From Gammaproteobacteria bacterium (GTDB lineage Bacteria; Pseudomonadota; Gammaproteobacteria; SURF-13), in NCBI GenBank assembly GCA_016195665.1, contig JACPZD010000022.1, positions 1 to 64,000 on the forward strand: a stretch of DNA of 64,000 nucleotides, written 5' to 3'. The notes under the pieces are model-generated. The model was not told where the DNA came from and did not search any database. It was given only the letters and a program-made list of their open reading frames with translations. The translations under genes and the position numbers were made by a program. Shown here piece after piece: positions 1-64,000 of this stretch. Position 1 is the first letter of the stretch; each line of letters opens with the position of its first letter.

Positions 1-70
1 CGGTCGGACGTTCCCCGCGCTCCAGCGCACCTAACACACGGTCACGCAAGTCTCTTGAATACGCATACAT
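1..70 (-). CDS. IS630-like transposase, N-terminal fragment cut by window edge
   Basis: Read on the minus strand from an ATG ending at 70, the first 23 codons give MYAYSRDLRDRVLGALERG and then ERPT. This resembles the first helix of the helix-turn-helix region that opens many IS630-family transposases. The rest lies outside the window, so completeness and family cannot be confirmed. The AT-rich 71-233 stretch between it and lptB holds no gene and probably contains the element end and promoter. In many gammaproteobacteria rpoN follows lptB, so this element may sit where rpoN is expected. Confidence 0.6.
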   Translation of the reverse strand, partial: MYAYSRDLRDRVLGALERGERPT

Positions 71-233
71 AGTCGCCCCTCCCCTATGACAGGGACACTA
101 TAACACATAAATGTAAATACTTAAATCAAAAATGCTCTAGCATAAATCATACCGACCCTATTTTAGCCGAATTCTTGGCGGTGGGGCAGGGGACGGCCAA
201 CAAACTAGGGGAATAACAGCGAAGATCATGAAT

Positions 234-959
234 TCAGAGCGTAAAGTGCTCGCCCAGGTAGACTTCCTTGACGTGTTGATCCCGCAGGATCTCGCCGGGG
301 CTGCCTTCCGCGATGAGCCTGCCCGCGTTCATGATGTAGGCGCGTTCACAGATGCCCAGCGTCTCGCGCACCTTGTGGTCGGTAATCAATACCCCGATGT
401 CACGATCGCGCAGATGCCGGATGATGGCCTGGATGTCCAGCACCGAGATGGGGTCCACCCCGGCGAAAGGCTCGTCCAGCAGGATAAAACGCGGCTCGGA
501 GGCCAGCGCGCGGGCGATCTCCACGCGCCGCCGTTCGCCGCCCGAAAGACTAACGCCCATGTTATCCCGCAGGTGGTGGATATTGAGTTCATAAAGCAAT
601 TCCTCGAGCTGCCGCTCCTGCTGGTCACGGCTAAGCCCTTGGCGCGCCTGCAGGATGGCCAGGATATTATCGGCGACCGTCAGCTTGCGGAACACCGACG
701 GCTCCTGCGGCAGATACCCGAGGCCCAGGCGCGCGCGCACGTGCATGGGGGTGTGGGTGATGTCGTGGTGGTCGAGACTGATGGTGCCCTGATCACAGGA
801 GATCAGGCCCACCATCATGTAAAAACAGGTGGTCTTGCCCGCGCCGTTGGGGCCGAGCAGGCCCACGATCTCCCCGCTCTGCACCTCCAGCGAGACATCA
901 TTGACCACGTCGCGTGTTTTAAAGCGTTTGGCGAGGTGTAGAGCCTGCAATAGACTCAT
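234..959 (-). CDS. lptB: LPS export ABC transporter ATP-binding protein LptB
   Basis: The 241-residue product is the cytoplasmic ATPase that drives LptFG and the LptC-LptA bridge to move lipopolysaccharide from the inner membrane to the cell surface. Visible motifs are Walker [10 protein letters not shown] (residues 36-44), a Q-loop at Q85, the signature LSGGE (138-142) and Walker B FILLDE just after. Length matches the usual 240 or so. It is the last gene of a minus-strand run kdsD, kdsC, lptC, lptA, lptB, 10 bases after lptA. No Lpt permease genes lie in the window. Confidence 0.97.
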
Positions 960-969
960 TAAGAAAGAC

Positions 970-1497
970 TCATGGCTGGGTGGGGGGCGCGGGGCCGCTC
1001 GATTTTTTCTTGGGCTGGATGATGACCCGAACGCGCTCCTTGCCTGACTTGGCCATGCTGGCGTTCACGACGCTGCGCTCGACGTCGTATTCGATACGGT
1101 TGCCGCTGAATTGGTTTTGTTCCTGCCAGACGTGGGCCCCCTCGAGCAAGATCAGCTTGCCGGTGCCGGTGTAATACTCCATCCGCTGGGACTGGGCGCG
1201 GACATCCTCCTGTTTCCCGTCGGGGCGCTGCCGGTAATGCGCCGGTTTGCCCTCGGCGAAGGCCTTTTCGATGTCGTTGTTGCGGCTGTACAGGGTGACG
1301 ATGTCGGCGTCGAGGTGGATGCTGCCCTGGGTGAGGGTGACATTACCTTTATAGACGCTCACCCCTTGTTTATGGTCTATCTCTACGCTGTCGGCCTCCA
1401 CGTTGATGGGCTGCTCCTTGTCGCTGGACAGGGCGAAGGCCGGCGCGGCGCAGCACGCCGCCAGCAGCGTAAGCAAGGCGCTAAGGATTGGGCGCAT
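970..1497 (-). CDS. lptA: LPS transport periplasmic protein LptA
   Basis: The 175-residue protein starts with a cleavable signal peptide (hydrophobic stretch ending AAPAFA) followed by an OstA-like beta-jellyroll repeat region ([12 protein letters not shown] onward). LptA polymerises between LptC and LptD to carry LPS across the periplasm. Its start overlaps the end of lptC by 17 bases, implying coupled translation. The C-terminus is basic and serine/proline rich. Size, signal peptide and neighbours all fit the family. Confidence 0.93.
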
Positions 1498-2065
1498 AGG
1501 TTCCTTTTACCTTGGAGAGCAATTGCAGCCGTTCTTCATCGAGATAAAGACGCATACCCACCGCATGAGTCAGCGAGTTTTGACTCTGCAAGGTCACCGG
1601 CTGCCCGGTCTGTGCAAATTTGTCATCGGGCAGCACCTGTAATTCCGAGGTCGTCATGCGCATCGCTTTTCCGGGCGCCGCCTGCGTGTTTTCGACCAGG
1701 ACATTATCGCGCAATACCACAAATTTTTGCTTCGGACCGACCCAACCGCGCCCGGCGGAGACCTGCCAGGGACCGTCATCGCGCTCATAGAAGGTGAATT
1801 GCGGGGCGGTGAATTCGGCGCTGCCGTCGTCGGGATAGTGGGCCAGGTAGCGCGCCTGCAACTGATGCTCCGGAGAACCCGTGGCCCCCATCGTGGTGAT
1901 AATAAAATTTTCCATGGTGTAGTCGGGATCGTGGCGGACAGTATCCTTGGAGAGGGATAGCCCGTTGTTGACGCTGAGCAACCACTGACTGAACAGGGCC
2001 AGCAAGAACAACGCGCCCAGTATTAACAGGGTGCGTTTATCGAAGATGTCGTGCAGTGGACGCAC
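1481..2065 (-). CDS. lptC: LPS export protein LptC
   Basis: LptC is a bitopic inner-membrane protein that passes LPS from LptBFG to LptA. The product has one N-terminal membrane segment (LLILGALFLLALFSQWLL) and a periplasmic OstA-like domain. A longer frame reaches 2128, but I prefer GTG at 2065, whose G is the last base of the kdsC TAG stop. This gives 194 residues beginning VRPLHDIFDKR, close to the family length, and stop-start coupling. The longer version would add a 21-residue non-hydrophobic leader copied from kdsC sequence in another frame. Confidence 0.88.
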   Translation of the reverse strand: MRPLHDIFDKRTLLILGALFLLALFSQWLLSVNNGLSLSKDTVRHDPDYTMENFIITTMGATGSPEHQLQARYLAHYPDDGSAEFTAPQFTFYERDDGPWQVSAGRGWVGPKQKFVVLRDNVLVENTQAAPGKAMRMTTSELQVLPDDKFAQTGQPVTLQSQNSLTHAVGMRLYLDEERLQLLSKVKGTYAPNP

Positions 2066-2589
2066 TAGCTGAGGTAACCCTGCAGTTGGGCCTCCAATAC
2101 ACCCCGGGCCTCCATGATCAGTTCGCACACATCGCGCCCCGCGCCCCGCCCGCCTGCGTTCGGCGTCTGCCAGTGGGCGTGTTTTTTTACCAGCGGGTGG
2201 GCGTCTTGTACCGCAATGGCGAGGCCCACCCGGAGCATAATGGGCAGGTCCACCACGTCGTCGCCGACATAGGCCACTTCGCCCGCCTCCAGTTTCAGTT
2301 TGGCGATCAACTCTTCGAAGGCAGGCAGCTTCTGCAGGCGGCCCTGGTAAACGTGCTCGATGCCTATACTTGCCATGCGCAGTTCCACGACCTTGGAGGT
2401 GCGTCCGGTGATGACGGCGATCTCGACGCCGCAGTGCTGCAACATCTTCATGCCGTGTCCGTCGCGCGAGTGAAAGGCCTTGTACTCGAGGCCGTCGTCG
2501 CCGAGAAACAGGCTGCCGTCGGTGAGCACGCCGTCCACGTCGAAGACCACGAGTTTGATGCGGGCGGCGCGGTTGAGGATGTCTTGCAT
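2065..2589 (-). CDS. kdsC: 3-deoxy-manno-octulosonate-8-phosphatase KdsC
   Basis: KdsC is a HAD-superfamily phosphatase that removes phosphate from Kdo-8-phosphate in the synthesis of the LPS inner-core sugar Kdo. The catalytic motif is VVFDVDGVLTDG (nucleophile D17, second acid D19) and the metal-binding GDDVVDLP motif follows later. ATG at 2589 gives MQDILNRAARIK and 174 residues, the family norm. The longer frame would start inside a heptamer repeat. No Shine-Dalgarno is evident: the leader directly before the ATG is the TTGTATC repeat arm. It sits between kdsD and lptC. Confidence 0.94.
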   Translation of the reverse strand: MQDILNRAARIKLVVFDVDGVLTDGSLFLGDDGLEYKAFHSRDGHGMKMLQHCGVEIAVITGRTSKVVELRMASIGIEHVYQGRLQKLPAFEELIAKLKLEAGEVAYVGDDVVDLPIMLRVGLAIAVQDAHPLVKKHAHWQTPNAGGRGAGRDVCELIMEARGVLEAQLQGYLS

Positions 2590-2595
2590 ATTAAA

Positions 2596-2685
2596 TACAG
2601 ATACAAGATACAAGATACAAGATACAAGTAAACGGCTGCCACGTTTGGCAGCTTCTTGTATCTTGTATCTTGTATCTTTTATCTG
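2596..2685. repeat. Heptamer inverted repeat, copy 1 (kdsD/kdsC gap)
   Basis: Four tandem GATACAA units (about 2599-2629) face three TTGTATC units (about 2654-2677). The spacer holds its own hairpin, GCTGCCA with loop CGTT and TGGCAGC. The repeat fills nearly all of the 99-base gap between the kdsD stop and the kdsC start, so the transcript would fold just ahead of the kdsC start codon. Confidence 0.93.
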
Positions 2686-2688
2686 CCT

Positions 2689-3699
2689 TCATACCACCCC
2701 CGCCCGCAGCAAATCGTGCATGCTGAGCGTGCCTACCAGCCGTTGTTCGTGATCCACGACCGGCAGGGCGTTGACCTTGTGTTTTTGCATGAGTTGCAGG
2801 GCTTCGGCGGCCAGCAGCTCGGGGCTGGTCGTCTTGCAGTTGCGGGTCATCAGTTCGCTGATGAGGGCGGTGTGCACGTTGACCTCGCGCTCCAGCGTGC
2901 GGCGCAGGTCGCCGTCGGTGAAGATCCCCAGCACACGTTGGGCGTCATCCACGATGCAGGTCATGCCCTGGCCCTTCCGGGTCATCTCGACCAGAGCCTC
3001 GCTCAGCCGGGCCTGTTCAGTCACCTTCGGGATCTGTTCGCCGGTGCGCATGACATCGCCGATGAGCAATAACAGGCGGCGGCCCAGGCGCCCGCCGGGA
3101 TGGGTGCGGGCGAAGTCCTGGGCCGTGAAGCCTCGCGCCTCCAGCAGCGAGACCGCCAGCGCATCGCCCATGGCCAGCGTGGCGGTGGTGCTGGATGTCG
3201 GCGCAAGCCCCAGCGGGCAGGCCTCCTCGGCGACGTTCACGTTGATGTGCACCGTAGCCATACCCGCCAGGGTGGAGTTCGGATTTCCTGTAAGAGCGAT
3301 GAGCGGCGCGCCGAGGCGCTTGATGAGCGGCAGGATAGTCAGCACCTCCTCGGTCTCGCCGGAATAGGATAGCGCCAGCACCACGTCCTTGTTGGTGACC
3401 ATGCCGATGTCTCCGTGGCTCGCCTCGGCGGGATGCACAAAAAAGGCGGGACTGCCGGTGCTCGCCAGGGTGGCCGCGATCTTGCTTCCGATATGGCCTG
3501 ATTTGCCCATGCCGAATACCACGATGCGGCCCTCGCAACCGAGCAGTATGTGGCAGGCACGGACGAAATCGTCGTCTATGCGCTGGGCCAGCGCCGCCAC
3601 GGCATTCGCTTCGATCCTGATGACCGCGAGCGCAAGTTGTCGCAGCGCACCGTCATCCAACACTCTGGGTTTGGCGGGGGCAGGTTTTGGCTGACTCAT
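2689..3699 (-). CDS. kdsD: D-arabinose 5-phosphate isomerase KdsD
   Basis: KdsD interconverts ribulose-5-phosphate and arabinose-5-phosphate, the first committed step to Kdo. The 336-residue protein has an N-terminal SIS sugar-isomerase domain (GMGKSGHIGSKIAATLAS, then HPAEASHGDIGMV, then LSYSGETEE) and two C-terminal CBS domains, the second ending with LRAGVV. Length and layout match. It is the first gene of the minus-strand Kdo/LPS run, and its stop lies three bases from a heptamer repeat. The promoter should lie in 3700-3887, shared with the divergent EVE gene. Confidence 0.95.
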   Translation of the reverse strand: MSQPKPAPAKPRVLDDGALRQLALAVIRIEANAVAALAQRIDDDFVRACHILLGCEGRIVVFGMGKSGHIGSKIAATLASTGSPAFFVHPAEASHGDIGMVTNKDVVLALSYSGETEEVLTILPLIKRLGAPLIALTGNPNSTLAGMATVHINVNVAEEACPLGLAPTSSTTATLAMGDALAVSLLEARGFTAQDFARTHPGGRLGRRLLLLIGDVMRTGEQIPKVTEQARLSEALVEMTRKGQGMTCIVDDAQRVLGIFTDGDLRRTLEREVNVHTALISELMTRNCKTTSPELLAAEALQLMQKHKVNALPVVDHEQRLVGTLSMHDLLRAGVV

Positions 3700-3787
3700 A
3701 CAATAAGTTTAACGGAATAGTGGGGGCAACAAAACCCTGCTTTAGGTATCATTAGCAAATCAGGGGTGAGCGGCGGGTCTAGGAGCC

Positions 3788-3820
3788 GCGAACGACAGTA
3801 CATGGATGTACTGGCTGGGG
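3788..3820. repeat. Palindromic repeat with ACATGGATGT core, copy 1
   Basis: The sequence GCGAACGACAGTACATGG continues into ATGTACTGGCTGGGG. The centre GTACATGGATGTAC is a near-perfect palindrome. An inverted near-copy lies at 47468-47499. It occupies the divergent intergenic space between kdsD and the EVE-domain gene. Confidence 0.8.
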
Positions 3821-3887
3821 CCTATGTAATGAACTGATGTCGCGCCAGGGAAGGCAAAGATGATTTTAACATGGGTGAGGAATGACG

Positions 3888-4346
3888 ATGAATTACTGGC
3901 TGATGAAATCGGAGCCGGAAACTTTCGGTATTGATGACCTCAAAAAGCGGCCCAAACAGACCGAACCCTGGGACGGGGTGCGCAATTACCAGGCGCGCAA
4001 CATGCTGCGTGACCGGATGAAGATAGGCGATCAGGCCTTCTTTTACCACTCCAGTTGCGACACGCCGGGCATCGCCGGGATCATGGAGATTGTGCGGGCG
4101 GGCTATCCTGACAGCAGCGCCTTCGATCCTGAAGACCACCATTTCGATCCCGGCAGCGATCCGGAAAAGCCACGCTGGTACCGGGTGGATGTGCGTTTTG
4201 TGCGTAAACTCAAGCGCACGATAAGCCTAACCGAATTGAAGTCCCATAATGCTCTGGCGGAGTTCCCGTTGCTGCAACGCGGCAATCGCCTGTCGGTGCT
4301 GCCGGTGACGCCGCAGCAGTGGAAATTTATTCTATCCTTGGAATAG
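3888..4346 (+). CDS. EVE domain-containing protein
   Basis: The product (152 residues) begins MNYWLMKSEPETFGIDDL, the hallmark opening of EVE proteins related to eukaryotic THYN1 and part of the PUA-like fold that reads modified bases. Further conserved pieces are WDGVRNYQARN, FFYHSS, GIAGIMEIV and KPRWYRVDVRFV. The target is unknown; the family is linked to modified DNA or RNA. ATG at 3888 has better spacing from GTGAGG than ATG at 3882, which would add two residues. The end is 12 bases before the efflux adaptor start. Confidence 0.92.
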   Translation: MNYWLMKSEPETFGIDDLKKRPKQTEPWDGVRNYQARNMLRDRMKIGDQAFFYHSSCDTPGIAGIMEIVRAGYPDSSAFDPEDHHFDPGSDPEKPRWYRVDVRFVRKLKRTISLTELKSHNALAEFPLLQRGNRLSVLPVTPQQWKFILSLE

Positions 4347-4357
4347 GAGGGACCCTC

Positions 4358-5407
4358 ATGCGCCTGCCTCACATTGTTGGATTGAGTTTGTTTGGTTTGG
4401 TTGTGGCGAGCACTACCCAAGCAGTCGAACTGCCTTTTGAGGTGGCCGAGGTCCGCTACCACACCCTGCCGCGCGAACAGAGCTTCGATGCCGTCATCGA
4501 GGCCGTGCAGCAGTCTACGGTCGCGGCGCAGGTCACCGGCCGGGTGGTCGAGATCAACTTTGACGTGGGCGACCTGGTGCCCAAGGACAGCGTCCTGGTG
4601 CGCATCCGCGGCGCCGAGCAGCGCGCGGGCCTTGAGGCCCAGCAGGCGGCGCTGCGCGAGGCGGAGGCGCGTCATAAAGAGGCGCAAGCCGAATTCGGGC
4701 GCGTCAGCGCGATTTACGAGAAGCGGCTGCTGCCCAAGGCCGCTTTAGACAAGGCCGGCGCCGATCTTAAGGCGGCGCAGTCGCGCGTCGAGGCGGCGCG
4801 CGCGACGCTCACCCAGGCCGGTGAACAGCTCGGCTACACCGTGATTACCGCACCTTACAGCGGCGTGGTGCTGAAGCGTCATGTCGAGATCGGCGAGACG
4901 GTGAGTGCCGGCCAGCCCTTGATGAGCGGCTATTCGCTGGAAACCCTGCGCGCCACCGCCAGCATACCGCAGCAGCAGATCACCGCCGTGCGCGGCCAGC
5001 AACAGGCGCGCGTGATTCTGACTCAGCCCGACCGCACGCTGGAATCCACCCGGCTGATCTTTACGCCCAATGCCGACACGGTGAGCCATACCTACAAGGT
5101 GCGCGCGGAGCTTCCGCCCAACCTGGAAGGCGTGCTGCCGGGCATGTTCGCCAGGATGGTGTTTGTCACGGGCGAGGAGCGGCGCCTGGCGATCCCCGGC
5201 ACCGCCGTGGCGCGCCGCAGCGAGCTTACCGGGGTGTACGTGGTGGATAAACAAGGGAAGGTCATGCTGCGTCAGATCCGCGTCGGCGTTGCCTTGGGCG
5301 CTGATCTCATCGAGGTATTGTCGGGTTTAAGCGAGGGTGAGACCATAGCCCTCGATCCCGCCCGCGCAACGGCCTATGTCAAAACCGCGCCGGGATCAAA
5401 GCCGTGA
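4358..5407 (+). CDS. RND efflux periplasmic adaptor (membrane fusion protein)
   Basis: This 349-residue exported protein bridges an inner-membrane RND pump and an outer-membrane channel. It has a signal peptide (LSLFGLVVASTTQA), a split lipoyl domain (VAAQVTGRVVEINFDVGDLV and later ITAPYSGVVLKRHVEIGE), an alpha-helical hairpin rich in Ala and Glu between them, and a C-terminal beta-barrel. ATG at 4358 is chosen because TAGGAGGGA lies just upstream; the longer start at 4319 would overlap the EVE gene. Its stop overlaps the pump start. No outer-membrane channel gene is nearby. The substrate is unknown. Confidence 0.9.
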   Translation: MRLPHIVGLSLFGLVVASTTQAVELPFEVAEVRYHTLPREQSFDAVIEAVQQSTVAAQVTGRVVEINFDVGDLVPKDSVLVRIRGAEQRAGLEAQQAALREAEARHKEAQAEFGRVSAIYEKRLLPKAALDKAGADLKAAQSRVEAARATLTQAGEQLGYTVITAPYSGVVLKRHVEIGETVSAGQPLMSGYSLETLRATASIPQQQITAVRGQQQARVILTQPDRTLESTRLIFTPNADTVSHTYKVRAELPPNLEGVLPGMFARMVFVTGEERRLAIPGTAVARRSELTGVYVVDKQGKVMLRQIRVGVALGADLIEVLSGLSEGETIALDPARATAYVKTAPGSKP

Positions 5408-8400
5408 ATGAACGGCTCGGTCTAGCGGGAACGCTCGCGCGGCGGTTTCTCGATTCCGAGCTGACCCTGCTCATCGCGCTCACCGGCTTGCTGCTCGGGC
5501 TGCTCGCCATCGTCATTACGCCGCGCGAGGAAGAGCCGCAGATCGCCGTCACCTTCGCCAACGTGTTCATCGCCTATCCCGGCGCCTCGGCCGGCGAGAT
5601 CGAGAGCCTCATCAGCACCCCGGCGGAGCAGGTGCTTTCCGAGATCGAGGGCGTCGAGCATATTTACTCCGTGTCGGAGCCCGGCCGCGCCGTGCTCACC
5701 GTGCAATTCAAGGTCGGCCAGGACCGCACCCGCGCCATCGTGCGTCTGTACAACGCCATCTATTCCAACCAGGACTGGTTGCCCGCCCGCCTCGGCGTGG
5801 GGCAGCCGCTCATCAAACCCAAGGGCATAGACGACGTGCCGATCGTCACGCTTACGCTGTGGAGCAAGAATGCGGCCGTGGGCGGCCATGATCTGCAACG
5901 GGTGGCGCACGCCATCGAGGCGGAACTCAAGCGCGTGCCCGGCACCCGTAATATCTACACGATCGGCGGGCCCGACCGGGTGGTGCATGTCGTGCTCGAC
6001 CCGGTGCGCCTCGCGGGATTCGGCATCGCCCTCGAAGACCTGCGCAAGTCCCTGCGCGCCGCCAACAGCTCGTTGATCGCGGGCGCGGCGGTGAAGGACG
6101 ATCAGGAAATACAAATACAGGCCGGCGAGTTTTTAGCCGATAGCGGTGAAATAGCCCGCCTGGTGGTAGGTATGCACAACGGCGGGCCGGTGTATCTCGG
6201 CGATGTCGCACAGGTCAGCCGCGGTCCCGATCAGCCCGAGCAGTATGTGTGGCACGGCACGGGACCGGCTTCCGGAAAAGGCGTGCGCGGCGAATTTCCT
6301 GCGGTCACCGTGGCGATCGCCAAGCAGCCCGGCGCCAATGCAGTCACCATCGCCAATCAGGTGATTCAGCGCATTGAGCAACTGCGCGGCACCTTCGTGC
6401 CCGAGGGCGTCGAGGTCACGGTCACGCGCAACTACGGCGCGACCGCGAATGAAAAGGCGGAACACCTCATCACCAAACTCCTCTTCGCCACCGCCTCGGT
6501 GGTGCTGCTGGTGCTGATCGCGCTGGGCTGGCGCGAGGCCGTCATCGTCGGTGTGGCCGTCATCGTCACGCTCGCGCTCACCCTGTTCGCCTCATGGGCA
6601 TGGGGCTTCACCATCAACCGCGTATCGCTGTTCGCGCTGATCTTCTCCATCGGCATCCTGGTGGACGACGCTATCGTGGTCGTAGAAAACATTCACCGCC
6701 ATCGCCTGGTCAACGGGCTCAGCCTCAGCGAGGCCATCCCGCGCGCGGTGGACGAGGTGGGCGGCCCGACCATCCTGGCGACTTTCACCGTGATCGCGGC
6801 ACTGTTGCCGATGGCCTTTGTCAGCGGCCTGATGGGCCCCTACATGAGCCCGATCCCGATCAACGCCAGCATGGGCATGCTGATCTCGCTCGCGGTGGCC
6901 TTTATCATCACGCCCTGGCTGAGTCTGAAATTATTGCGCCAAGCGCACGGCCACGCGGCCGCCGATGTCATTTCGGAGTCGCGTCTGGCGGGCCTGTTCA
7001 ACAAGCTGATCGGCCCGTTTCTGCAAGCGCCGGTACGGCGCTGGCTACTGTGGCTGACGATCGCCGTGCTCATTCTGATCTCGATGGGGCTTGCGGGCGT
7101 AAAACTGGTCGTGTTGAAGATGCTGCCTTTTGACAACAAATCGGAATTCCAAATAGTCGTGGACATGCCGGAGGGTGTGGCCGTGGAAAAGACGGCCCGC
7201 GTGCTGAGCGAACTCGGCGCCTACCTCTCCACGGTGCCCGAGGTCACGGACTATCAGATCTACGCGGGCACGGCCGCGCCGATCAACTTCAATGGCCTGG
7301 TGCGTCAGTATTACCTGCGGCGCGGCGCCCATGTCGGTGATATCCAGGTAAATCTTGCCGAGAAATCGCGGCGCACGCGCAGCAGCCATGCCATCGCCCT
7401 CGCGGTGCGCGCCCCGCTACAGGAAATCGGCCGCCGCCTGAACGCCAACGTCAAGATCGTCGAGGTCCCGCCCGGCCCGCCGGTGCTCGCGCCGCTGATC
7501 GCCGAGATCTACGGCCTCGATCATGCGGGGCAAATCGCCACGGCGCGCAAGGTGACCGAGATGTTTGCAAGCACCCCTGACGTGGTGGATGTGGATAACA
7601 GCATCGAGGCCGCCCCGCCCAAGCGGCTGTTTCGCGTGGATCGGGAGAGGGCGGCGCTATTGGGCGTCAGTCAGGAGACGGTCGTCAAGGCGCTCGCCAC
7701 CGCGCTCGGCGGCGAGGATGTGAGCTATCTGCATGACGCCAAGGCCAAGTATGCGATTCCGATACGCCTTGAATTTTCCGTTGCAGACAAGGCCGATGAA
7801 CAAGCATTATTAAACCTGCGCGTACCGACCGCGCAAGGCGGGTTCGTGCCGCTGTCCGATTTCACTGCCGTTGTCGAAAGCCGGCGCGAACAGACGATCT
7901 ACCACAAAGATCTGTTGCCGGTGGTTTATGTCACGGGGGATATGGCGGGCACGCTCGATAGCCCGCTGTACGCCATGTTCGAGATCGCGGCCAAACTCAG
8001 CAAGCAGACGCTGGAGCAGTTTTATTTTCGTGCACCCGGCAATTCTTATCAGTACAGCCTCAAGTGGGACGGCGAGTGGCAGATCACCTACGAGACCTTC
8101 CGCGACATGGGCATCGCCTACGCCGTGGGGATTATCCTGATCTACCTGCTGGTCGTGGCGCAGTTTCGCTCCTACCTCACGCCGCTCATCATCATGGCCC
8201 CCATCCCGCTGACGCTGATCGGCGTCATGCCCGGCCACGCCCTGCTCGGCGCGCAATTCACCGCCACCTCCATGATCGGCATGATCGCCCTGGCCGGCAT
8301 CATGGTGCGCAACTCGATCCTGCTGGTGGATTTTATCGAACAACAAGTGCGCGCCGGCGCGCCCCTGGAGCAAGCCGTGGTCCACGCCGCCGCCACCCGC

Positions 8401-8583
8401 GCCAAACCCATCGTGCTCACCGGCCTGGCCGCCATGCTGGGAGCATTGTTTATCCTGGACGACCCGATCTTCAACGGCCTGGCCATCGCCCTGGTGTTCG
8501 GCGTGCTGGTCTCTACCCTGTTGACGCTGGTGGTGATCCCGGTGCTTTATTACGCCGTGCAGCGCAGGCGCGCGGTGAGATAG
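5404..8583 (+). CDS. RND-family efflux pump, inner-membrane permease
   Basis: The 1059-residue protein has the AcrB-like layout: a first membrane helix (LLIALTGLLLGLLAIVI), a large periplasmic loop, a helix block around 350-520 including FSIGILVDDAIVVVENI with the paired aspartates of the proton relay, a second periplasmic loop, and a final helix block. RND pumps are proton-driven trimeric exporters. ATG overlaps the adaptor stop by four bases, so the two are one unit. The last 27 in-frame bases (8540-8566) recur exactly at 9286-9312, suggesting that the 3' end was rewritten by an insertion. The substrate class cannot be told from sequence alone. Confidence 0.93.
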   Translation: MNERLGLAGTLARRFLDSELTLLIALTGLLLGLLAIVITPREEEPQIAVTFANVFIAYPGASAGEIESLISTPAEQVLSEIEGVEHIYSVSEPGRAVLTVQFKVGQDRTRAIVRLYNAIYSNQDWLPARLGVGQPLIKPKGIDDVPIVTLTLWSKNAAVGGHDLQRVAHAIEAELKRVPGTRNIYTIGGPDRVVHVVLDPVRLAGFGIALEDLRKSLRAANSSLIAGAAVKDDQEIQIQAGEFLADSGEIARLVVGMHNGGPVYLGDVAQVSRGPDQPEQYVWHGTGPASGKGVRGEFPAVTVAIAKQPGANAVTIANQVIQRIEQLRGTFVPEGVEVTVTRNYGATANEKAEHLITKLLFATASVVLLVLIALGWREAVIVGVAVIVTLALTLFASWAWGFTINRVSLFALIFSIGILVDDAIVVVENIHRHRLVNGLSLSEAIPRAVDEVGGPTILATFTVIAALLPMAFVSGLMGPYMSPIPINASMGMLISLAVAFIITPWLSLKLLRQAHGHAAADVISESRLAGLFNKLIGPFLQAPVRRWLLWLTIAVLILISMGLAGVKLVVLKMLPFDNKSEFQIVVDMPEGVAVEKTARVLSELGAYLSTVPEVTDYQIYAGTAAPINFNGLVRQYYLRRGAHVGDIQVNLAEKSRRTRSSHAIALAVRAPLQEIGRRLNANVKIVEVPPGPPVLAPLIAEIYGLDHAGQIATARKVTEMFASTPDVVDVDNSIEAAPPKRLFRVDRERAALLGVSQETVVKALATALGGEDVSYLHDAKAKYAIPIRLEFSVADKADEQALLNLRVPTAQGGFVPLSDFTAVVESRREQTIYHKDLLPVVYVTGDMAGTLDSPLYAMFEIAAKLSKQTLEQFYFRAPGNSYQYSLKWDGEWQITYETFRDMGIAYAVGIILIYLLVVAQFRSYLTPLIIMAPIPLTLIGVMPGHALLGAQFTATSMIGMIALAGIMVRNSILLVDFIEQQVRAGAPLEQAVVHAAATRAKPIVLTGLAAMLGALFILDDPIFNGLAIALVFGVLVSTLLTLVVIPVLYYAVQRRRAVR
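8540..8566 (+). repeat. 27-bp direct repeat, left copy (end of RND gene)
   Basis: The bases CGGTGCTTTATTACGCCG and the following TGCAGCGCA are identical to 9286-9312. The two copies bracket the DUF433/DUF5615 pair, about 720 bases of intervening DNA. The left copy is coding sequence for VLYYAVQR of the pump. Confidence 0.95.
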
Positions 8584-8655
8584 CAGTCTCGTGAGGGAAA
8601 ACTGAGGTTTAAGCTGACGCAGCGCGGCTTTAGCGCTCGCCCCCGGAGTGTTTTG

Positions 8656-8976
8656 TTAGCCAGCCAATTCACGGACCCGGCCCGGGCGAAGTTCTGCGAC
8701 TGCAAGTTGCAGTGCCGGGACAAGCGGAAGAAGGTCGCTCAACCGGTTTGTCTTGGCGCGAAGCACAATAACGGCAAAAGGCCGATAGTTGAGTTGTTGT
8801 TGATTAGGCAGGCTCTTGTCAACCGTAACCAGGACATCGAAGCGCCCGGCCATGGCATCCAGCAGGGGGTCGTCATCAAGATCGCCCCAGCCCATCTCCG
8901 GGGCGGTTCGAACCTCGTGTATCGGCAACTTCTCGGCAAGGCCCTTCGGCACGCAACCATCTAGCAGAACGCGCAC
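8656..8976 (-). CDS. DUF5615 PIN-like toxin of a toxin-antitoxin pair
   Basis: The 106-residue protein resembles DUF5615/Mut7-C-like PIN proteins, often the ribonuclease-like partner of DUF433 antitoxins. Recognisable pieces are MRVLLDGCVP, HEVRTAPEMGWGDLDDDPLL, FDVLVTVDKSLPNQQ and AVIVLRAKTNRL. The start is GTG at 8976, 18 bases after the DUF433 stop. Members I recall usually read LLDE at the first acidic site; here the Glu is Gly (LLDG), so activity may be weakened. The pair sits between 27-bp direct repeats. Confidence 0.8.
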   Translation of the reverse strand: MRVLLDGCVPKGLAEKLPIHEVRTAPEMGWGDLDDDPLLDAMAGRFDVLVTVDKSLPNQQQLNYRPFAVIVLRAKTNRLSDLLPLVPALQLAVAELRPGRVRELAG

Positions 8977-8994
8977 CCGGACCGCCGTGTAAGG

Positions 8995-9219
8995 CTACGC
9001 CGCTACGGCCTTGGCAAGAAGCGCAGACTTGGCAAGCTCCAGCACGGCAATGGCGTGCTCGCGGGAAACGCTCGGGAAGTCCGCCAAAAAATCGTCCAAT
9101 GAATCCCCCGCTTCGAGGTAGTCAACGAGGGTTTGTACGGGCACTCTGGTCTCAGCGAAGACGGGTGTCCCGCTGAGCCGGTCTGGAGAGGTGGTAATAA
9201 GGGGATCAGGTACTGACAT
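8995..9219 (-). CDS. DUF433 antitoxin-like protein
   Basis: The 74-residue product has the compact winged/HTH DUF433 fold: DPLITTSPDRLSGTPVFAET, then RVPVQTLVDYLEAGDSLDDFLADFPSV. Such proteins are the usual upstream partner of DUF5615 toxins and probably bind both toxin and promoter. It is followed at once by the DUF5615 gene on the same strand. Upstream, TTGAAC and TATGCT on the minus strand could be a promoter, though spacing is long (19). Confidence 0.82.
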   Translation of the reverse strand: MSVPDPLITTSPDRLSGTPVFAETRVPVQTLVDYLEAGDSLDDFLADFPSVSREHAIAVLELAKSALLAKAVAA

Positions 9220-9285
9220 TTGGGTATCATCTCATAGGCTTCAACTTTAGCATATCTTTTCTTGGCTGCGTAAGTTCAAGTTGAA

Positions 9286-9312
9286 CGGTGCTTTATTACG
9301 CCGTGCAGCGCA
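9286..9312 (+). repeat. 27-bp direct repeat, right copy
   Basis: This is identical to 8540-8566. Read in the pump's frame it continues ICRLRLNPKQLR to a TAG at about 9352-9354, so it could be the original 3' end of the pump gene displaced by an inserted toxin-antitoxin segment. That reading is inference. Confidence 0.9.
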
Positions 9313-9428
9313 TTTGCAGGCTACGGTTGAACCCCAAGCAGCTCAGGTAGTTTATGGTGGCTCCTCCGTATAACATTCACTGGCTCGCGCGATGCGCAGG
9401 GGTAATGGTTAAATGACCCTTTTCTCTA

Positions 9429-9676
9429 ATAAACGGGTCAAATACAAATAAACGGGTCCAAATAAACGAATAAACGGATAAACGGGTCAGGTTCATTGTA
9501 TGACTATCTGAGCCATATAAACCTGAAACGGATAAACGGGTCAGGTTCATTGTATGACTATCTGAGCCATACAACGGATAAACGGGTCTACAAACGGATA
9601 AACGGGTCAGGTTCATTGTATGACTATCTGAGCCATATAAACCTGTAGCAATCAATACGATAGTCATACAATGAAC
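9429..9676. repeat. Direct-repeat array of about 50-bp units
   Basis: Three full units starting at 9473, 9527 and 9593 share AACGGATAAACGGGTCAG, then GTTCATTGTATGACTATC, then TGAGCCATA. Two also share TAAACCTG. A short partial unit starts at 9573, and looser ATAAACG motifs precede the array from 9429. An inverted 18-base piece (GATAGTCATACAATGAAC) closes the array at 9659-9676. Unit spacing is 54 and 66 bases, so one minus-strand frame stays open through it; I do not regard that frame as a gene. The array lies between two toxin-antitoxin pairs. Confidence 0.9.
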
Positions 9677-9700
9677 ACGAACCCTGCTGCATCTCAGATG

Positions 9701-10250
<550 letters not shown>

Positions 10251-10306
10251 CTAACAGGACGCGAGTGGAGTCGCGCCCCCCACTGATTAAGCCTTTCAGT
10301 CCCCCC

Positions 10307-10564
10307 TCAAAAGAAACGGTTGGATGATTTTGTCTTGGGACATTTGATGATGAGCAGTAGACCGATGAGAAAGAGCAGAATGCCGACGGCCAGATAAATG
10401 CGCGGCCCCTGTGGCATCTGTTCCCACATCATCTGCATGTGCTCGGAGAAGTGCAGCGCAGCAGACACTAACAATCCGTCCGAATCGGAACTGTAGAGTC
10501 CGAAATAGGCAATGGCCAGACCAATTATCAGCAGCAACCCACCCACGAGCTTCGAGGCCGACAT
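10307..10564 (-). CDS. Small two-helix membrane protein, unknown function
   Basis: I do not recognise this 85-residue protein with confidence. It has two hydrophobic segments, GGLLLIIGLAIAYFGLY near the N-terminus and IYLAVGILLFLIGLLLII near the C-terminus, separated by a methionine-rich loop (HFSEHMQMMWEQMP). The layout resembles small DUF3185-like inner-membrane proteins. The frame, the ATG at 10564 and a basic tail after helix two look genuine. It is flanked by the toxin-antitoxin patch and a frameshifted membrane gene. Confidence 0.55.
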   Translation of the reverse strand: MSASKLVGGLLLIIGLAIAYFGLYSSDSDGLLVSAALHFSEHMQMMWEQMPQGPRIYLAVGILLFLIGLLLIIKCPKTKSSNRFF

Positions 10565-10677
10565 AGTATCCCCCAGTCAGGTTTTAACCCTTTTACCCAG
10601 TAAAGCTTCAGCTAAAGCGCTTGTATAAAGCATCTATTTGCAATTGGCAATAGCTTATCTGATAAATTAGCCTTTAA

Positions 10678-11333
10678 TTACATAGGACTAAGCTACCCGA
10701 ACACCATGAAACTGTCCTGTTGGTAAGCATCGCCGCGCTGCTGATACTCTCGGGCATAGATCCGGTGGCTGACCGGCTGACGTGGTTCATGGAGACGGTG
10801 CCGGTGATGATCGGCATCGTAGTGCTGACCGCCGCTTCGAACTCAGCATGCTGAGTTATCAGTTGTTGTGGTTGTTCGGGTTGGTGCTGATCTTCGGTGG
10901 TCATTACACCTACGCCGAAAATCCGCTGTTTAATTGGCTGCGTGACACCTTTGATCTCGCCCGTAACTACTACGACCGGGTCGGGCACATCCTGCAGGGT
11001 GTGGCGCCGGCCATCGTGGCGCGGGAGATTCTGCTGCGTTGCTCGCCGCTACGGCCGGGGAAGTGGCTGTTTGTGATCGTCACGGCGATATGTCTGGCTA
11101 TCAGCGCCAGTTACGAGTTGATCGAATGGCTGGCGGCATTACTTTTCGAGCAAGCCGTCCAGGCCTTTCTCGGCACGCAGGGCGACCCGTGGGATACGCA
11201 GTGGGATATGTTTCTTGCGTTGGTCAGCGCGATGGCTGCGCAACTGTTATTGAACACTCGGCATAACCGCGAGCTGGCGCGGCTGGATAGAATCCCATTT
11301 ACCGCGGAGGACGCAGAGAAACACGATTACTGA
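10678..11333 (+). pseudogene. DUF2238/YjdF-like inner-membrane protein, frameshifted
   Basis: The C-terminal two thirds (GGHYTYAENPLFNWLRD, HILQGVAPAIVAREILL, SYELIEWLAALLF, GDPWDTQWDMFLALV) match DUF2238 multi-helix membrane proteins. The expected first part (VSIAALLILSGIDPVADRL, then METVPVMIGIVVLTA) is encoded at about 10720-10833 in a different frame and runs to a TGA at 10852. The break is at about 10828-10835, consistent with a short deletion in a GCCGCC run. The upstream frame has no clear ATG. The last residues (TAEDAEKHDY) are encoded by a dispersed palindrome. Confidence 0.75.
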
Positions 11334-11376
11334 GTAAATCTGTTTTTTCCTCCGCGTCCTCTGTGGTGAAGCTTTT
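11299..11376. repeat. ACCGCGGAGGACGC inverted repeat, copy 1
   Basis: The left arm TTTACCGCGGAGGACGCAG faces the right arm CTCCGCGTCCTCTGTGGT. The left arm encodes the end of the DUF2238 product and the rest lies between it and phoH. Related copies are at 27205-27332 and 30401-30470. Confidence 0.9.
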
Positions 11377-11390
11377 CGCCGCAAGATGGC

Positions 11391-12809
11391 CTACAGCGCC
11401 TCCGAGGCGTAATCGGCGAGGCGCGAGCGTTCTCCGCGGGTGAGGGTGACGTGGCCGCTGTGCTCCCATGCCTTGAAGCGATCCACCACGTAGGTCAGGC
11501 CGGAGGTGGTCTCGGTGAGATAGGGGGTGTCTATCTGCGCGATGTTGCCGAGACACACCACCTTGGTGCCGGGGCCGGAGCGGGTAATCAGCGTCTTCAT
11601 CTGTTTGGAGGTGAGGTTCTGCGCCTCGTCGAGGATGATGAATTTATTGAGGAAGGTGCGTCCGCGCATGAAATTGAGCGAGCGGATCTTGATGCGGTTG
11701 CGTATCAGGTCATTGGTCGCGGCGCGTCCCCAATCTCCGCCCACGTCGGACTTGGTCAGCACTTCCAGATTGTCCATCAGCGCGCCCATCCACGGCGTCA
11801 TTTTTTCTTCTTCCGTGCCAGGCAAAAAGCCGATGTCCTCGCCCACCGGCACGGTGACGCGCGTCATGATGATCTCGGCATAGCGTTTTTCTTCCAGCAC
11901 CTGGGCAAGCCCCGCGGCCAGCGTCAACAGGGTTTTGCCGCTGCCGGCGATGCCGAGCAGGCTTACGAAATCAATGTCGGGGTCCATGAGCAGGTTGAGC
12001 GCGAAGTTTTGCTCGCGGTTGAGTGCGTTGATGCCCCACACGGTGTGTCGCGCGCCGTGATAGTCGCGCACCAGTTCGATGGTGGCCGTCGGGCCTTGCA
12101 GGTCGCGCACGACCGCCTGAAAACCACCCTCTGCCGAGTCATAAAGAAATTGATTGGGGTGCCACTGCTCGACGCCGGGACCGGTGACCTTGTAAAAGGT
12201 GCGGCCGCTCTCCTTCCAGGAGGACATGTCCTTGCTGTGCGTGTCCCAAAAGCCCTGGGGTAATTCCGCATAGCCGCTGTAAAGCAGATTGACGTCATCC
12301 AACACCTGGTCGTTGTAATAGTCCTCGACATAAATGCCGAGCACCGCCGCCTTGATGCGCAGATTGATGTCTTTGGTGACCAGCACCACCGTGACGTCGG
12401 GGCGTTGCCGTTGCAGCGCAACGGCGGTGGCGAGGATGTTGTTGTCGGGTTTGTTGCCGGGCAAGGCGTCGTGCAGGGTGGTCTCCAGGGCGTGAGTCTG
12501 GAAGAATAGCCGGCCGCGGCTTGCATCGGCGCCGGCGCTGGAGAGATGGTTGAGGGAGGGCAACTGCAGGCCCTGATCTATCTCCTCCTTGCTGGCGTTG
12601 CACATCAGCTCATCCAGGAAGCGGCTCACCTGACGCGCGTTGCGCGCGACTTCCGACATGCCCTTTTTGCCGGCGTCCAGCTCCTCCAGCACGACCATGG
12701 GGATGTACACGTCGTGCTCCTGGAAGCGGAAGATCGCGGCAGGATCGTGCATCAACACATTGGTGTCGAGCACAAAGATGCGTTTGCCGGTGATTTCTTT
12801 TCTTGCCAT
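11391..12809 (-). CDS. PIN-PhoH ATPase (PhoH2 type)
   Basis: The 472-residue protein joins an N-terminal PIN nuclease-like domain (FVLDTNVLMHDPAAIFRF, conserved acids through about residue 180) to a C-terminal PhoH helicase-like ATPase with Walker A GIAGSGKTLLTLAAG, motif RVTVPVGEDIGFLPG, Walker B FIILDEAQN and a closing TRGERSRLADYASEAL. PIN-PhoH proteins are thought to unwind and cut RNA. Order and length match the family. It stands alone on the minus strand, 38 bases from bcp, with palindromes on both sides. Confidence 0.93.
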   Translation of the reverse strand: MARKEITGKRIFVLDTNVLMHDPAAIFRFQEHDVYIPMVVLEELDAGKKGMSEVARNARQVSRFLDELMCNASKEEIDQGLQLPSLNHLSSAGADASRGRLFFQTHALETTLHDALPGNKPDNNILATAVALQRQRPDVTVVLVTKDINLRIKAAVLGIYVEDYYNDQVLDDVNLLYSGYAELPQGFWDTHSKDMSSWKESGRTFYKVTGPGVEQWHPNQFLYDSAEGGFQAVVRDLQGPTATIELVRDYHGARHTVWGINALNREQNFALNLLMDPDIDFVSLLGIAGSGKTLLTLAAGLAQVLEEKRYAEIIMTRVTVPVGEDIGFLPGTEEEKMTPWMGALMDNLEVLTKSDVGGDWGRAATNDLIRNRIKIRSLNFMRGRTFLNKFIILDEAQNLTSKQMKTLITRSGPGTKVVCLGNIAQIDTPYLTETTSGLTYVVDRFKAWEHSGHVTLTRGERSRLADYASEAL

Positions 12810-12822
12810 ATTTTGGGGTAGT

Positions 12823-12842
12823 GGGCCGAATGAATTCGGCCC
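12823..12842. repeat. GGGCCGAAT/ATTCGGCCC palindrome, copy 1
   Basis: Nine-base arms GGGCCGAAT and ATTCGGCCC flank a GA loop in the 38-base gap between bcp and phoH. Copies recur at 33967 and 56033, with a degenerate one at 61161. It might act as a terminator for bcp, though no long T run follows. Confidence 0.85.
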
Positions 12843-12847
12843 TACAA

Positions 12848-13318
12848 TTATCCTAAACTCCGCACCGCCTCCAGCACTTCATCCACATGGCCATCCACTT
12901 TGACCTTGCGCCATTCCTTGCGCAGCACGCCCTTTTTATCAATCAAAAAAGTGCTGCGTTCCACGCCCATCACTTCTTTGCCATACATGTTTTTCGGCTT
13001 GATGACATCAAACATCCGGCAGACCTTTTCGTCTTCGTCCGCTAACAGGTCGAAGTTAAAGGCCTCTTGCTGCTTGAAAGATTCATGAGATTTGACGCTG
13101 TCGCGGGAGACACCCAGCACCACCGTATCGAGCTTGGCGAACTTGGACTGCTCGTCACGAAAGTTCTGCCCTTCCAGGGTGCAGCCGGGCGTTTTGTCCT
13201 TCGGATAAAAATACAGCACGACATTTTTACCCTTGAGATCGGCGAGGCCGACGGTCTTGCCGCCGGTGGCGGGCAGTTTGAAGTCGGGGACGGGTTTGCC
13301 GAGGGCGATTTTAGTCAT
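12848..13318 (-). CDS. bcp: Thiol peroxidase Bcp/PrxQ
   Basis: The 156-residue peroxiredoxin reduces organic and hydrogen peroxides using thioredoxin. The peroxidatic cysteine is C46 in YFYPKDKTPGCTLEGQNFRD. The resolving cysteine usually found five residues later (CT...C) is absent (Q51), so this may be a one-Cys form or use C100 (DEDEKVCRMFDV). Length and the opening GKPVPDFKLPATGG fit the family. Start ATG at 13318 has GGAGTCCC upstream. Confidence 0.93.
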   Translation of the reverse strand: MTKIALGKPVPDFKLPATGGKTVGLADLKGKNVVLYFYPKDKTPGCTLEGQNFRDEQSKFAKLDTVVLGVSRDSVKSHESFKQQEAFNFDLLADEDEKVCRMFDVIKPKNMYGKEVMGVERSTFLIDKKGVLRKEWRKVKVDGHVDEVLEAVRSLG

Positions 13319-13385
13319 GGGACTCCTCCATGATGGTAGCGTGTCGTGTAAATAGGGGTGGAAAAATTCTATCCTATATCAGCAC

Positions 13386-13413
13386 GAATAAAACAGGCCG
13401 TCCCTGGCCTGTT
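13386..13413 (-). terminator. Rho-independent terminator after the parvulin gene
   Basis: On the minus strand AACAGGCC, a six-base loop and GGCCTGTT are followed by TTTATT. It lies 17 bases past the parvulin stop and would end the yciB-yciI-bolA-parvulin transcript. Confidence 0.8.
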
Positions 13414-13429
13414 CCGGAGGTACCGAAGA

Positions 13430-14416
13430 CTACTTCTTGGCGGGCTCTGCGGCAGGTTGCGGCGCTGGCGTTGAGTCCGGTGCGGCAGCAGGAGCAGGCG
13501 CCGGGGTTACGGCCGGGGCAGCCGCCGGAGCAGGTGCGGCAGGCGCCGGTGCGGCGGCCAGCTTGATCTCCACCTTGGCCTTGGCCTTCAGACCTTCCAG
13601 ATAGTCCTTGATCTGCTTATTGCGCATCACACCGCGCACGTTTTCCTTGACCTTGTCGAACTCGGGCGGCGCGACATCGCGGCTGTCTTCCGCCAGAATC
13701 ACATGCCAGCCGAACTGCGACTGAACAGGGGTCTTGCTATAAGTGCCTTTTTCCATGCTGGTGACCGCATCGGCGAAGGGTTTGACCATCTGACGCGGAT
13801 CGAACCAGCCCAGATCGCCGCCGTTCTGCCCGGAGCCGGTGTCTATGGATTTCTCCTTGGCGATCTTGGCGAAATCACCACCCTTGTCGAGCTCCGCGAT
13901 GATGGCCTTGGCCTCGTCCTCGGTCTTTACCAGCACGTGCTTGGCCTTGTATTCCTTGGTTTTCACATTCCCCATGTGCGATTCGTATTCCTTCTTCATC
14001 GCCTCATCGGTGATGGGGCTGGACTCGATGTGCTGGCGGATGGCCATGTTGGCGAGGATGTTGCGCTTCTGGTTTTCAAGCTCGGCGACGATCTCGGGCT
14101 TTTTGTCCAGGCCCTTGGCCAGGGCGTCCTGGTAAATGACCTCGCGGCTGATCAGTTCGTCCAGTGCGGCCTTGGTGTCATCGGGTCCGGCGTCCGGGCG
14201 TGAGGCATTGCGTTGCTTGGTGTAGGCGTCTAAGGCGTCTTTGCCGATGGCCGTGCCGTTGACCACGGCCACGGGTTCACCGGCTGCGGCTGCGCTCGTC
14301 TTCTCTGCGCCGCCGGTGGTGGGTTTGCCACCCTGGTCTGGGGATTTATTGCAGCCAGTGAGGGCGGCAAGGCCGACGACTGCTGCGAGCAGCAGGGTAT
14401 TTTTAAGTTTAAACAT
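13430..14416 (-). CDS. Parvulin-type peptidyl-prolyl isomerase lipoprotein
   Basis: The 328-residue protein opens with a lipoprotein signal peptide (LLLAAVVGLAALTGC, lipobox LTGC), then a SurA-N-like helical chaperone region, then a PpiC rotamase domain (AKHVLVKTEDEAKAIIAEL ... GGDLGWFDPRQMVKPFADAV ... SQFGWHVILAED). The last 45 residues are Ala/Pro low-complexity sequence. It probably helps outer-membrane or exported proteins fold in the periplasm. It follows bolA in a run yciB, yciI, bolA, parvulin common in this class, and is followed by a strong terminator. Confidence 0.9.
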   Translation of the reverse strand: MFKLKNTLLLAAVVGLAALTGCNKSPDQGGKPTTGGAEKTSAAAAGEPVAVVNGTAIGKDALDAYTKQRNASRPDAGPDDTKAALDELISREVIYQDALAKGLDKKPEIVAELENQKRNILANMAIRQHIESSPITDEAMKKEYESHMGNVKTKEYKAKHVLVKTEDEAKAIIAELDKGGDFAKIAKEKSIDTGSGQNGGDLGWFDPRQMVKPFADAVTSMEKGTYSKTPVQSQFGWHVILAEDSRDVAPPEFDKVKENVRGVMRNKQIKDYLEGLKAKAKVEIKLAAAPAPAAPAPAAAPAVTPAPAPAAAPDSTPAPQPAAEPAKK

Positions 14417-14449
14417 ACTCTATGTCCTTTAATGTGGGTAATGTAGGGG

Positions 14450-14728
14450 CTAGGTTGATAATTCTTCAGGGGTGAGGGCCTTGATGGTCAGGGCGTGTAT
14501 ATCGGTCTGCATCGCTGAACCCAACGCATCATATACCATCCGGTGGCGCTGGAGCAGCCCCTTGCCGTTAAAAACGTTGGACACAATGACGAGCTTGAAG
14601 TGCCCGCCGCCGCTCCGCGCGCCCGCGTGACCGGCGTGTTTGTGGCTTTCGTCGAGGATTTCCAACTGCTCCGGGGCAAGTACGGCCAGGCGCTCGCGGA
14701 TCATATCGGCGCGCCCCGCCGCCATCAT
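14450..14728 (-). CDS. bolA: BolA family protein
   Basis: The 92-residue product has the BolA fold: helix region [20 protein letters not shown], the HAGH segment with conserved histidines, then [26 protein letters not shown]. BolA proteins bind [2Fe-2S] clusters with monothiol glutaredoxins and affect morphology and stress responses. Its start overlaps the yciI stop by four bases, so the two are co-translated. It is closer to BolA than IbaG by the [18 protein letters not shown] stretch. Confidence 0.93.
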
Positions 14729-15027
14729 GGCAGCACCTTCTTGAAGGGTTTGACCGTGACGCGCTGATATACCCCCGAACTGAGATAGGGGTCCGCGTTG
14801 GCCCAGTCCTGTGCGTCCCGCAGCGATGCAAACTCCGCCACCACCAGGCTGCCGCTGAAACCGGCAGGGCCGGGGTCTTCGCTGTCTATCGCCGGGTGAG
14901 GCCCGGCCAACAACAGCCGCCCTTCATCACGCAACCGGGTGAGGCGTTGCAGATGGCCGGATCGCGCCGCCATGCGCCTTTCCAGACTGTTTGGGACGTC
15001 TTCCCCCAAAATGGCGTAGAACATCAA
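14725..15027 (-). CDS. yciI: YciI family protein
   Basis: This 100-residue dimeric alpha-beta barrel protein ([57 protein letters not shown]) belongs to the YciI family, which keeps a His-Asp pair in a likely active site but has no firm substrate. It overlaps both yciB upstream and bolA downstream by four bases. The start is ATG at 15027. Confidence 0.93.
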
Positions 15028-15599
15028 CGCTCGCCTTCGGACGTGTCGTCGGGCTTGATATGCCGCGAAAGATAAAAGGCCTGGATGATGACAAACACGA
15101 AGGTGATCGCCATCAGGCCGAACACCTTGAAGTTGACCCAGATGTTGCGGCGCGTCTCCGCGTCCTGGTCAAGCGCATAGTAAAAGGCCACATACAGGTT
15201 AAGCGCGCCGAGTATGACAAAAAGGATACCCCAGCTCAGATTGTAGCGGTGCCAGAGGCGCTGCGGCAACGTCATCTGTGCGCCCAACAACTTCTGAATC
15301 ACGGTCTCGCGCCCCACAAAGTGGCTGGCGAGGACCACCGCCGCGAGCACCCAATAGAGAATGGTGGGCTTCCATTTGATGAAGGTCTCGTCATGCAATA
15401 TCAGGGTGAGACCGCCGAAGACGGCAATGACGGCGAGGGTAATGAGATGCATGCGCTCGAAACGCCGGTGTTTAAGCCAAAACAGACCGACTTGCAGAAA
15501 GGAGGCCGCAATCGCCACCGCCGTCGCCACGTAGATGACGTAGTACTTAAAGGCGATAAAGAACAGCAGCAGCGGAAACAGGTCGAAAAAGATTTTCAT
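15024..15599 (-). CDS. yciB: Inner-membrane septation protein A (YciB/IspZ)
   Basis: The 191-residue protein has about five membrane helices ([20 protein letters not shown] opening, [13 protein letters not shown] loop, [18 protein letters not shown]). YciB is an inner-membrane protein affecting cell-envelope and septum synthesis. ATG at 15599 ([10 protein letters not shown]) is the canonical start; a longer frame to 15737 would run through intergenic sequence. It is the first gene of the yciB-yciI-bolA-parvulin run. Confidence 0.93.
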
Positions 15600-15685
15600 C
15601 GTTTGGCGGGGAGAGGTGGCTCGCAGTGTAAATAATACATTGTGACATGAGTGTGGTGTTGGGGCTAGGGGTTTAACCCAAGGTA

Positions 15686-15815
15686 AGGCGTGAGGCGTGA
15701 GGCGTGAGGCGTAAAGCTGATTTTCCTCACCCCTCACTCCTCACCCCTCACTCCTCACCCCTCACCCCTCACCCCTCACTCCTCACTCCTCACTCCTCAC
15801 TCCTCACTCCTCACG
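15686..15815. repeat. Heptamer array (GCGTGAG left, CTCACYC right)
   Basis: Three to four GGCGTGA units at about 15687-15710 face about thirteen 7-base units of CCTCACC or CCTCACT at 15724-15815. The arms are roughly complementary, so a long imperfect hairpin is possible. The right arm runs into the mutS 3' end and supplies its TGA stop. Like the AGATACA family, the unit is exactly seven bases long. Confidence 0.92.
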
Positions 15816-18376
15816 TTTAAGAGACCCTTAAGCCGGTAAAGAGTTTCCAGGGCTTCCTTGGGGCTCATCTCATCCGGCCGCAGTGCGGCGGCCGCTTCCA
15901 GCAGCGGATGGATAGGCGCGGGAGGAAAGAGATCGCGCTGCACGCCGATACTATGAGGAAGATGCTGGGATTCGAGCTGTCTCAGCCGCTGTTTGGCTTG
16001 GGTGATCACGACGCGCGGCACGCCGGCCAGCGCGGCGACTTGCAGTCCGTAACTCTGATTGGCGGGGCCTTCCTTGACGGCGTGCAAAAACACGATGCCC
16101 TCGCCGTGCTCGACGGCGTCGAGGTGCACGTTGGCCACGCCTTCGATCTCCTCGGGCAGGCTGGTCAACTCGAAGTAATGCGTGGCAAACAAGGTGTAGG
16201 CGCGCGCCTCGCGGGCGATATGCGCCGCGCAGGCCCAGGCGAGCGCGAGACCGTCGAAGGTGCTGGTGCCGCGCCCGATCTCATCCATCAACACCAGGCT
16301 GTGCGCAGTCGCATTGTGCAGGATGCTCGCGGTCTCGGTCATCTCCACCATAAAAGTGGACCGCCCGCCGGCGAGATCATCCGCGGCGCCGATGCGTGTG
16401 AAGATGCGGTCCACCGGGCCGATCACGGCGCGCCGCGCGGGCACGTAACTGCCGATGTGGGCAAGCAGCACGATGAGCGCGGTCTGGCGCATGTAGGTGG
16501 ATTTGCCGCCCATGTTCGGGCCGGTGATGATGAGCATGCGGCGCGCGTCATCGAGTAGCAAATCATTGGGCGTGAAGGGGACGTCCAGGGCCTGCTCGAC
16601 CACCGGGTGGCGGCCGCCTTCGATGCACAGGCCCGGCGTGTCCGTGATAGTGGGGGCGCTCCAATTCAGAGTTTCGGCGCGCTCGGCAAGATTGGCCAGC
16701 ACATCCAGTTCCGCCAACGCCGCTGCAGTGGTTTGCAATCCGGCCAGCTCGGCGTTGAGTTTATCCAGCAGTTCTTCGTAGAGCCCCTTTTCGCGCGCCA
16801 GCGCCCGTTCGTTCGCGCTCAGCACTTTATCTTCAAACTGCTTCAGTTCCGGCGTGATGTAACGCTCCGCGCCCTTCAGGGTCTGGCGGCGCTGGTAGTC
16901 GGCGGGTACATGCTCGGATTGGGCGCGCGTCACCTCGATGTAATAACCGTGCACGCGGTTGTAACTCACCTTGAGGGCGCCGATGCCGCTACGCGCGCGT
17001 TCGCGCTGCTCCAGATCGAGCAAATACTGCCCCGCGTTTTCGCGCAGGGTGCGTAGCTCGTCGAGTCCGGCGTCGTAACCTTGCGCGATGACGCCGCCGT
17101 CGCGGATCAGCATCGGCGGCGTCTCGATAAGGGCGCGCGCCAGGAGATCATGTATCTCCGGATACGGCGTGATGTCTTGCGCCAGCGCCGCCGCATTGTG
17201 TATGTGTAATGCGCTCAGTACATCAGGCAACGCCGCCAAACCGGCGCGCAGTTGCACGAGATCACGCGGCCGCGCGCTGCGCAGCGCCACCCGCGCCAGG
17301 ATGCGCTCCATGTCACCGATTCTGCGAAGCTGATCGTGCAGCGTTAGCGCGAGACGCCGCTCAATTAGAATGCCAATGGCATCCAGGCGTTGACTTAGTA
17401 TCGTGCGATCACGCAACGGGCGCTGTATCCAGCGCCGCAGCAAGCGGCCGCCCATCGCGGTCGCGGTACGGTCCACTACACCGGCTAGGGTGTGCTCCTG
17501 TGCACCGGCAAGGTTGGTTTCGAGTTCCAGATTGCGGCGGCTCGCGGCATCCAGTATCAGACCCTCCTCACGCCGTTCGACACTGAGGGCGCGGATGTGG
17601 GGCAGAGGGCTGCGTTGCGTGTCGCGGGCATAGTTCAAGAGACAGCCCGCCGCGCCTACCGCCACCGGCAAATCCTCGCCGCCGAAGCCCTTGAGGTCGC
17701 GGGTGCCGAACTGCGCGCACAACCCGCGCAGCGCGCTGTCGGTATCAAACTGCCATGGCGCGAGAGGGTGCACACCGCGCCGCTCTTTCACAAAGGGATA
17801 ACGCGCCAGCGCATCGCCGATGAGCAGCTCGGCGGGATTGAGCCGCGCAAGCTCACCGGCCAGCGCCTCGGCGCCGGATGTCTCCAGCAGGCTGAAGCGC
17901 CCGCTGCTGATGTCCAGCGCGGCGATGCCGAACAGCGGTTCGCCTCCGCCAGAGGGCTCCTCGTTCACGGCCACTAATAAATTGTCACGGCGCTCCTCCA
18001 GCAAGGCCTCGTCGCTGATCGTGCCGGGGGTGACGATGCGCACCACCTTGCGCTCCACCGGCCCCTTGGCCTTGGCGGGGTCGCCTATTTGTTCACAGAT
18101 CGCAACCGAGACGCCCTGCCTGACCAGTCTGGCGAGATAGGGTTCGACCGCATGCACCGGCACCCCCGCCATCGGGATAGGCTGATCGCCCGACTGGCCG
18201 CGCGCAGTGAGGGTGATGTCCAACAGCGCCGCCGCCTTGCGTGCGTCGTCGAAGAACAACTCGTAAAAATCCCCCATCCGGTAGAATAACAACTGCTCCG
18301 GGTGCTCGGCCTTGATGCGCAGATACTGCTGCATCACGGGGGTATTCTGGGGAGGGGATGGGAGTGTCTGTGTCAT
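15797..18376 (-). CDS. mutS: DNA mismatch repair ATPase MutS
   Basis: The 859-residue protein recognises mismatches and recruits MutL. The mismatch-reading F37-x-E39 lies in [14 protein letters not shown], followed by connector, lever and clamp domains and an ATPase with P-loop [14 protein letters not shown], Walker B and the signature [10 protein letters not shown] near the end. Length matches MutS1. The final residues (NVRSEE and stop) come from a heptamer array (GAGGAGTGA on the coding strand), so the C-terminal tail differs from the family. No mutL is in the window. Confidence 0.97.
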
Positions 18377-18490
18377 GCGGGCAGTGTAGCGAACTCGGTG
18401 CGCCGCTCACAGGTTTTTACGCGAAACCCCGCTTTAAGCGCCTGTTGGGCTTGAAAAACAGGCTGTAAGTTACTATACTTGTCAGTCTAT

Positions 18491-18567
18491 TGCGGGGTGG
18501 AGCAGTCTGGCAGCTCGTCGGGCTCATAACCCGAAGGTCGCAGGTTCAAATCCTGCCCCCGCTACCA
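18491..18567 (+). tRNA. metY: Initiator tRNA-Met (CAT), CCA encoded
   Basis: The 77-base cloverleaf starts TGCGGGGTGGAGCAG and ends CCCCGCTACCA. The anticodon loop is CTCATAA, with three consecutive G-C pairs in the anticodon stem (TCGGG/CCCGA). The first pair 1-72 is T-T and unpaired, as expected for an initiator. Its position before rimP-nusA-infB matches metY of enteric bacteria. Confidence 0.96.
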
Positions 18568-18586
18568 AAGAATAACGTAGTTAAGG

Positions 18587-18611
18587 AAGTGGGCCTCGTG
18601 CCCACTTTTTG
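18587..18611 (+). terminator. Hairpin terminator/attenuator between tRNA-fMet and rimP
   Basis: AAGTGGGC, loop CTCGT, GCCCACTT followed by TTT forms a stable hairpin 20 bases after the tRNA. It could end the tRNA transcript or partly attenuate entry into the rimP-nusA operon. Confidence 0.75.
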
Positions 18612-18630
18612 TTTCTAGGGTTGGTGGACG

Positions 18631-19122
18631 GTGCCTAAGAGGGATTTACAACTCGAGCAGTTGATAGAGCCCGCGGTGCGGGCTTTAGGCTTTGAGCTGG
18701 TGGGCGTGGAGTATATGCCGCAGGGCCGGCACTCGCTGCTGCGGATATATATAGACAGCCCGCACGGCATCGGCCTGGAGGATTGCGAAAAGGTCAGCCA
18801 CCAGGTGAGCGGGGTGCTGGATGTGGAGGACCCGATTCATGGTCATTACGACCTGGAGGTGTCCTCGCCGGGGCTGGACCGGCCGCTGTTCAGTCCCGAG
18901 CATTTTGTGAAGTACGCGGGCAGTACGGTAAAGATCCGGCTGCAAACGCCGATCGCCGGCCAGCGTAACTTTACAGGCGTGTTGCAAGGTATGCGCGGTA
19001 CGGATGTGGTGATTGTTGAAAATGGCGTGGAACGTGTATTGCCCCACGCCGCTATTGCCAAGGCGCATGTGGCGCCTGAATTTAAAACTAGGGAAAAGAT
19101 ACAAGAGAAAAGATACAAGTGA
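18631..19122 (+). CDS. rimP: Ribosome maturation factor RimP
   Basis: The 163-residue protein assists 30S assembly. It shows LEQLIEPAVRALGFELVGVE, LLRIYIDSPHGIGLEDCEKV and YDLEVSSPGLDRPL, all RimP landmarks. GTG at 18631 is the only good start, after TTGGTGGA. The last ten residues ([10 protein letters not shown]) are encoded by the left arm of a heptamer repeat, making the protein longer than the usual 150 or so. It is the first protein gene of the nusA operon. Confidence 0.95.
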   Translation: MPKRDLQLEQLIEPAVRALGFELVGVEYMPQGRHSLLRIYIDSPHGIGLEDCEKVSHQVSGVLDVEDPIHGHYDLEVSSPGLDRPLFSPEHFVKYAGSTVKIRLQTPIAGQRNFTGVLQGMRGTDVVIVENGVERVLPHAAIAKAHVAPEFKTREKIQEKRYK

Positions 19123-19198
19123 ATCAAGCTGATGGAGCAGTAATTCAGCTTTTGCTTTACTTGTATCTTGTATCTTGTACCTTTCCCCTTGTATCTGT
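19091..19198. repeat. Heptamer inverted repeat, copy 2 (rimP/nusA gap)
   Basis: The left arm GGGAAAAGATACAAG and GAAAAGATACAAG overlaps the end of rimP. The right arm (19160-19197) contains three TTGTATC-type units and one TTGTACC variant. The spacer has an inner stem AAGCTGA/TCAGCTT. The element ends 17 bases before the nusA ATG; here a separate ribosome site (AAGGTG) follows the repeat. Confidence 0.93.
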
Positions 19199-19214
19199 CT
19201 TTATAAGGTGATGT

Positions 19215-20717
19215 ATGAATAAAGAGATATTACTGGTGGTTGACGCCGTCTCCAACGAGAAGGGCGTGGCGAAGGCTATTATTTTCGAGGCCATCGAGGC
19301 TGCGCTGGCGACGGCCACCAAGAAGCGTCATCTGGGCGAGGAGATTGAGGTCCGGGTGAGCATCAATCGCGAGACGGGTGAATACCAGACCTTCCGTCAG
19401 TGGCTGGTCGTGCCCAATGACGCGGAGGAGTTTAACCCCAGCACCCAGATCAAACTCATGGATGCGGAAGACGTTCACCCGGGCATAGCGCTCGGCATGT
19501 TCATCGAAGAACCGATGGAGTCGGTGAGCTTCGGGCGCATCGCGGCGCAAACCGCGCGCCAGGTCATCGTGCAGAAGGTGCGCGACGCGGAGCGCGCCCA
19601 GGTGGTCGAGGCGTACAAGGAGCGTCGGGGTCAGCTCGTCACCGGCGTGGTCAAGCGGGTGGAGCGCGGCAGCGTCATACTCGATCTCGGCAGCAATGCA
19701 GAGGCCCTTATCGGCAAGGACGACATGATCCCGCGTGAGCCGGCGCGGCCGGGCGACCGGATACGCGGCTATCTGCGCGAGGTGCGTTCCGAGGCGCGTG
19801 GACCGCAGTTGTTTGTGAGCCGCACGGCGCCGGAACTGCTGATCGAACTGTTCAAGCTGGAAGTGCCGGAGGTGGGCGAGGGCCTGATCGAGATCATGGG
19901 CGCGGCGCGCGATCCGGGCCTGCGCGCCAAGATCGGGGTGAGATCGAAGGAACCGCGCATAGACCCGGTCGGGGCATGCGTCGGCATGCGCGGCTCACGG
20001 GTGCAGGCGGTATCGAGCGAACTTGCGGGCGAGCGCGTGGACATCATTCTGTGGGATGAAAACCCGGCCCAGTACGTGATTAACGCCATGTCCCCCGCCG
20101 AGGTCAAATCCATCGTGGTGGACGAAGAGGCTCACAGCATGGACGTGGCGGTGGCCGAAGACCAACTGTCGCAAGCCATCGGCCGCGGCGGCCAGAATGT
20201 ACGGCTGGCGAGCCAGCTTACCGGCTGGGAACTGAACGTCATGACCGAATCCCAGGCCGATGAAAAGAGCGAGGCCGAGGCGGAGTCTTTGCAGGCCATG
20301 TTCCGCGCTCAACTCGATGTGGACGAGGACGTCGCCGCGATCCTGGTGCAGGAAGGTTTTTCCAGCATCGAGGAGGTGGCCTACGTCCCGGTGCAGGAAA
20401 TGCTGGCCGTCGAGGAATTCGACGAGCAACTGGTCGAGGAGCTGCGCAATCGCGCCAAGGATGTGCTGATCACCCGCGCGATCGCCACGGAGGAAAGGAC
20501 GGGCACGCCCGAGCTGGCGGCCGACCTCCTCGAAATGGAAGGGATGGACGAGCCGCTTGCGCACACACTGGCGAGCCACGGTATCATAACGATGGAAGAT
20601 CTGGCCGAACAGTCGGTGGATGATCTGGCGGAGATCGCCGGCCTCGACAGCGAGCGCGCCGGTAAACTCATCATGACGGCGCGTGCGCCGTGGTTTGCCA
20701 ACGAACAGAAACACTAA
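19215..20717 (+). CDS. nusA: Transcription termination/antitermination factor NusA
   Basis: The 500-residue RNA-polymerase-binding factor has the NusA N-terminal domain ([20 protein letters not shown]), an S1 domain ([20 protein letters not shown]), two KH domains ([21 protein letters not shown] and [18 protein letters not shown]) and two C-terminal acidic helical repeats (residues about 360-500), as in Gammaproteobacteria. It modulates pausing and antitermination. It lies between rimP and infB in the classic operon order. ATG follows AAGGTGATGT. Confidence 0.97.
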
Positions 20718-20737
20718 AGCCGCCTAGAGTTAATTGA

Positions 20738-23230
20738 ATGCCTGATGTCACTGTAAAACAATTCGCCGATGTCGTCGGCATCCCGGTTGAGCACCTGCTC
20801 ACCCAACTGGGTGAAGCGGGCCTGACCGTCAAGAGCGCCGACGAGACGATCAATGACAACGAGAAGCTCAAGTTGCTGAGTTATCTGCGCCGCAGTCATG
20901 GCGAGGGCGACACCCTGGGCGCGACCGAGCCGCGCAAGATCACCCTCAAGCGCAAGACGGTCAGCGCCTTGAAGCAGACCGGTGCGCAAGGCAAGACGGC
21001 TAAATTGGTGAACGTGGAGGTGCGCAAGAAGCGCACCTATGTCAAGCGCAGCGTCGTGCTGGCCGAGGAACAGGAACGCGCCGAGCAACTGAGCGTGGAG
21101 CGCGAAGCCGTCGAGCAAGAGGGCGTCAAGCTCAAACAGGAACAAGAGGAAAAATTACGGGCCGAGGCTGCCCGGATCGAGGAGGAGACGCGGCTCAAGG
21201 CCGAGCAGGAGGCCAAGCTCAAGGCGGAACAGCAAGAGAGGCCTAAGAAAGAGTCTCCCGGCGCCGCTGCGGCAAAGGAATCCGCCAAGCCCGCCCCCGA
21301 GGCCGAGAAGAAACCCAAATGGCGCGCCGACAAGGGCGAGCGGGATACCAAATACGGCCGCGAGGAATTACACGTCGCGACCGACATGGCGAGCCGCCGC
21401 AAAAAGAAAACCAAGTTCCGGGGCGCCGCCGTCGCGTCGCCGACCCGTCACGGCTTTGAGAGACCCACTGCGCCCATCGTGCGCGAGGTAGGCATCCCCG
21501 AGACTATCACCGTGGCGGAGTTGGCGCAGCGGATGTCGGTCAAGGCGGCCGAGGTCATCAAGGTCATGATGAAGATGGGCAGCATGGTGACCATCAACCA
21601 GGTGCTGGATCAGGACACCGCCGCGGTCGTGGTCGAAGAAATGGGACATACCCCCAAACTGCTGAAGGAAAACGCCCTGGAGATGGATCTGGGCCTGACA
21701 GGAGAGATCAGCGGAGAGAGAATTTCCCGCGCCCCGGTGGTCACCATCATGGGACACGTGGATCACGGTAAGACCTCGCTGCTGGACTATATCCGCCGCA
21801 CCAAGGTGGCGACCGGCGAGGCGGGCGGTATCACCCAGCACATCGGCGCCTACCACGTGGAGACGCCGAAAGGCATGATCACCTTCCTCGATACGCCGGG
21901 CCACGCCGCGTTCACCGCCATGCGCGCGCGCGGCGCCAAGATCACCGACATTGTGGTGCTGGTGGTGGCTGCCGATGACGGCGTGATGCCGCAGACCATC
22001 GAGGCCATTCAACACGCCAAGGCCGCCAACGTCCCGATCGTAGTCGCGGTCAACAAGATAGACAAGCCCGAGGCCGATCCGGATCGCGTCAAGCAAGAAT
22101 TGGTCAAACAGGAGGTCGTGCCCGATGATTGGGGCGGCGATACGATCTTCGCCAGCGTCTCGGCCAAGACCGGCGCGGGCGTGGATGCCTTACTCGATTC
22201 CATTCTGGTGCAGGCCGAGGTGTTGGAACTGGCCGCCGTCAAAGACTGCCTCGCCTCCGGCGTGGTGATCGAGTCCAGCCTCGACAAAGGCCGTGGGCCG
22301 GTCGCGACCGTGCTGGTTCAGAACGGCACCTTGCGCAAGGGCGACATCTTGTTGGCGGGTTCGGAATACGGCCGGGTGCGCGCATTGCTTGACGAAACCG
22401 GCAAATCGCTTACCGAAGCCACGCCCTCCATGCCGGTGATGGTGCTGGGACTGGCCGGCACGCCCAACGCCGGCGACGAAGTGGTGGTGGTCGCCGACGA
22501 GCGCAAGGCCCGCGAGATCGCCCTGTTCCGCCAGGGCAAGTTCCGCGACGTAAAACTCGCACGCCAGCAGTCGGCCACGCTCGAGGATGTCTTCTCGCGC
22601 ATGGAGGAAGGTAAGATCAGCACCCTCAACCTCCTCATCAAGGCCGACGTGCAGGGCTCGGTCGAGGCGCTCAGCGAGGCGTTGCAGAAGCTCTCTACCG
22701 ATGAGGTCAAGGTGCGCATCATCGCCAGCGGCGTGGGAGGAATCAACGAGTCGGACATCCACCTTGCAGTGGCCTCCGGCGCCATCGTGATCGGGTTTAA
22801 CACCCGCGCGGACGCCACCGCGCGCCGCCTGGTCGCCGAGGAAGGCGTGGACCTGCGCTACTACAGCGTCATTTACAACGTCATTGACGAGGTGCGCGCC
22901 GCCATGACCGGCATGCTCGCCCCCGAGTTCAAGGAACAGATCATCGGCCTGGCTGCCGTGCGCGACGTGTTCAAATCATCCAAGCTCGGTGCGATCGCCG
23001 GCTGCATCGTGGTGGAAGGCGCGGTGCGCCGCAACAACCCGATCCGGGTGCTGCGCGACAACGTGGTGGTGTATGAAGGCGAACTCGAGTCGCTGCGCCG
23101 CTTCAAGGACGATGTCAGCGAAGTGCGCGCCGGGACGGAGTGCGGTATAGGTGTGAAAAACTACAACGATGTGAAGGTCGGCGATCAGATCGAAGTGTAC
23201 GAGCGCGTGCAGGTGGTTCGTAAATTATAG
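20738..23230 (+). CDS. infB: Translation initiation factor IF-2
   Basis: IF-2 delivers fMet-tRNA to the 30S subunit and promotes 50S joining. The 830-residue protein has an IF2_N domain ([19 protein letters not shown]), a charged Glu/Lys/Ala coiled linker (about 110-200), a second IF2_N-like domain, then the GTPase with G1 [10 protein letters not shown]3 DTPGHAAF and G4 NKID, followed by domains II-IV. The TAG stop is directly followed by a heptamer repeat. It starts 20 bases after nusA. Confidence 0.97.
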
Positions 23231-23325
23231 GGGAAAGATACAAGATACAAGATACAAGAAAAACCAAATCATAACGCCAAAGAGAGGGGTTCTACTTGTA
23301 TCTTGTATCTTTCCTCTTGTATCTG
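23231..23325. repeat. Heptamer inverted repeat, copy 3 (infB/rbfA gap)
   Basis: Three GATACAA units begin right after the infB stop. The right arm (23295-23325) has TTGTATC, TTGTATC, a CTTTCCT variant and TTGTATC. Its last bases GTATCTGCCTCT abut the rbfA ATG with no separate ribosome site. The right end is nearly identical to the copy before hisS. Confidence 0.94.
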
Positions 23326-23330
23326 CCTCT

Positions 23331-23705
23331 ATGAAAGAATTCAACCGCACCCAACGCATGGGCGATCAGATACAGCGCGAGTTGGCGCAACTGATCCAGC
23401 AGCAGATCGCCGATCCGCGGCTGGGGATGGTCACTGTCTCCGCGGTGGAGGTATCGCGCGACCTGGCCCATGCCAAGGTGTTCATCTCGGTGCTGGACGA
23501 GCAGCATGACGCGCAGGCCAGTCTCGATGTGCTGAACAAGGCGGCGGGTTACCTGCGCCATGAACTCGCGAAGCGCACCAAGATGCGGGTCACGCCCCGG
23601 TTGCGTTTTGTCTACGACCCCACCTTGAAATACGGTTCCCGGCTCTCTACCCTGATTGATACCGCGGTCAGTGAAGACCGTACACATAAAACCAGCGATG
23701 AGTAA
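23331..23705 (+). CDS. rbfA: 30S ribosome-binding factor RbfA
   Basis: The 124-residue KH-fold protein (RTQRMGDQIQRELAQLIQQQ, DPRLGMVTVSAVEVSRDLAHAK as two pieces, VTPRLRFVYDPTLKYGSRL) assists 16S rRNA 5' processing and cold-adapted 30S assembly. ATG at 23331 follows the heptamer repeat immediately and no Shine-Dalgarno is visible in the preceding 15 bases. Its end overlaps truB by eight bases. Confidence 0.95.
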   Translation: MKEFNRTQRMGDQIQRELAQLIQQQIADPRLGMVTVSAVEVSRDLAHAKVFISVLDEQHDAQASLDVLNKAAGYLRHELAKRTKMRVTPRLRFVYDPTLKYGSRLSTLIDTAVSEDRTHKTSDE

Positions 23706-24606
23706 GGTATACAAAGACATCCACGGCATCGTCCTGCTGGATAAGCCGGTGGGACTCAGCTCAAACGCCGCCTTGCAGACCGTCAAGCGTCTCTATCAGG
23801 CGCGCAAGGCCGGACACACGGGCAGCCTCGACCCGCTGGCCAGCGGCATGTTGCCGATCTGCCTGGGCGAGGCCACCAAGTTCGCCGGTTTTTTGCTGGA
23901 CACGGATAAACGCTATCGCACGGTGTGCCGGTTGGGCGTCGCCACAACCACCGGTGACGCCGAGGGCGAGGTCATCGCCGTAAAACCGGTTGCCGGCTTC
24001 ACGAGGGAGAAGGTGGAAGAGGTGCTGTCACGGTTTACGGGGCCGCTGTCGCAGATCCCGCCGATGTATTCCGCCCTCAAACAGGCCGGACAACCCCTTT
24101 ATCGTCTCGCCCGGCGCGGCCTGAGTGTGGAACGCACACCCCGTGAGGTGGTGATCCACAGCCTGAAACTGCTGCGCTACGAGAACGACGAGATCGAACT
24201 GGAGGTGTCCTGCTCCAAGGGCACGTACATCCGCACCCTGGCCGAGGATATAGGCGCGGTGCTGGGCTGCGGGGCCCATGTCGCCGCCTTGCGCAGACTG
24301 TCCGTCGGCGGCTTCAGCGAAGGTCAAATGCACAGCCTGAAGGATTTGCAGTGTATGGCCGCAGAAGGCGCCGATGTGCTGGAGCAGGCGTTGTTGCCCA
24401 TGCAGTGTGTGTTGCAACACTGGCCGGAGGTTAGCCTTACAGACGATGCGGCCTACTATCTGGGCCAAGGCCAGGCGGTGCGCGTCGCCGAGGCGCCGCT
24501 GGATGGCTGGGTCAAACTCTATTCGCGGCAGGGCTTTTTAGGTATAGGCCAGGTGCTTGCGGACGGCAGGGTGGCGCCCAAGCGGCTCATCACTCTTGCG
24601 GTTTAG
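23698..24606 (+). CDS. truB: tRNA pseudouridine-55 synthase TruB
   Basis: TruB forms pseudouridine 55 in the T-loop of tRNAs. The 302-residue product shows GIVLLDKPVGLSSN, the catalytic aspartate in AGHTGSLDPLASGMLP, YRTVCRLGVATTTGD and a C-terminal PUA-like part. ATG at 23698, inside the end of rbfA, is chosen over the longer frame from 23656 because MSKVYKDIHGIVLLDKP is the family start. It is co-transcribed with rbfA. Confidence 0.96.
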   Translation: MSKVYKDIHGIVLLDKPVGLSSNAALQTVKRLYQARKAGHTGSLDPLASGMLPICLGEATKFAGFLLDTDKRYRTVCRLGVATTTGDAEGEVIAVKPVAGFTREKVEEVLSRFTGPLSQIPPMYSALKQAGQPLYRLARRGLSVERTPREVVIHSLKLLRYENDEIELEVSCSKGTYIRTLAEDIGAVLGCGAHVAALRRLSVGGFSEGQMHSLKDLQCMAAEGADVLEQALLPMQCVLQHWPEVSLTDDAAYYLGQGQAVRVAEAPLDGWVKLYSRQGFLGIGQVLADGRVAPKRLITLAV

Positions 24607-24638
24607 CCGCTTACTTGAGATGCGGCCGTTATTTGTCT

Positions 24639-24666
24639 TTCAATTCAGGGCCGTTTTTTTTATAAT
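24639..24666 (+). promoter_or_regulatory. Possible promoter of rpsO
   Basis: A perfect TATAAT at 24661-24666 follows a run of T. A weak TTCAAT at 24639-24644 would be the -35 with 16-base spacing. In enteric bacteria rpsO also has its own promoter inside this operon. The direct repeat of GGCCGTT around it may be a weak terminator for the upstream transcript. Confidence 0.45.
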
Positions 24667-24706
24667 ATGCTATTAAATTCGAGATGATGAGAGTCAGGAG
24701 TTAACT

Positions 24707-24976
24707 ATGCCACTGAACAGCGAACAAAAAGGGCTTGTAGCGAAGGAATACCAGCGTGCGCCGAGAGATACCGGTTCACCCGAGGTTCAAGTTGCACTGT
24801 TGTCCGCGCAGATTGACCATCTATCCGGCCATTTCAAGGTGCACGCCCACGATCACCATTCCCGGCAGGGCCTGTTGCGCATGGTCAGCCAACGCCGCAA
24901 GCTTCTGGATTATTTAAAGAAGAAGAACATCGAAAAATACCGTGAACTCATCACTCGACTCGGGTTGCGCAAATAA
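24707..24976 (+). CDS. rpsO: 30S ribosomal protein S15
   Basis: The 89-residue protein has the canonical length and sequence: [61 protein letters not shown]15 binds 16S rRNA helix 22 and nucleates the platform. The ribosome site AGTCAGGAG precedes the ATG. It sits between truB and pnp, as in E. coli, where S15 represses its own translation through the mRNA leader. Confidence 0.98.
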
Positions 24977-25036
24977 CTCCGTCCCAGACATGTTCTCCCT
25001 CCGTTTTATCCGAATTCAGCACGTAAGGAACACGCA

Positions 25037-27139
25037 GTGAACCCCATTAAAAAGAGTTTTCAGTACGGTGACCATACTGTCACCATCGAAACAGGCGAAA
25101 TTGCCCGGCAGGCCTCCGGGTCGGTCATGATCAGCATGGGCGACACCGTGGTTATGGTCACCGCCGTAGGTATCAGGGAAGCGGAAGCGGGCCGCGATTT
25201 TTTCCCGCTCACGGTCAATTATCAGGAACGCACCTACGCGGCGGGCAAGATCCCCGGCGGCTTCTTCAAGCGCGAAGGCCGGCCCAGCGAGAAAGAGACG
25301 CTGACCTCGCGTCTGATAGATCGCCCCATCCGCCCGCTGTTCCCCAAGGGTTTCACCAACGAAGTTCAGATCATCGCCACCGTCGTCTCGCTGGATAAGG
25401 AAATTGATCCCGATGTCCCCGCCATGCTCGGCGCCTCCGCCGCCCTGGCGATTTCCGGCATGCCCTTCATGGGGCCGATCGGCGCGGCGCGGGTCGGTTA
25501 CCGCGACGGTGAATACGTGCTCAATCCTACCTTCAGCCAATTGGCAAAGTCGGACCTCGACCTGGTCGTCGCCGGCACCCAGAACGCCGTATTGATGGTC
25601 GAGTCCGAGGCCAAGCAATTGCCTGAAGAGGTCATGCTCGGCGCCGTGATGTTCGGCCACCAGCAGATGCAGACGGCGATCAACGCCATCCGCGAATTGG
25701 CCGCGCAGGCCGGAGTAAAGTCATGGGATTGGAAGCCTGCGGCCAAGGACGATAGTCTGCATCAAGCCATAGAAGCCGCCGGCCATGCGCTGATTGCCGA
25801 GGCGTATCAGGTCCGCGAGAAGCAGGCGCGTCAAAACCGGCTGGCCCAGATCCGCACCGAGCTTGCCGCCAAGCTCGCCGGCGATGCTGCCGCCGACTGG
25901 AACGAGGAGGCGGTCGGTCACGCCATTGAAAAGCTGGAAAGCAAGGTGGTGCGCGAACAGATCATCGAGGGCAAGCCGCGCATAGACGGCCGCGACACGC
26001 GCTCCATACGCCCCATCCGCATCCGCGCCGGCGTATTGCCGCGCACCCACGGCTCCGCCTTGTTTACCCGTGGCGAGACTCAGGCGCTGGTGGTTGCGAC
26101 CCTGGGCACCGGACGCGACGCGCAGTTGATAGACGCGATAGAGGGCGAACGCAAGGAACCCTTCATGCTCCATTACAACTTCCCGCCTTCCTGTGTCGGC
26201 GAAACCGGCATGGTCGGCAGCCCCAAGCGCCGCGAGATCGGTCACGGCCGCCTGGCCAAGCGCGGCCTGATCGCAGTGATGCCCAATATGGACCAGTTTC
26301 CCTATGTGATCCGCGTGGTCTCCGAGATCACCGAGTCCAACGGCTCCAGCTCGATGGCGAGCGTGTGCGGCTCCAGCCTCGCGCTGATGGACGCCGGTGT
26401 GCCGATCAAGGCCCCGGTGGCGGGCATTGCGATGGGCCTCATCAAAGAGGGCAGCCGCTTTGCGGTGTTGTCCGACATCTTGGGTGACGAGGATCATCTC
26501 GGTGACATGGATTTCAAGGTGGCCGGTTCCGCACAAGGCGTCACCGCGCTGCAAATGGACATCAAGATTGACGGCATTACCGAGGAGATCATGGCCGCCG
26601 CCCTGGCGCAGGCCAAGGAAGGGCGCTTGCACATCCTCGGCGAGATGAATAAAGTGCTCACCGAGCCGCGCAAGGAGATGTCCGACTACGCGCCGCGCAT
26701 CGTCACCTTCAAGATCCATCCCGACAAGATCCGCGATGTGATCGGCAAGGGCGGCATCACCATCCGCGCCCTTACCGAGGAGACGGGCGCCACCATAGAT
26801 ATATCCGATGACGGTACGGTCAAGATCGCCTCGGTGGACAACGCCGCGAGCCTGGAGGCCCGCCGCCGCATCGAACAGATCACCGCCGATGTCGAGGTGG
26901 ACAAGATCTACGTGGGTCGCGTCGCCAAGCTCATGGACTTCGGCGCCTTCGTCACCATCCTCCCCGGCCGAGACGGCCTGGTGCACATCTCGCAGATCTC
27001 CGAGGAGCGCGTCGAGAACGTCGGCGACAAGCTCAAGGAAGGCGAAATGGTCAAGGTCAAGGTACTGGAAATTGACAAGCAGGGCCGCATCCGCCTCAGC
27101 ATGAAGGCGGTGGAGCAGGTCGTGCGAGTTTCTTCCTAA
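25037..27139 (+). CDS. pnp: Polyribonucleotide nucleotidyltransferase (PNPase)
   Basis: The 700-residue phosphorolytic 3'-5' exoribonuclease has two RNase PH-like domains (second one with [15 protein letters not shown] and [14 protein letters not shown]), an all-helical linker, a KH domain ([20 protein letters not shown]) and an S1 domain ([20 protein letters not shown]). Length matches. GTG at 25037 follows AAGGAACACGCA. A strong terminator ends the operon 17 bases downstream. Confidence 0.97.
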
Positions 27140-27155
27140 GCTTTGCTAAAACTCG

Positions 27156-27190
27156 CGCAAAGACGCTGGGCGTCTTTGCGTGGGGTTTTT
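27156..27190 (+). terminator. Rho-independent terminator of the nusA-pnp operon
   Basis: CGCAAAGACGC, loop TGG, GCGTCTTTGCG then TGGGGTTTTT. The eleven-base stem is perfect. Confidence 0.92.
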
Positions 27191-27204
27191 CCCCCTCTTA
27201 AGAG

Positions 27205-27332
27205 CATATCCATAAATAGTTCCCCTGCGTCCCTTGCGGTGAAAAAGCTTCACCGCGGAGGACGCGGAGGAGAAACAAATCCTTCTTGATTTCTCTGCGC
27301 CCTCTGCGGTAAATTATTTATGGATAAGTTCT
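27205..27332. repeat. Composite inverted repeat containing ACCGCGGAGGACGC, copy 2
   Basis: Outer arms TATCCATAAATA and TATTTATGGATAA enclose nested arms: one pair around GTCCCTTGCGGTG/CACCGCGGAGGAC and another CGCGGAGGAGAAACAAA against TTTCTCTGCGCCCTCTGCGG. The element fills most of the 260-base gap between pnp and the DUF4124 gene and looks like a small non-coding mobile or processed unit. Confidence 0.85.
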
Positions 27333-27402
27333 AAATATCTCCGCTTGCCCTCGGCGAGCAGCTTCAGTAGTATGGGTCACCACTTGCACAAAGGGGGTGC
27401 TC

Positions 27403-27867
27403 ATGCGGCGCTTTGGGATTGGTGTTCTCCTCATATTTTTCCTCAGCCCGGCGGTTCCGTATTCCGCGGCGGCGCAGGCGGCGGGCGTCTATAAATGGGT
27501 GGATGAGCAGGGCAAGGTGCATTACGGTGACCGCCCCGGTAACAGCAACGCCAGTAAGATCGCCGTCCCTAAATCACCCCCCGCCACGGATAACAGCCTC
27601 AGCGAGCGCAACGCCAAGCGCGATAAATTGCTCCAGACGATGGAGGAAGAGCGAAAGCTTAAGGAAGAGGACAACCGCAAGGCCAAACAGAAGTCCGAAG
27701 AGCGCAAACAGCGCTGCATAGAAGCTCAAGACAAGTTAAAACTTTATGAGAGGGCGCGATATATTTATAAGCCCGCCGAAGGTGGCCAGGAAATTATCTT
27801 CAGTGAAGAGGAACGTGAAAAGGCGACCGTTGAGGCCAGAAAGGCGGTTGAGGAATGGTGTCGTTGA
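27403..27867 (+). CDS. DUF4124 domain-containing exported protein
   Basis: The 154-residue protein has a signal peptide (FLSPAVPYSAAAQA) then a DUF4124 domain, recognised by GVYKWVDEQGKVHYGDRP. The rest is a charged helix rich in Lys/Glu (about 75-125), probably a coiled coil, ending with KAVEEWCR. Function is unknown; such proteins are common periplasmic proteins in Beta- and Gammaproteobacteria. ATG at 27403 has AAGGGGG upstream. It seems monocistronic. Confidence 0.85.
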   Translation: MRRFGIGVLLIFFLSPAVPYSAAAQAAGVYKWVDEQGKVHYGDRPGNSNASKIAVPKSPPATDNSLSERNAKRDKLLQTMEEERKLKEEDNRKAKQKSEERKQRCIEAQDKLKLYERARYIYKPAEGGQEIIFSEEEREKATVEARKAVEEWCR

Positions 27868-28088
27868 CAGGGCGGTTGCCAGAGCGTGTCTTATAACTTA
27901 TTGTTATCAATTAGTTACATATCTAAATTAAAGTTATTTCTTCGATATAAATCCAGCAGCGTGATTTAAGCCGATTGCGCTCGTCCCTGCTCCAGGGTAG
28001 TTAAAAGGACAAGCGATGTGGCCTTGGCGCCGGCGACTGTCTCGGGTATTTGAGGTCTACTTACAATAACTATGAGGAGAGATGGCTT

Positions 28089-28433
28089 ATGAGTTTTATT
28101 TCCGAGTTCAAGGAATTCGCCGTCAAGGGAACTATGGTAGACATGGCCGTCGGTATCGTGATTGGTGTGGCCTTTGGTAAAGTGGTCGAGTCACTGGTCA
28201 AGGATATCATCATGCCGCCTGTCGGGATGCTGCTGGGCGGCGTCAACTTTTCTCACTTGTATCTCAATCTAAGCTCGCAAGACTATCCGAGCCTGGAGGC
28301 CGCGGAACAGGCCGGTGCGCCGCTGCTTAAATACGGGAGCTTTATTAGCTCCTTGGTGGATTTCCTCATCATCGCGCTGGCCATTTTCGTAGTCGTCAAG
28401 GTGATCAACAAGCTGAAGACTATGAGGGCCTAG
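28089..28433 (+). CDS. mscL: Large-conductance mechanosensitive channel MscL, shortened C-terminus
   Basis: MscL opens under membrane tension to release solutes in hypoosmotic shock. The product has TM1 ([20 protein letters not shown]), the periplasmic loop and TM2 ([20 protein letters not shown]). ATG at 28089 follows GAGGAGAGATGG. It ends KLKTMRA at residue 114, lacking the charged linker and C-terminal helix bundle of typical MscL (about 130-140 residues). The stop lies in a repeat-like sequence (GCAGACTGTTGGAAAACAG). The bundle is not essential for gating in E. coli, so the channel may work. Confidence 0.93.
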
Positions 28434-28737
28434 CAGACTGTTGGAAAACAGCCCGCTATTAGACCTATAAGGGAAAGCCAGGCGCTGAAAACTCCATGGG
28501 AGAGCAGCGAAGCTGCAAGCGGGTTTGCCATGGATGGCAAGTCCTGAACACCTAAGGAATCCCTGATTTATTCATGCTGAACCGCCAAGACGCCAAGGGC
28601 GCCATGATTTTTTCCCTACAATTCAAGCCTTTTTTCTTGGTGACCTTGGCGCCTTGGCGGTTGGCGATATATTTTTCAGAGCTTCCCTAAGCGTAGCAGG
28701 ACTGCGTAGCGCCATGATGGAATTATTCAGAGTTTCA
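28434..28737. other. Intergenic region made of small palindromes
   Basis: This 304-base gap between mscL and the exchanger holds a CTGTT/AACAG hairpin near 28438-28455, a TTGCCATGGATGGCAA palindrome at about 28525-28540, and a full 137-base repeat at 28554-28690. I see no reading frame worth calling. Confidence 0.8.
28554..28690. repeat. Intergenic repeat with AACCGCCAAGACGCC arms, copy 1
   Basis: Arms AACCGCCAAGACGCCAAGG and CTTGGCGCCTTGGCGGTT flank a T-rich spacer. Outer ends AAGGAATCCCTGAT and AGCTTCCCTAA also match the second copy at 53331-53470. The two copies align along their whole length with scattered differences. Confidence 0.92.
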
Positions 28738-29745
28738 TTAGGTGAAGTTTAGCACCACCGCGATGTAGCCTGCGTACAGTATCCCGTTCACGCTCACATG
28801 CCAGACGCGCAACTGACCGCGTTGCAGCATGAGGCGTATCCACAGCGCCGCCGCTAAAGTCACCATCACGCCGAGTACCACGTCCAGGCGCGGCCCCCAG
28901 GGGGTGAGCATGATGCCGATGGCGGGCAGCAATGTGCCCTGAAACACCATCGCGCCGGTGACGTTGCCGAAGGCGAGCGTGTCCTTGCGCTTGCGTATCC
29001 ACAGGATGCTGTTGACCTTCTCCGGCAGTTCGGTGGCAATGGGGATAATCAGCAGCGACAGCAGCAAGGCCGAGATACCGATCAGCGGCGCGGCCTCTTC
29101 AATCCCGTGGATGAAACCCTTGGCGCCCAGCACCAGTAACGCAAGGCCCATGCCGAGTTGCGCCAGGATAACCGGATAATTTGCCGGCAATCCCACACGG
29201 CACAACAGCATCGCGCCGTGCGCCTCGGTGGCGTGACCATCTTGTACCAGCTGGGCCGAGGCGCGCAGGGTGAGCAGGATATAGACAAAATAGGTCAGCA
29301 CCAGGCCAAAGCCGATGGCGACGCGCACGCTGTTGAACTCATGCGGAACGAACAGCGCGACGGCGGCGAGCGAAAAGGCGAGCAGAAAGAAATTGAGGTC
29401 GCGTGTGAGCCCGGTCCTTTCCGGTGCGAAATGGCCATTCAGCCCGCGTTTTTTCACCGTGGCGACGAGCAGCAGAAACAGGGTCAGCGTGGACAGCATG
29501 AGCGGCGCGCCGAGGATGGCGCCGACGCCGATCTCGTGATTGAGTTCCATGTTCTCCGTGCCCGCGAAGATGGCGAGGATCGGCACCATGGTTTCCGGCA
29601 GCGCGGTGCCGACGGCGGCGAACAACGAGCCCACCACGCCCTCCGAGATTTTCAGGCGTTCACCGAGGTGCTCCAGGGCATTGCAGAATATCTCTGCCGC
29701 GACCAATATCACCAGCAACATCAGAATCAGGTAGCCAAAAATCAT
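28738..29745 (-). CDS. Calcium/cation antiporter of the CaCA family
   Basis: The 335-residue integral membrane protein has two inverted halves, each carrying an alpha repeat: GVVGSLFAAVGTALPETMVP near residue 37 and PIATELPEKVNSILW near 240. These ion-binding segments define Na+/Ca2+ or H+/Ca2+ exchangers. About ten hydrophobic helices are visible. YrbG, a member, lies beside kdsD in E. coli; here the exchanger is 25 kb away. The ion is not decidable from sequence alone. Confidence 0.88.
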   Translation of the reverse strand: MIFGYLILMLLVILVAAEIFCNALEHLGERLKISEGVVGSLFAAVGTALPETMVPILAIFAGTENMELNHEIGVGAILGAPLMLSTLTLFLLLVATVKKRGLNGHFAPERTGLTRDLNFFLLAFSLAAVALFVPHEFNSVRVAIGFGLVLTYFVYILLTLRASAQLVQDGHATEAHGAMLLCRVGLPANYPVILAQLGMGLALLVLGAKGFIHGIEEAAPLIGISALLLSLLIIPIATELPEKVNSILWIRKRKDTLAFGNVTGAMVFQGTLLPAIGIMLTPWGPRLDVVLGVMVTLAAALWIRLMLQRGQLRVWHVSVNGILYAGYIAVVLNFT

Positions 29746-29871
29746 GAGTAGACCCGAGTTGGATAAAGTCGGCCTATTCTAGGGGATAGGGGCGGGACGG
29801 TAAATGCAAATGATAAAATAGTCAGTCTATTTTGGTATTATTGGCGCTCGATTATGGCCAAGGGGCGATGC

Positions 29872-30387
29872 ATGAGCAAGACCATTAACCTGCTTGAGAA
29901 GTTTATCTTTTGGAGCCGCTGGCTGCAGGCGCCGCTCTATGTTGGCTTGATTATCGCCCAGGGCGTCTATGTCTACCACTTTGCAGTGGAGGTGGGCCAC
30001 CTGGTTGCGAAGACCACCAGCTTAACCGAAGCCGAGATCATGCTCATAGTGCTGGGGCTGATTGATGTGGTGATGATCGCCAATCTTATGGTTATGGTGG
30101 TCATCGGCGGCTACGAGACCTTTGTCTCGCGGCTGGATCTGCACGATCATCCCGACAACCCTGAGTGGCTTTCCCATGTGAGCGCGGGGACGCTCAAGGT
30201 GAAGCTGGCGATGGCTCTGGTCGGTATCTCCTCCATTCACCTGCTCAAGACGTTCATCAATGCCGCCGATATGGCTGAGGCGACCATAAAGTGGCAGGTG
30301 ATTATCCATATTACCTTTGTGATCTCGGCGCTAATCCTGGCCTATACCGATAAGTTGCTGGTTAAGCCAATTAAAGCCAGCCACTAG
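29872..30387 (+). CDS. UPF0114 (YqhA) family membrane protein
   Basis: The 171-residue protein starts MSKTINLLEKFIFWSRWLQA and has three or four membrane helices (LYVGLIIAQGVYVYHFAV, IMLIVLGLIDVVMIANLMVM, LAMALVGISSIHLL, IIHITFVISALILAY). The GGYETFVS motif and the HPDNPEWLSHV loop are typical of UPF0114. Function is unknown. ATG at 29872 follows AAGGGGCGATGC; a start at 29854 would add six residues. Confidence 0.9.
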   Translation: MSKTINLLEKFIFWSRWLQAPLYVGLIIAQGVYVYHFAVEVGHLVAKTTSLTEAEIMLIVLGLIDVVMIANLMVMVVIGGYETFVSRLDLHDHPDNPEWLSHVSAGTLKVKLAMALVGISSIHLLKTFINAADMAEATIKWQVIIHITFVISALILAYTDKLLVKPIKASH

Positions 30388-30400
30388 CTAGCCACTAAAA

Positions 30401-30470
30401 TTTACCGCGGAGGACGCAGAGGAGAAACAAACTATTTTGATCTTATTCCTCTGCGTCCTCCGCGGTAATA
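30401..30470. repeat. ACCGCGGAGGACGC inverted repeat, copy 3
   Basis: The arms TTACCGCGGAGGACGCAG and CTGCGTCCTCCGCGGTAA are perfectly complementary over more than 20 bases around a spacer of about 20. It lies between the convergent ends of the UPF0114 gene and phoR and could serve as a two-way terminator. Confidence 0.92.
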
Positions 30471-30479
30471 AATTGACTT

Positions 30480-31793
30480 TCAGTTTTCCGGAACTTCAGC
30501 AGGGCCTGTAATCGCCGAATGGGGAAAATCACAACTGAACGTGCTGCCCTTGCCGGGTTCGCTTTCGATGCGGAGTTGCGCGGCGTGACGGTTCAGTACG
30601 TGCTTGACGATGGCCAACCCAAGCCCGGTGCCGCCGCTCTCGCGTGAACGCCCCGCATCCACCCTGTAAAATCTCTCGGTAAGACGCGGGATATGGTGCG
30701 CGGCGATACCCACTCCATTGTCTCGCACCACCATGTGCCCCCCCTGCGCATCACGGAGCCAGCGAACCGCGATCTCACCGTGAGCGGGCGTATATTGCAC
30801 GGCATTAAATACCAGATTTGAGAAGGCGCTCCGCAATTCTTCCTCGTTGCCGTAGGCTTTAAGTGTTGGGTCTGCATCGAGCGTGATGGAGTGACCGCGC
30901 TCCTTGCTGAGCTCGCGCGCATCCCGGACGATGGTCTCCAGCAAGTCGGGGACGGCGATGATCTGTTCATTGTGGATTCTATGATTCATCTCCAGCCGCG
31001 ACAGCATCAGCAGGTCGGTGACGATGTGTTGCATGCGCTCGGCCTGATGCTGCATCAGTTCCAGGGAACGCAGCAAATGAGGGGGACACTCATCGTAGGC
31101 CTCCGTCAGGGTTTCCAGATAACCGTTCAACACCGTCAGCGGCGTGCGTAATTCATGCGAGACATTGGCCACAAAATCGCGCCGTACCTGTTCCAGACGG
31201 TGCACGTGCGTGCTGTCGCGCGCCACCAGCAACTGACGCTTTTTGCCGTAGGGGACGATCTGGATAGTCACTACGATCTCGCTGTTGACGGAGGAGGGCA
31301 GCTCCGCTGTTTTGGAGGGGTCAGCCGAGTTGAGCAGGCCGATAAAATCGGGGTGGCGCAGCAGGTTGACGATACGCTGCCCCAGATCTTGAGGGGAGCG
31401 CAGGCCCAGCAAATAGCCGGTCGCGGCATTGAACCATTCGATCTCACCGTGAGGCCCCAACACCACGATCCCGTCCGGCAAGGCGGCGGCCGCCTCCTCG
31501 AAACGGTCCACGGCGCTTGCCAGCTTGCGCTTTTGCTTGCGGGTGCGCGCCTCCAGACGGTATATCTCGGTGGAAATATCCTCCCATACTCCCACGGAGA
31601 ACAGGGGGGAAAACTTTTCTTCATTTTTGAGCCAGTGCAGCAGGCGATAAATATTAACCAGGTGCGAGGCGAGGTAGGCGAGCAGGGTTAGCGACCCGGC
31701 CAGGATGAGATGACCGGCGATCAGTCCCAGGATCAGGGCGGCGAGGGCGAGCCCTATGACATAACGAAGTTCGCGCAGCCAACCGCTAGGCAT
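30480..31793 (-). CDS. phoR: Phosphate regulon sensor histidine kinase PhoR
   Basis: The 437-residue kinase has two N-terminal membrane helices (IGLALAALILGLIAGHLIL, then LTLLAYLASHLV), a PhoR linker, a PAS domain (ALPDGIVVLGPHGEIEWFNA), a HisKA box with the phospho-acceptor in FVANVSHELRTPLTVLNGYL and an HATPase (NLVFNAVQY, DNGVGI, GGTGLGLAIVKHVL). PhoR senses phosphate and phosphorylates PhoB. PhoB normally lies directly upstream; here the upstream neighbour is hppA, so the kinase is separated from its regulator. Confidence 0.92.
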   Translation of the reverse strand: MPSGWLRELRYVIGLALAALILGLIAGHLILAGSLTLLAYLASHLVNIYRLLHWLKNEEKFSPLFSVGVWEDISTEIYRLEARTRKQKRKLASAVDRFEEAAAALPDGIVVLGPHGEIEWFNAATGYLLGLRSPQDLGQRIVNLLRHPDFIGLLNSADPSKTAELPSSVNSEIVVTIQIVPYGKKRQLLVARDSTHVHRLEQVRRDFVANVSHELRTPLTVLNGYLETLTEAYDECPPHLLRSLELMQHQAERMQHIVTDLLMLSRLEMNHRIHNEQIIAVPDLLETIVRDARELSKERGHSITLDADPTLKAYGNEEELRSAFSNLVFNAVQYTPAHGEIAVRWLRDAQGGHMVVRDNGVGIAAHHIPRLTERFYRVDAGRSRESGGTGLGLAIVKHVLNRHAAQLRIESEPGKGSTFSCDFPHSAITGPAEVPEN

Positions 31794-31906
31794 AAGTCCG
31801 TCTCCGTTATGGCAGGAGATTGAAGGAACCCTCTCCCCATCGGCTACGCCCCCCTCGCTTCGCTCTCCCCGCTTTCGCGGGAGAGGGGGGAATTGATGAA
31901 AGTCTC

Positions 31907-33934
31907 TTATAAGAGAGGGACGATTAACAAGGCCACGATGTTGATGATCTTGATCATCGGGTTGACCGCGGGACCGGCTGTATCCTTGTAGGGGTCGCCT
32001 ACGGTGTCGCCGGTGACGGCGGCTTTATGGGCCTCCGAGCCTTTGCCGCCGAAGTGGCCTTCCTCGATGTATTTCTTGGCGTTATCCCAGGCGCCGCCGC
32101 CGGTGGTCATGGAGATGGCCACGAACAGGCCGGTGACGATGGTGCCGAGCAGCACGCCGCCCAACGCCTGCGGGCCCAGTATCAGACCTACGGCGACCGG
32201 AACCAAGACCGGTAGCAATGACGGCACAATCATTTCTTTAATAGCCGCCTTGGTGAGCAGATCCACCGCGCGCGAGTAATCGGGCTTGGCGGTGCCCGCC
32301 ATGATGCCGGGGATTTCCTTGAACTGACGCCGCACCTCGACCACTACCGACGCGGCCGCGCGGCCCACGGCCTGCATGGCGAGCGCGCCGAACAGATAGG
32401 GCACCATGCCGCCGATCAAGAGACCGATAATGACCATATGATTGGAGAGGTCAAACGTCTGCTCGCCGCCCAGGTGAGACTTGAGGGCGTGGGTGTAGTC
32501 GGCGAACAGCACCAGCGCCGCAAGACCGGCCGAGCCGATGGCGTATCCCTTGGTGACCGCCTTGGTGGTGTTGCCCACCGCGTCCAGCGGATCGGTGACG
32601 TCGCGCACCTCTTTGGGCAAGCCCGCCATCTGCGCGATGCCGCCCGCGTTATCGGTGATCGGGCCGTAGGCGTCGAGCGCCACGATGATGCCCGCCATGG
32701 ACAGCATGGAGGTCACCGCAACGGCAATGCCATACAGCTCGGCGAGCTGGTAGGCGCCTAAAATACCTAAGCAGATCACGATCACCGGCAGGGCGGTGGA
32801 CTTCATGGAGATGGCCAGACCGGAAATGATGTTGGTGGCGTGCCCGGTGGTGGAGGCCTCGGCGATGTAGCGCACCGGCGAGTACTCGGTCGCGGTGTAG
32901 TACTCGGTGATGACCACCAGCGCGGCGGTAACCATGAGGCCAATGAGGGCGGCGCCGTAGAGATTAATCACGGTGTAGCTGCCATTATCCGCCATCAGCC
33001 ACTGGGTGACGAAATAAAACGCAATGGCGGAGAGTCCCCCGGCCACAATCAGGCCGCGATACAGTGCGTTCATGATCTTGCCGCCCTCGCGCGCGGTGAC
33101 GAAGAAGGTGCCGATGATGGAGGCGATGATGGACACCGCGCCCAGCATCAAGGGATAGAGCACGGCGTTCGCGCCCGCGGTGGCGAGCACCAGGCTGCCG
33201 AGCAGCATGGTGGCGATGATGGTTACCGCGTAGGTCTCGAACAGGTCGGCGGCCATACCGGCGCAGTCGCCCACGTTGTCGCCCACATTGTCGGCGATCA
33301 CCGCCGGGTTACGCGCATCGTCTTCCGGGATGCCGGCCTCTACCTTGCCCACCAGGTCCGCGCCCACGTCCGCGCCCTTGGTGAAGATGCCGCCGCCGAG
33401 ACGTGCGAAGATGGAGATCAGCGAGCCGCCGAAGGCGAAGCCGACCAGGCCGTGCAGCGTCTCTTCCTGGGTCGCACCGAACAGCGGGGCGAGCGCATAG
33501 TAGCCCGCCACGCCGAGCAGCCCTAAACCCACCACCAGCATGCCGGTGATGGCGCCACCGCGGAATGCGACCTGCAGGGCGGCGTTAATGCCGCTGCGCG
33601 CGGCCTCGGCGGTGCGCACGTTGGCGCGTACCGAGATGATCATGCCGATGTAGCCTGCCGCGCCGGACAGAACCGCGCCGAGGGCAAAGCCGATGGCGGT
33701 CTTCCAGCCCAGGGCGGGCACAAAGCCGATGACCAGGAACAGCGCCACGCCGGCCAGGGCGATGGTGCTGTACTGGCGATTCAGGTAGGCCATGGCGCCT
33801 TCCTGGATTGCGGCGGCGATTTTACGCATGGCCTCGTTGCCGTCGGACTTGGCAAGTATCCAGCGCATGGACACTGCGCCGTAGACGATCGCGGCGAAGG
33901 CGCAGGCAAGACTGATGATGAGAGCTGCTGACAT
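31907..33934 (-). CDS. hppA: K+-independent proton-translocating pyrophosphatase
   Basis: The 675-residue membrane pump hydrolyses PPi and exports protons. It has about 16 helices and the signature [18 protein letters not shown] followed by [20 protein letters not shown]. The GNTTKA motif carries lysine where potassium-dependent enzymes have alanine, so this should be the K+-independent H+ type. It lies 50 bases after pfp on the same strand, an arrangement known in methanotrophs, and would recycle PPi energy with the PPi-dependent kinase. Confidence 0.95.
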
Positions 33935-33966
33935 TACGTTTTCTCCCTGGTTAAGTTACGAAAGTT

Positions 33967-33984
33967 GGCCGAATGAATTCGGCC
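33967..33984. repeat. GGCCGAAT/ATTCGGCC palindrome, copy 2
   Basis: Eight-base arms with a GA loop occupy part of the 50-base pfp-hppA gap, ending at the base next to the pfp stop codon. Confidence 0.85.
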
Positions 33985-35304
33985 CTACTTTTTTACTTCA
34001 AAAGCTGTTTTGAGCTTCTTCGGCACCGCCGTGTTCTTGAGGCGCACATACTGCGGCAGACCGTTTTTGTAAGGCGGATAGTCTTCGCCGGAGATGAGCG
34101 GCTCCAGGTAGACGCGGCACTTGTCGGTGATGCCGAAGCCGTCTGGCGTGATGAAGTCCTTGGGCATCATCTTTTCCACGTTGGCGACCTTGGCAAGCGA
34201 CGCCATGCCTACTTTCCACTTATAAGGTTTGCTGGAGACGCGCTCCACCGTGGGCATCACGGCATTGTGACCCTTGAGGGCAAATTCTACCGCTGCCTTG
34301 CCCACGGCATAGGCCTGCGCCACGTCGGTCTTGGAGGCGATATGGCGCGCGGCGCGTTGCAGATAATCCGCCACCGCCCAATGATACTTGAGTCCCAGCC
34401 CCTCTTTAATCATGTTAGCCACCACCGGCGCGACTCCGCCCAGTTGCGCGTGGCCGAAGGCGTCGCGCAGACCCTGATCCGACAGGAACTTGCCGTCCGC
34501 GCCCTTCACGCCCTCGGAGACTACCACCGAGCAATAGCCGAATTTTTTCACCAGCGCGTCTACCTTGGCGAGAAATTTTGTCTGAACGAAGGGGACCTCG
34601 GGGAATAGGATGACGATAGGGATTTCGCAGTCCTTGCTCGAGGCCAACCCCCCCGCCGCGGCGATCCAGCCTGCGTGGCGGCCCATCACCTCGACGACAA
34701 ATACCTTGGTCGAGGTCTTGGCCATGCTGGCCACGTCGAAGCTCGCCTCGCGGGTAGAGACGGCGATGTACTTGGCGACCGAGCCGAAGCCGGGGCAGCA
34801 GTCGGTGATAGGAAGGTCGTTGTCCACGGTCTTGGGCACATGGACCGCTTGCAGCGGATAACCCAGTTTCTCGGAGAGTTGCGAGACCTTGAGGCAGGTG
34901 TCGGCGGAGTCGCCGCCGCCGTTATAAAAGAAATAGCCGATGTTGTGCGCCTTGAAGACTTCGATGAGACGCTCATACTCGGCGGTCGCTCCCGGCGTCC
35001 TGCCTCCCGCGACACTAGTACTTCCGTGTACGTCGCGGCTTTGATCTAAACTCTTGAGTTTGAAGCGGCACGAGCCGAAGGCGCCGGAGGGGGTATGGCG
35101 CAGTGCGGCGATGGCCTTGGCGGATTCCTTGCCGGTGTCTATCAAGTCTTCGGTGAGCGCGCCGATAATACCGTTGCGCCCGGCATAGACCTTGCCGATC
35201 TTGTCCTTGTGTTTGCGCGCGGCCTCGATCACGCCGCAGGCGGAGGCGTTGATGACGGCGGTGACGCCGCCGGATTGAGCGTAAAAGGCATTCTTCTTTG
35301 GCAT
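33985..35304 (-). CDS. pfp: Pyrophosphate-dependent 6-phosphofructokinase
   Basis: The 439-residue enzyme interconverts fructose-6-phosphate plus PPi and fructose-1,6-bisphosphate. PPi use is indicated by Asp in GGGDS (129-133), at the place where ATP enzymes have Gly, and by Lys158 in PKTVDND. Other motifs are PGFGSVAKY and EVMGRHAGWIAAAGG. ATG at 35304 (MPKKNAFYAQSGG) is the family start. Residues about 91-107 (DVHGSTSVAGGRTPGAT) appear to be an insertion encoded by a dispersed palindrome. It forms an operon with hppA. Confidence 0.93.
   Translation of the reverse strand: MPKKNAFYAQSGGVTAVINASACGVIEAARKHKDKIGKVYAGRNGIIGALTEDLIDTGKESAKAIAALRHTPSGAFGSCRFKLKSLDQSRDVHGSTSVAGGRTPGATAEYERLIEVFKAHNIGYFFYNGGGDSADTCLKVSQLSEKLGYPLQAVHVPKTVDNDLPITDCCPGFGSVAKYIAVSTREASFDVASMAKTSTKVFVVEVMGRHAGWIAAAGGLASSKDCEIPIVILFPEVPFVQTKFLAKVDALVKKFGYCSVVVSEGVKGADGKFLSDQGLRDAFGHAQLGGVAPVVANMIKEGLGLKYHWAVADYLQRAARHIASKTDVAQAYAVGKAAVEFALKGHNAVMPTVERVSSKPYKWKVGMASLAKVANVEKMMPKDFITPDGFGITDKCRVYLEPLISGEDYPPYKNGLPQYVRLKNTAVPKKLKTAFEVKK
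34984..35038. repeat. Palindromic repeat inserted in frame inside pfp
   Basis: On the minus strand the bases CGACGTACACGGAAGTACTA, then GTGTCGCG, then GGAGGCAGGACGCCGGGAGC match the intergenic repeats at 35375-35429 and 55982-56030. The coding frame is kept and adds about 17 residues between KSLDQSR and AEYERLIEV. Confidence 0.88.
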
Positions 35305-35786
35305 AGAGGTTCTCAACTTAAGGTCAACAAAAAGATGTTTGGATATTCGCGCTCGGGGTCGCTCTTACGCATCCTGTGACGTACAGGGACGTACTAATGT
35401 CGCGGTAGGCAGGATGCCGGGAGCGACCGTCCGCGACATTCGCAGAACCCTTCGCTGTCGCTCTTCCCTGTGCAGCATAAGCAGGCATACTAACGGGTAG
35501 TCACTTTGCATTGCAGACGCTCCGTGTGCGGCGAGCTGTTTTTTGATCTTTTAACTCCCTACTCTGGACGAAATGTCATCGGATACGGTTAAATATCCGG
35601 CTTATAAATTTGCCCAAGGATACTCTAGATTGAAAATTTTTTCACGGAGTTCGTTGACTTCTATATGAATCTAAGAGTAGCTTAGCGCGTGCCGTGGATG
35701 AAGGCTATGAATAACAGCTCATAATTACCCGCAGGAGAAGGTGAACTGAGATCAAAAATGACCACTGCAAGAAAGGGGAAGGCCTT
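35305..35786. other. Long intergenic region between pfp and adk
   Basis: This 482-base divergent gap includes one palindromic repeat (35349-35430). The rest (35431-35786) shows no credible frame and becomes AT rich towards adk (35580-35700), where promoters for adk are likely. I cannot point to a convincing -35/-10 pair. Confidence 0.7.
35349..35430. repeat. Palindromic repeat, intergenic copy next to pfp
   Basis: The outer arms GCTCGGGGTCGCTC and GAGCGACC, and ACGCATCCTG against CAGGATGCC, fold around the core GACGTACAGGGACGTACTAA. The core and right arm match the copy inside pfp only about 340 bases away and the copy before iscR. Confidence 0.88.
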
Positions 35787-36920
35787 ATGAGAATAATTCT
35801 GTTAGGGGCGCCCGGATCGGGTAAGGGTACACAGGCCAAGTTGCTGGCCGAAAAATATAAGATTCCACAAATCTCCACTGGCGATTTGCTGCGTGCCGCC
35901 GTCGCCGCTGGCACGCCGCTGGGGCGGCTGGCAAAGGTCATCATGGATGCCGGCCAATTGGTCTCCGATGAAATCGTGTTGGGGATGATACAGGATCGCC
36001 TGGGGGCGCCCGATGCCCGCAAGGGCTTTATCCTCGATGGTTTCCCGCGCAATATCCAGCAGGCCGAGGCGCTGGACAGCCTGCTGGAAAGGCTGGGCCA
36101 ACCTCTGCAAATGGCGCTGCTCATCGAGGTTGACGTTGACATCCTGATGCAGCGTCTCACCGGCCGGCGCACCTGCGAATCCTGCGGCCAGACCTACAAT
36201 ATCTATACCTCTCCCTCCAGGCTGGACGACAAATGCGACAAGTGCGGCGGCAACCTGCGGCACCGGGCCGATGACAACGAAGAAACCATAGGCAGCCGGC
36301 TGCGGGTGTATGAGGCGCAGACCACTCCGTTGCTTTCCTATTATCGCAAGCAGGGCAAGCTGCGCGCCGTTCAAGGTGTTGGCGAAATTGCCGATATTAA
36401 CCGGGCGGCTTCTAAATTGGCGGATGAAGTGGGCAAACAGCCCGCGGCTGCGGCGGCTCCGGCTCCTGCGGTGGCGCCAGCGAAGCCTGCCGTGCATGCC
36501 GCGCCTAAGCCCGCCGCTGCTAAAGCCGGCGCCCAACCGGCGGCCGCAAAGCAGCCCGCCGCCAAGAAGGCTGTGGCCAAAAAGACCGGCGGAAAAGTCT
36601 CACCACGGAAGAAAGCAGCAACCAAGCAGGCAGCTCCAAGGAAGGCAATAAAAAAGGCAGCGTCCAAGAAGGGGGCCAAAAAGATGGCCATAAAGAAGAA
36701 GGCAGCATCCAAGAAGCTGGTAGTAAAAAAGACGAAGACAACTACTAAGAAGGAGACCGTAAAAATGGCAATTAAGAAAGCAGCAACAAAGAAGAAGGCA
36801 GCTCCTAAAAAGGCCGCAGCTAAGAAGAAGGCAGCCCCTAAGAAGACTGTCAAGAAGGCAGCACCAAAGCGGAAGACTGTAGCCAGGAAAAAGGCAGCCC
36901 CCAAGAAGGCCAAGAAGTAA
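35787..36920 (+). CDS. adk: Adenylate kinase fused to a histone H1-like Lys/Ala/Pro tail
   Basis: Residues 1-217 form a complete long-lid adenylate kinase (AMP + ATP to 2 ADP): P-loop GAPGSGKGT, the LDGFPRN AMP-site motif, and a zinc lid with C130, C133, C150 and C153. Residues 218-377 are low complexity: first Ala/Pro (PAAAAAPAPAVAPAKPAV), then KAAPKK-type repeats with about 40% lysine, like bacterial histone H1-like proteins. ATG has AAGGGGAAGGCC upstream. The tail may bind nucleic acid or polyphosphate. No in-frame stop separates the parts. Codon choice in the last 300 bases leans to AAG and GCA. Confidence 0.95.
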   Translation: MRIILLGAPGSGKGTQAKLLAEKYKIPQISTGDLLRAAVAAGTPLGRLAKVIMDAGQLVSDEIVLGMIQDRLGAPDARKGFILDGFPRNIQQAEALDSLLERLGQPLQMALLIEVDVDILMQRLTGRRTCESCGQTYNIYTSPSRLDDKCDKCGGNLRHRADDNEETIGSRLRVYEAQTTPLLSYYRKQGKLRAVQGVGEIADINRAASKLADEVGKQPAAAAAPAPAVAPAKPAVHAAPKPAAAKAGAQPAAAKQPAAKKAVAKKTGGKVSPRKKAATKQAAPRKAIKKAASKKGAKKMAIKKKAASKKLVVKKTKTTTKKETVKMAIKKAATKKKAAPKKAAAKKKAAPKKTVKKAAPKRKTVARKKAAPKKAKK

Positions 36921-36997
36921 TTCGGGGATACTGCTGGCCATGCCGCCATAAGAAGCGGTAATAATGACGAGGTCATTAGAAAGATGATGTAAAATTA

Positions 36998-37021
36998 AGC
37001 GGCTTCGGCCGCTTTTTTTTT
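36998..37021 (+). terminator. Rho-independent terminator after adk
   Basis: AGCGGC, the stable loop TTCG, GCCGCT, then eight Ts. It isolates adk from obgE. Confidence 0.92.
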
Positions 37022-37067
37022 GCTAAGGCTGCCTCCCCCGGCTTACATTTCTCACTCTTGACGGTAG

Positions 37068-38204
<1,137 letters not shown>

Positions 38205-39329
38205 ATGTCACACAGACAACAACTCGGAAAATCGCGCCGCTGGGTCATCAAGATCGGCAGCGCACTGCTGACCGCCGATGGGCGCGGTCTCGACACCGTC
38301 GCTATCAGAGGCTGGGTGGAGCAGATGGTACGGCTGCGCGAGCGCGGTACGGAGTTGGTGCTGGTCTCCTCCGGCGCGGTGGCCGAGGGCATGAAACGCC
38401 TCGGCTGGACGAAACGCCCCGTCGCTCTGCATGACCTTCAGGCCGCCGCGGCGGTCGGGCAGATGGGCCTGGTGCAGGCGTACGAGTCACACTTTCAGAC
38501 CCACGCCATCCACACCGCGCAAATCCTGCTGACGCACGAGGATCTTTCCAACCGTAACCGCTATCTCAATGCGCGCAGCACGCTGCATACCCTGATTAAG
38601 CTCGGCGTCATCCCGGTCATCAACGAAAACGACACGGTCGCCACCGACGAGATCCGCCTGGGCGACAACGACAACCTGGCGGCCCTGGTCGCCAATCTGG
38701 TCGAGGCCGAATTGCTGGTCATCCTCACCGACCAGGCCGGTATGTACGAGAGCGACCCGCGCCAAAATCCGGACGCCAAATTGATTCATGAAGCGCCCGC
38801 CGGCGATCCTCAATTGGAGATCATGGCGGGCGGCGCCTCCGGGGCATTTGGCCGCGGCGGCATGCTCACCAAGATCCAGGCCGCCGCCCGCGCCGCCCGC
38901 TCCGGGTGCGCAACCCTGATCGCATCCGGGCGAGAGCCGGAGGTGCTGGTGCGCATCGCGCAAGCCGAACAGCTCGGGACCTTGCTGCTGCCTGCTCAGG
39001 AGCCGATGGCGGCGCGCAAGCAGTGGCTGTCCGCTCAGTTACAGGTGCGCGGACGTTTGACCCTCGACGCCGGCGCCGTTAAGGTATTGCGCGAAGCGGG
39101 TAAAAGCTTGTTGTCGGTTGGCGTGACGGCGGTGGAGGGCGACTTTGTGCGCGGCGAAGTGGTGGCGTGTATGAGCACCGAAGGCAAAGAGATCGCGCGC
39201 GGCTTGGTGAATTACAGCGCCGACGAGGCGCGCAAAATCATGCGTCAGCCGAGTGACAGGATTGAAGATCTGCTAGGCTATGTGGATGAGCCGGAGTTGA
39301 TCCATCGGGATAATTTGGTGTTGGTTTAA
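38205..39329 (+). CDS. proB: Glutamate 5-kinase ProB
   Basis: ProB phosphorylates glutamate in the first step of proline synthesis. The 374-residue protein has an amino-acid-kinase domain ([51 protein letters not shown] as two runs) and a C-terminal PUA domain ([11 protein letters not shown]). ATG at 38205 gives the canonical length; the longer frame reads through the repeat ([13 protein letters not shown]) and is rejected. No Shine-Dalgarno is seen in the repeat-derived leader. obgE-proB order is common. Confidence 0.95.
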
Positions 39330-39335
39330 GACAGT

Positions 39336-39397
39336 GTAGGGTGGGTACCGTTTCTGTGCCCACCGTCACGTGGGCACATAAGGCGTGCCCACCCTAC
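39336..39397. repeat. GTAGGGTGGG inverted repeat
   Basis: Outer arms GTAGGGTGGG and CCACCCTAC enclose inner arms TGTGCCCAC and GTGGGCACA. It sits between the convergent ends of proB and speE, provides the speE stop codon, and is a plausible bidirectional terminator. Confidence 0.88.
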
Positions 39398-40248
39398 CTT
39401 ACTTGTAGCTGCTCGTGTAAATACTCCGGAAGCGCGAACGCCGCTTTATGAAGCGCGGCATTGTAATAGCGGGTGGTAAAGGCTTTACTGTGCGCGGCCT
39501 GTTCACGAAAGCTTGCGACCGATGTATCTTTCCCAGCCAAGGTCGCGCTCCACCAGCCTGATGGATAAGTACATTGCGGAAAGTGCAAGGTGCTCACATC
39601 GGCAAAGCCCGCCGCGCGCAGGGCGCTGTGCATGGCGATAATTAAATCGGCGTGAAATAATGGCGACTCGCTCTGCCCCACAATAATCCCGCCCGGTTTT
39701 AGGGCTCTCCGGCAATCCCGGTAAAAGACTTCGGAAAATAAGCCCGCTGCGGGGCCGATCGGATCGGTGCCGTCCACGATAATGACATCACAACTCTCCG
39801 GCTGAGCCTCTTTCATCCACTTAATGCCGTCGCCAAAGTGAAACCGGGCGCGCGGATCATTATTAGAAGCGGTGAGTTCGGGGAAGAATTTTTCGGCTAC
39901 ACGGGTCACCCGCTCGTCCAGTTCCACTTGCGTAACGCGTTGCACAGGATGTTTGAGCACCTCATGCAGCGTGCCGCAGTCGCCGCCGCCGATGATAAGC
40001 ACGTCCTTCGGGGCGGCATGCGTGAACAGGGCAGGGTGGGACATCATCTCGTGGTAGATGAAATTATCTCGGCCGGTCACCATCACCAGCCCGTCCAGGG
40101 TCATGAGCCGGCCGAAGGTTTCGGTCTCGTAGATCTCGATGCGCTGATAGGGCGACTGCTCATCGTGCAGCTTGGCCTTGGTCTTGAGTGAAATCGCCGA
40201 GCCCTGCCCCTCCCATTGCTCGGTGTACCAGGTGTCGTCTAACGTCAT
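39394..40248 (-). CDS. speE: Spermidine synthase SpeE
   Basis: SpeE transfers aminopropyl from decarboxylated SAM to putrescine. The 284-residue product opens MTLDDTWYTEQWEGQGSAIS and has the SAM-type fold with IIGGGDCGTLHEVLKH and the catalytic-region DGTDPIGPA. ATG at 40248 follows GGGAATAAAC; a longer frame to 40473 crosses the divergent promoter region and is rejected. It is divergent from speA, consistent with a polyamine locus, but speD and the agmatine steps are not in the window. Confidence 0.94.
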   Translation of the reverse strand: MTLDDTWYTEQWEGQGSAISLKTKAKLHDEQSPYQRIEIYETETFGRLMTLDGLVMVTGRDNFIYHEMMSHPALFTHAAPKDVLIIGGGDCGTLHEVLKHPVQRVTQVELDERVTRVAEKFFPELTASNNDPRARFHFGDGIKWMKEAQPESCDVIIVDGTDPIGPAAGLFSEVFYRDCRRALKPGGIIVGQSESPLFHADLIIAMHSALRAAGFADVSTLHFPQCTYPSGWWSATLAGKDTSVASFREQAAHSKAFTTRYYNAALHKAAFALPEYLHEQLQVR

Positions 40249-40335
40249 GTTTATTCCCATTTGGTGAACTCGCCAGGAACGGCGATAATAGCAGAATTGG
40301 ACGCGGCAGCGGGACCGGGATATGAAAGGGGCGCT

Positions 40336-42222
40336 ATGAGTGATTGGACGATAGAGCAGGCGCGTGAGGCGTATAACCTTAAGCATTGGGGCGGCGGTTA
40401 TTTCGATATCAGCGAACAGGGGCGTCTCGTCGCGCGTCCCGGCCGCGCGGCGCAAGGGGATATTGATCTCCATAAGCTCAGCGGGGAGATCGCCGCGGCG
40501 GGTCTGAAGCTTCCCGTGCTGGTGCGTTTTTCAGACATCCTGCACCAGCGCGTGGACACGCTGTGCGAGACCTTTGCGCGCGCCATGCAGGAGGAGTCCT
40601 ACCAGGGTAGCTACACCGCCGTGTATCCCATCAAGGTCAATCAGCAGCGTCACGTCGTTGAGGAGATCCTCAAACACGGCGGGCCACGAGTCGGGCTGGA
40701 GGCCGGCAGTAAGCCCGAGTTACTGGCCGTGCTCGCCCTGTCTGCCCAAAACGGCGGGGTGGTGATCTGCAACGGTTATAAAGACCGCGAGTATCTGCGC
40801 CTTGCCCTCATCGGTAGAAAACTTGGCCACCGCGTGTACATCGTGATTGAGCGCCTTGCGGAGTTGGAACTGGTGATCGAGGAGGCGCGTGCGCTGGATA
40901 TCAAACCGCTGCTGGGCGTGCGCGTGCGGCTCGCATCCATCGGCGCGGGCAAGTGGCAGAACACCGGCGGCGAGAAGTCCAAATTCGGTTTGTCCGCCGC
41001 GCAGGTGCTGCGCGTGGTGCAGCGGCTGCGCGAGGCCGATATGCTCGATACCCTGCAACTGCTGCACTTCCACATGGGCTCGCAGATCGCCAATGTCCGC
41101 GACATTCAGCTCGGCATGCACGAGTGCGCACGTTACTATGCAGAACTGCACGCGCAAGGCGTGGCGCTCCAATGCGTGGACGTGGGCGGCGGTTTGGGCA
41201 TAGATTACGACGGCACGCGTTCGCGCAGCTTTTGTTCCATGAATTACAGCGTGCAGGAGTACGCCAACAACGTGGTGCATGCCTTGTATGAGATCTGCGC
41301 GGTTCGCAATCTGCCCCATCCACACATCATCACCGAGGCGGGACGCGCAATGACCGCCCATCACGCAATGCTCATCACCAATATCATAGACGTGGAGCGC
41401 GCCCCGGGCGAAAATTCAGTGACGGCTGTACGCGAGGATGAGCCGCGCATCATCCGCGATTTGTGGGAGGGCTTGTGCAGCCTGTCGAGCCGCTCCGCGG
41501 TAGAGGTCTATCACGACGCCGTGCACGGGCTCACCGAGGCCAATGAGATGTTCACGCACGGCGTGCTGAGTCTGGAGCAGCGTGCACGCGCCGAGCAGAT
41601 CTATTCGGCGATCTGCTGGAAGGTGCGCGAACTCTTGCAGAACGGCCCGCGCGCGGGGCGAGAGATGCTGGATGAGTTGAACGAAAAACTCGCCGACAAA
41701 TATTTCTGCAATTTCTCCCTGTTTCAATCCATGCCCGACGCCTGGGCGATAGATCAAATCTTTCCGATAATGCCGCTGCATCGCTTGGACGAGCGCCCCG
41801 CGCGCCGCGTCACGCTGCAAGACATGACGTGCGACTCGGACGGGCGCATTGATCTCTATGTGGATGGCGAAGGTGTGGAGACCAGTCTACTGCTGCATCC
41901 GCTGCGCGCAGACGAGCCCTATCTGCTGGGTTTTTTCTTGCTCGGCGCCTATCAGGAAATCCTCGGCGACATGCATAACCTGTTCGGCGACACCGATTCG
42001 GTGCACGTCGAGCTGCGCCCCGACGGCGGCTATGAGCTGGTGCAGCCGCTGCGCGGCGACACCGTGGACACCGTGCTGCGTTACGTGAATTTCAATGCCG
42101 AGGAGTTGTTGCAGACCTTTCGCGCCAAGATCGCCGCCTCGACATTAAACGCGGCGCAGCGTGAGGGCTGCTTGCAGGAGTTGCAAGAGGGTTTGACCGG
42201 TTACACCTATCTGGAAGATTAG
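40336..42222 (+). CDS. speA: Biosynthetic arginine decarboxylase SpeA
   Basis: SpeA makes agmatine from arginine with PLP, feeding putrescine synthesis. The 628-residue protein opens SDWTIEQAREAYNLKHWGGG; the PLP lysine is in TAVYPIKVNQQRHVVEEI, and GGGLGIDYDGTRS and the TEAGRAMTAHHAM stretch follow. ATG at 40336 (MSDWTIEQ) has GAAAGGGG upstream and family length; the longer frame from 40261 runs into speE control sequence. The gap to speE is 87 bases, probably holding both promoters. Confidence 0.95.
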   Translation: MSDWTIEQAREAYNLKHWGGGYFDISEQGRLVARPGRAAQGDIDLHKLSGEIAAAGLKLPVLVRFSDILHQRVDTLCETFARAMQEESYQGSYTAVYPIKVNQQRHVVEEILKHGGPRVGLEAGSKPELLAVLALSAQNGGVVICNGYKDREYLRLALIGRKLGHRVYIVIERLAELELVIEEARALDIKPLLGVRVRLASIGAGKWQNTGGEKSKFGLSAAQVLRVVQRLREADMLDTLQLLHFHMGSQIANVRDIQLGMHECARYYAELHAQGVALQCVDVGGGLGIDYDGTRSRSFCSMNYSVQEYANNVVHALYEICAVRNLPHPHIITEAGRAMTAHHAMLITNIIDVERAPGENSVTAVREDEPRIIRDLWEGLCSLSSRSAVEVYHDAVHGLTEANEMFTHGVLSLEQRARAEQIYSAICWKVRELLQNGPRAGREMLDELNEKLADKYFCNFSLFQSMPDAWAIDQIFPIMPLHRLDERPARRVTLQDMTCDSDGRIDLYVDGEGVETSLLLHPLRADEPYLLGFFLLGAYQEILGDMHNLFGDTDSVHVELRPDGGYELVQPLRGDTVDTVLRYVNFNAEELLQTFRAKIAASTLNAAQREGCLQELQEGLTGYTYLED

Positions 42223-42233
42223 GCGCGACCTCT

Positions 42234-42838
42234 ATGACGCGAAAATATGAAATTATCGAGCGCGAGGTACGCTATCAGGGTTTCTTTCGCCTGGAGCGCT
42301 ACCGCTTGCGTCATGAATTGTTTTCCGGAGGGATGAGTCGTGTGCTTACGCGCGAGCTGTTCGAGCGCGGCCACGCCCCGCCGCCGTGCTGCCCTACGAC
42401 CCTGAACGAGATGCGGTAGTGCTGATTGAGCAGTTCCGTATCGGCGCACTCGACGACGCGCATGGCCCGTGGCTGCTGGAGATCGTGGCCGGGGTGATGG
42501 AAGCGGGCGAGGGTGAGGAGAGCCTGGTGCGGCGCGAAGCGGTGGAAGAGGCGGGCTGCGTGCTCCTGGAGCTACAGCCGATTTGCGAGTTTCTGGTCAG
42601 CCCAGGCGGCACGAGCGAGCGCATCAGCCTGTTCTGCGGGCGCGTGGACAGCACCACGGTGAACGGCGTGCACGGCGTTCACGAGGAGGGAGAAGACATC
42701 ATGGTGCACGTGCTGCCGCTGCAGGAAGCGTTGCGCGCCGTCACGGAAGGCAGAATCCGCTCTGCCAGCCCTATCATCGCACTGCAATGGCTGGCTCTGC
42801 ATCGTGACGAAGTGCGCGCCCATTGGGGCGCGCACTAG
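42234..42838 (+). pseudogene. ADP-ribose pyrophosphatase (Nudix, NudF-like), frameshifted
   Basis: The first frame encodes MTRKYEIIEREVRYQGFFRL ... RELFERGHA, the second AAVLPYDPERDAVVLIEQFR followed by the Nudix box GVMEAGEGEESLVRREAVEE. Together they make one normal NudF-like protein of about 200 residues. Two extra C bases at about 42378-42379, in CACGCCCCGCCGCC, break the frame. ADP-ribose hydrolysis recycles ADP-ribose to AMP and ribose-5-phosphate. The frameshift may be real, programmed, or an error in a C/G-rich run. It starts 12 bases after speA. Confidence 0.85.
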
Positions 42839-42851
42839 TCATTCTCTTTCC

Positions 42852-43370
42852 TCACTCCCGAATCACCACAAGCTTATCTGCCCCCGACTCCGGCAACCAC
42901 ACCTCGCCGGGCCGGCCGAGGATCTGGCGCACGCGCGCATTGCGGCTGTTGCTCTTGAGCACGGTGAACTTTTCGGTTTTGGGGTCGAAACGCAGCGTGG
43001 CGTTGGCACCGAAATCAGACAGCCAGACGATGTCCTTGTGGTCCACGTACACGGCGTAGATCTGCGGGCTGTCGCCGGGGGCTTTCCAGGCGCGCCACTG
43101 ATTAGTTTTGGGGTCGTACATCGACACCTGGCCGGAGAGCCATTCGCTGACCCAGATGCGGTTTTGGGAATCCGCCCACACGCGGCGCGCGCCCTGCTTA
43201 GGCGTGGGTGGCTCGATGATTGTTGCCTTGCCGGTTTGGGTGTCGATGCGCGCAATGTGTGAACCGGCGAGCGAAGCGTAATACACGCTGCCATCCGGCG
43301 CGGTGCAGATGCCGTATGGGCCGCGGCCGCGCGGGGCGTCGAACACTTCGACCTTGCTGGTTTTGAACAA
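42852..43370 (-). pseudogene. Virginiamycin B lyase-like beta-propeller, 5' truncated
   Basis: The 172 codons read as successive propeller blades (PYGICTAPDGSVYYASLAG, RVWADSQNRIWVSEWLSG, AVYVDHKDIVWLSDFGAN) like Vgb/streptogramin-lyase proteins, normally about 300 residues with a signal peptide. The 5' part ends exactly at the border of the transposase-derived element at 43369. I find no missing half beyond that element. Its closing KLVVIRE matches the end of this group. It is likely inactive. Confidence 0.75.
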
Positions 43371-43998
43371 AAGGGGACGCTACCCTTTATTCTTGGCCGC
43401 CATAATGATAAATTCTGCTTATGCCCCGCCTTGCCCGCACTGAAGGGGGATATTCTCGCGTATTGTCTGATGACCAACCACATACACTTCATCGCCGTAC
43501 CGTCTACCGAGGAGGGCCTGCAACAAGTACTTAAACCCTTACACATGCGCTATGCCCAGCGGATCAATCGTGAGCGCGGCTGGAAAGGGCATATATGGCA
43601 AGGACGGTATTTCTCTTCTGCCCTGGATGATGACTATCTTTGGGCGGCTATACGCTACGTGGAGCGTAACCCGATAAGAGCCAGAATGGTTCGGAAGGCG
43701 GAGAATTACCATTGGTCCAGCGCGGGCTGGCACTGCGGATTGAGACCAGACCCGTTACTGACGACAAAGCCGACGTGGCGCAGGCAGTTTGAAGGCATAG
43801 GCGACTGGTCAGCCTGGCTAGCCGAGGGTGACGAGCCGGAGAAGCTGGAAGTATTACGGCGTAACGTGGATAAAGGCCTGCCCTGCGATCAGAGAAGTTC
43901 ATCCAGAAACTTGAGAAATTGACGGGCAGAGCGTTACAGTACCGCCCACGCGGGCGACCGAGAAAAACGAATGATGAATAAGGGTAGCGTCCCCTTTT
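43369..43998. mobile_element. Remnant element with inverted ends around a REP-type transposase
   Basis: The ends AAAAGGGGACGCTACCC-TTTATTC (43369) and its inverted copy GAATAAGGGTAGCGTCCCC-TTTT (43976-43998) differ by one T. They bracket a broken Y1 transposase gene. Similar GGGGACGCTACCC ends are common beside REP-associated tyrosine transposases. The element lies across the 5' end of the lyase gene. Confidence 0.82.
43421..43922 (+). pseudogene. REP-associated tyrosine transposase (Y1/IS200-like), internally deleted
   Basis: The 43431-43922 frame keeps the HUH motif (LMTNHIHFIAVPSTEEGLQ), then KGHIWQGRYFSSALDDDYLW and the helix YVERNPIRARMV with the likely catalytic tyrosine. Just upstream ATGCCCCGCCTTGCCCGC encodes the usual start (MPRLAR) but in a different frame, and about 60 intervening residues are missing. 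The gene is thus a deletion derivative and should not transpose by itself. Confidence 0.82.
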
Positions 43999-44092
43999 AA
44001 CACCTTATTTCCAGCCAGACAATCATTCCTGGATTCTTTCTGGCTAGGTGTCCAATGGGCGAAGTGGCTGAGGTGCTGGTAACGACGCAATT

Positions 44093-45769
44093 TCATATTT
44101 CTTTGCGTAGCGCTAGCTCGTGAATGTGCGCGGCGGTGCGTATCGCTAGCGCCTCGATGGTGAGAGAGGGCGCTTCGCCGCCCCCCGTGCTGGGGAACAC
44201 ACTGGCGTCCACGATAAAGAGATTGCGCCAGCGATGGCTGCGGCAATGGCTGTCCACGACGGAATGTTGCGGGTCGTTTCCCATCCGGCAGGTGCCAAAC
44301 ACGTGCGTGGAGGAGAAGAAATCATAGCTCCCGTATTCCTCGAATAGCTGCTCTACCCCGGCGGCGTCTAGCATCTCTCGGCACGTCTTGGCCATGAACT
44401 CCACTCTGCGCAGCGCCATCTCATCGAGGTGGCTGTGGATGCGGGCGATGGGCATGCCGAACTCGTCCTTTTCATCAGGATCAAGGTCAATAAAGGATTT
44501 CTCGTTGGGTAGGCATTCTGCTACCGCCCCCATGACGAGCGCCCGGCCGTAGCTGGCGCGCATGTCGGCCTTGTGCTGCCGGCCCCAGCCCTTGATCACA
44601 CGGGTCGCGTAACTGATTGGACCTATCAAGTCGGCTGACGCCGTGCTCGGGGCATACCGGCTGCCGCCCACGATCCCGGCTACGGCGTCAGGGGCGTTAA
44701 AGTCCCAGCAGATGATATCCGACGGCACGCCGCGCATGCTGCCCAGCGGCTCCGGATGCAGTCCGGCGCTGTCCCAAGCCAGAGTCTCCATAAAATTACG
44801 GCCCACCAAACCGCTTTCATTGGCGAGTCCATGCGGCGCGTGCCGATTGCTGGAAGTCAGCAATAGCCGTGGCGTCTCCACCGCACCGCAGGAGACGATG
44901 ACCACCTGTGCAGAGACTTTATGCTGTGCGCCGGTACGATCCGCATAATACACGCTGGTTACCCTGCCGTTATCCCCGGCTTCGATATGCAGCACCTGGC
45001 ACAGACTCTGGATGGCGCACAGTCCGGACGCGCGCGCCTTACGGATAAAGGTGACGTCCACGCTGCCTTTATCGCTGCGCGGGCAGCCGCGGCTGCAATT
45101 TGCGCAATAGTTGCACGCCGGGCGGCCGTCATACGAAGCGGAGAGTGTGGCGATCGGGTTCATCTCCCAATGCATGCCCAGTTTACGACCCCCCTCAACA
45201 ATCTTGCTGCTCGTGTAGCTCAAGCGGTGGGGCGGGAGAGGATACGCTTCGCTGCGCGGTCGTGTTGTATTCTCAGTCGGCCCGGCGACACCGACGATGC
45301 GCTCCGCTTCGCAGTAGAAAGGTTCGAGTTCCTGGTAATCGAACGGCCAATCCGCACCCACGCCAAACCGGCTGTACATCTTCATCGCTTGCGGATGGAG
45401 ACGATGCGCCTCGCCGGTAAAGTGCAGGGTGCTGCCGCCTACCCCGCGCACGTGATGGTAGGCATTGCCCTTGCGGGTCTCGCCGGGATTCATGGCCCCG
45501 GTGATGTGATTCCAGGAACGCAGATGCTGCCAACGGGGGTCTAATTTCTGTAGCGGTGCAAAGCTGTAGCGTACCTGACTGCGCGGCCGAGTGGGGAAAA
45601 GGGTTTGTTCCCAACTGTTCTGGTCCAGTAAATAGTCCTTGGTGAAGTTATAGTCGGGTCCCGCTTCGAGTACCAGCACTCGCATCCCATAGCGGGTGAG
45701 CGCCCAGGCGCTGGCCCCCCCTCCCGCACCGGAACCCACGATGACGGCGTCGTACTGAGGTCCCTGCAT
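44093..45769 (-). CDS. GMC-family FAD oxidoreductase
   Basis: The 558-residue flavoprotein has an FAD-binding start (YDAVIVGSGAGGGASAWALT), VRGVGGSTLHFTGEAHRL, a cysteine-rich insert CNYCANCSRGCPRSDKGSVD, and C-terminal STHVFGTCRMGNDP and VDASVFPSTGGGEAPSLTI. It oxidises an alcohol or sugar, probably passing electrons to a quinone or cytochrome. The four cysteines could hold a [3Fe-4S]-like cluster as in some GMC dehydrogenases. Its ATG shares a base with the stop of the upstream subunit-3 gene. Confidence 0.9.
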   Translation of the reverse strand: MQGPQYDAVIVGSGAGGGASAWALTRYGMRVLVLEAGPDYNFTKDYLLDQNSWEQTLFPTRPRSQVRYSFAPLQKLDPRWQHLRSWNHITGAMNPGETRKGNAYHHVRGVGGSTLHFTGEAHRLHPQAMKMYSRFGVGADWPFDYQELEPFYCEAERIVGVAGPTENTTRPRSEAYPLPPHRLSYTSSKIVEGGRKLGMHWEMNPIATLSASYDGRPACNYCANCSRGCPRSDKGSVDVTFIRKARASGLCAIQSLCQVLHIEAGDNGRVTSVYYADRTGAQHKVSAQVVIVSCGAVETPRLLLTSSNRHAPHGLANESGLVGRNFMETLAWDSAGLHPEPLGSMRGVPSDIICWDFNAPDAVAGIVGGSRYAPSTASADLIGPISYATRVIKGWGRQHKADMRASYGRALVMGAVAECLPNEKSFIDLDPDEKDEFGMPIARIHSHLDEMALRRVEFMAKTCREMLDAAGVEQLFEEYGSYDFFSSTHVFGTCRMGNDPQHSVVDSHCRSHRWRNLFIVDASVFPSTGGGEAPSLTIEALAIRTAAHIHELALRKEI

Positions 45770-46374
45770 CAGGAAGCAGCCCGTGGCGGCAGATAGAAGT
45801 CCAGGTGGCCCTTGGGTTGGGGCGGGCCGGCATACGACAGTCCGGCCCAGCTCGGGGGTTGGGCATAGTAGTGAAAAAAGGCGTCTTGGCGCAGACGCTC
45901 GAAAAAGACGCGCGGCAGCGTGTCCATTTTTTCTGCTGCGGCCAGGGCGATGACGTGTTCCCTCTGCGTTTCGGAAAGGGAAGAAAAATTCTCAACACCA
46001 TAGTGATCTTTGGCCTGTGTATCCAGCCAGGTGCAGCCCGTTTTTATCAGGCGCCGGAGACGATGATTCGGGGTGGCCGCCGCGGCGATCTTTTTGTCTA
46101 CGTCCAACGCTGTGGCGCTGGGCGTTTGATCGGCCGGGATGAGCGTGTCGAGGTAATAGGCCAGGGTGTGCAGTTCATCCTTGCCGAGTGCTGATGGCCA
46201 GAGGATGCGTTGAACAAGATAACCGGACCACGCCAGCAGCGCCGCGCCCAAGGTCAGTTTAAGGAATTGGCGGCGCGGGAGATGAAGGGCGCCGTCACGG
46301 GTGAAAAATCGCCCCCGCAGCCTGACGAAATACCCGCCTAGCTGCCTCAACTTATCCAAATTGGCAGAAGGCAT
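45769..46374 (-). CDS. Gluconate 2-dehydrogenase subunit 3-like protein
   Basis: The 201-residue protein has a twin-arginine signal (LPRRQFLKLTLGAALLAW) and the subunit-3 pattern LAYYLDTLIPADQTPSATAL, FSSLSETQREHVIALAA, FFERLRQDAFFHYYAQPPSWAGLSYAGP in separate runs. Such small subunits partner GMC dehydrogenases and carry them through Tat. It overlaps the GMC gene, so the two form a complex-encoding unit. No cytochrome subunit gene is present. Confidence 0.85.
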   Translation of the reverse strand: MPSANLDKLRQLGGYFVRLRGRFFTRDGALHLPRRQFLKLTLGAALLAWSGYLVQRILWPSALGKDELHTLAYYLDTLIPADQTPSATALDVDKKIAAAATPNHRLRRLIKTGCTWLDTQAKDHYGVENFSSLSETQREHVIALAAAEKMDTLPRVFFERLRQDAFFHYYAQPPSWAGLSYAGPPQPKGHLDFYLPPRAAS

Positions 46375-46392
46375 TCCAGAATGCTTTAGGGA

Positions 46393-46566
46393 TTACTTGC
46401 GTTTGAAGAGCGCGATTAACCCGGCTACTCCCACGAGTGCGGTCAGACCGACTAAACCCCACTCATCCAGCGCGGGCGCTTGCACCGGGGGTGGTGCTTG
46501 CGCAAAGGCCTGAGCAGAGAATAACAAAGATAGGGCTGCAAGGACAATATGTTCTTTTAATTTCAT
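46393..46566 (-). CDS. Tiny exported protein with sorting-type C-terminus, copy 1
   Basis: The 57-residue product is a signal peptide (IVLAALSLLFSAQAFAQ), a short linker (APPPVQ), then APALDEWGLVGLTALVGVAG, LIALFKRK. The tail (Pro-x-Leu-x-Glu-Trp-Gly, hydrophobic helix, basic end) resembles IPTL-CTERM-type exosortase sorting signals but there is no passenger domain between. Function is unknown. A near-duplicate lies at 46617-46805. The shared motif GGCATTCCAGAATGCTT downstream of each shows a tandem duplication. No exosortase is in the window. Confidence 0.75.
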   Translation of the reverse strand: MKLKEHIVLAALSLLFSAQAFAQAPPPVQAPALDEWGLVGLTALVGVAGLIALFKRK

Positions 46567-46616
46567 GAGCTATTTCCTCTACATGTAGGATGGCATTCCA
46601 GAATGCTTAGGATAGG

Positions 46617-46805
46617 CTATTTGCGTTTTTTGAAGAGTGCAACCAATCCGGCTACGCCCACGAGCATGCTTAGACCGAGCAAACCCCATTCATCCAGCGC
46701 AGGCGCTTGCACCGGGGGTGGCGGAACGAAACCCGCAAGGGCTTCCGCATTGAACATAAGCAGCGTGATGAGGCCAGATAAAGTAAGGTAGTTTTTTAGT
46801 TTCAT
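46617..46805 (-). CDS. Tiny exported protein with sorting-type C-terminus, copy 2
   Basis: The 62-residue product has a signal peptide (YLTLSGLITLLMFNAEALA), linker GFVPPPPVQ and the tail APALDEWGLLGLSMLVGVAG, LVALFKKRK. From APALDEWG on it matches copy 1 almost residue for residue. ATG at 46805 follows AAGGAGTATAACG, a good ribosome site, supporting real translation. The two genes form a tandem pair upstream of the GMC oxidoreductase unit on the same strand. Confidence 0.8.
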   Translation of the reverse strand: MKLKNYLTLSGLITLLMFNAEALAGFVPPPPVQAPALDEWGLLGLSMLVGVAGLVALFKKRK

Positions 46806-46915
46806 CGTTATACTCCTTCGATTTATTAGGGAAATGCGAGATTGGCCTTTATATTTAGAAGCTAAAGCCGGCTGTTTGTCAATGATTAATGATTGACGGA
46901 TGCCTCATTGGAAGA

Positions 46916-46992
46916 TGGCGCGCCCGGAGAGATTCGAACTCCCGACCGCCTGGTTCGTAGCCAGGTACTCTATCCAGCTGAGCTACGGGCGC
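46916..46992 (-). tRNA. tRNA-Arg (ACG), CCA encoded
   Basis: The minus strand gives GCGCCCGTAGCTCAGCTGG, anticodon loop CTACGAA (anticodon ACG), T-arm GGGAGTTCGAATCTCTC and GGGCGCGCCA. All four arms pair. Lying after tRNA-Ser downstream of csrA is the usual gammaproteobacterial order. Confidence 0.96.
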
Positions 46993-47032
46993 GTGTTGGG
47001 TATTTTACCCGATTAAGGGATGGCTCACTAGG

Positions 47033-47159
47033 GATATGGCGGAGAGAGGGATTACTCCGCACTTCCTTGTACTCCGCCCTGCGGGCCAGCCTTCGGCTGC
47101 TCCAAATCGCTCCAGGCGATTTGGTCGAACCCTGCTTATGATTTCTCGAGGGTTCGAAT
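47033..47159. repeat. Scrambled partial copies of tRNA-Ser 3' sequence
   Basis: GATATGGCGGAGAGAGGGATT at 47033-47053, written as GATATGGCGG then AGAGAGGGATT, repeats the tRNA-Ser 3' end (47216 on) with one GA less. TCGAGGGTTCGAAT at 47146-47159 is an inverted copy of the tRNA T-arm, and TCGAACCCT at 47124-47132 pairs with it. These look like leftovers from integration or rearrangement at the tRNA gene. Confidence 0.75.
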
Positions 47160-47171
47160 GCCTATCGTATA

Positions 47172-47219
47172 ATCTTCCTTATGAGGAGGCTAAAAAACCA
47201 GCCTCCTCATAAGGAAGAT
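47172..47219. terminator. Perfect 20-bp hairpin downstream of tRNA-Ser
   Basis: ATCTTCCTTATGAGGAGGCT and its exact reverse complement flank an 8-base loop (AAAAAACC). On the minus strand it starts two bases past the tRNA-Ser 3' end. It may block readthrough or be a processing site, but it lacks a trailing T run, so the terminator label is tentative. Confidence 0.6.
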
Positions 47220-47220
47220 A

Positions 47221-47313
47221 TGGCGGAGAGAGAGGGATTCGAACCCTCGATGGAGCTTTTAACCCCATACTCCCTTAGCAGGGGAGCGCCTTCGACCTCT
47301 CGGCCATCTCTCC
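47221..47313 (-). tRNA. tRNA-Ser (GCT), CCA encoded
   Basis: The 93-base minus-strand sequence starts GGAGAGATGGCCGAGAGG, has anticodon loop CTGCTAA (anticodon GCT), a long variable arm, T-arm GAGGGTTCGAATCCCTC and ends CTCTCCGCCA. It lies between csrA and tRNA-Arg. Confidence 0.96.
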
Positions 47314-47467
47314 AAATATGTTTAACATCTTATGACGCCCTCCCTGGCGAGGCTTCAATTTTCTTGATCGGCCCCCGGCCCAGCCCTCCATGGCTGGGCG
47401 TTCGCGGCTCCTGCCATTGGATCTTTAGTAAAGCCATCCATGGCGAGACTTCAGTTCATTATCTGGA

Positions 47468-47575
47468 CCCCAGCCAGTACATCCTGTACTGTCGTTCGCG
47501 CTTCAGCGCTGTGCAATCCTGCTTCGCTCGAAGTCCGGCCCATACATCCATCGTATGAGCGCTCGAAGCTCCTAT
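47468..47575. repeat. Cluster of ACATCC(A/T)-core palindromes, csrA/tRNA-Ser gap
   Basis: CCCCAGCCAGTACATCCTG, then TACTGTCGTTCGC (47468-47499) is the inverted form of the repeat at 3788-3820. It is followed by CATACATCCATCGTATG (about 47541-47557) with GAGCGCTCGAAGCTCC. Further CCATCCATGG palindromes occur at about 47385 and 47432. The whole 275-base gap holds only such structures. Confidence 0.75.
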
Positions 47576-47588
47576 CCCGCTTCTCGCC

Positions 47589-47777
47589 CTAATCCCGCCG
47601 CTCGCCCTCCGACTTTTCCTTCTGGATACGCTCGTAGATTTCTTCCCGGTGCACGGTGACATCCTTGGGTGCATTGACGCCAATGCGTACCTGATTGCCT
47701 TTTACCCCGAGCACGGTGACCGTTACCTGATCGCCTATCATCAGGCTTTCGCCTACCCGTCGCGTCAAAATCAGCAT
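47589..47777 (-). CDS. csrA: Carbon storage regulator CsrA
   Basis: The 62-residue RNA-binding dimer ([40 protein letters not shown]) represses or activates mRNAs by binding GGA sites near ribosome-binding sites. Conserved R44 and L4 regions are intact. ATG at 47777 has AAGGAG upstream. It lies downstream of alaS and lysC as in pseudomonads. Confidence 0.97.
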
Positions 47778-47942
47778 TCGTTGACTCCTTGTTACATCAC
47801 TTCAATGAAGTGTGGCTGCGGCTCGCCATCCTAGGGGGCTCACCCCTGTGAGCCCGCTAATAAGTCAGTAAAGTGAGGCATTATAACCCGCAATCTCGAG
47901 CCGCCGTCCAGGAAATATGCCGTATTAGATCAGCCTGCCTTT

Positions 47943-49169
47943 CTATTTCGGCTCGGCCTGGTCTAACTTGAATGCCGCATGCAGGGCGCGCACCGCAAGC
48001 TCCAGATATTTTTCGTCCACCACCACGGATATCTTGATCTCTGAGGTCGAGATCATGCGGATGTTGATGCCTTCCCCGGCCAGGGTTTGAAACATCTGGC
48101 TGGCGATGCCCGCGTGGGAGCGCATGCCTACGCCCACGATAGAGACCTTGACGATGTGGTTGTCGCCCTCGACCTCGCGCGCACCCATTTGCTGGGCGGT
48201 ACGCTTGACGATCTCCAGGGCCTTGTCGTAGTCGTTGCGGTGTACGGTGAAGGTGAAATCGGTGAGACCGTCCTCGCCGACATTTTGCACGATCATGTCT
48301 ACCTCGATATTCGCCTCGGCGATGGGGCCGAGGATACGATACGCCACGCCGGGCTGATCGGGCACCCCGATCATAGTGAGCTTGGCCTCATCACGATTGA
48401 ATGCAATGCCGGAGATCAGGGCTTGTTCCATGGCGGCTTCCTCAGAGGTGATCAGGGTGCCTGCGCCTTCTTCAAAGGAAGAGAGCACGCGCAGCGGCAC
48501 GTTGTACTTGCTGGCGAATTCCACCGAGCGGATCTGCAACACCTTGGCGCCCAGGCTCGCCATCTCCAGCATCTCCTCGTAGGTGATGCGGTCCAGGCGG
48601 CGCGCCTGCGGCACCACGCGAGGGTCGGTGGTGTAGACGCCGTCCACGTCGGTGTAGATCTGGCATTCGTCCGCCTTGAGCGCCGCGGCGAGCGCGACCG
48701 CGGTGGTGTCCGAGCCGCCGCGCCCCAAAGTGGTGATGTTGCCTTCGCAGTCCACGCCCTGAAAACCGGCCACCACCACCACGCGGCCCTCGGCGAGATC
48801 CTTATGGATGCGCGCGGAGTCTATGTCCACGATGCGGGCCTTGTTGTAGGCGTTGTCGGTGAGGATATGCACCTGCGCGCCGGTGTACGAGCGCGCCTTA
48901 CAGCCGCGTTCCTCCAGCGCCATGCTGAGCAGGGCGATGGTCGCCTGTTCGCCGGTGGAGAGCAGGACATCGAGTTCACGTGCGCTGGGACGCTGAGCGA
49001 TCTCCTTGGCGAGCCGGATCAGGCGGTCCGTCTCGCCGCTCATGGCGGACACCACGACGACGACATCATCGCCTTGCTCGCGGCAGTTCATGACTTTTTC
49101 CGCAACGTGCTGGATGCGCTGCGGACTGCCGACCGAGGTGCCCCCGTATTTTTGTACGATCAATGACAT
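47943..49169 (-). CDS. lysC: Aspartate kinase LysC
   Basis: The 408-residue enzyme phosphorylates aspartate, opening Lys, Thr and Met synthesis. It has [39 protein letters not shown] in two parts, and two C-terminal ACT domains that usually give feedback control by Lys and Thr. Length matches the alpha form, and an internal start could make a beta subunit, which I cannot confirm. It lies between alaS and csrA. Confidence 0.96.
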
Positions 49170-49242
49170 CTTAGCGTCTTGTGAAAATGGCGCAGATTAG
49201 CACCTGATGGTGAAATAGACAAACAAAAAGTAGCTATGGAGT

Positions 49243-51826
<2,584 letters not shown>

Positions 51827-51840
<14 letters not shown>

Positions 51841-52268
51841 AGTTCTTGAGGGTCTTAAATACGGCATTGATCTGATCGGTGGTATAACCGCGCTGTTGCA
51901 GAAAGCGCATTTGCCGCGCGCGTTCCTGATAGTCCTTCGGCTCCCGTCCAAAACGCTTGCGCCAGGTCACACGCGCCTGCTCACGCCAGTGTTGGGCGTT
52001 TGGGGTTACCCACGCCTTAATCAGGTCTGCGGGTGTTCCTCGTTCGCGCAATTCGGCCTCGATGCGCAGCGGCCCAAAACCTCTATTCATACGAGATTGG
52101 ACATAGGCCTCGGCGAAGCGTTCATCGCTGAGTAGTTTGTCGGCGGCAAGCCGTTGCAGGGTCGCTTCGATGAGCGGCTCGGGAAAGCCCTTGGCAAGTA
52201 ATTTGCGCTGCAATTCGAGAGAGCTGTGCTCGCGCCGGGCAAGCAGACTTACCGAATACTGTAAAATA

Positions 52269-52279
<11 letters not shown>
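51827..52279 (-). CDS. recX: Regulatory protein RecX
   Basis: RecX binds RecA filaments and limits their activity. The 150-residue three-helix-repeat protein shows [40 protein letters not shown] and [20 protein letters not shown]. It overlaps the recA end by 11 bases and alaS start downstream, giving a tightly packed recA-recX-alaS run. Confidence 0.95.
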
Positions 52280-53300
<1,021 letters not shown>

Positions 53301-53330
53301 AGCATTACCTCACTCTGATTACTAATCTAA

Positions 53331-53470
53331 AAGGAAATCCCTGATGTGTCATGTTGAACCGCCAAGACGCCGAGAACGCCAAGATTTTTCCTTACAATTC
53401 AATCCTTTTTTCTTGGTGACCTTGGCGTCTTGGCGGTTGGCGATATATTTCTCAGAGGTGCTTCCCTGAA
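53331..53470. repeat. Intergenic repeat with AACCGCCAAGACGCC arms, copy 2 (before recA)
   Basis: This is the second copy of the 28554-28690 repeat, with the same ends (AAGGAAATCCCTGAT, GCTTCCCTGAA) and inner arms AACCGCCAAGACGCC and TTGGCGTCTTGGCGGTT. It lies 30 bases upstream of the recA start, in its promoter region. Confidence 0.92.
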
Positions 53471-53501
53471 ATTATCCCACAGATTTTTCAAACAGACAGC
53501 G

Positions 53502-54299
53502 CTATTTTTCCAGCCCCGCGGTGAGATAGGGGTGAAGGGTCTTAAGGAGGGCCTTGTAGACCCTGGGACTGCCTCCCACGATATTGCCGGTAGTCAAAAA
53601 ATCCTGTCCGCCGCCGAAGTCTCCCACCATACCGCCCGCCTCTGTGATGAGCAAGGCGCCCGCCGCCATATCCCAGGGCGCGAGGCCGATCTCCCAAAAA
53701 CCGTCCAGACGGCCCGCCGCCACATAGGCGAGATCGAGCGCCGCGGAACCGGCGCGGCGGATGCCGGCGGTGAGCAGCGTGAGTTCCTTGAACATGTGCA
53801 GATAGGCGTCCAGGTGTTCGGTTTTGCGAAAAGGGAAACCGGTGCCGAGCAGTGTGCCGTCCAATGTCTTAGCCTTGGTCACGCGGAGGCGGCGATCGTT
53901 GAGTTGCGCCCCGGCGCCCCGGCTGGCGGTGTATAACTCCTGACGCAGGGGATCGTAGACCACCGCGTGCTCAAGCTCGCCTTTATGCTGCACGGCGATG
54001 GACACGGCGAACTGCGGAAAGCCGTGCAGAAAGTTGGTGGTGCCGTCCAGCGGATCAATGATCCACTGGTAGTCGTCGCCCGCATGGGCGCCGCTCTCTT
54101 CGGCCAAAATGGCGTGGCTGGGATAGGCCTTGCGGATGACCTTGACGATATCCTGCTCGGCGAGCAGGTCCACCTCGCTCACGTAATCGTTTTTGCCCTT
54201 CAGCGAGACTCCATAGCTGTCCAGCCGTTCGGCGGCGCGCGCGATAGTGTTGCCGGCGGTGCGGGCGGCGCGTACCGCGATATTGAGCAGGGGGTGCAT
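53502..54299 (-). CDS. suhB: Inositol-1-monophosphatase SuhB
   Basis: The 265-residue Mg-dependent phosphatase has the motifs DPLDGTTNFLHGFPQFAVS and WDMAAGALLITEAGG plus EESGAHAG. SuhB in E. coli also acts in rRNA antitermination complexes with NusA. ATG at 54299 (MHPLLNIAVRAARTAGN) is canonical; the longer frame starts in the heptamer repeat. It is divergent from trmJ, as in E. coli, and upstream of recA on the same strand. Confidence 0.95.
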   Translation of the reverse strand: MHPLLNIAVRAARTAGNTIARAAERLDSYGVSLKGKNDYVSEVDLLAEQDIVKVIRKAYPSHAILAEESGAHAGDDYQWIIDPLDGTTNFLHGFPQFAVSIAVQHKGELEHAVVYDPLRQELYTASRGAGAQLNDRRLRVTKAKTLDGTLLGTGFPFRKTEHLDAYLHMFKELTLLTAGIRRAGSAALDLAYVAAGRLDGFWEIGLAPWDMAAGALLITEAGGMVGDFGGGQDFLTTGNIVGGSPRVYKALLKTLHPYLTAGLEK

Positions 54300-54305
54300 A
54301 AATTC

Positions 54306-54425
54306 AGAGAAAAGATACAAGATACAAGAGAAAAGGGGAAAAATACAGGCCGCAGACCAAATGAGGTGCTTTGCATGCGCCTTTTCCCTTTCCCCTTGTA
54401 TCTTTTCTCTTGTATCTTGTATCTG
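54306..54425. repeat. Heptamer inverted repeat, copy 5 (suhB/trmJ divergent gap)
   Basis: The left arm has GAAAAGATACAAGATACAAG, then GAAAAGGGG units; the right arm (54380-54425) has CCTTTTCCCTTTCCCC, TTGTATC, TTTTCTC, TTGTATC, TTGTATC. Each arm points its TTGTATC strand at a start codon, for suhB on the minus and trmJ on the plus strand. The trmJ GTG is inside the repeat end. Confidence 0.93.
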
Positions 54426-55162
54426 TGTCTCTCTCCAATATCCGCATCGTCCTGGTAAACACCAGCCATCCCGGCAACATCGGCGCCTGCGCGCGCGCCA
54501 TGAAGACCATGAATCTGTCCGGCCTCAACCTGGTGCAACCGAAGGTCTTCCCCAGCGCCGAAGCCACCGCGCGGGCCTCCGGTGCGGACGACGTCTTGGC
54601 TGGGGCGCAGGTCTTTGAGACGCTGGACGCGGCGCTGGCCGGCTGCGTCCTGGTGATCGGCGCCAGCGCCAGGCAGCGTACCATTGCCTGGCCGGAGCTG
54701 ACACCGCGCGAATGTGCACGGCAGGTGATCGCACAGTGCGCCCGCGCGCCCGTCGCGCTGGTGTTCGGGCGGGAACATTCCGGTCTTACCAATAGCGAGC
54801 TGGAGCGCTGCAACGCCCTGGTGCGCATCCCGAGCAACCCGGATTTCAGTTCTCTCAATATCGCCGCCGCGGTGCAAATCCTGGCCTACGAAATTATGTT
54901 GACGAGTCTGGAGCCCACCCCGCACGCAATCAGTGACACGGAGGAAGAACCCGCCACCGCAGCGGAACTGGAGTTGCTTTATGCCCACATGCAGCAGGCC
55001 TTGACGGACATCGGCTTTCTCGACCCGGCCAACCCGCGCCAGTTGATGCGCCGGTTGCGGCGCTTATTCAATCGCCCTCAACTGGACAAGATCGAGGTTA
55101 ATATCTTGCGGGGCATATTGGCTGCCGCGCAGACCCAAAACAAACTGAGGCATGAGGAATAG
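54425..55162 (+). CDS. trmJ: tRNA (cytidine/uridine-32 2'-O)-methyltransferase TrmJ
   Basis: The SPOUT methyltransferase (245 residues) has NIRIVLVNTSHPGNIGACAR, ALVFGREHSGLTNSELERC and the knot region IPSNPDFSSLNIAAAVQIL. It modifies position 32 of several tRNAs. GTG at 54425 gives VSLSNIRIVLV, the family start; the frame from 54371 begins in repeat sequence. It is followed by cysE and the isc genes, the usual order. Confidence 0.93.
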   Translation: MSLSNIRIVLVNTSHPGNIGACARAMKTMNLSGLNLVQPKVFPSAEATARASGADDVLAGAQVFETLDAALAGCVLVIGASARQRTIAWPELTPRECARQVIAQCARAPVALVFGREHSGLTNSELERCNALVRIPSNPDFSSLNIAAAVQILAYEIMLTSLEPTPHAISDTEEEPATAAELELLYAHMQQALTDIGFLDPANPRQLMRRLRRLFNRPQLDKIEVNILRGILAAAQTQNKLRHEE

Positions 55163-55199
55163 GTATTGTTGACGAAATTAGTCAGGTATATAATGCAGT

Positions 55200-55982
55200 A
55201 TGTTTGAGCGTCTGAAAGAAGACATCCGCTGCACCTTTGAACGCGACCCGGCGGCGCGCACTACCTGGGAGGTGTTGACCACTTACCCCGGGCTGCACGC
55301 GGTGCTGTGGCACCGGCTGACCCACCGTTTGTGGCGCGCGAACTGGAAGTGGCTGGCGCGCTGGCTGTCCACCGTGGCGCGCTGGTTCACCGGCGTGGAG
55401 ATTCATCCCGGCGCGACTATTGGCCGGCGCTTCTTTATAGACCACGGCATGGGTGTGGTGATCGGCGAGACCGCCGAGATCGGCGACGACTGCACGCTGT
55501 ATCACGGCGTGACCCTGGGCGGCACCACCTGGCGCAGGGGAAAACGGCATCCCACCCTGGGCAGCAATGTCGTGGTCGGCGCGGGCGCCAAGGTATTGGG
55601 TCCGATCACGGTGGGGGAGGGCGCGCGCATCGGCTCCAATGCGGTGGTGGTCAAAGACGTCCCCTCCGGCGCGACGGTGGTAGGTATCCCGGGGCATATC
55701 GTCAAGCGCGCCAGCGACGAAGAGATGCTACGGCGCAAGGATTTCGCCAAGAAAATCGGTTTCGAGGCCTACGGCGGCGCCCAGGACATGCCCGATCCGG
55801 TGGCCAACGCCATTGATACGCTGCTCGATCATGTGCACGTGATGGATAAGCAGATCGAGGCGATGAACCGGGCGCTGCGCCAGTTAGGCGCGCAGATCGA
55901 GGAGGTCAAGCTGCCGGACGTGGAAATGTCTGACATGCAAACGGATAAGGACAAGCCCCTGACCACCCCCATCGAATTGTGA
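55200..55982 (+). CDS. cysE: Serine O-acetyltransferase CysE
   Basis: CysE makes O-acetylserine for cysteine synthesis. The 260-residue protein has an N-terminal helical part ([19 protein letters not shown]), a left-handed beta-helix of hexapeptide repeats ([39 protein letters not shown]) with the catalytic His in [10 protein letters not shown], and a C-terminal helix. Placed before iscR-iscS, it could supply cysteine for Fe-S assembly, as in Azotobacter-type clusters. Confidence 0.95.
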
Positions 55983-56054
55983 CGTACATGGATGTACTAA
56001 TGTCGCGAGAGGCAGGAAGCCGGGAGCGGCTAGGGCCGAATTCATTCGGCCGAA
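55980..56054. repeat. Two palindromes between cysE and iscR
   Basis: GACGTACATGGATGTACTAA then TGTCGCG and GGCAGGAAGCCGGGAGCGG (55981-56030) belongs to the family found inside pfp. GGGCCGAATTCATTCGGCC (56033-56051) belongs to the GGCCGAAT family. The first directly follows, and its first base overlaps, the cysE stop codon. Confidence 0.88.
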
Positions 56055-56078
56055 TATGTTCATGAAGGAGAGAGCACC

Positions 56079-56579
56079 ATGCGCTTAACCACCAAAGGCC
56101 GCTATGCGGTCACCGCGATGCTGGATTTGGCCATACACCAGCAGAAGAAGCCGGTCACGCTCGCCGACATCGCCCGCCGGCAAGACATCTCGCTCTCGTA
56201 TCTCGAACAGCTCTTCGCCAAGCTGCGCAAACAGGGCTTGGTGGAAAGCGCGCGCGGCCCGGGCGGCGGCTACAGATTGGGTCATCCCACGGCCGCGATC
56301 TCGGTCGCCGACGTGATCAGCGCGGTGGACGAAAAGGTGGACGCCACCCGCTGCGGCGGCAAGATGAATTGTCAGGGTGAAGAACGCTGCCTCACCCATG
56401 ATTTATGGTCCGATCTCAGCAATCAGATTCATGAGTTTTTGAATGACATCAGCCTGGCCCAGTTGATAGAACGCCGTGGTGTCCAAGAGGTTTCCGCGCG
56501 CCAAGAAGAACTCCTGCATTTTTTCCCGCGTGAACAGGCTAAACCTGCGCGGGGAAAAGAGGCCGTCACCCCCGGCTGA
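56079..56579 (+). CDS. iscR: Fe-S cluster regulator IscR
   Basis: The Rrf2-family repressor (166 residues) has a winged helix ([40 protein letters not shown]) and the cluster cysteines in [13 protein letters not shown], spaced C-x5-C-x5-C. Holo-IscR usually represses its own operon. ATG follows AAGGAGAGAGC. Its stop overlaps the iscS ATG by one base. Confidence 0.95.
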
Positions 56580-57712
56580 TGCCCGCTTACCTCGACCACA
56601 ACGCCACCACCCCGCTGGCCGAGGGGGTGTTGGATGCGATGTTGCCCTATCTCAGCGATCAGTACGGCAACGCCTCCAGCGCCCACAGTCTCGGACGCGC
56701 CGCACGTGCTGCTGTGGACCGGGCGCGTAAGTACGTAGCGAAACTCGTCAACGCCAAACCGCAGCAAATCATCTTCACCGGCAGCGGCACCGAAGCCAAC
56801 AATCTCGCCATTAAGGGCATTGCAGCGCAATACAAAAAGGGGCGCATTCTAATCAGCGCGGTCGATCACGCCTCGGTACGCAGCCCCGCGCAAGCACTGG
56901 CTGAGCAAGGCTGGGACGTGGACACGCTCCCCGTTGATACACTGGGGCGAGTCACCACCGCCACGTTACAAGCACACCTTCATTCCAACACCCGGCTCGT
57001 CTCCATCATGCTGGCCAATAACGAAACCGGCATCCTGCAAGATATCGCCTCATTGAGTAGGGCCACCCACAAGACCGGAATCGTTTTCCATACCGACGCC
57101 ACCCAGGCTGCCGGCAAGATCAAGGTGGACTTTGCCGCGCTGGGCGCACAGCTCATGAGCCTCTCCGCCCACAAACTTTATGGTCCTAAGGGTGTTGGCG
57201 CATTAGTCGTAAGCGACGGCGTGGAATTACAGCCCTTGATACACGGCGGTGGCAAGACGCTGCGCGGCGGCAGCGAAAATGTCGCAGCGATTGCCGGTTT
57301 TGGCGCCGCGGCGGAGTTGGCCACCAAAGAGTTGGAACAGCGCGCTGAACACCTGCTGACCCTTCGCCGTTACCTGGAACAGCGATTACACGAAATCCCC
57401 AGCCTGGTGATCTTCGCCGAGCAGGCAGAGCGCCTGCCCAATACCGTGCTGTGCAGCATTCCAGAATTTTCCGGCGAGACCCTGATCGAAAATCTCGATC
57501 ATAAAGGGATTTGCATCTCCAGCGGTTCCGCCTGCACCAGCGGCAGCTTCCAGCCCAGCCACGTCTTGGTAGCGATGGGCGTGGAGCGCCGTCTGCAACA
57601 GAACGTGCTACGCATCAGCCTGGGGATAGGCAACAGCCGCAACGACATTGACTACCTCATCACCTCTCTTCAAGAACTCCTCACCCGCTTCAAGCCCTGG
57701 GCCGCAGCGTAA
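56579..57712 (+). CDS. Cysteine desulfurase (IscS/NifS-like)
   Basis: The PLP enzyme (377 residues) takes sulfur from cysteine for Fe-S and thio-modifications. It has YLDHNATTPL, the cofactor lysine in SLSAHKLYGPKGVGALV and the active cysteine in SSGSACTSGSFQPSHV. It is shorter than E. coli IscS (about 404) and closer to NifS-like forms, lacking the long C-terminal IscU-docking part. iscU, iscA, hscBA and fdx do not follow; the next gene is ndk. Confidence 0.92.
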   Translation: MPAYLDHNATTPLAEGVLDAMLPYLSDQYGNASSAHSLGRAARAAVDRARKYVAKLVNAKPQQIIFTGSGTEANNLAIKGIAAQYKKGRILISAVDHASVRSPAQALAEQGWDVDTLPVDTLGRVTTATLQAHLHSNTRLVSIMLANNETGILQDIASLSRATHKTGIVFHTDATQAAGKIKVDFAALGAQLMSLSAHKLYGPKGVGALVVSDGVELQPLIHGGGKTLRGGSENVAAIAGFGAAAELATKELEQRAEHLLTLRRYLEQRLHEIPSLVIFAEQAERLPNTVLCSIPEFSGETLIENLDHKGICISSGSACTSGSFQPSHVLVAMGVERRLQQNVLRISLGIGNSRNDIDYLITSLQELLTRFKPWAAA

Positions 57713-57783
57713 GATTCCCACATCCTGTTCCCTTCCCTCTGACCGATATAGCTAAGATAGCTTGCGGAGCACTCTGTCTGGCA

Positions 57784-57813
57784 TTGCCTAAACCCTCTCG
57801 GTTAGGGTAAAAT
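57784..57813 (+). promoter_or_regulatory. Possible promoter of ndk with internal dyad
   Basis: TTGCCT (57784-57789) and TAAAAT (57808-57813) are 18 bases apart. Between them ACCCT and AGGGT form a dyad that could be an operator. It lies about 70 bases upstream of ndk. Confidence 0.5.
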
Positions 57814-57884
57814 GCCTTGAATTTCAATGGATAAAATCACTTACTTATCATGACTTTTAATTTCAACCAGAGGGGAGTAGGTTA

Positions 57885-58316
57885 ATGGCGCTGGAGCGCA
57901 CCTTTTCGATAATTAAACCTGACGCCGTGGCCAAGAATGTGATTGGCGGGATTTACAGCCGTTTTGAGCAGGCGGGTTTGCGCATCATCGCCGCCAAGAT
58001 GGTGCATTTGTCCCACGCCCAGGCTGAGGGCTTTTACGCCGTGCATAAGGACCGGCCGTTTTTTAAAGACTTGGTCAATTTCATGATTACCGGGCCGGTG
58101 ATGATGCAGGTGCTGGAAGGGGAGAACGCCGTCACGCGCCATCGTGAGATCATGGGCGCGACCGATCCGCAAAAGGCGGTGCCGGGCACAATACGCGCCG
58201 ATTTCGCCAAGACCGTGGATGAAAACGCGGTGCACGGTTCCGACAGCCCGGAAACCGCCCAGGCCGAGATCGAATTCTTTTTTAAACCCAACGAGATTTG
58301 TCCGCGTACCCGGTGA
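57885..58316 (+). CDS. ndk: Nucleoside diphosphate kinase
   Basis: Ndk balances NTP pools through a phospho-histidine, here in [16 protein letters not shown]. The 143-residue protein opens [20 protein letters not shown], canonical in length and sequence. GAGGGGAG precedes the ATG. Its TGA overlaps the rlmN GTG (GTGA). Confidence 0.98.
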
Positions 58317-59425
58317 GCGAAGTGAACACACCACGCCAAAATCTGCTCGATCTTGACCGCCAGGGTCTTGCCGGTTATTTCACGGCGCTGGGCGAGCAGC
58401 CGTTTCGGGCCGCGCAGGTGTTGCAGTGGGTGCACCACTACGGCATGGACGATTTCGACGCCATGACCAATGTCAGCAAGGCGTTGCGCGAGCGTCTGAA
58501 GCGGTGCGCCGAGATTCGTGCGCCGGAGATCGCGCTGGATCAGCTTTCGGACGACGGCACGCGCAAGTGGTTGCTGCGTCTGGCTGACGGCAATTGCATC
58601 GAGACGGTGTTTATCCCCGACGAGGGGCGTGGCACGCTGTGCGTATCGTCCCAAGTGGGCTGTGCGCTCGATTGCTCGTTTTGCGCGACGGGCAAGCAGG
58701 GCTTTAATCGTAATCTCACGGTGGCGGAAATCATCGGTCAGGTCTGGGTCGCCAACAAGGCGCTCGGCCGAGATCCGAAAGGCGAGCGCATTATCACCAA
58801 TGTCGTCATGATGGGCATGGGCGAGCCGTTGCTGAATTTCGACAACGTGGTGAGCGCCATGAACATCATGCTGGACGACCTCGGCTATGGTCTGTCCAAG
58901 CGCCGCGTGACACTCAGCACCGCAGGCGTGGCGCCGGCCCTGGATCGCCTCAAGGCGCTGAGCCCGGTGAGCCTTGCGGTCTCGCTGCATGCCCCGAACG
59001 ATGCGCTGCGCGACGAACTGGTGCCTCTCAATAAAAAATATCCCCTCAAAGAATTACTGGATGCCTGTCGCCGCTATGTAGAGGATGAGACGCGCCGCAC
59101 CATCACCTTCGAGTATGTCATGCTGGACGGCGTCAACGACAGTCCGGAACTGGCGAGGCAATTGGTGGAGTTGCTGAAGGACATGCCCGCCAAGGTCAAC
59201 CTGATTCCCTTCAATCCGTTTCCCAACACCCGCTATCTGCGCTCGCGGCCCGAGGCGATAGCGCGCTTTCGTGACATTCTCATGCAGGCCGATTTGATCA
59301 CCCTTACCCGCAAGACCCGTGGCGATGATATTGACGCCGCCTGTGGTCAGCTCGCCGGCCGCGTGCGAGATCGCACCAAGCGCAGCCTGCGCGGTATACC
59401 CGTGCTGACGGAGGGTTTACGGTAA
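58313..59425 (+). CDS. rlmN: 23S rRNA/tRNA adenine-C2 methyltransferase RlmN
   Basis: The radical-SAM enzyme (370 residues) methylates A2503 of 23S rRNA and A37 of some tRNAs. The cluster motif is in [31 protein letters not shown] and the second catalytic cysteine in [12 protein letters not shown] follow. GTG at 58313 overlaps the ndk stop as GTGA, better than TTG at 58298. It is the second gene of the ndk-hisS run. Confidence 0.95.
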
Positions 59426-60216
59426 TGATGAAGGCGGTGCTCAAGGGACTGGGCTTGGCGGCAATAGTAATCTTAAGCGCATGTGGCACACTGACCTCGT
59501 CCGACATCAAGCCCGATGTGAACGAAGGCCCTGATACCCTCGCCCAGACGAATCTCAAACTCGGCATCGGTTACCTCCAGCAAGGTCAGCGCGATCTGGC
59601 GCTCGGCAAATTACAGCGTGCGATCGAGCTCGACCCCAAGCTTGCCAAGGCCCACTCCGCCATCGCCATAATCTACGACCAGCTCGGGCAGGCCGATCTT
59701 GCGCTGCAACACGCCGAAAGGGCGGTCAGTCTCGATCCGCAGGATTCGGCGGCGCATCTTAACTACGGCACCTTTCTCTGCAAGCAGAACCAGTTGGACA
59801 AGGCCGACGCGCAGTTTCAGTTGGTGTTCCAGAATCCGCTCGATGCCTCGCCGGAGTTTGCCTACGAGAACGCGGGCGTATGCGCCATGCGCGTCCCCGA
59901 TCCCGCCAAGGCCGAGCAGTATTTCCGCAGCGCCTTGCAGTTGAATCCGAAGCTGCCGATCAGCCTTTATCAAATGGCCGTGTTGCACTATCAAACCGAA
60001 CGTTATCTCCAGGCGCGGGCCTACTTGCAACGTTATGCGGAAGTCTCCCAACATACCCCGCAGAGTCTGTGGCTGGGCATCAAGGTGGAGCGCCAACTCG
60101 GTGACAGAAATACCGCTTCCGGTTATGCCCTGCAGTTGAAATCAAACTTCCCGGACTCGGAAGAGGCGCGCCTGTTACTCGAGTCTGAAAAGGGAGCAAA
60201 ACCCAGGTCTCCATGA
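59425..60216 (+). CDS. pilF: Type IV pilus biogenesis lipoprotein PilF/PilW
   Basis: The 263-residue protein has a lipoprotein signal (LAAIVILSAC, lipobox) and about six TPR motifs (LGIGYLQQGQRDLALGKLQR, HSAIAIIYDQLGQADLALQH). PilF pilots the secretin PilQ to the outer membrane. It shares one base with rlmN and four with rodZ, the standard order here. Other pilus genes are not in the window. Confidence 0.93.
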   Translation: MMKAVLKGLGLAAIVILSACGTLTSSDIKPDVNEGPDTLAQTNLKLGIGYLQQGQRDLALGKLQRAIELDPKLAKAHSAIAIIYDQLGQADLALQHAERAVSLDPQDSAAHLNYGTFLCKQNQLDKADAQFQLVFQNPLDASPEFAYENAGVCAMRVPDPAKAEQYFRSALQLNPKLPISLYQMAVLHYQTERYLQARAYLQRYAEVSQHTPQSLWLGIKVERQLGDRNTASGYALQLKSNFPDSEEARLLLESEKGAKPRSP

Positions 60217-61160
60217 TGAGCCCCGATCAGCCCGTGGACGCGAACCTTCAAGCCGAGGCCGGGTTAGGGGCGCGGCTGCGCCTGGCGCGCGAGAAGCTGG
60301 GGCTCACTACCAGAGATGTTGCGGCGCAGATGAACCTGGACCCGCGGCATATCGAGGCCATCGAACGCGAGGATTTTAGCAGCGTCGCCGCCCCGGTCTT
60401 TGTGAGAGGTTATCTGCGTAACTACGCCCGTTTGCTGAACCTGCCTCCCGACCTCATCGTGCAACACTACGAAGGCCTTGCCGGTGTGAGCCCGCCGCCA
60501 CTCAAGGGTTTCCCGATCGGCGACGCTACCCCCGCCAGTGAGGCTGATCGCACCGTGCGCTGGATCGGCTATGCTATCGTTCTGGGCTCGGTGATTCTGG
60601 CGGTGGTGTGGTGGATGACCGAGGGCACCTTCAAATTCAAAGAGGACGACGCGGTCGCAAGCCTTGCCGCGCAGGCGTCCTTGCAGGAACCGCATCCTCT
60701 CGAAACCCGGGCCACCGCTACACAGCCGCCCACCCCGCCGCCGGCGGTTGTAGCCGAAACAGACCCTTCGACCAAACCCAGCACAGGCGCGGCGCCCGTT
60801 GACAGTGTCTCACCGGCGGCCTCCGCGGCTGCCGTGTCCCCCCCAAGCAGCACAACCGTACAACAGACGCCCGCGCAACAAGCCGCGCCGGTAGCGGCGG
60901 CGGACAGCGCCGCGCCCAAGACCCGCGCCTTAAGCCTCAGCTTCAGCGCGGACTCCTGGGTTGAGATTACCGACGGCAAAGGAAAGCGCCTGTTTTACGA
61001 CTTGGCCAAACGCGGGAGTCAGCAGAGCTTTCAAGACGTTGCCCCGCCGATACACATCCTGCTCGGCAATGCGCCCGCGGTTACCGTGGACTATAATGGC
61101 AAAAGATTCGATCACTCGCGTTATAATCGCAACAACGTGGCGCGTTTTTCACTCGAGTAG
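60213..61160 (+). CDS. rodZ: Cytoskeletal protein RodZ
   Basis: RodZ links MreB to the rod-shape complex. The 315-residue protein has a cytoplasmic HTH ([20 protein letters not shown]-type start, [20 protein letters not shown]), a membrane helix ([18 protein letters not shown], about 110-127), a Pro/Ala/Ser-rich spacer (150-235) and a periplasmic DUF4115 domain ([20 protein letters not shown]). Length is within the family range. Confidence 0.93.
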
Positions 61161-61182
61161 GGTCGAATTTATTCGGCCAGAA
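61161..61182. repeat. Degenerate GGCCGAAT palindrome between rodZ and ispG
   Basis: GGGTCGAATTTATTCGGCC is a variant of the GGGCCGAAT/ATTCGGCCC repeat and fills most of the 31-base gap, just after the rodZ stop. Confidence 0.65.
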
Positions 61183-61191
61183 CGTAAATTG

Positions 61192-62325
61192 ATGCAACAC
61201 AACACCCCCATCACTCGCCGCAAGTCACGCCGGATCATGGTGGGCAATGTCGCCATCGGCGGCGACGCGCCCATCACGGTGCAGAGCATGACCAACACCG
61301 ACACCTGCGACGTGGCGGCGACGGTCGCGCAGATCCGCGCCCTGGAAAACGTCGGCGCCGACATCGTGCGCGTCTCCACCCCGAGCATGGAGGCGGCCGA
61401 GGCCTTCGGCCTTATCAAAAAACAGGTCAACGTGCCGCTCGTCGCGGACATCCACTTCGATTACAAGATCGCACTGCGCGTCGCCGAACTTGGCGCGGAT
61501 TGCCTGCGCATCAATCCCGGCAACATCGGCCGCGAAGACCGCGTGCGGGCGGTGGTGGAATCGGCGCGTGAGCACAACATCCCCATCCGGGTGGGCGTGA
61601 ACGCGGGGTCGCTCGAAAAGGACTTGCAGAAAAAATACGGCGAGCCCACGCCGGAAGCCATGGTCGAGTCGGCGCTGCGTCACGTGGAAATCCTGGAGCG
61701 GCTCAACTTCAAGGACTTCAAGGTCAGCATCAAGGCCTCCGACGTATTCATGACCGTAGAGGCCTACCGGCTGCTCGCAAAACAGATTGAACAACCGCTG
61801 CACCTCGGTATCACCGAGGCGGGCGGTCTCCGCGCCGGCGCCGTGAAGTCCGCGATCGGTCTCGGCATGCTGCTCGCCGAAGGCATCGGCGACACGATCC
61901 GCATCTCGCTCGCCGCCGATCCGGTGGAAGAAATCAAAGTGGGTTTTGATATCCTGAAGAGCCTGCACCTGCGCAACAAGGGCATTAATCTCATCGCCTG
62001 CCCCTCGTGTTCACGTCAGGAGTTCGACGTCATTAAAGCGGTAAATGAACTGGAGGCGCGTCTGGAAGATATACTGGAGCCGATGGATGTCGCGGTGATC
62101 GGCTGCGTGGTTAACGGTCCCGGCGAGGCGCGTGAGGCGCACATCGGTCTGGCCGGCGGTTCACCCAATCTGTTATACGTGGATGGAAAGCCCGACCATA
62201 AGGTGAGCAACGAGCACCTGGTGGATGAGCTGGAAAAAACCATTCGCGCCAAAATTAAATTGCGTCAGGAACTCGGCCAGCTGGAACATCAAAGTCCCGT
62301 GATACCTATTACTAAAGTCAGATAA
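61192..62325 (+). CDS. ispG: 4-hydroxy-3-methylbut-2-enyl diphosphate synthase IspG
   Basis: IspG is the Fe-S enzyme of the next-to-last MEP isoprenoid step. The 377-residue protein opens [20 protein letters not shown] and has cluster cysteines in [13 protein letters not shown] and [14 protein letters not shown] at 61192 fits family length; the longer frame is in rodZ. The TAA stop lies in the start of a heptamer repeat. Confidence 0.96.
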
Positions 62326-62409
62326 AAGATACAAGATACAAGTAGAACCCTGTTCCTCGGTGCTATGATTCAGGTTTTCTTGTATCTTGTATCTTTCCTC
62401 TTGTATCTA
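62321..62409. repeat. Heptamer inverted repeat, copy 6 (ispG/hisS gap)
   Basis: Left arm GATAAAAGATACAAG plus ATACAAG follows the ispG end; right arm (62379-62409) has TTGTATC, TTGTATC, TTTCCTC, TTGTATC, then TACCTCT before the hisS ATG. Spacer arms AGAACCCTG and CAGGTTTTCT are partly complementary. Confidence 0.94.
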
Positions 62410-62414
62410 CCTCT

Positions 62415-63683
62415 ATGAAATCCATCCAAGCCGTGCGCGGCATGAACGACATCCTGCCGGGTGAGACCCCCTGCTGGCAGCATCTCGAAGAGACGGCGCG
62501 CACGCTGCTCGCGGGCTATGGCTATGAAGAGATCCGGCTGCCACTGGTCGAGCAGACCGAGCTCTTCGCCCGCTCCATCGGCGAGGTCACCGACATTGTC
62601 GAAAAGGAGATGTATACCTTTGAAGACCGCAACGGCGACAGTCTTTCCCTACGCCCCGAAGGCACGGCGAGCTGCGCGCGCGCCGCGATAGAACACGGGC
62701 TGCTGCACAACCAGACCCAGCGCCTCTGGTATAGCGGGCCGATGTTCCGCCATGAGCGCCCCCAGAAGGGCCGTTATCGCCAGTTCCATCAGATCGGCGT
62801 CGAGGTGTTCGGTTTCAACGGCCCGGACATAGACGCGGAAATGATACTCATGACGGCGCGATTATGGCGCAAGCTGGGTCTTGAGAATTTGCTGTTGCAA
62901 ATCAATTCCCTCGGCACCGCCGACGCGCGGGCGGTTTACCGCAGCCATCTTACGAGTTATCTCGAAGGCCATCTTGATCAGCTCGATGAGGACAGCCGCA
63001 GGCGCCTCTCAACCAATCCTCTGCGCATCCTCGACAGCAAGAATCCCGCGCTGCAAACGCTTATCGCCGGCGCGCCGCAGCTTGCCGATCATCTCGATGA
63101 GGAATCGCGGTCGCATTTTGAACGGCTTAAGGACCATCTCGACGCCGCGGGCCTGAGCTATCAGGTCAATCCCCGCCTGGTGCGTGGCCTGGATTATTAC
63201 GCCAAGACGGTGTTCGAGTGGACCACCGATCAGTTGGGCGCGCAGGGCGCCGTGTGCGCGGGCGGGCGTTATGACAGGCTGGTCGAACAGATCGGCGGCA
63301 AACCCACACCGGCGATCGGCTTCGCCATGGGCATAGAACGCTTGGTGGCGCTGCTTACCGAAAACTCGCTAACACCGCCCAGACAATCTCCACATGCTTA
63401 TTTTGTGTTAGTCGGCGACCAGGCCGAGCGCCGTGGTCTGGTGCTTGCGGAGCAACTGCGCGACGCATTGCCGGGACTGCGGCTGGTGATGAACTCCGGC
63501 GGCGGTAATTTCAAGAATCAGCTCAAGCGTGCCGACAAGAGCGGCGCCGACCATGCCCTGATACTCGGCGACGATGAATGCACCCAGTCTGAAATCAGCA
63601 TTAAGCACCTTCGTCTCGATATCGCCCAGCGCCGCATCCCGCAGTCAGATTTGGCTGACTTCCTTTCTAAATACTTTAGTTAG
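62415..63683 (+). CDS. hisS: Histidyl-tRNA synthetase
   Basis: The 422-residue class II enzyme has [20 protein letters not shown], motif 2 ([20 protein letters not shown]), the His-specific [15 protein letters not shown] and [18 protein letters not shown], and a C-terminal anticodon-binding domain. ATG at 62415 follows repeat sequence without a clear ribosome site. The usual downstream genes (yfgM, bamB, der) are absent; a response regulator comes next. Confidence 0.97.
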
Positions 63684-63863
63684 TCTACCCAGTCGCAGCA
63701 TAGCGCTAGTTGGACTTAGTCTATGTTGCACATCCTAATTTTCACCTTGGGAAACCACTACCCAAATAATAATGGCTGATGTACATTTGGAAGAGGGGCT
63801 GTGACTAAGTCTCCGCATGGGTGAGAAAGGGGTTATGCCGTCCAGGCGGCGGAGGGGTACGTT

Positions 63864-64000
63864 ATGTTGATACGAGTGGGTCTGGTAGACAGTCAAAGGC
63901 TGTTTCGGCAAAGCGTAGCCCTTATGCTGAACCAGGAGTCTGATTTCCGCGTCGTCGGGGAGGCGTCGGATGGGCATGAGGCCTTTTCGCTCGCCATGGA
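63864..64000 (+). CDS. Response regulator (receiver domain), cut by window edge
   Basis: The first 45 codons read MLIRVGLVDSQRLFRQSVAL, then MLNQESDFRVVGEASDGHEA, the start of a NarL/LuxR-type receiver domain. GGAGGGG precedes the ATG. The first acidic pair, usually Asp-Asp, reads Asp-Ser here. The phospho-acceptor aspartate and output domain lie outside the window, so its activity cannot be judged. Confidence 0.8.
   Translation, partial: MLIRVGLVDSQRLFRQSVALMLNQESDFRVVGEASDGHEAFSLAM

Follow-up and report, generated by a model that had tools for sequence, protein, structure and literature searches.

A mobile two-hairpin element of 51 bp inserted in frame in pfp and in many other genes of a gammaproteobacterium

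The pyrophosphate-type phosphofructokinase gene (pfp) of a gammaproteobacterium contains, in frame, a 51-bp copy of a mobile palindromic element that is dispersed through the genome in about 100 copies. We analysed this gene in a 64-kb window, the whole stretch of DNA under study, together with the remaining copies of the element in its own genome and in other species. Our data support that the element invaded pfp in frame and that the gene has kept the insert. We are highly confident in one explanation as a whole, in which a mobile element inserts in frame, unsuitable registers are filtered out and the remaining inserts would survive neutrally.

The insert in pfp and the repeat family

The host gene lies at 33985-35304 on the minus strand and was assigned by Pfam (PFK, 9e-45) and by two solved structures of PPi-dependent phosphofructokinases, PDB 3hno and 3k2q. 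The element within it (CGACGTACACGGAAGTACTAGTGTCGCGGGAGGCAGGACGCCGGGAGCGAC) occupies 34985-35035, also on the minus strand, with ends set by a match to our covariance model R1, by the sequence and by the empty site in relatives. It stands in the register that we call same1 and encodes DVHGSTSVAGGRTPGAT, exactly 17 extra residues (91-107 of the protein starting at 35304), where a preliminary description of this DNA had estimated about 17. That description gave the repeat as 55 bases, with matches at 35375-35429 and 55982-56030. The repeat is real and both matches exist, but the exact unit is 51 bp, the longer version including a few flanking bases, and the matches run from 35377 to 35427 and from 55980 to 56030, both on the plus strand by sequence. 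The latter copy is intergenic. The former lies upstream of pfp and appears nested in a diverged copy of a 69-bp class, whose remnants span 35357-35478 (GGTCGCTC...CATCCTG, the insert, CGTCCGCGACATT...AGAACCCTTCGCTGTCGCTCTTCCCTGTGC), with approximate limits read by eye against that class.

We then compared PFP with its homologues. The 17 residues were missing from 29 of 29 aligned homologues, which bears out the earlier statement that family members lack them and leaves the window's protein as the sole carrier among 30. Two genomes of the same family, G005 (94% identity) and G003 (91%), have PFP without the insert, and their codons reveal the empty site: CGG or CGT followed directly by GCC, compared with CGC, 51 bp and GCC, in register, in the window. 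With the residues missing from homologues and some 100 copies lying elsewhere, 58 of the 97 tested ones in genes, the insert is neither a coincidence nor a repeat derived from the gene, as it could have been if all homologues had carried the same residues. The fold of the window's PFP resembles 3hno and 3k2q (TM-score 0.83-0.85 by query length); these closest solved structures match the profile across the insert site, with a gapless printed alignment for 3hno. When the insert was mapped on an AlphaFold model, it was predicted to form a loop of low confidence, with pLDDT below 50 for residues 87-105, within a mostly confident flanking fold.

The family was searched with a 34-base core pattern, allowing up to three mismatches and using the reversed pattern as control. 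We found 97 matches in the 2.38-Mb genome (52 forward, 45 reverse) and none for the control, so that a chance origin of the family is excluded. A looser scan, confined to the fetched stretches around copies, gave 104 matches, and five genomes of the same family had 6-38 core-pattern matches each. The copies fall into two length classes, one of 51 bp and one of 69 bp with a longer first hairpin, both multiples of three. Beyond this family, the exact core pattern was present in over 100 contigs from named species, the majority Gammaproteobacteria: Sedimenticola, Methylomonas koyamae, Halomonas, Pseudomonas, Thiohalophilus, symbionts of Solemya and Lamellibrachia, Rhodanobacter-type MAGs, where it forms tandem 51-bp arrays, and also Nitrosomonas eutropha. 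Model R1 detected the element in 55 of the 274 genomes sampled from the class and in 8 of the 299 from the phylum. Plasmids gave one match, a diverged variant inside an annotated Lonsdalea DNA primase CDS on the strand opposite to the gene; no match was found in phages or in E. coli genomes.

The family appears to be undescribed in Rfam and in the open literature, and it is possible that an account under another name exists in a subscription journal. The Rfam scan of the region gave one chance match only (E 8.1). The string GTCGCGGGAGGCAGGA was not found in the open-access literature, the coverage of which stops short of subscription journals, and of 22 papers containing one of four shorter fragments of the element, the ten listed had the 12-base fragment only and were on cell biology.

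Two further arrangements were observed. At six loci, 51-bp units stand in tandem, two or three to an array, and keep the frame of glycine-cleavage T-protein genes and of other hosts. A compound 102-bp form, in which one copy has entered another at a constant point, was found at four loci, which suggests movement of the whole as a unit or a hotspot at that point.

Ends and hairpins of the element

Nesting of one copy in another, seen several times, fixes the ends of the element: where it is clearest, the sequence of the outer copy is recovered without a single difference by taking out YGAC...GCGAC, a unit of 51 bp, and by no other choice. Nested copies have no target-site duplication. The flanks of genic and non-genic copies alike carry a weak preference for C at -4, T at -2 and C at +1.

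Across 65 distinct copies the structure (1:21), (5-8:15-18), (23-27:47-51) and (32-34:40-42) was paired in 98.9% of cells, compared with 18-47% for slid versions. Both sides had changed in 76 cells, against 19.7 in shuffles. The terminal pair 1:21 is CG in 41 and TA in 23 of these copies; in a set of 188, the counts were 128 CG, 59 TA and one other. This covariation, with the hairpin pairs, places both ends of the element at hairpin feet. We also considered the first base, Y1, as part of the target with R21 as its guide, and rejected this since nested copies restore the outer copy exactly only with Y1 inside the element; the Y1:R21 covariation is thus within the element. In most copies positions 2-5 are GACG, which is CGTC on the opposite strand; positions 3-4 vary (AC, CC, AT, AA, CT), and Y1 lies outside this motif.

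Because folding of single copies as RNA or DNA gave modest z-scores (-0.3 to -2.9), we argue for the structure from covariation. The copies from named species were picked by an exact second hairpin, so their covariation rests on the first one. Strong covariation of an RNA style, some G-U pairs and a second hairpin conserved across many species would also suit an element that is chiefly a functional RNA, such as a structured mRNA element, a processing site or a regulator, for which a location in genes would be incidental. However, folding of single-stranded DNA for transposition would likewise give covariation, copies occur within genes in both orientations (96 same, 30 anti) and at varied positions, their distribution among genomes is patchy (55 of 274 in the class sample) and Rfam has no match. 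We therefore regard a chiefly RNA function as unlikely.

Copies inside genes

To call a copy genic, we scored its flanks with a hexamer coding model, ignoring the interior of the element, and required coding in one phase on both sides; coding status rested on this model together with Pfam and orthologues. The model was trained on long ORFs that included the host genes, and several loci came from the same genomes, so that copies are not fully independent. By this measure 58 of 97 copies in the own genome (about 60%) and 68 of 124 in other species are genic. Since 51 and 69 are both multiples of three, insertion does not shift the frame.

The element can be read in six registers, four of them free of stops and two with an unavoidable stop. 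None of the 126 genic copies, from the own genome and other species, is in a stop register, although 24% were expected from non-genic flanks (109 isolated copies, P about 1e-13). The open registers were filled unequally, with 73 isolated copies in the register encoding DVQGRTNVAGGRTPGAT, 20 in a reverse-strand register (VAPGVLPPATLVRPCTS), and 10 and 6 in the other two, against expected shares of.252,.209,.119 and.181 (P 8e-13; P 0.0009 for the own genome alone). The Gly-rich, linker-like DVQGRTNVAGGRTPGAT register is thus commoner than the target preference predicts, and an explanation of the bias from target preference at codon position 3 only was rejected by the expectation from non-genic flanks. 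The lack of genic copies in stop registers and the excess of the Gly-rich register indicate that inserts in genes are very probably translated and that selection very probably filters the insertions. If genic copies were instead removed after transcription or bypassed in translation, leaving proteins of normal length, stop registers would be permitted, and 0 of 126 copies use them; we consider such removal extremely improbable, even though ends at hairpin feet would be suited to precise excision.

Next, we examined substitutions within the copies. In genic copies of the main register, differences from the consensus were spread evenly over codon positions (25/27/26). Nonsynonymous ones prevailed (52, against 23 synonymous), which was also the case in non-genic copies (32 against 6). 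These counts gave no sign of purifying selection on substitutions within genic copies and lent no support to a peptide under selection. The preliminary description had left it between an insert that is tolerated and one that has been put to use. The substitution counts and the low-pLDDT loop in PFP favour the former, and the simplest reading would be neutral tolerance after a strong initial filter, the peptide being presumably present in the protein.

A peptide that improves or regulates PFP and other hosts, and is kept by selection, could account for several observations: one Gly-rich register holds 73 of 109 isolated genic copies, the hosts are core enzymes, and the trpE insert is kept in two genera at 47/51 identity. 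Yet the differences are distributed as described above, the hosts are functionally unrelated, sites are rarely shared and the structural model shows the insert in PFP as a loop of low confidence. We find such a use very improbable, somewhat more so than an RNA function.

In the own genome, Pfam identified as hosts valyl-tRNA synthetase (two inserts), poly(A) polymerase (two), DnaG, enolase, UvrA, PriA, RecG, AddA-like and AddB-like proteins, DprA, the phosphoglycerate mutase iPGM (gpmI), TrpE, LysA, SucC, MnmE, an HflX-type GTPase, QueC, a dGTPase-like protein, Lnt, an oligopeptidase (two) and CsoS2 (several). We joined the flanks of 36 junctions and used them as queries against three same-family genomes; orthologues spanned most of the junctions. 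Orthologous sites were empty or differently looped for prlC (both), valS (both), gpmI, trpE, eno, uvrA, lysA, priA, queC, pcnB, manC and dgt. The gap was exact for valS, prlC, gpmI and trpE; in genes with a variable loop it was less sharp. Empty sites were thereby demonstrated for about ten host genes.

Sharing of an insert was rare. Among orthologues in the three relatives, only trpE (in G003) and prlC (in G005) carry it. The trpE insert is present in the own genome (G000) and G003, which belong to two genera, with 47 of 51 positions identical, and absent from G001 and G005. The prlC insert is present at the same codon in G000 and G005, again two genera (loci L079 and L243), and absent from G001 and G003. 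Its two copies are 50/51 identical between flanks of 71-82% identity, and the site is empty in G001, whose identity to G005 there is 90-94%. These sequences would be better explained by parallel insertion at one and the same codon, or by recombination, than by inheritance.

In other species, N6-methylases accounted for 10 of 59 host ORFs and class I tRNA synthetases for 7, mostly at different sites. The ten methylase genes are of HsdM type, and such genes could be carriers of the element between species. HsdM-type genes house the element in the culturable Nitrosomonas eutropha Nm57, Halomonas sp. JB37 and Methylomonas koyamae SM2. The valS gene has been struck repeatedly, at different sites and in different species, with five loci in other species and one in the own genome. 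Many own-genome hosts are genes for the replication or repair of DNA (dnaG, uvrA, priA, recG, addAB, dprA, dgt), which resembles what Di Nocera et al. reported for intragenic REPs. On contig C11 of the own genome (L067:2732-6136), an AAA-ATPase (CbbX-like) frame runs through one copy of the element into CsoS2 with five further copies, in one open frame of 1135 codons, and the element may have joined two carboxysome-related genes there.

Apart from scattered intragenic REPs, cases of mobile DNA turned into ordinary protein sequence have come mainly from Rickettsia, in numbers too small to measure selection well. Here, a single genome offers about 58 natural in-frame insertions of 17 or 23 residues in core proteins that have no relation to one another, and close relatives provide the empty orthologues. 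These insertions allow the tolerated sites and peptides and the turnover rate of inserts to be measured and are good material for finding the mobilising enzyme. They also carry a warning for annotation, since inserts foreign to the family may be present in PFP, ValRS, enolase, UvrA and comparable proteins of these lineages.

Movement and relation to known repeats

We propose that the element is a non-autonomous mobile palindromic unit of 51 or 69 bp, with two adjacent hairpins whose feet form its ends. It inserts without target duplication, favouring C(-4)..T(-2) upstream and C directly downstream, and never shifts the frame. Insertions in stop registers, and most in less tolerable registers, are purged, and those adding a flexible Gly-rich peptide in a surface loop would survive as neutral inserts. 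The mover may be a Y1 (HUH) transposase that acts in trans on the folded single strand, a route to which we give about even odds.

Insertion next to a short target without duplication, and hairpins at the ends, are HUH-like features. Of 15 genomes rich in the element, 14 had Y1_Tnp genes, compared with 8 of 17 genomes free of it (P 0.007, without correction for phylogeny or genome size). The own genome has nine Y1_Tnp loci, and by coordinates none of its Y1 transposase genes is found within 4 kb of any copy; for this lack of adjacency we rejected a RAYT neighbourhood there. Of ten Y1_Tnp loci inspected, only one (L233) has a copy, near the locus edge, and the element-bearing genomes G005 and G242 have no Y1_Tnp match above threshold. 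The absence of an adjacent transposase and these two genomes speak for another mover, which could be an RNA-mediated route, a DDE enzyme leaving no detectable duplication, or replication or repair slippage at hairpins; slippage could also make the tandem 51-bp arrays of Rhodanobacter-type contigs. Against it, the lack of duplication at a short target and the compact hairpins at both ends fit HUH chemistry, and there is the weak association with Y1_Tnp. We hold the chances of a non-Y1 mover to be evenly balanced.

The preliminary description likened the insert to Rickettsia palindromic elements (RPEs). RPEs are palindromic repeats of 105-146 bp with long stem-loops (Ogata et al. 2000, as reviewed in PMC2229807), of which the first survey listed 19 intragenic cases, and an RPE-bearing Gmk was still active in the tested case (PMC2229807). 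The likeness holds for the in-frame invasion of a gene and for an enzyme that keeps its insert: as with RPEs and the Wolbachia WPE, palindromic repeats lie both between genes and in frame in conserved protein genes, and homologues lack the insert. The element is nevertheless not an RPE, differing in length (51 or 69 bp), in architecture (two adjacent hairpins instead of one long stem-loop with terminal inverted repeats) and in hosts, which are free-living and symbiotic Gammaproteobacteria, with almost all matches in that class and 58 of 97 tested copies genic.

GTAG- and CGTC-tagged REPs are 20-40 bp long, with one stem of 5-13 bp, and mostly extragenic; intragenic ones have been noted in uvrA, recBCD and tRNA synthetase genes (Di Nocera et al. 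2013, PMC3733652), and a link of GTAG REPs to Y1 transposases (RAYTs) has been proposed (PMC3733652). Our element shares with REPs short hairpins and some genic copies. In contrast to REPs, it has two hairpins of 4 and 5+3 bp in 51 bp, is intragenic in the majority of copies (58/97, 68/124) and lacks the stem, loop and CCA tail of CGTC REPs. Most copies end in GACG, that is, CGTC on the other strand; this CGTC-like end varies between copies. Bacterial MITEs (ERIC/RU-1, NEMIS, Coxiella QMITE) are 70-400 bp long, with terminal inverted repeats and usually target duplications (PMC2229807, PMC5896051). Like them, the element is non-autonomous, structured and sometimes fused in frame to genes, but it has neither terminal inverted repeats nor a duplication, since each end pairs within its own hairpin and not with the other end. 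The element thus works like RPEs and intragenic REPs and belongs to neither as defined. Small dispersed repeats (SDR) of cyanobacteria are very small and hairpin-forming, insert without target duplication, nest in each other and show compensatory changes; their sequences and hosts differ.

We tentatively suggest, at less than even confidence, that this is a so far undescribed mobile element that crosses genera. With a length in multiples of three, registers free of stops and a main translation that resembles a linker, it would be suited to residing in essential genes, and it could enter orthologues of different genera independently at one and the same codon, as in prlC.

The window holds other repeats. 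Inverted pairs of AGATACAAG.../...CTTGTATCT, separated by a few tens of bp, form a distinct dispersed repeat at 2591-2703, 19082-19208, 23221-23336, 38069-38208, 54298-54436 and 62305-62420. A partial Y1_Tnp (REP-type transposase) match lies at 43446-43670 on the plus strand (E 7e-10). A direct repeat of 73 bp (CTTGGTGACCTTGGCG...TTGGCGATATAT), 95% identical, occurs at 28609-28681 and 53385-53457.
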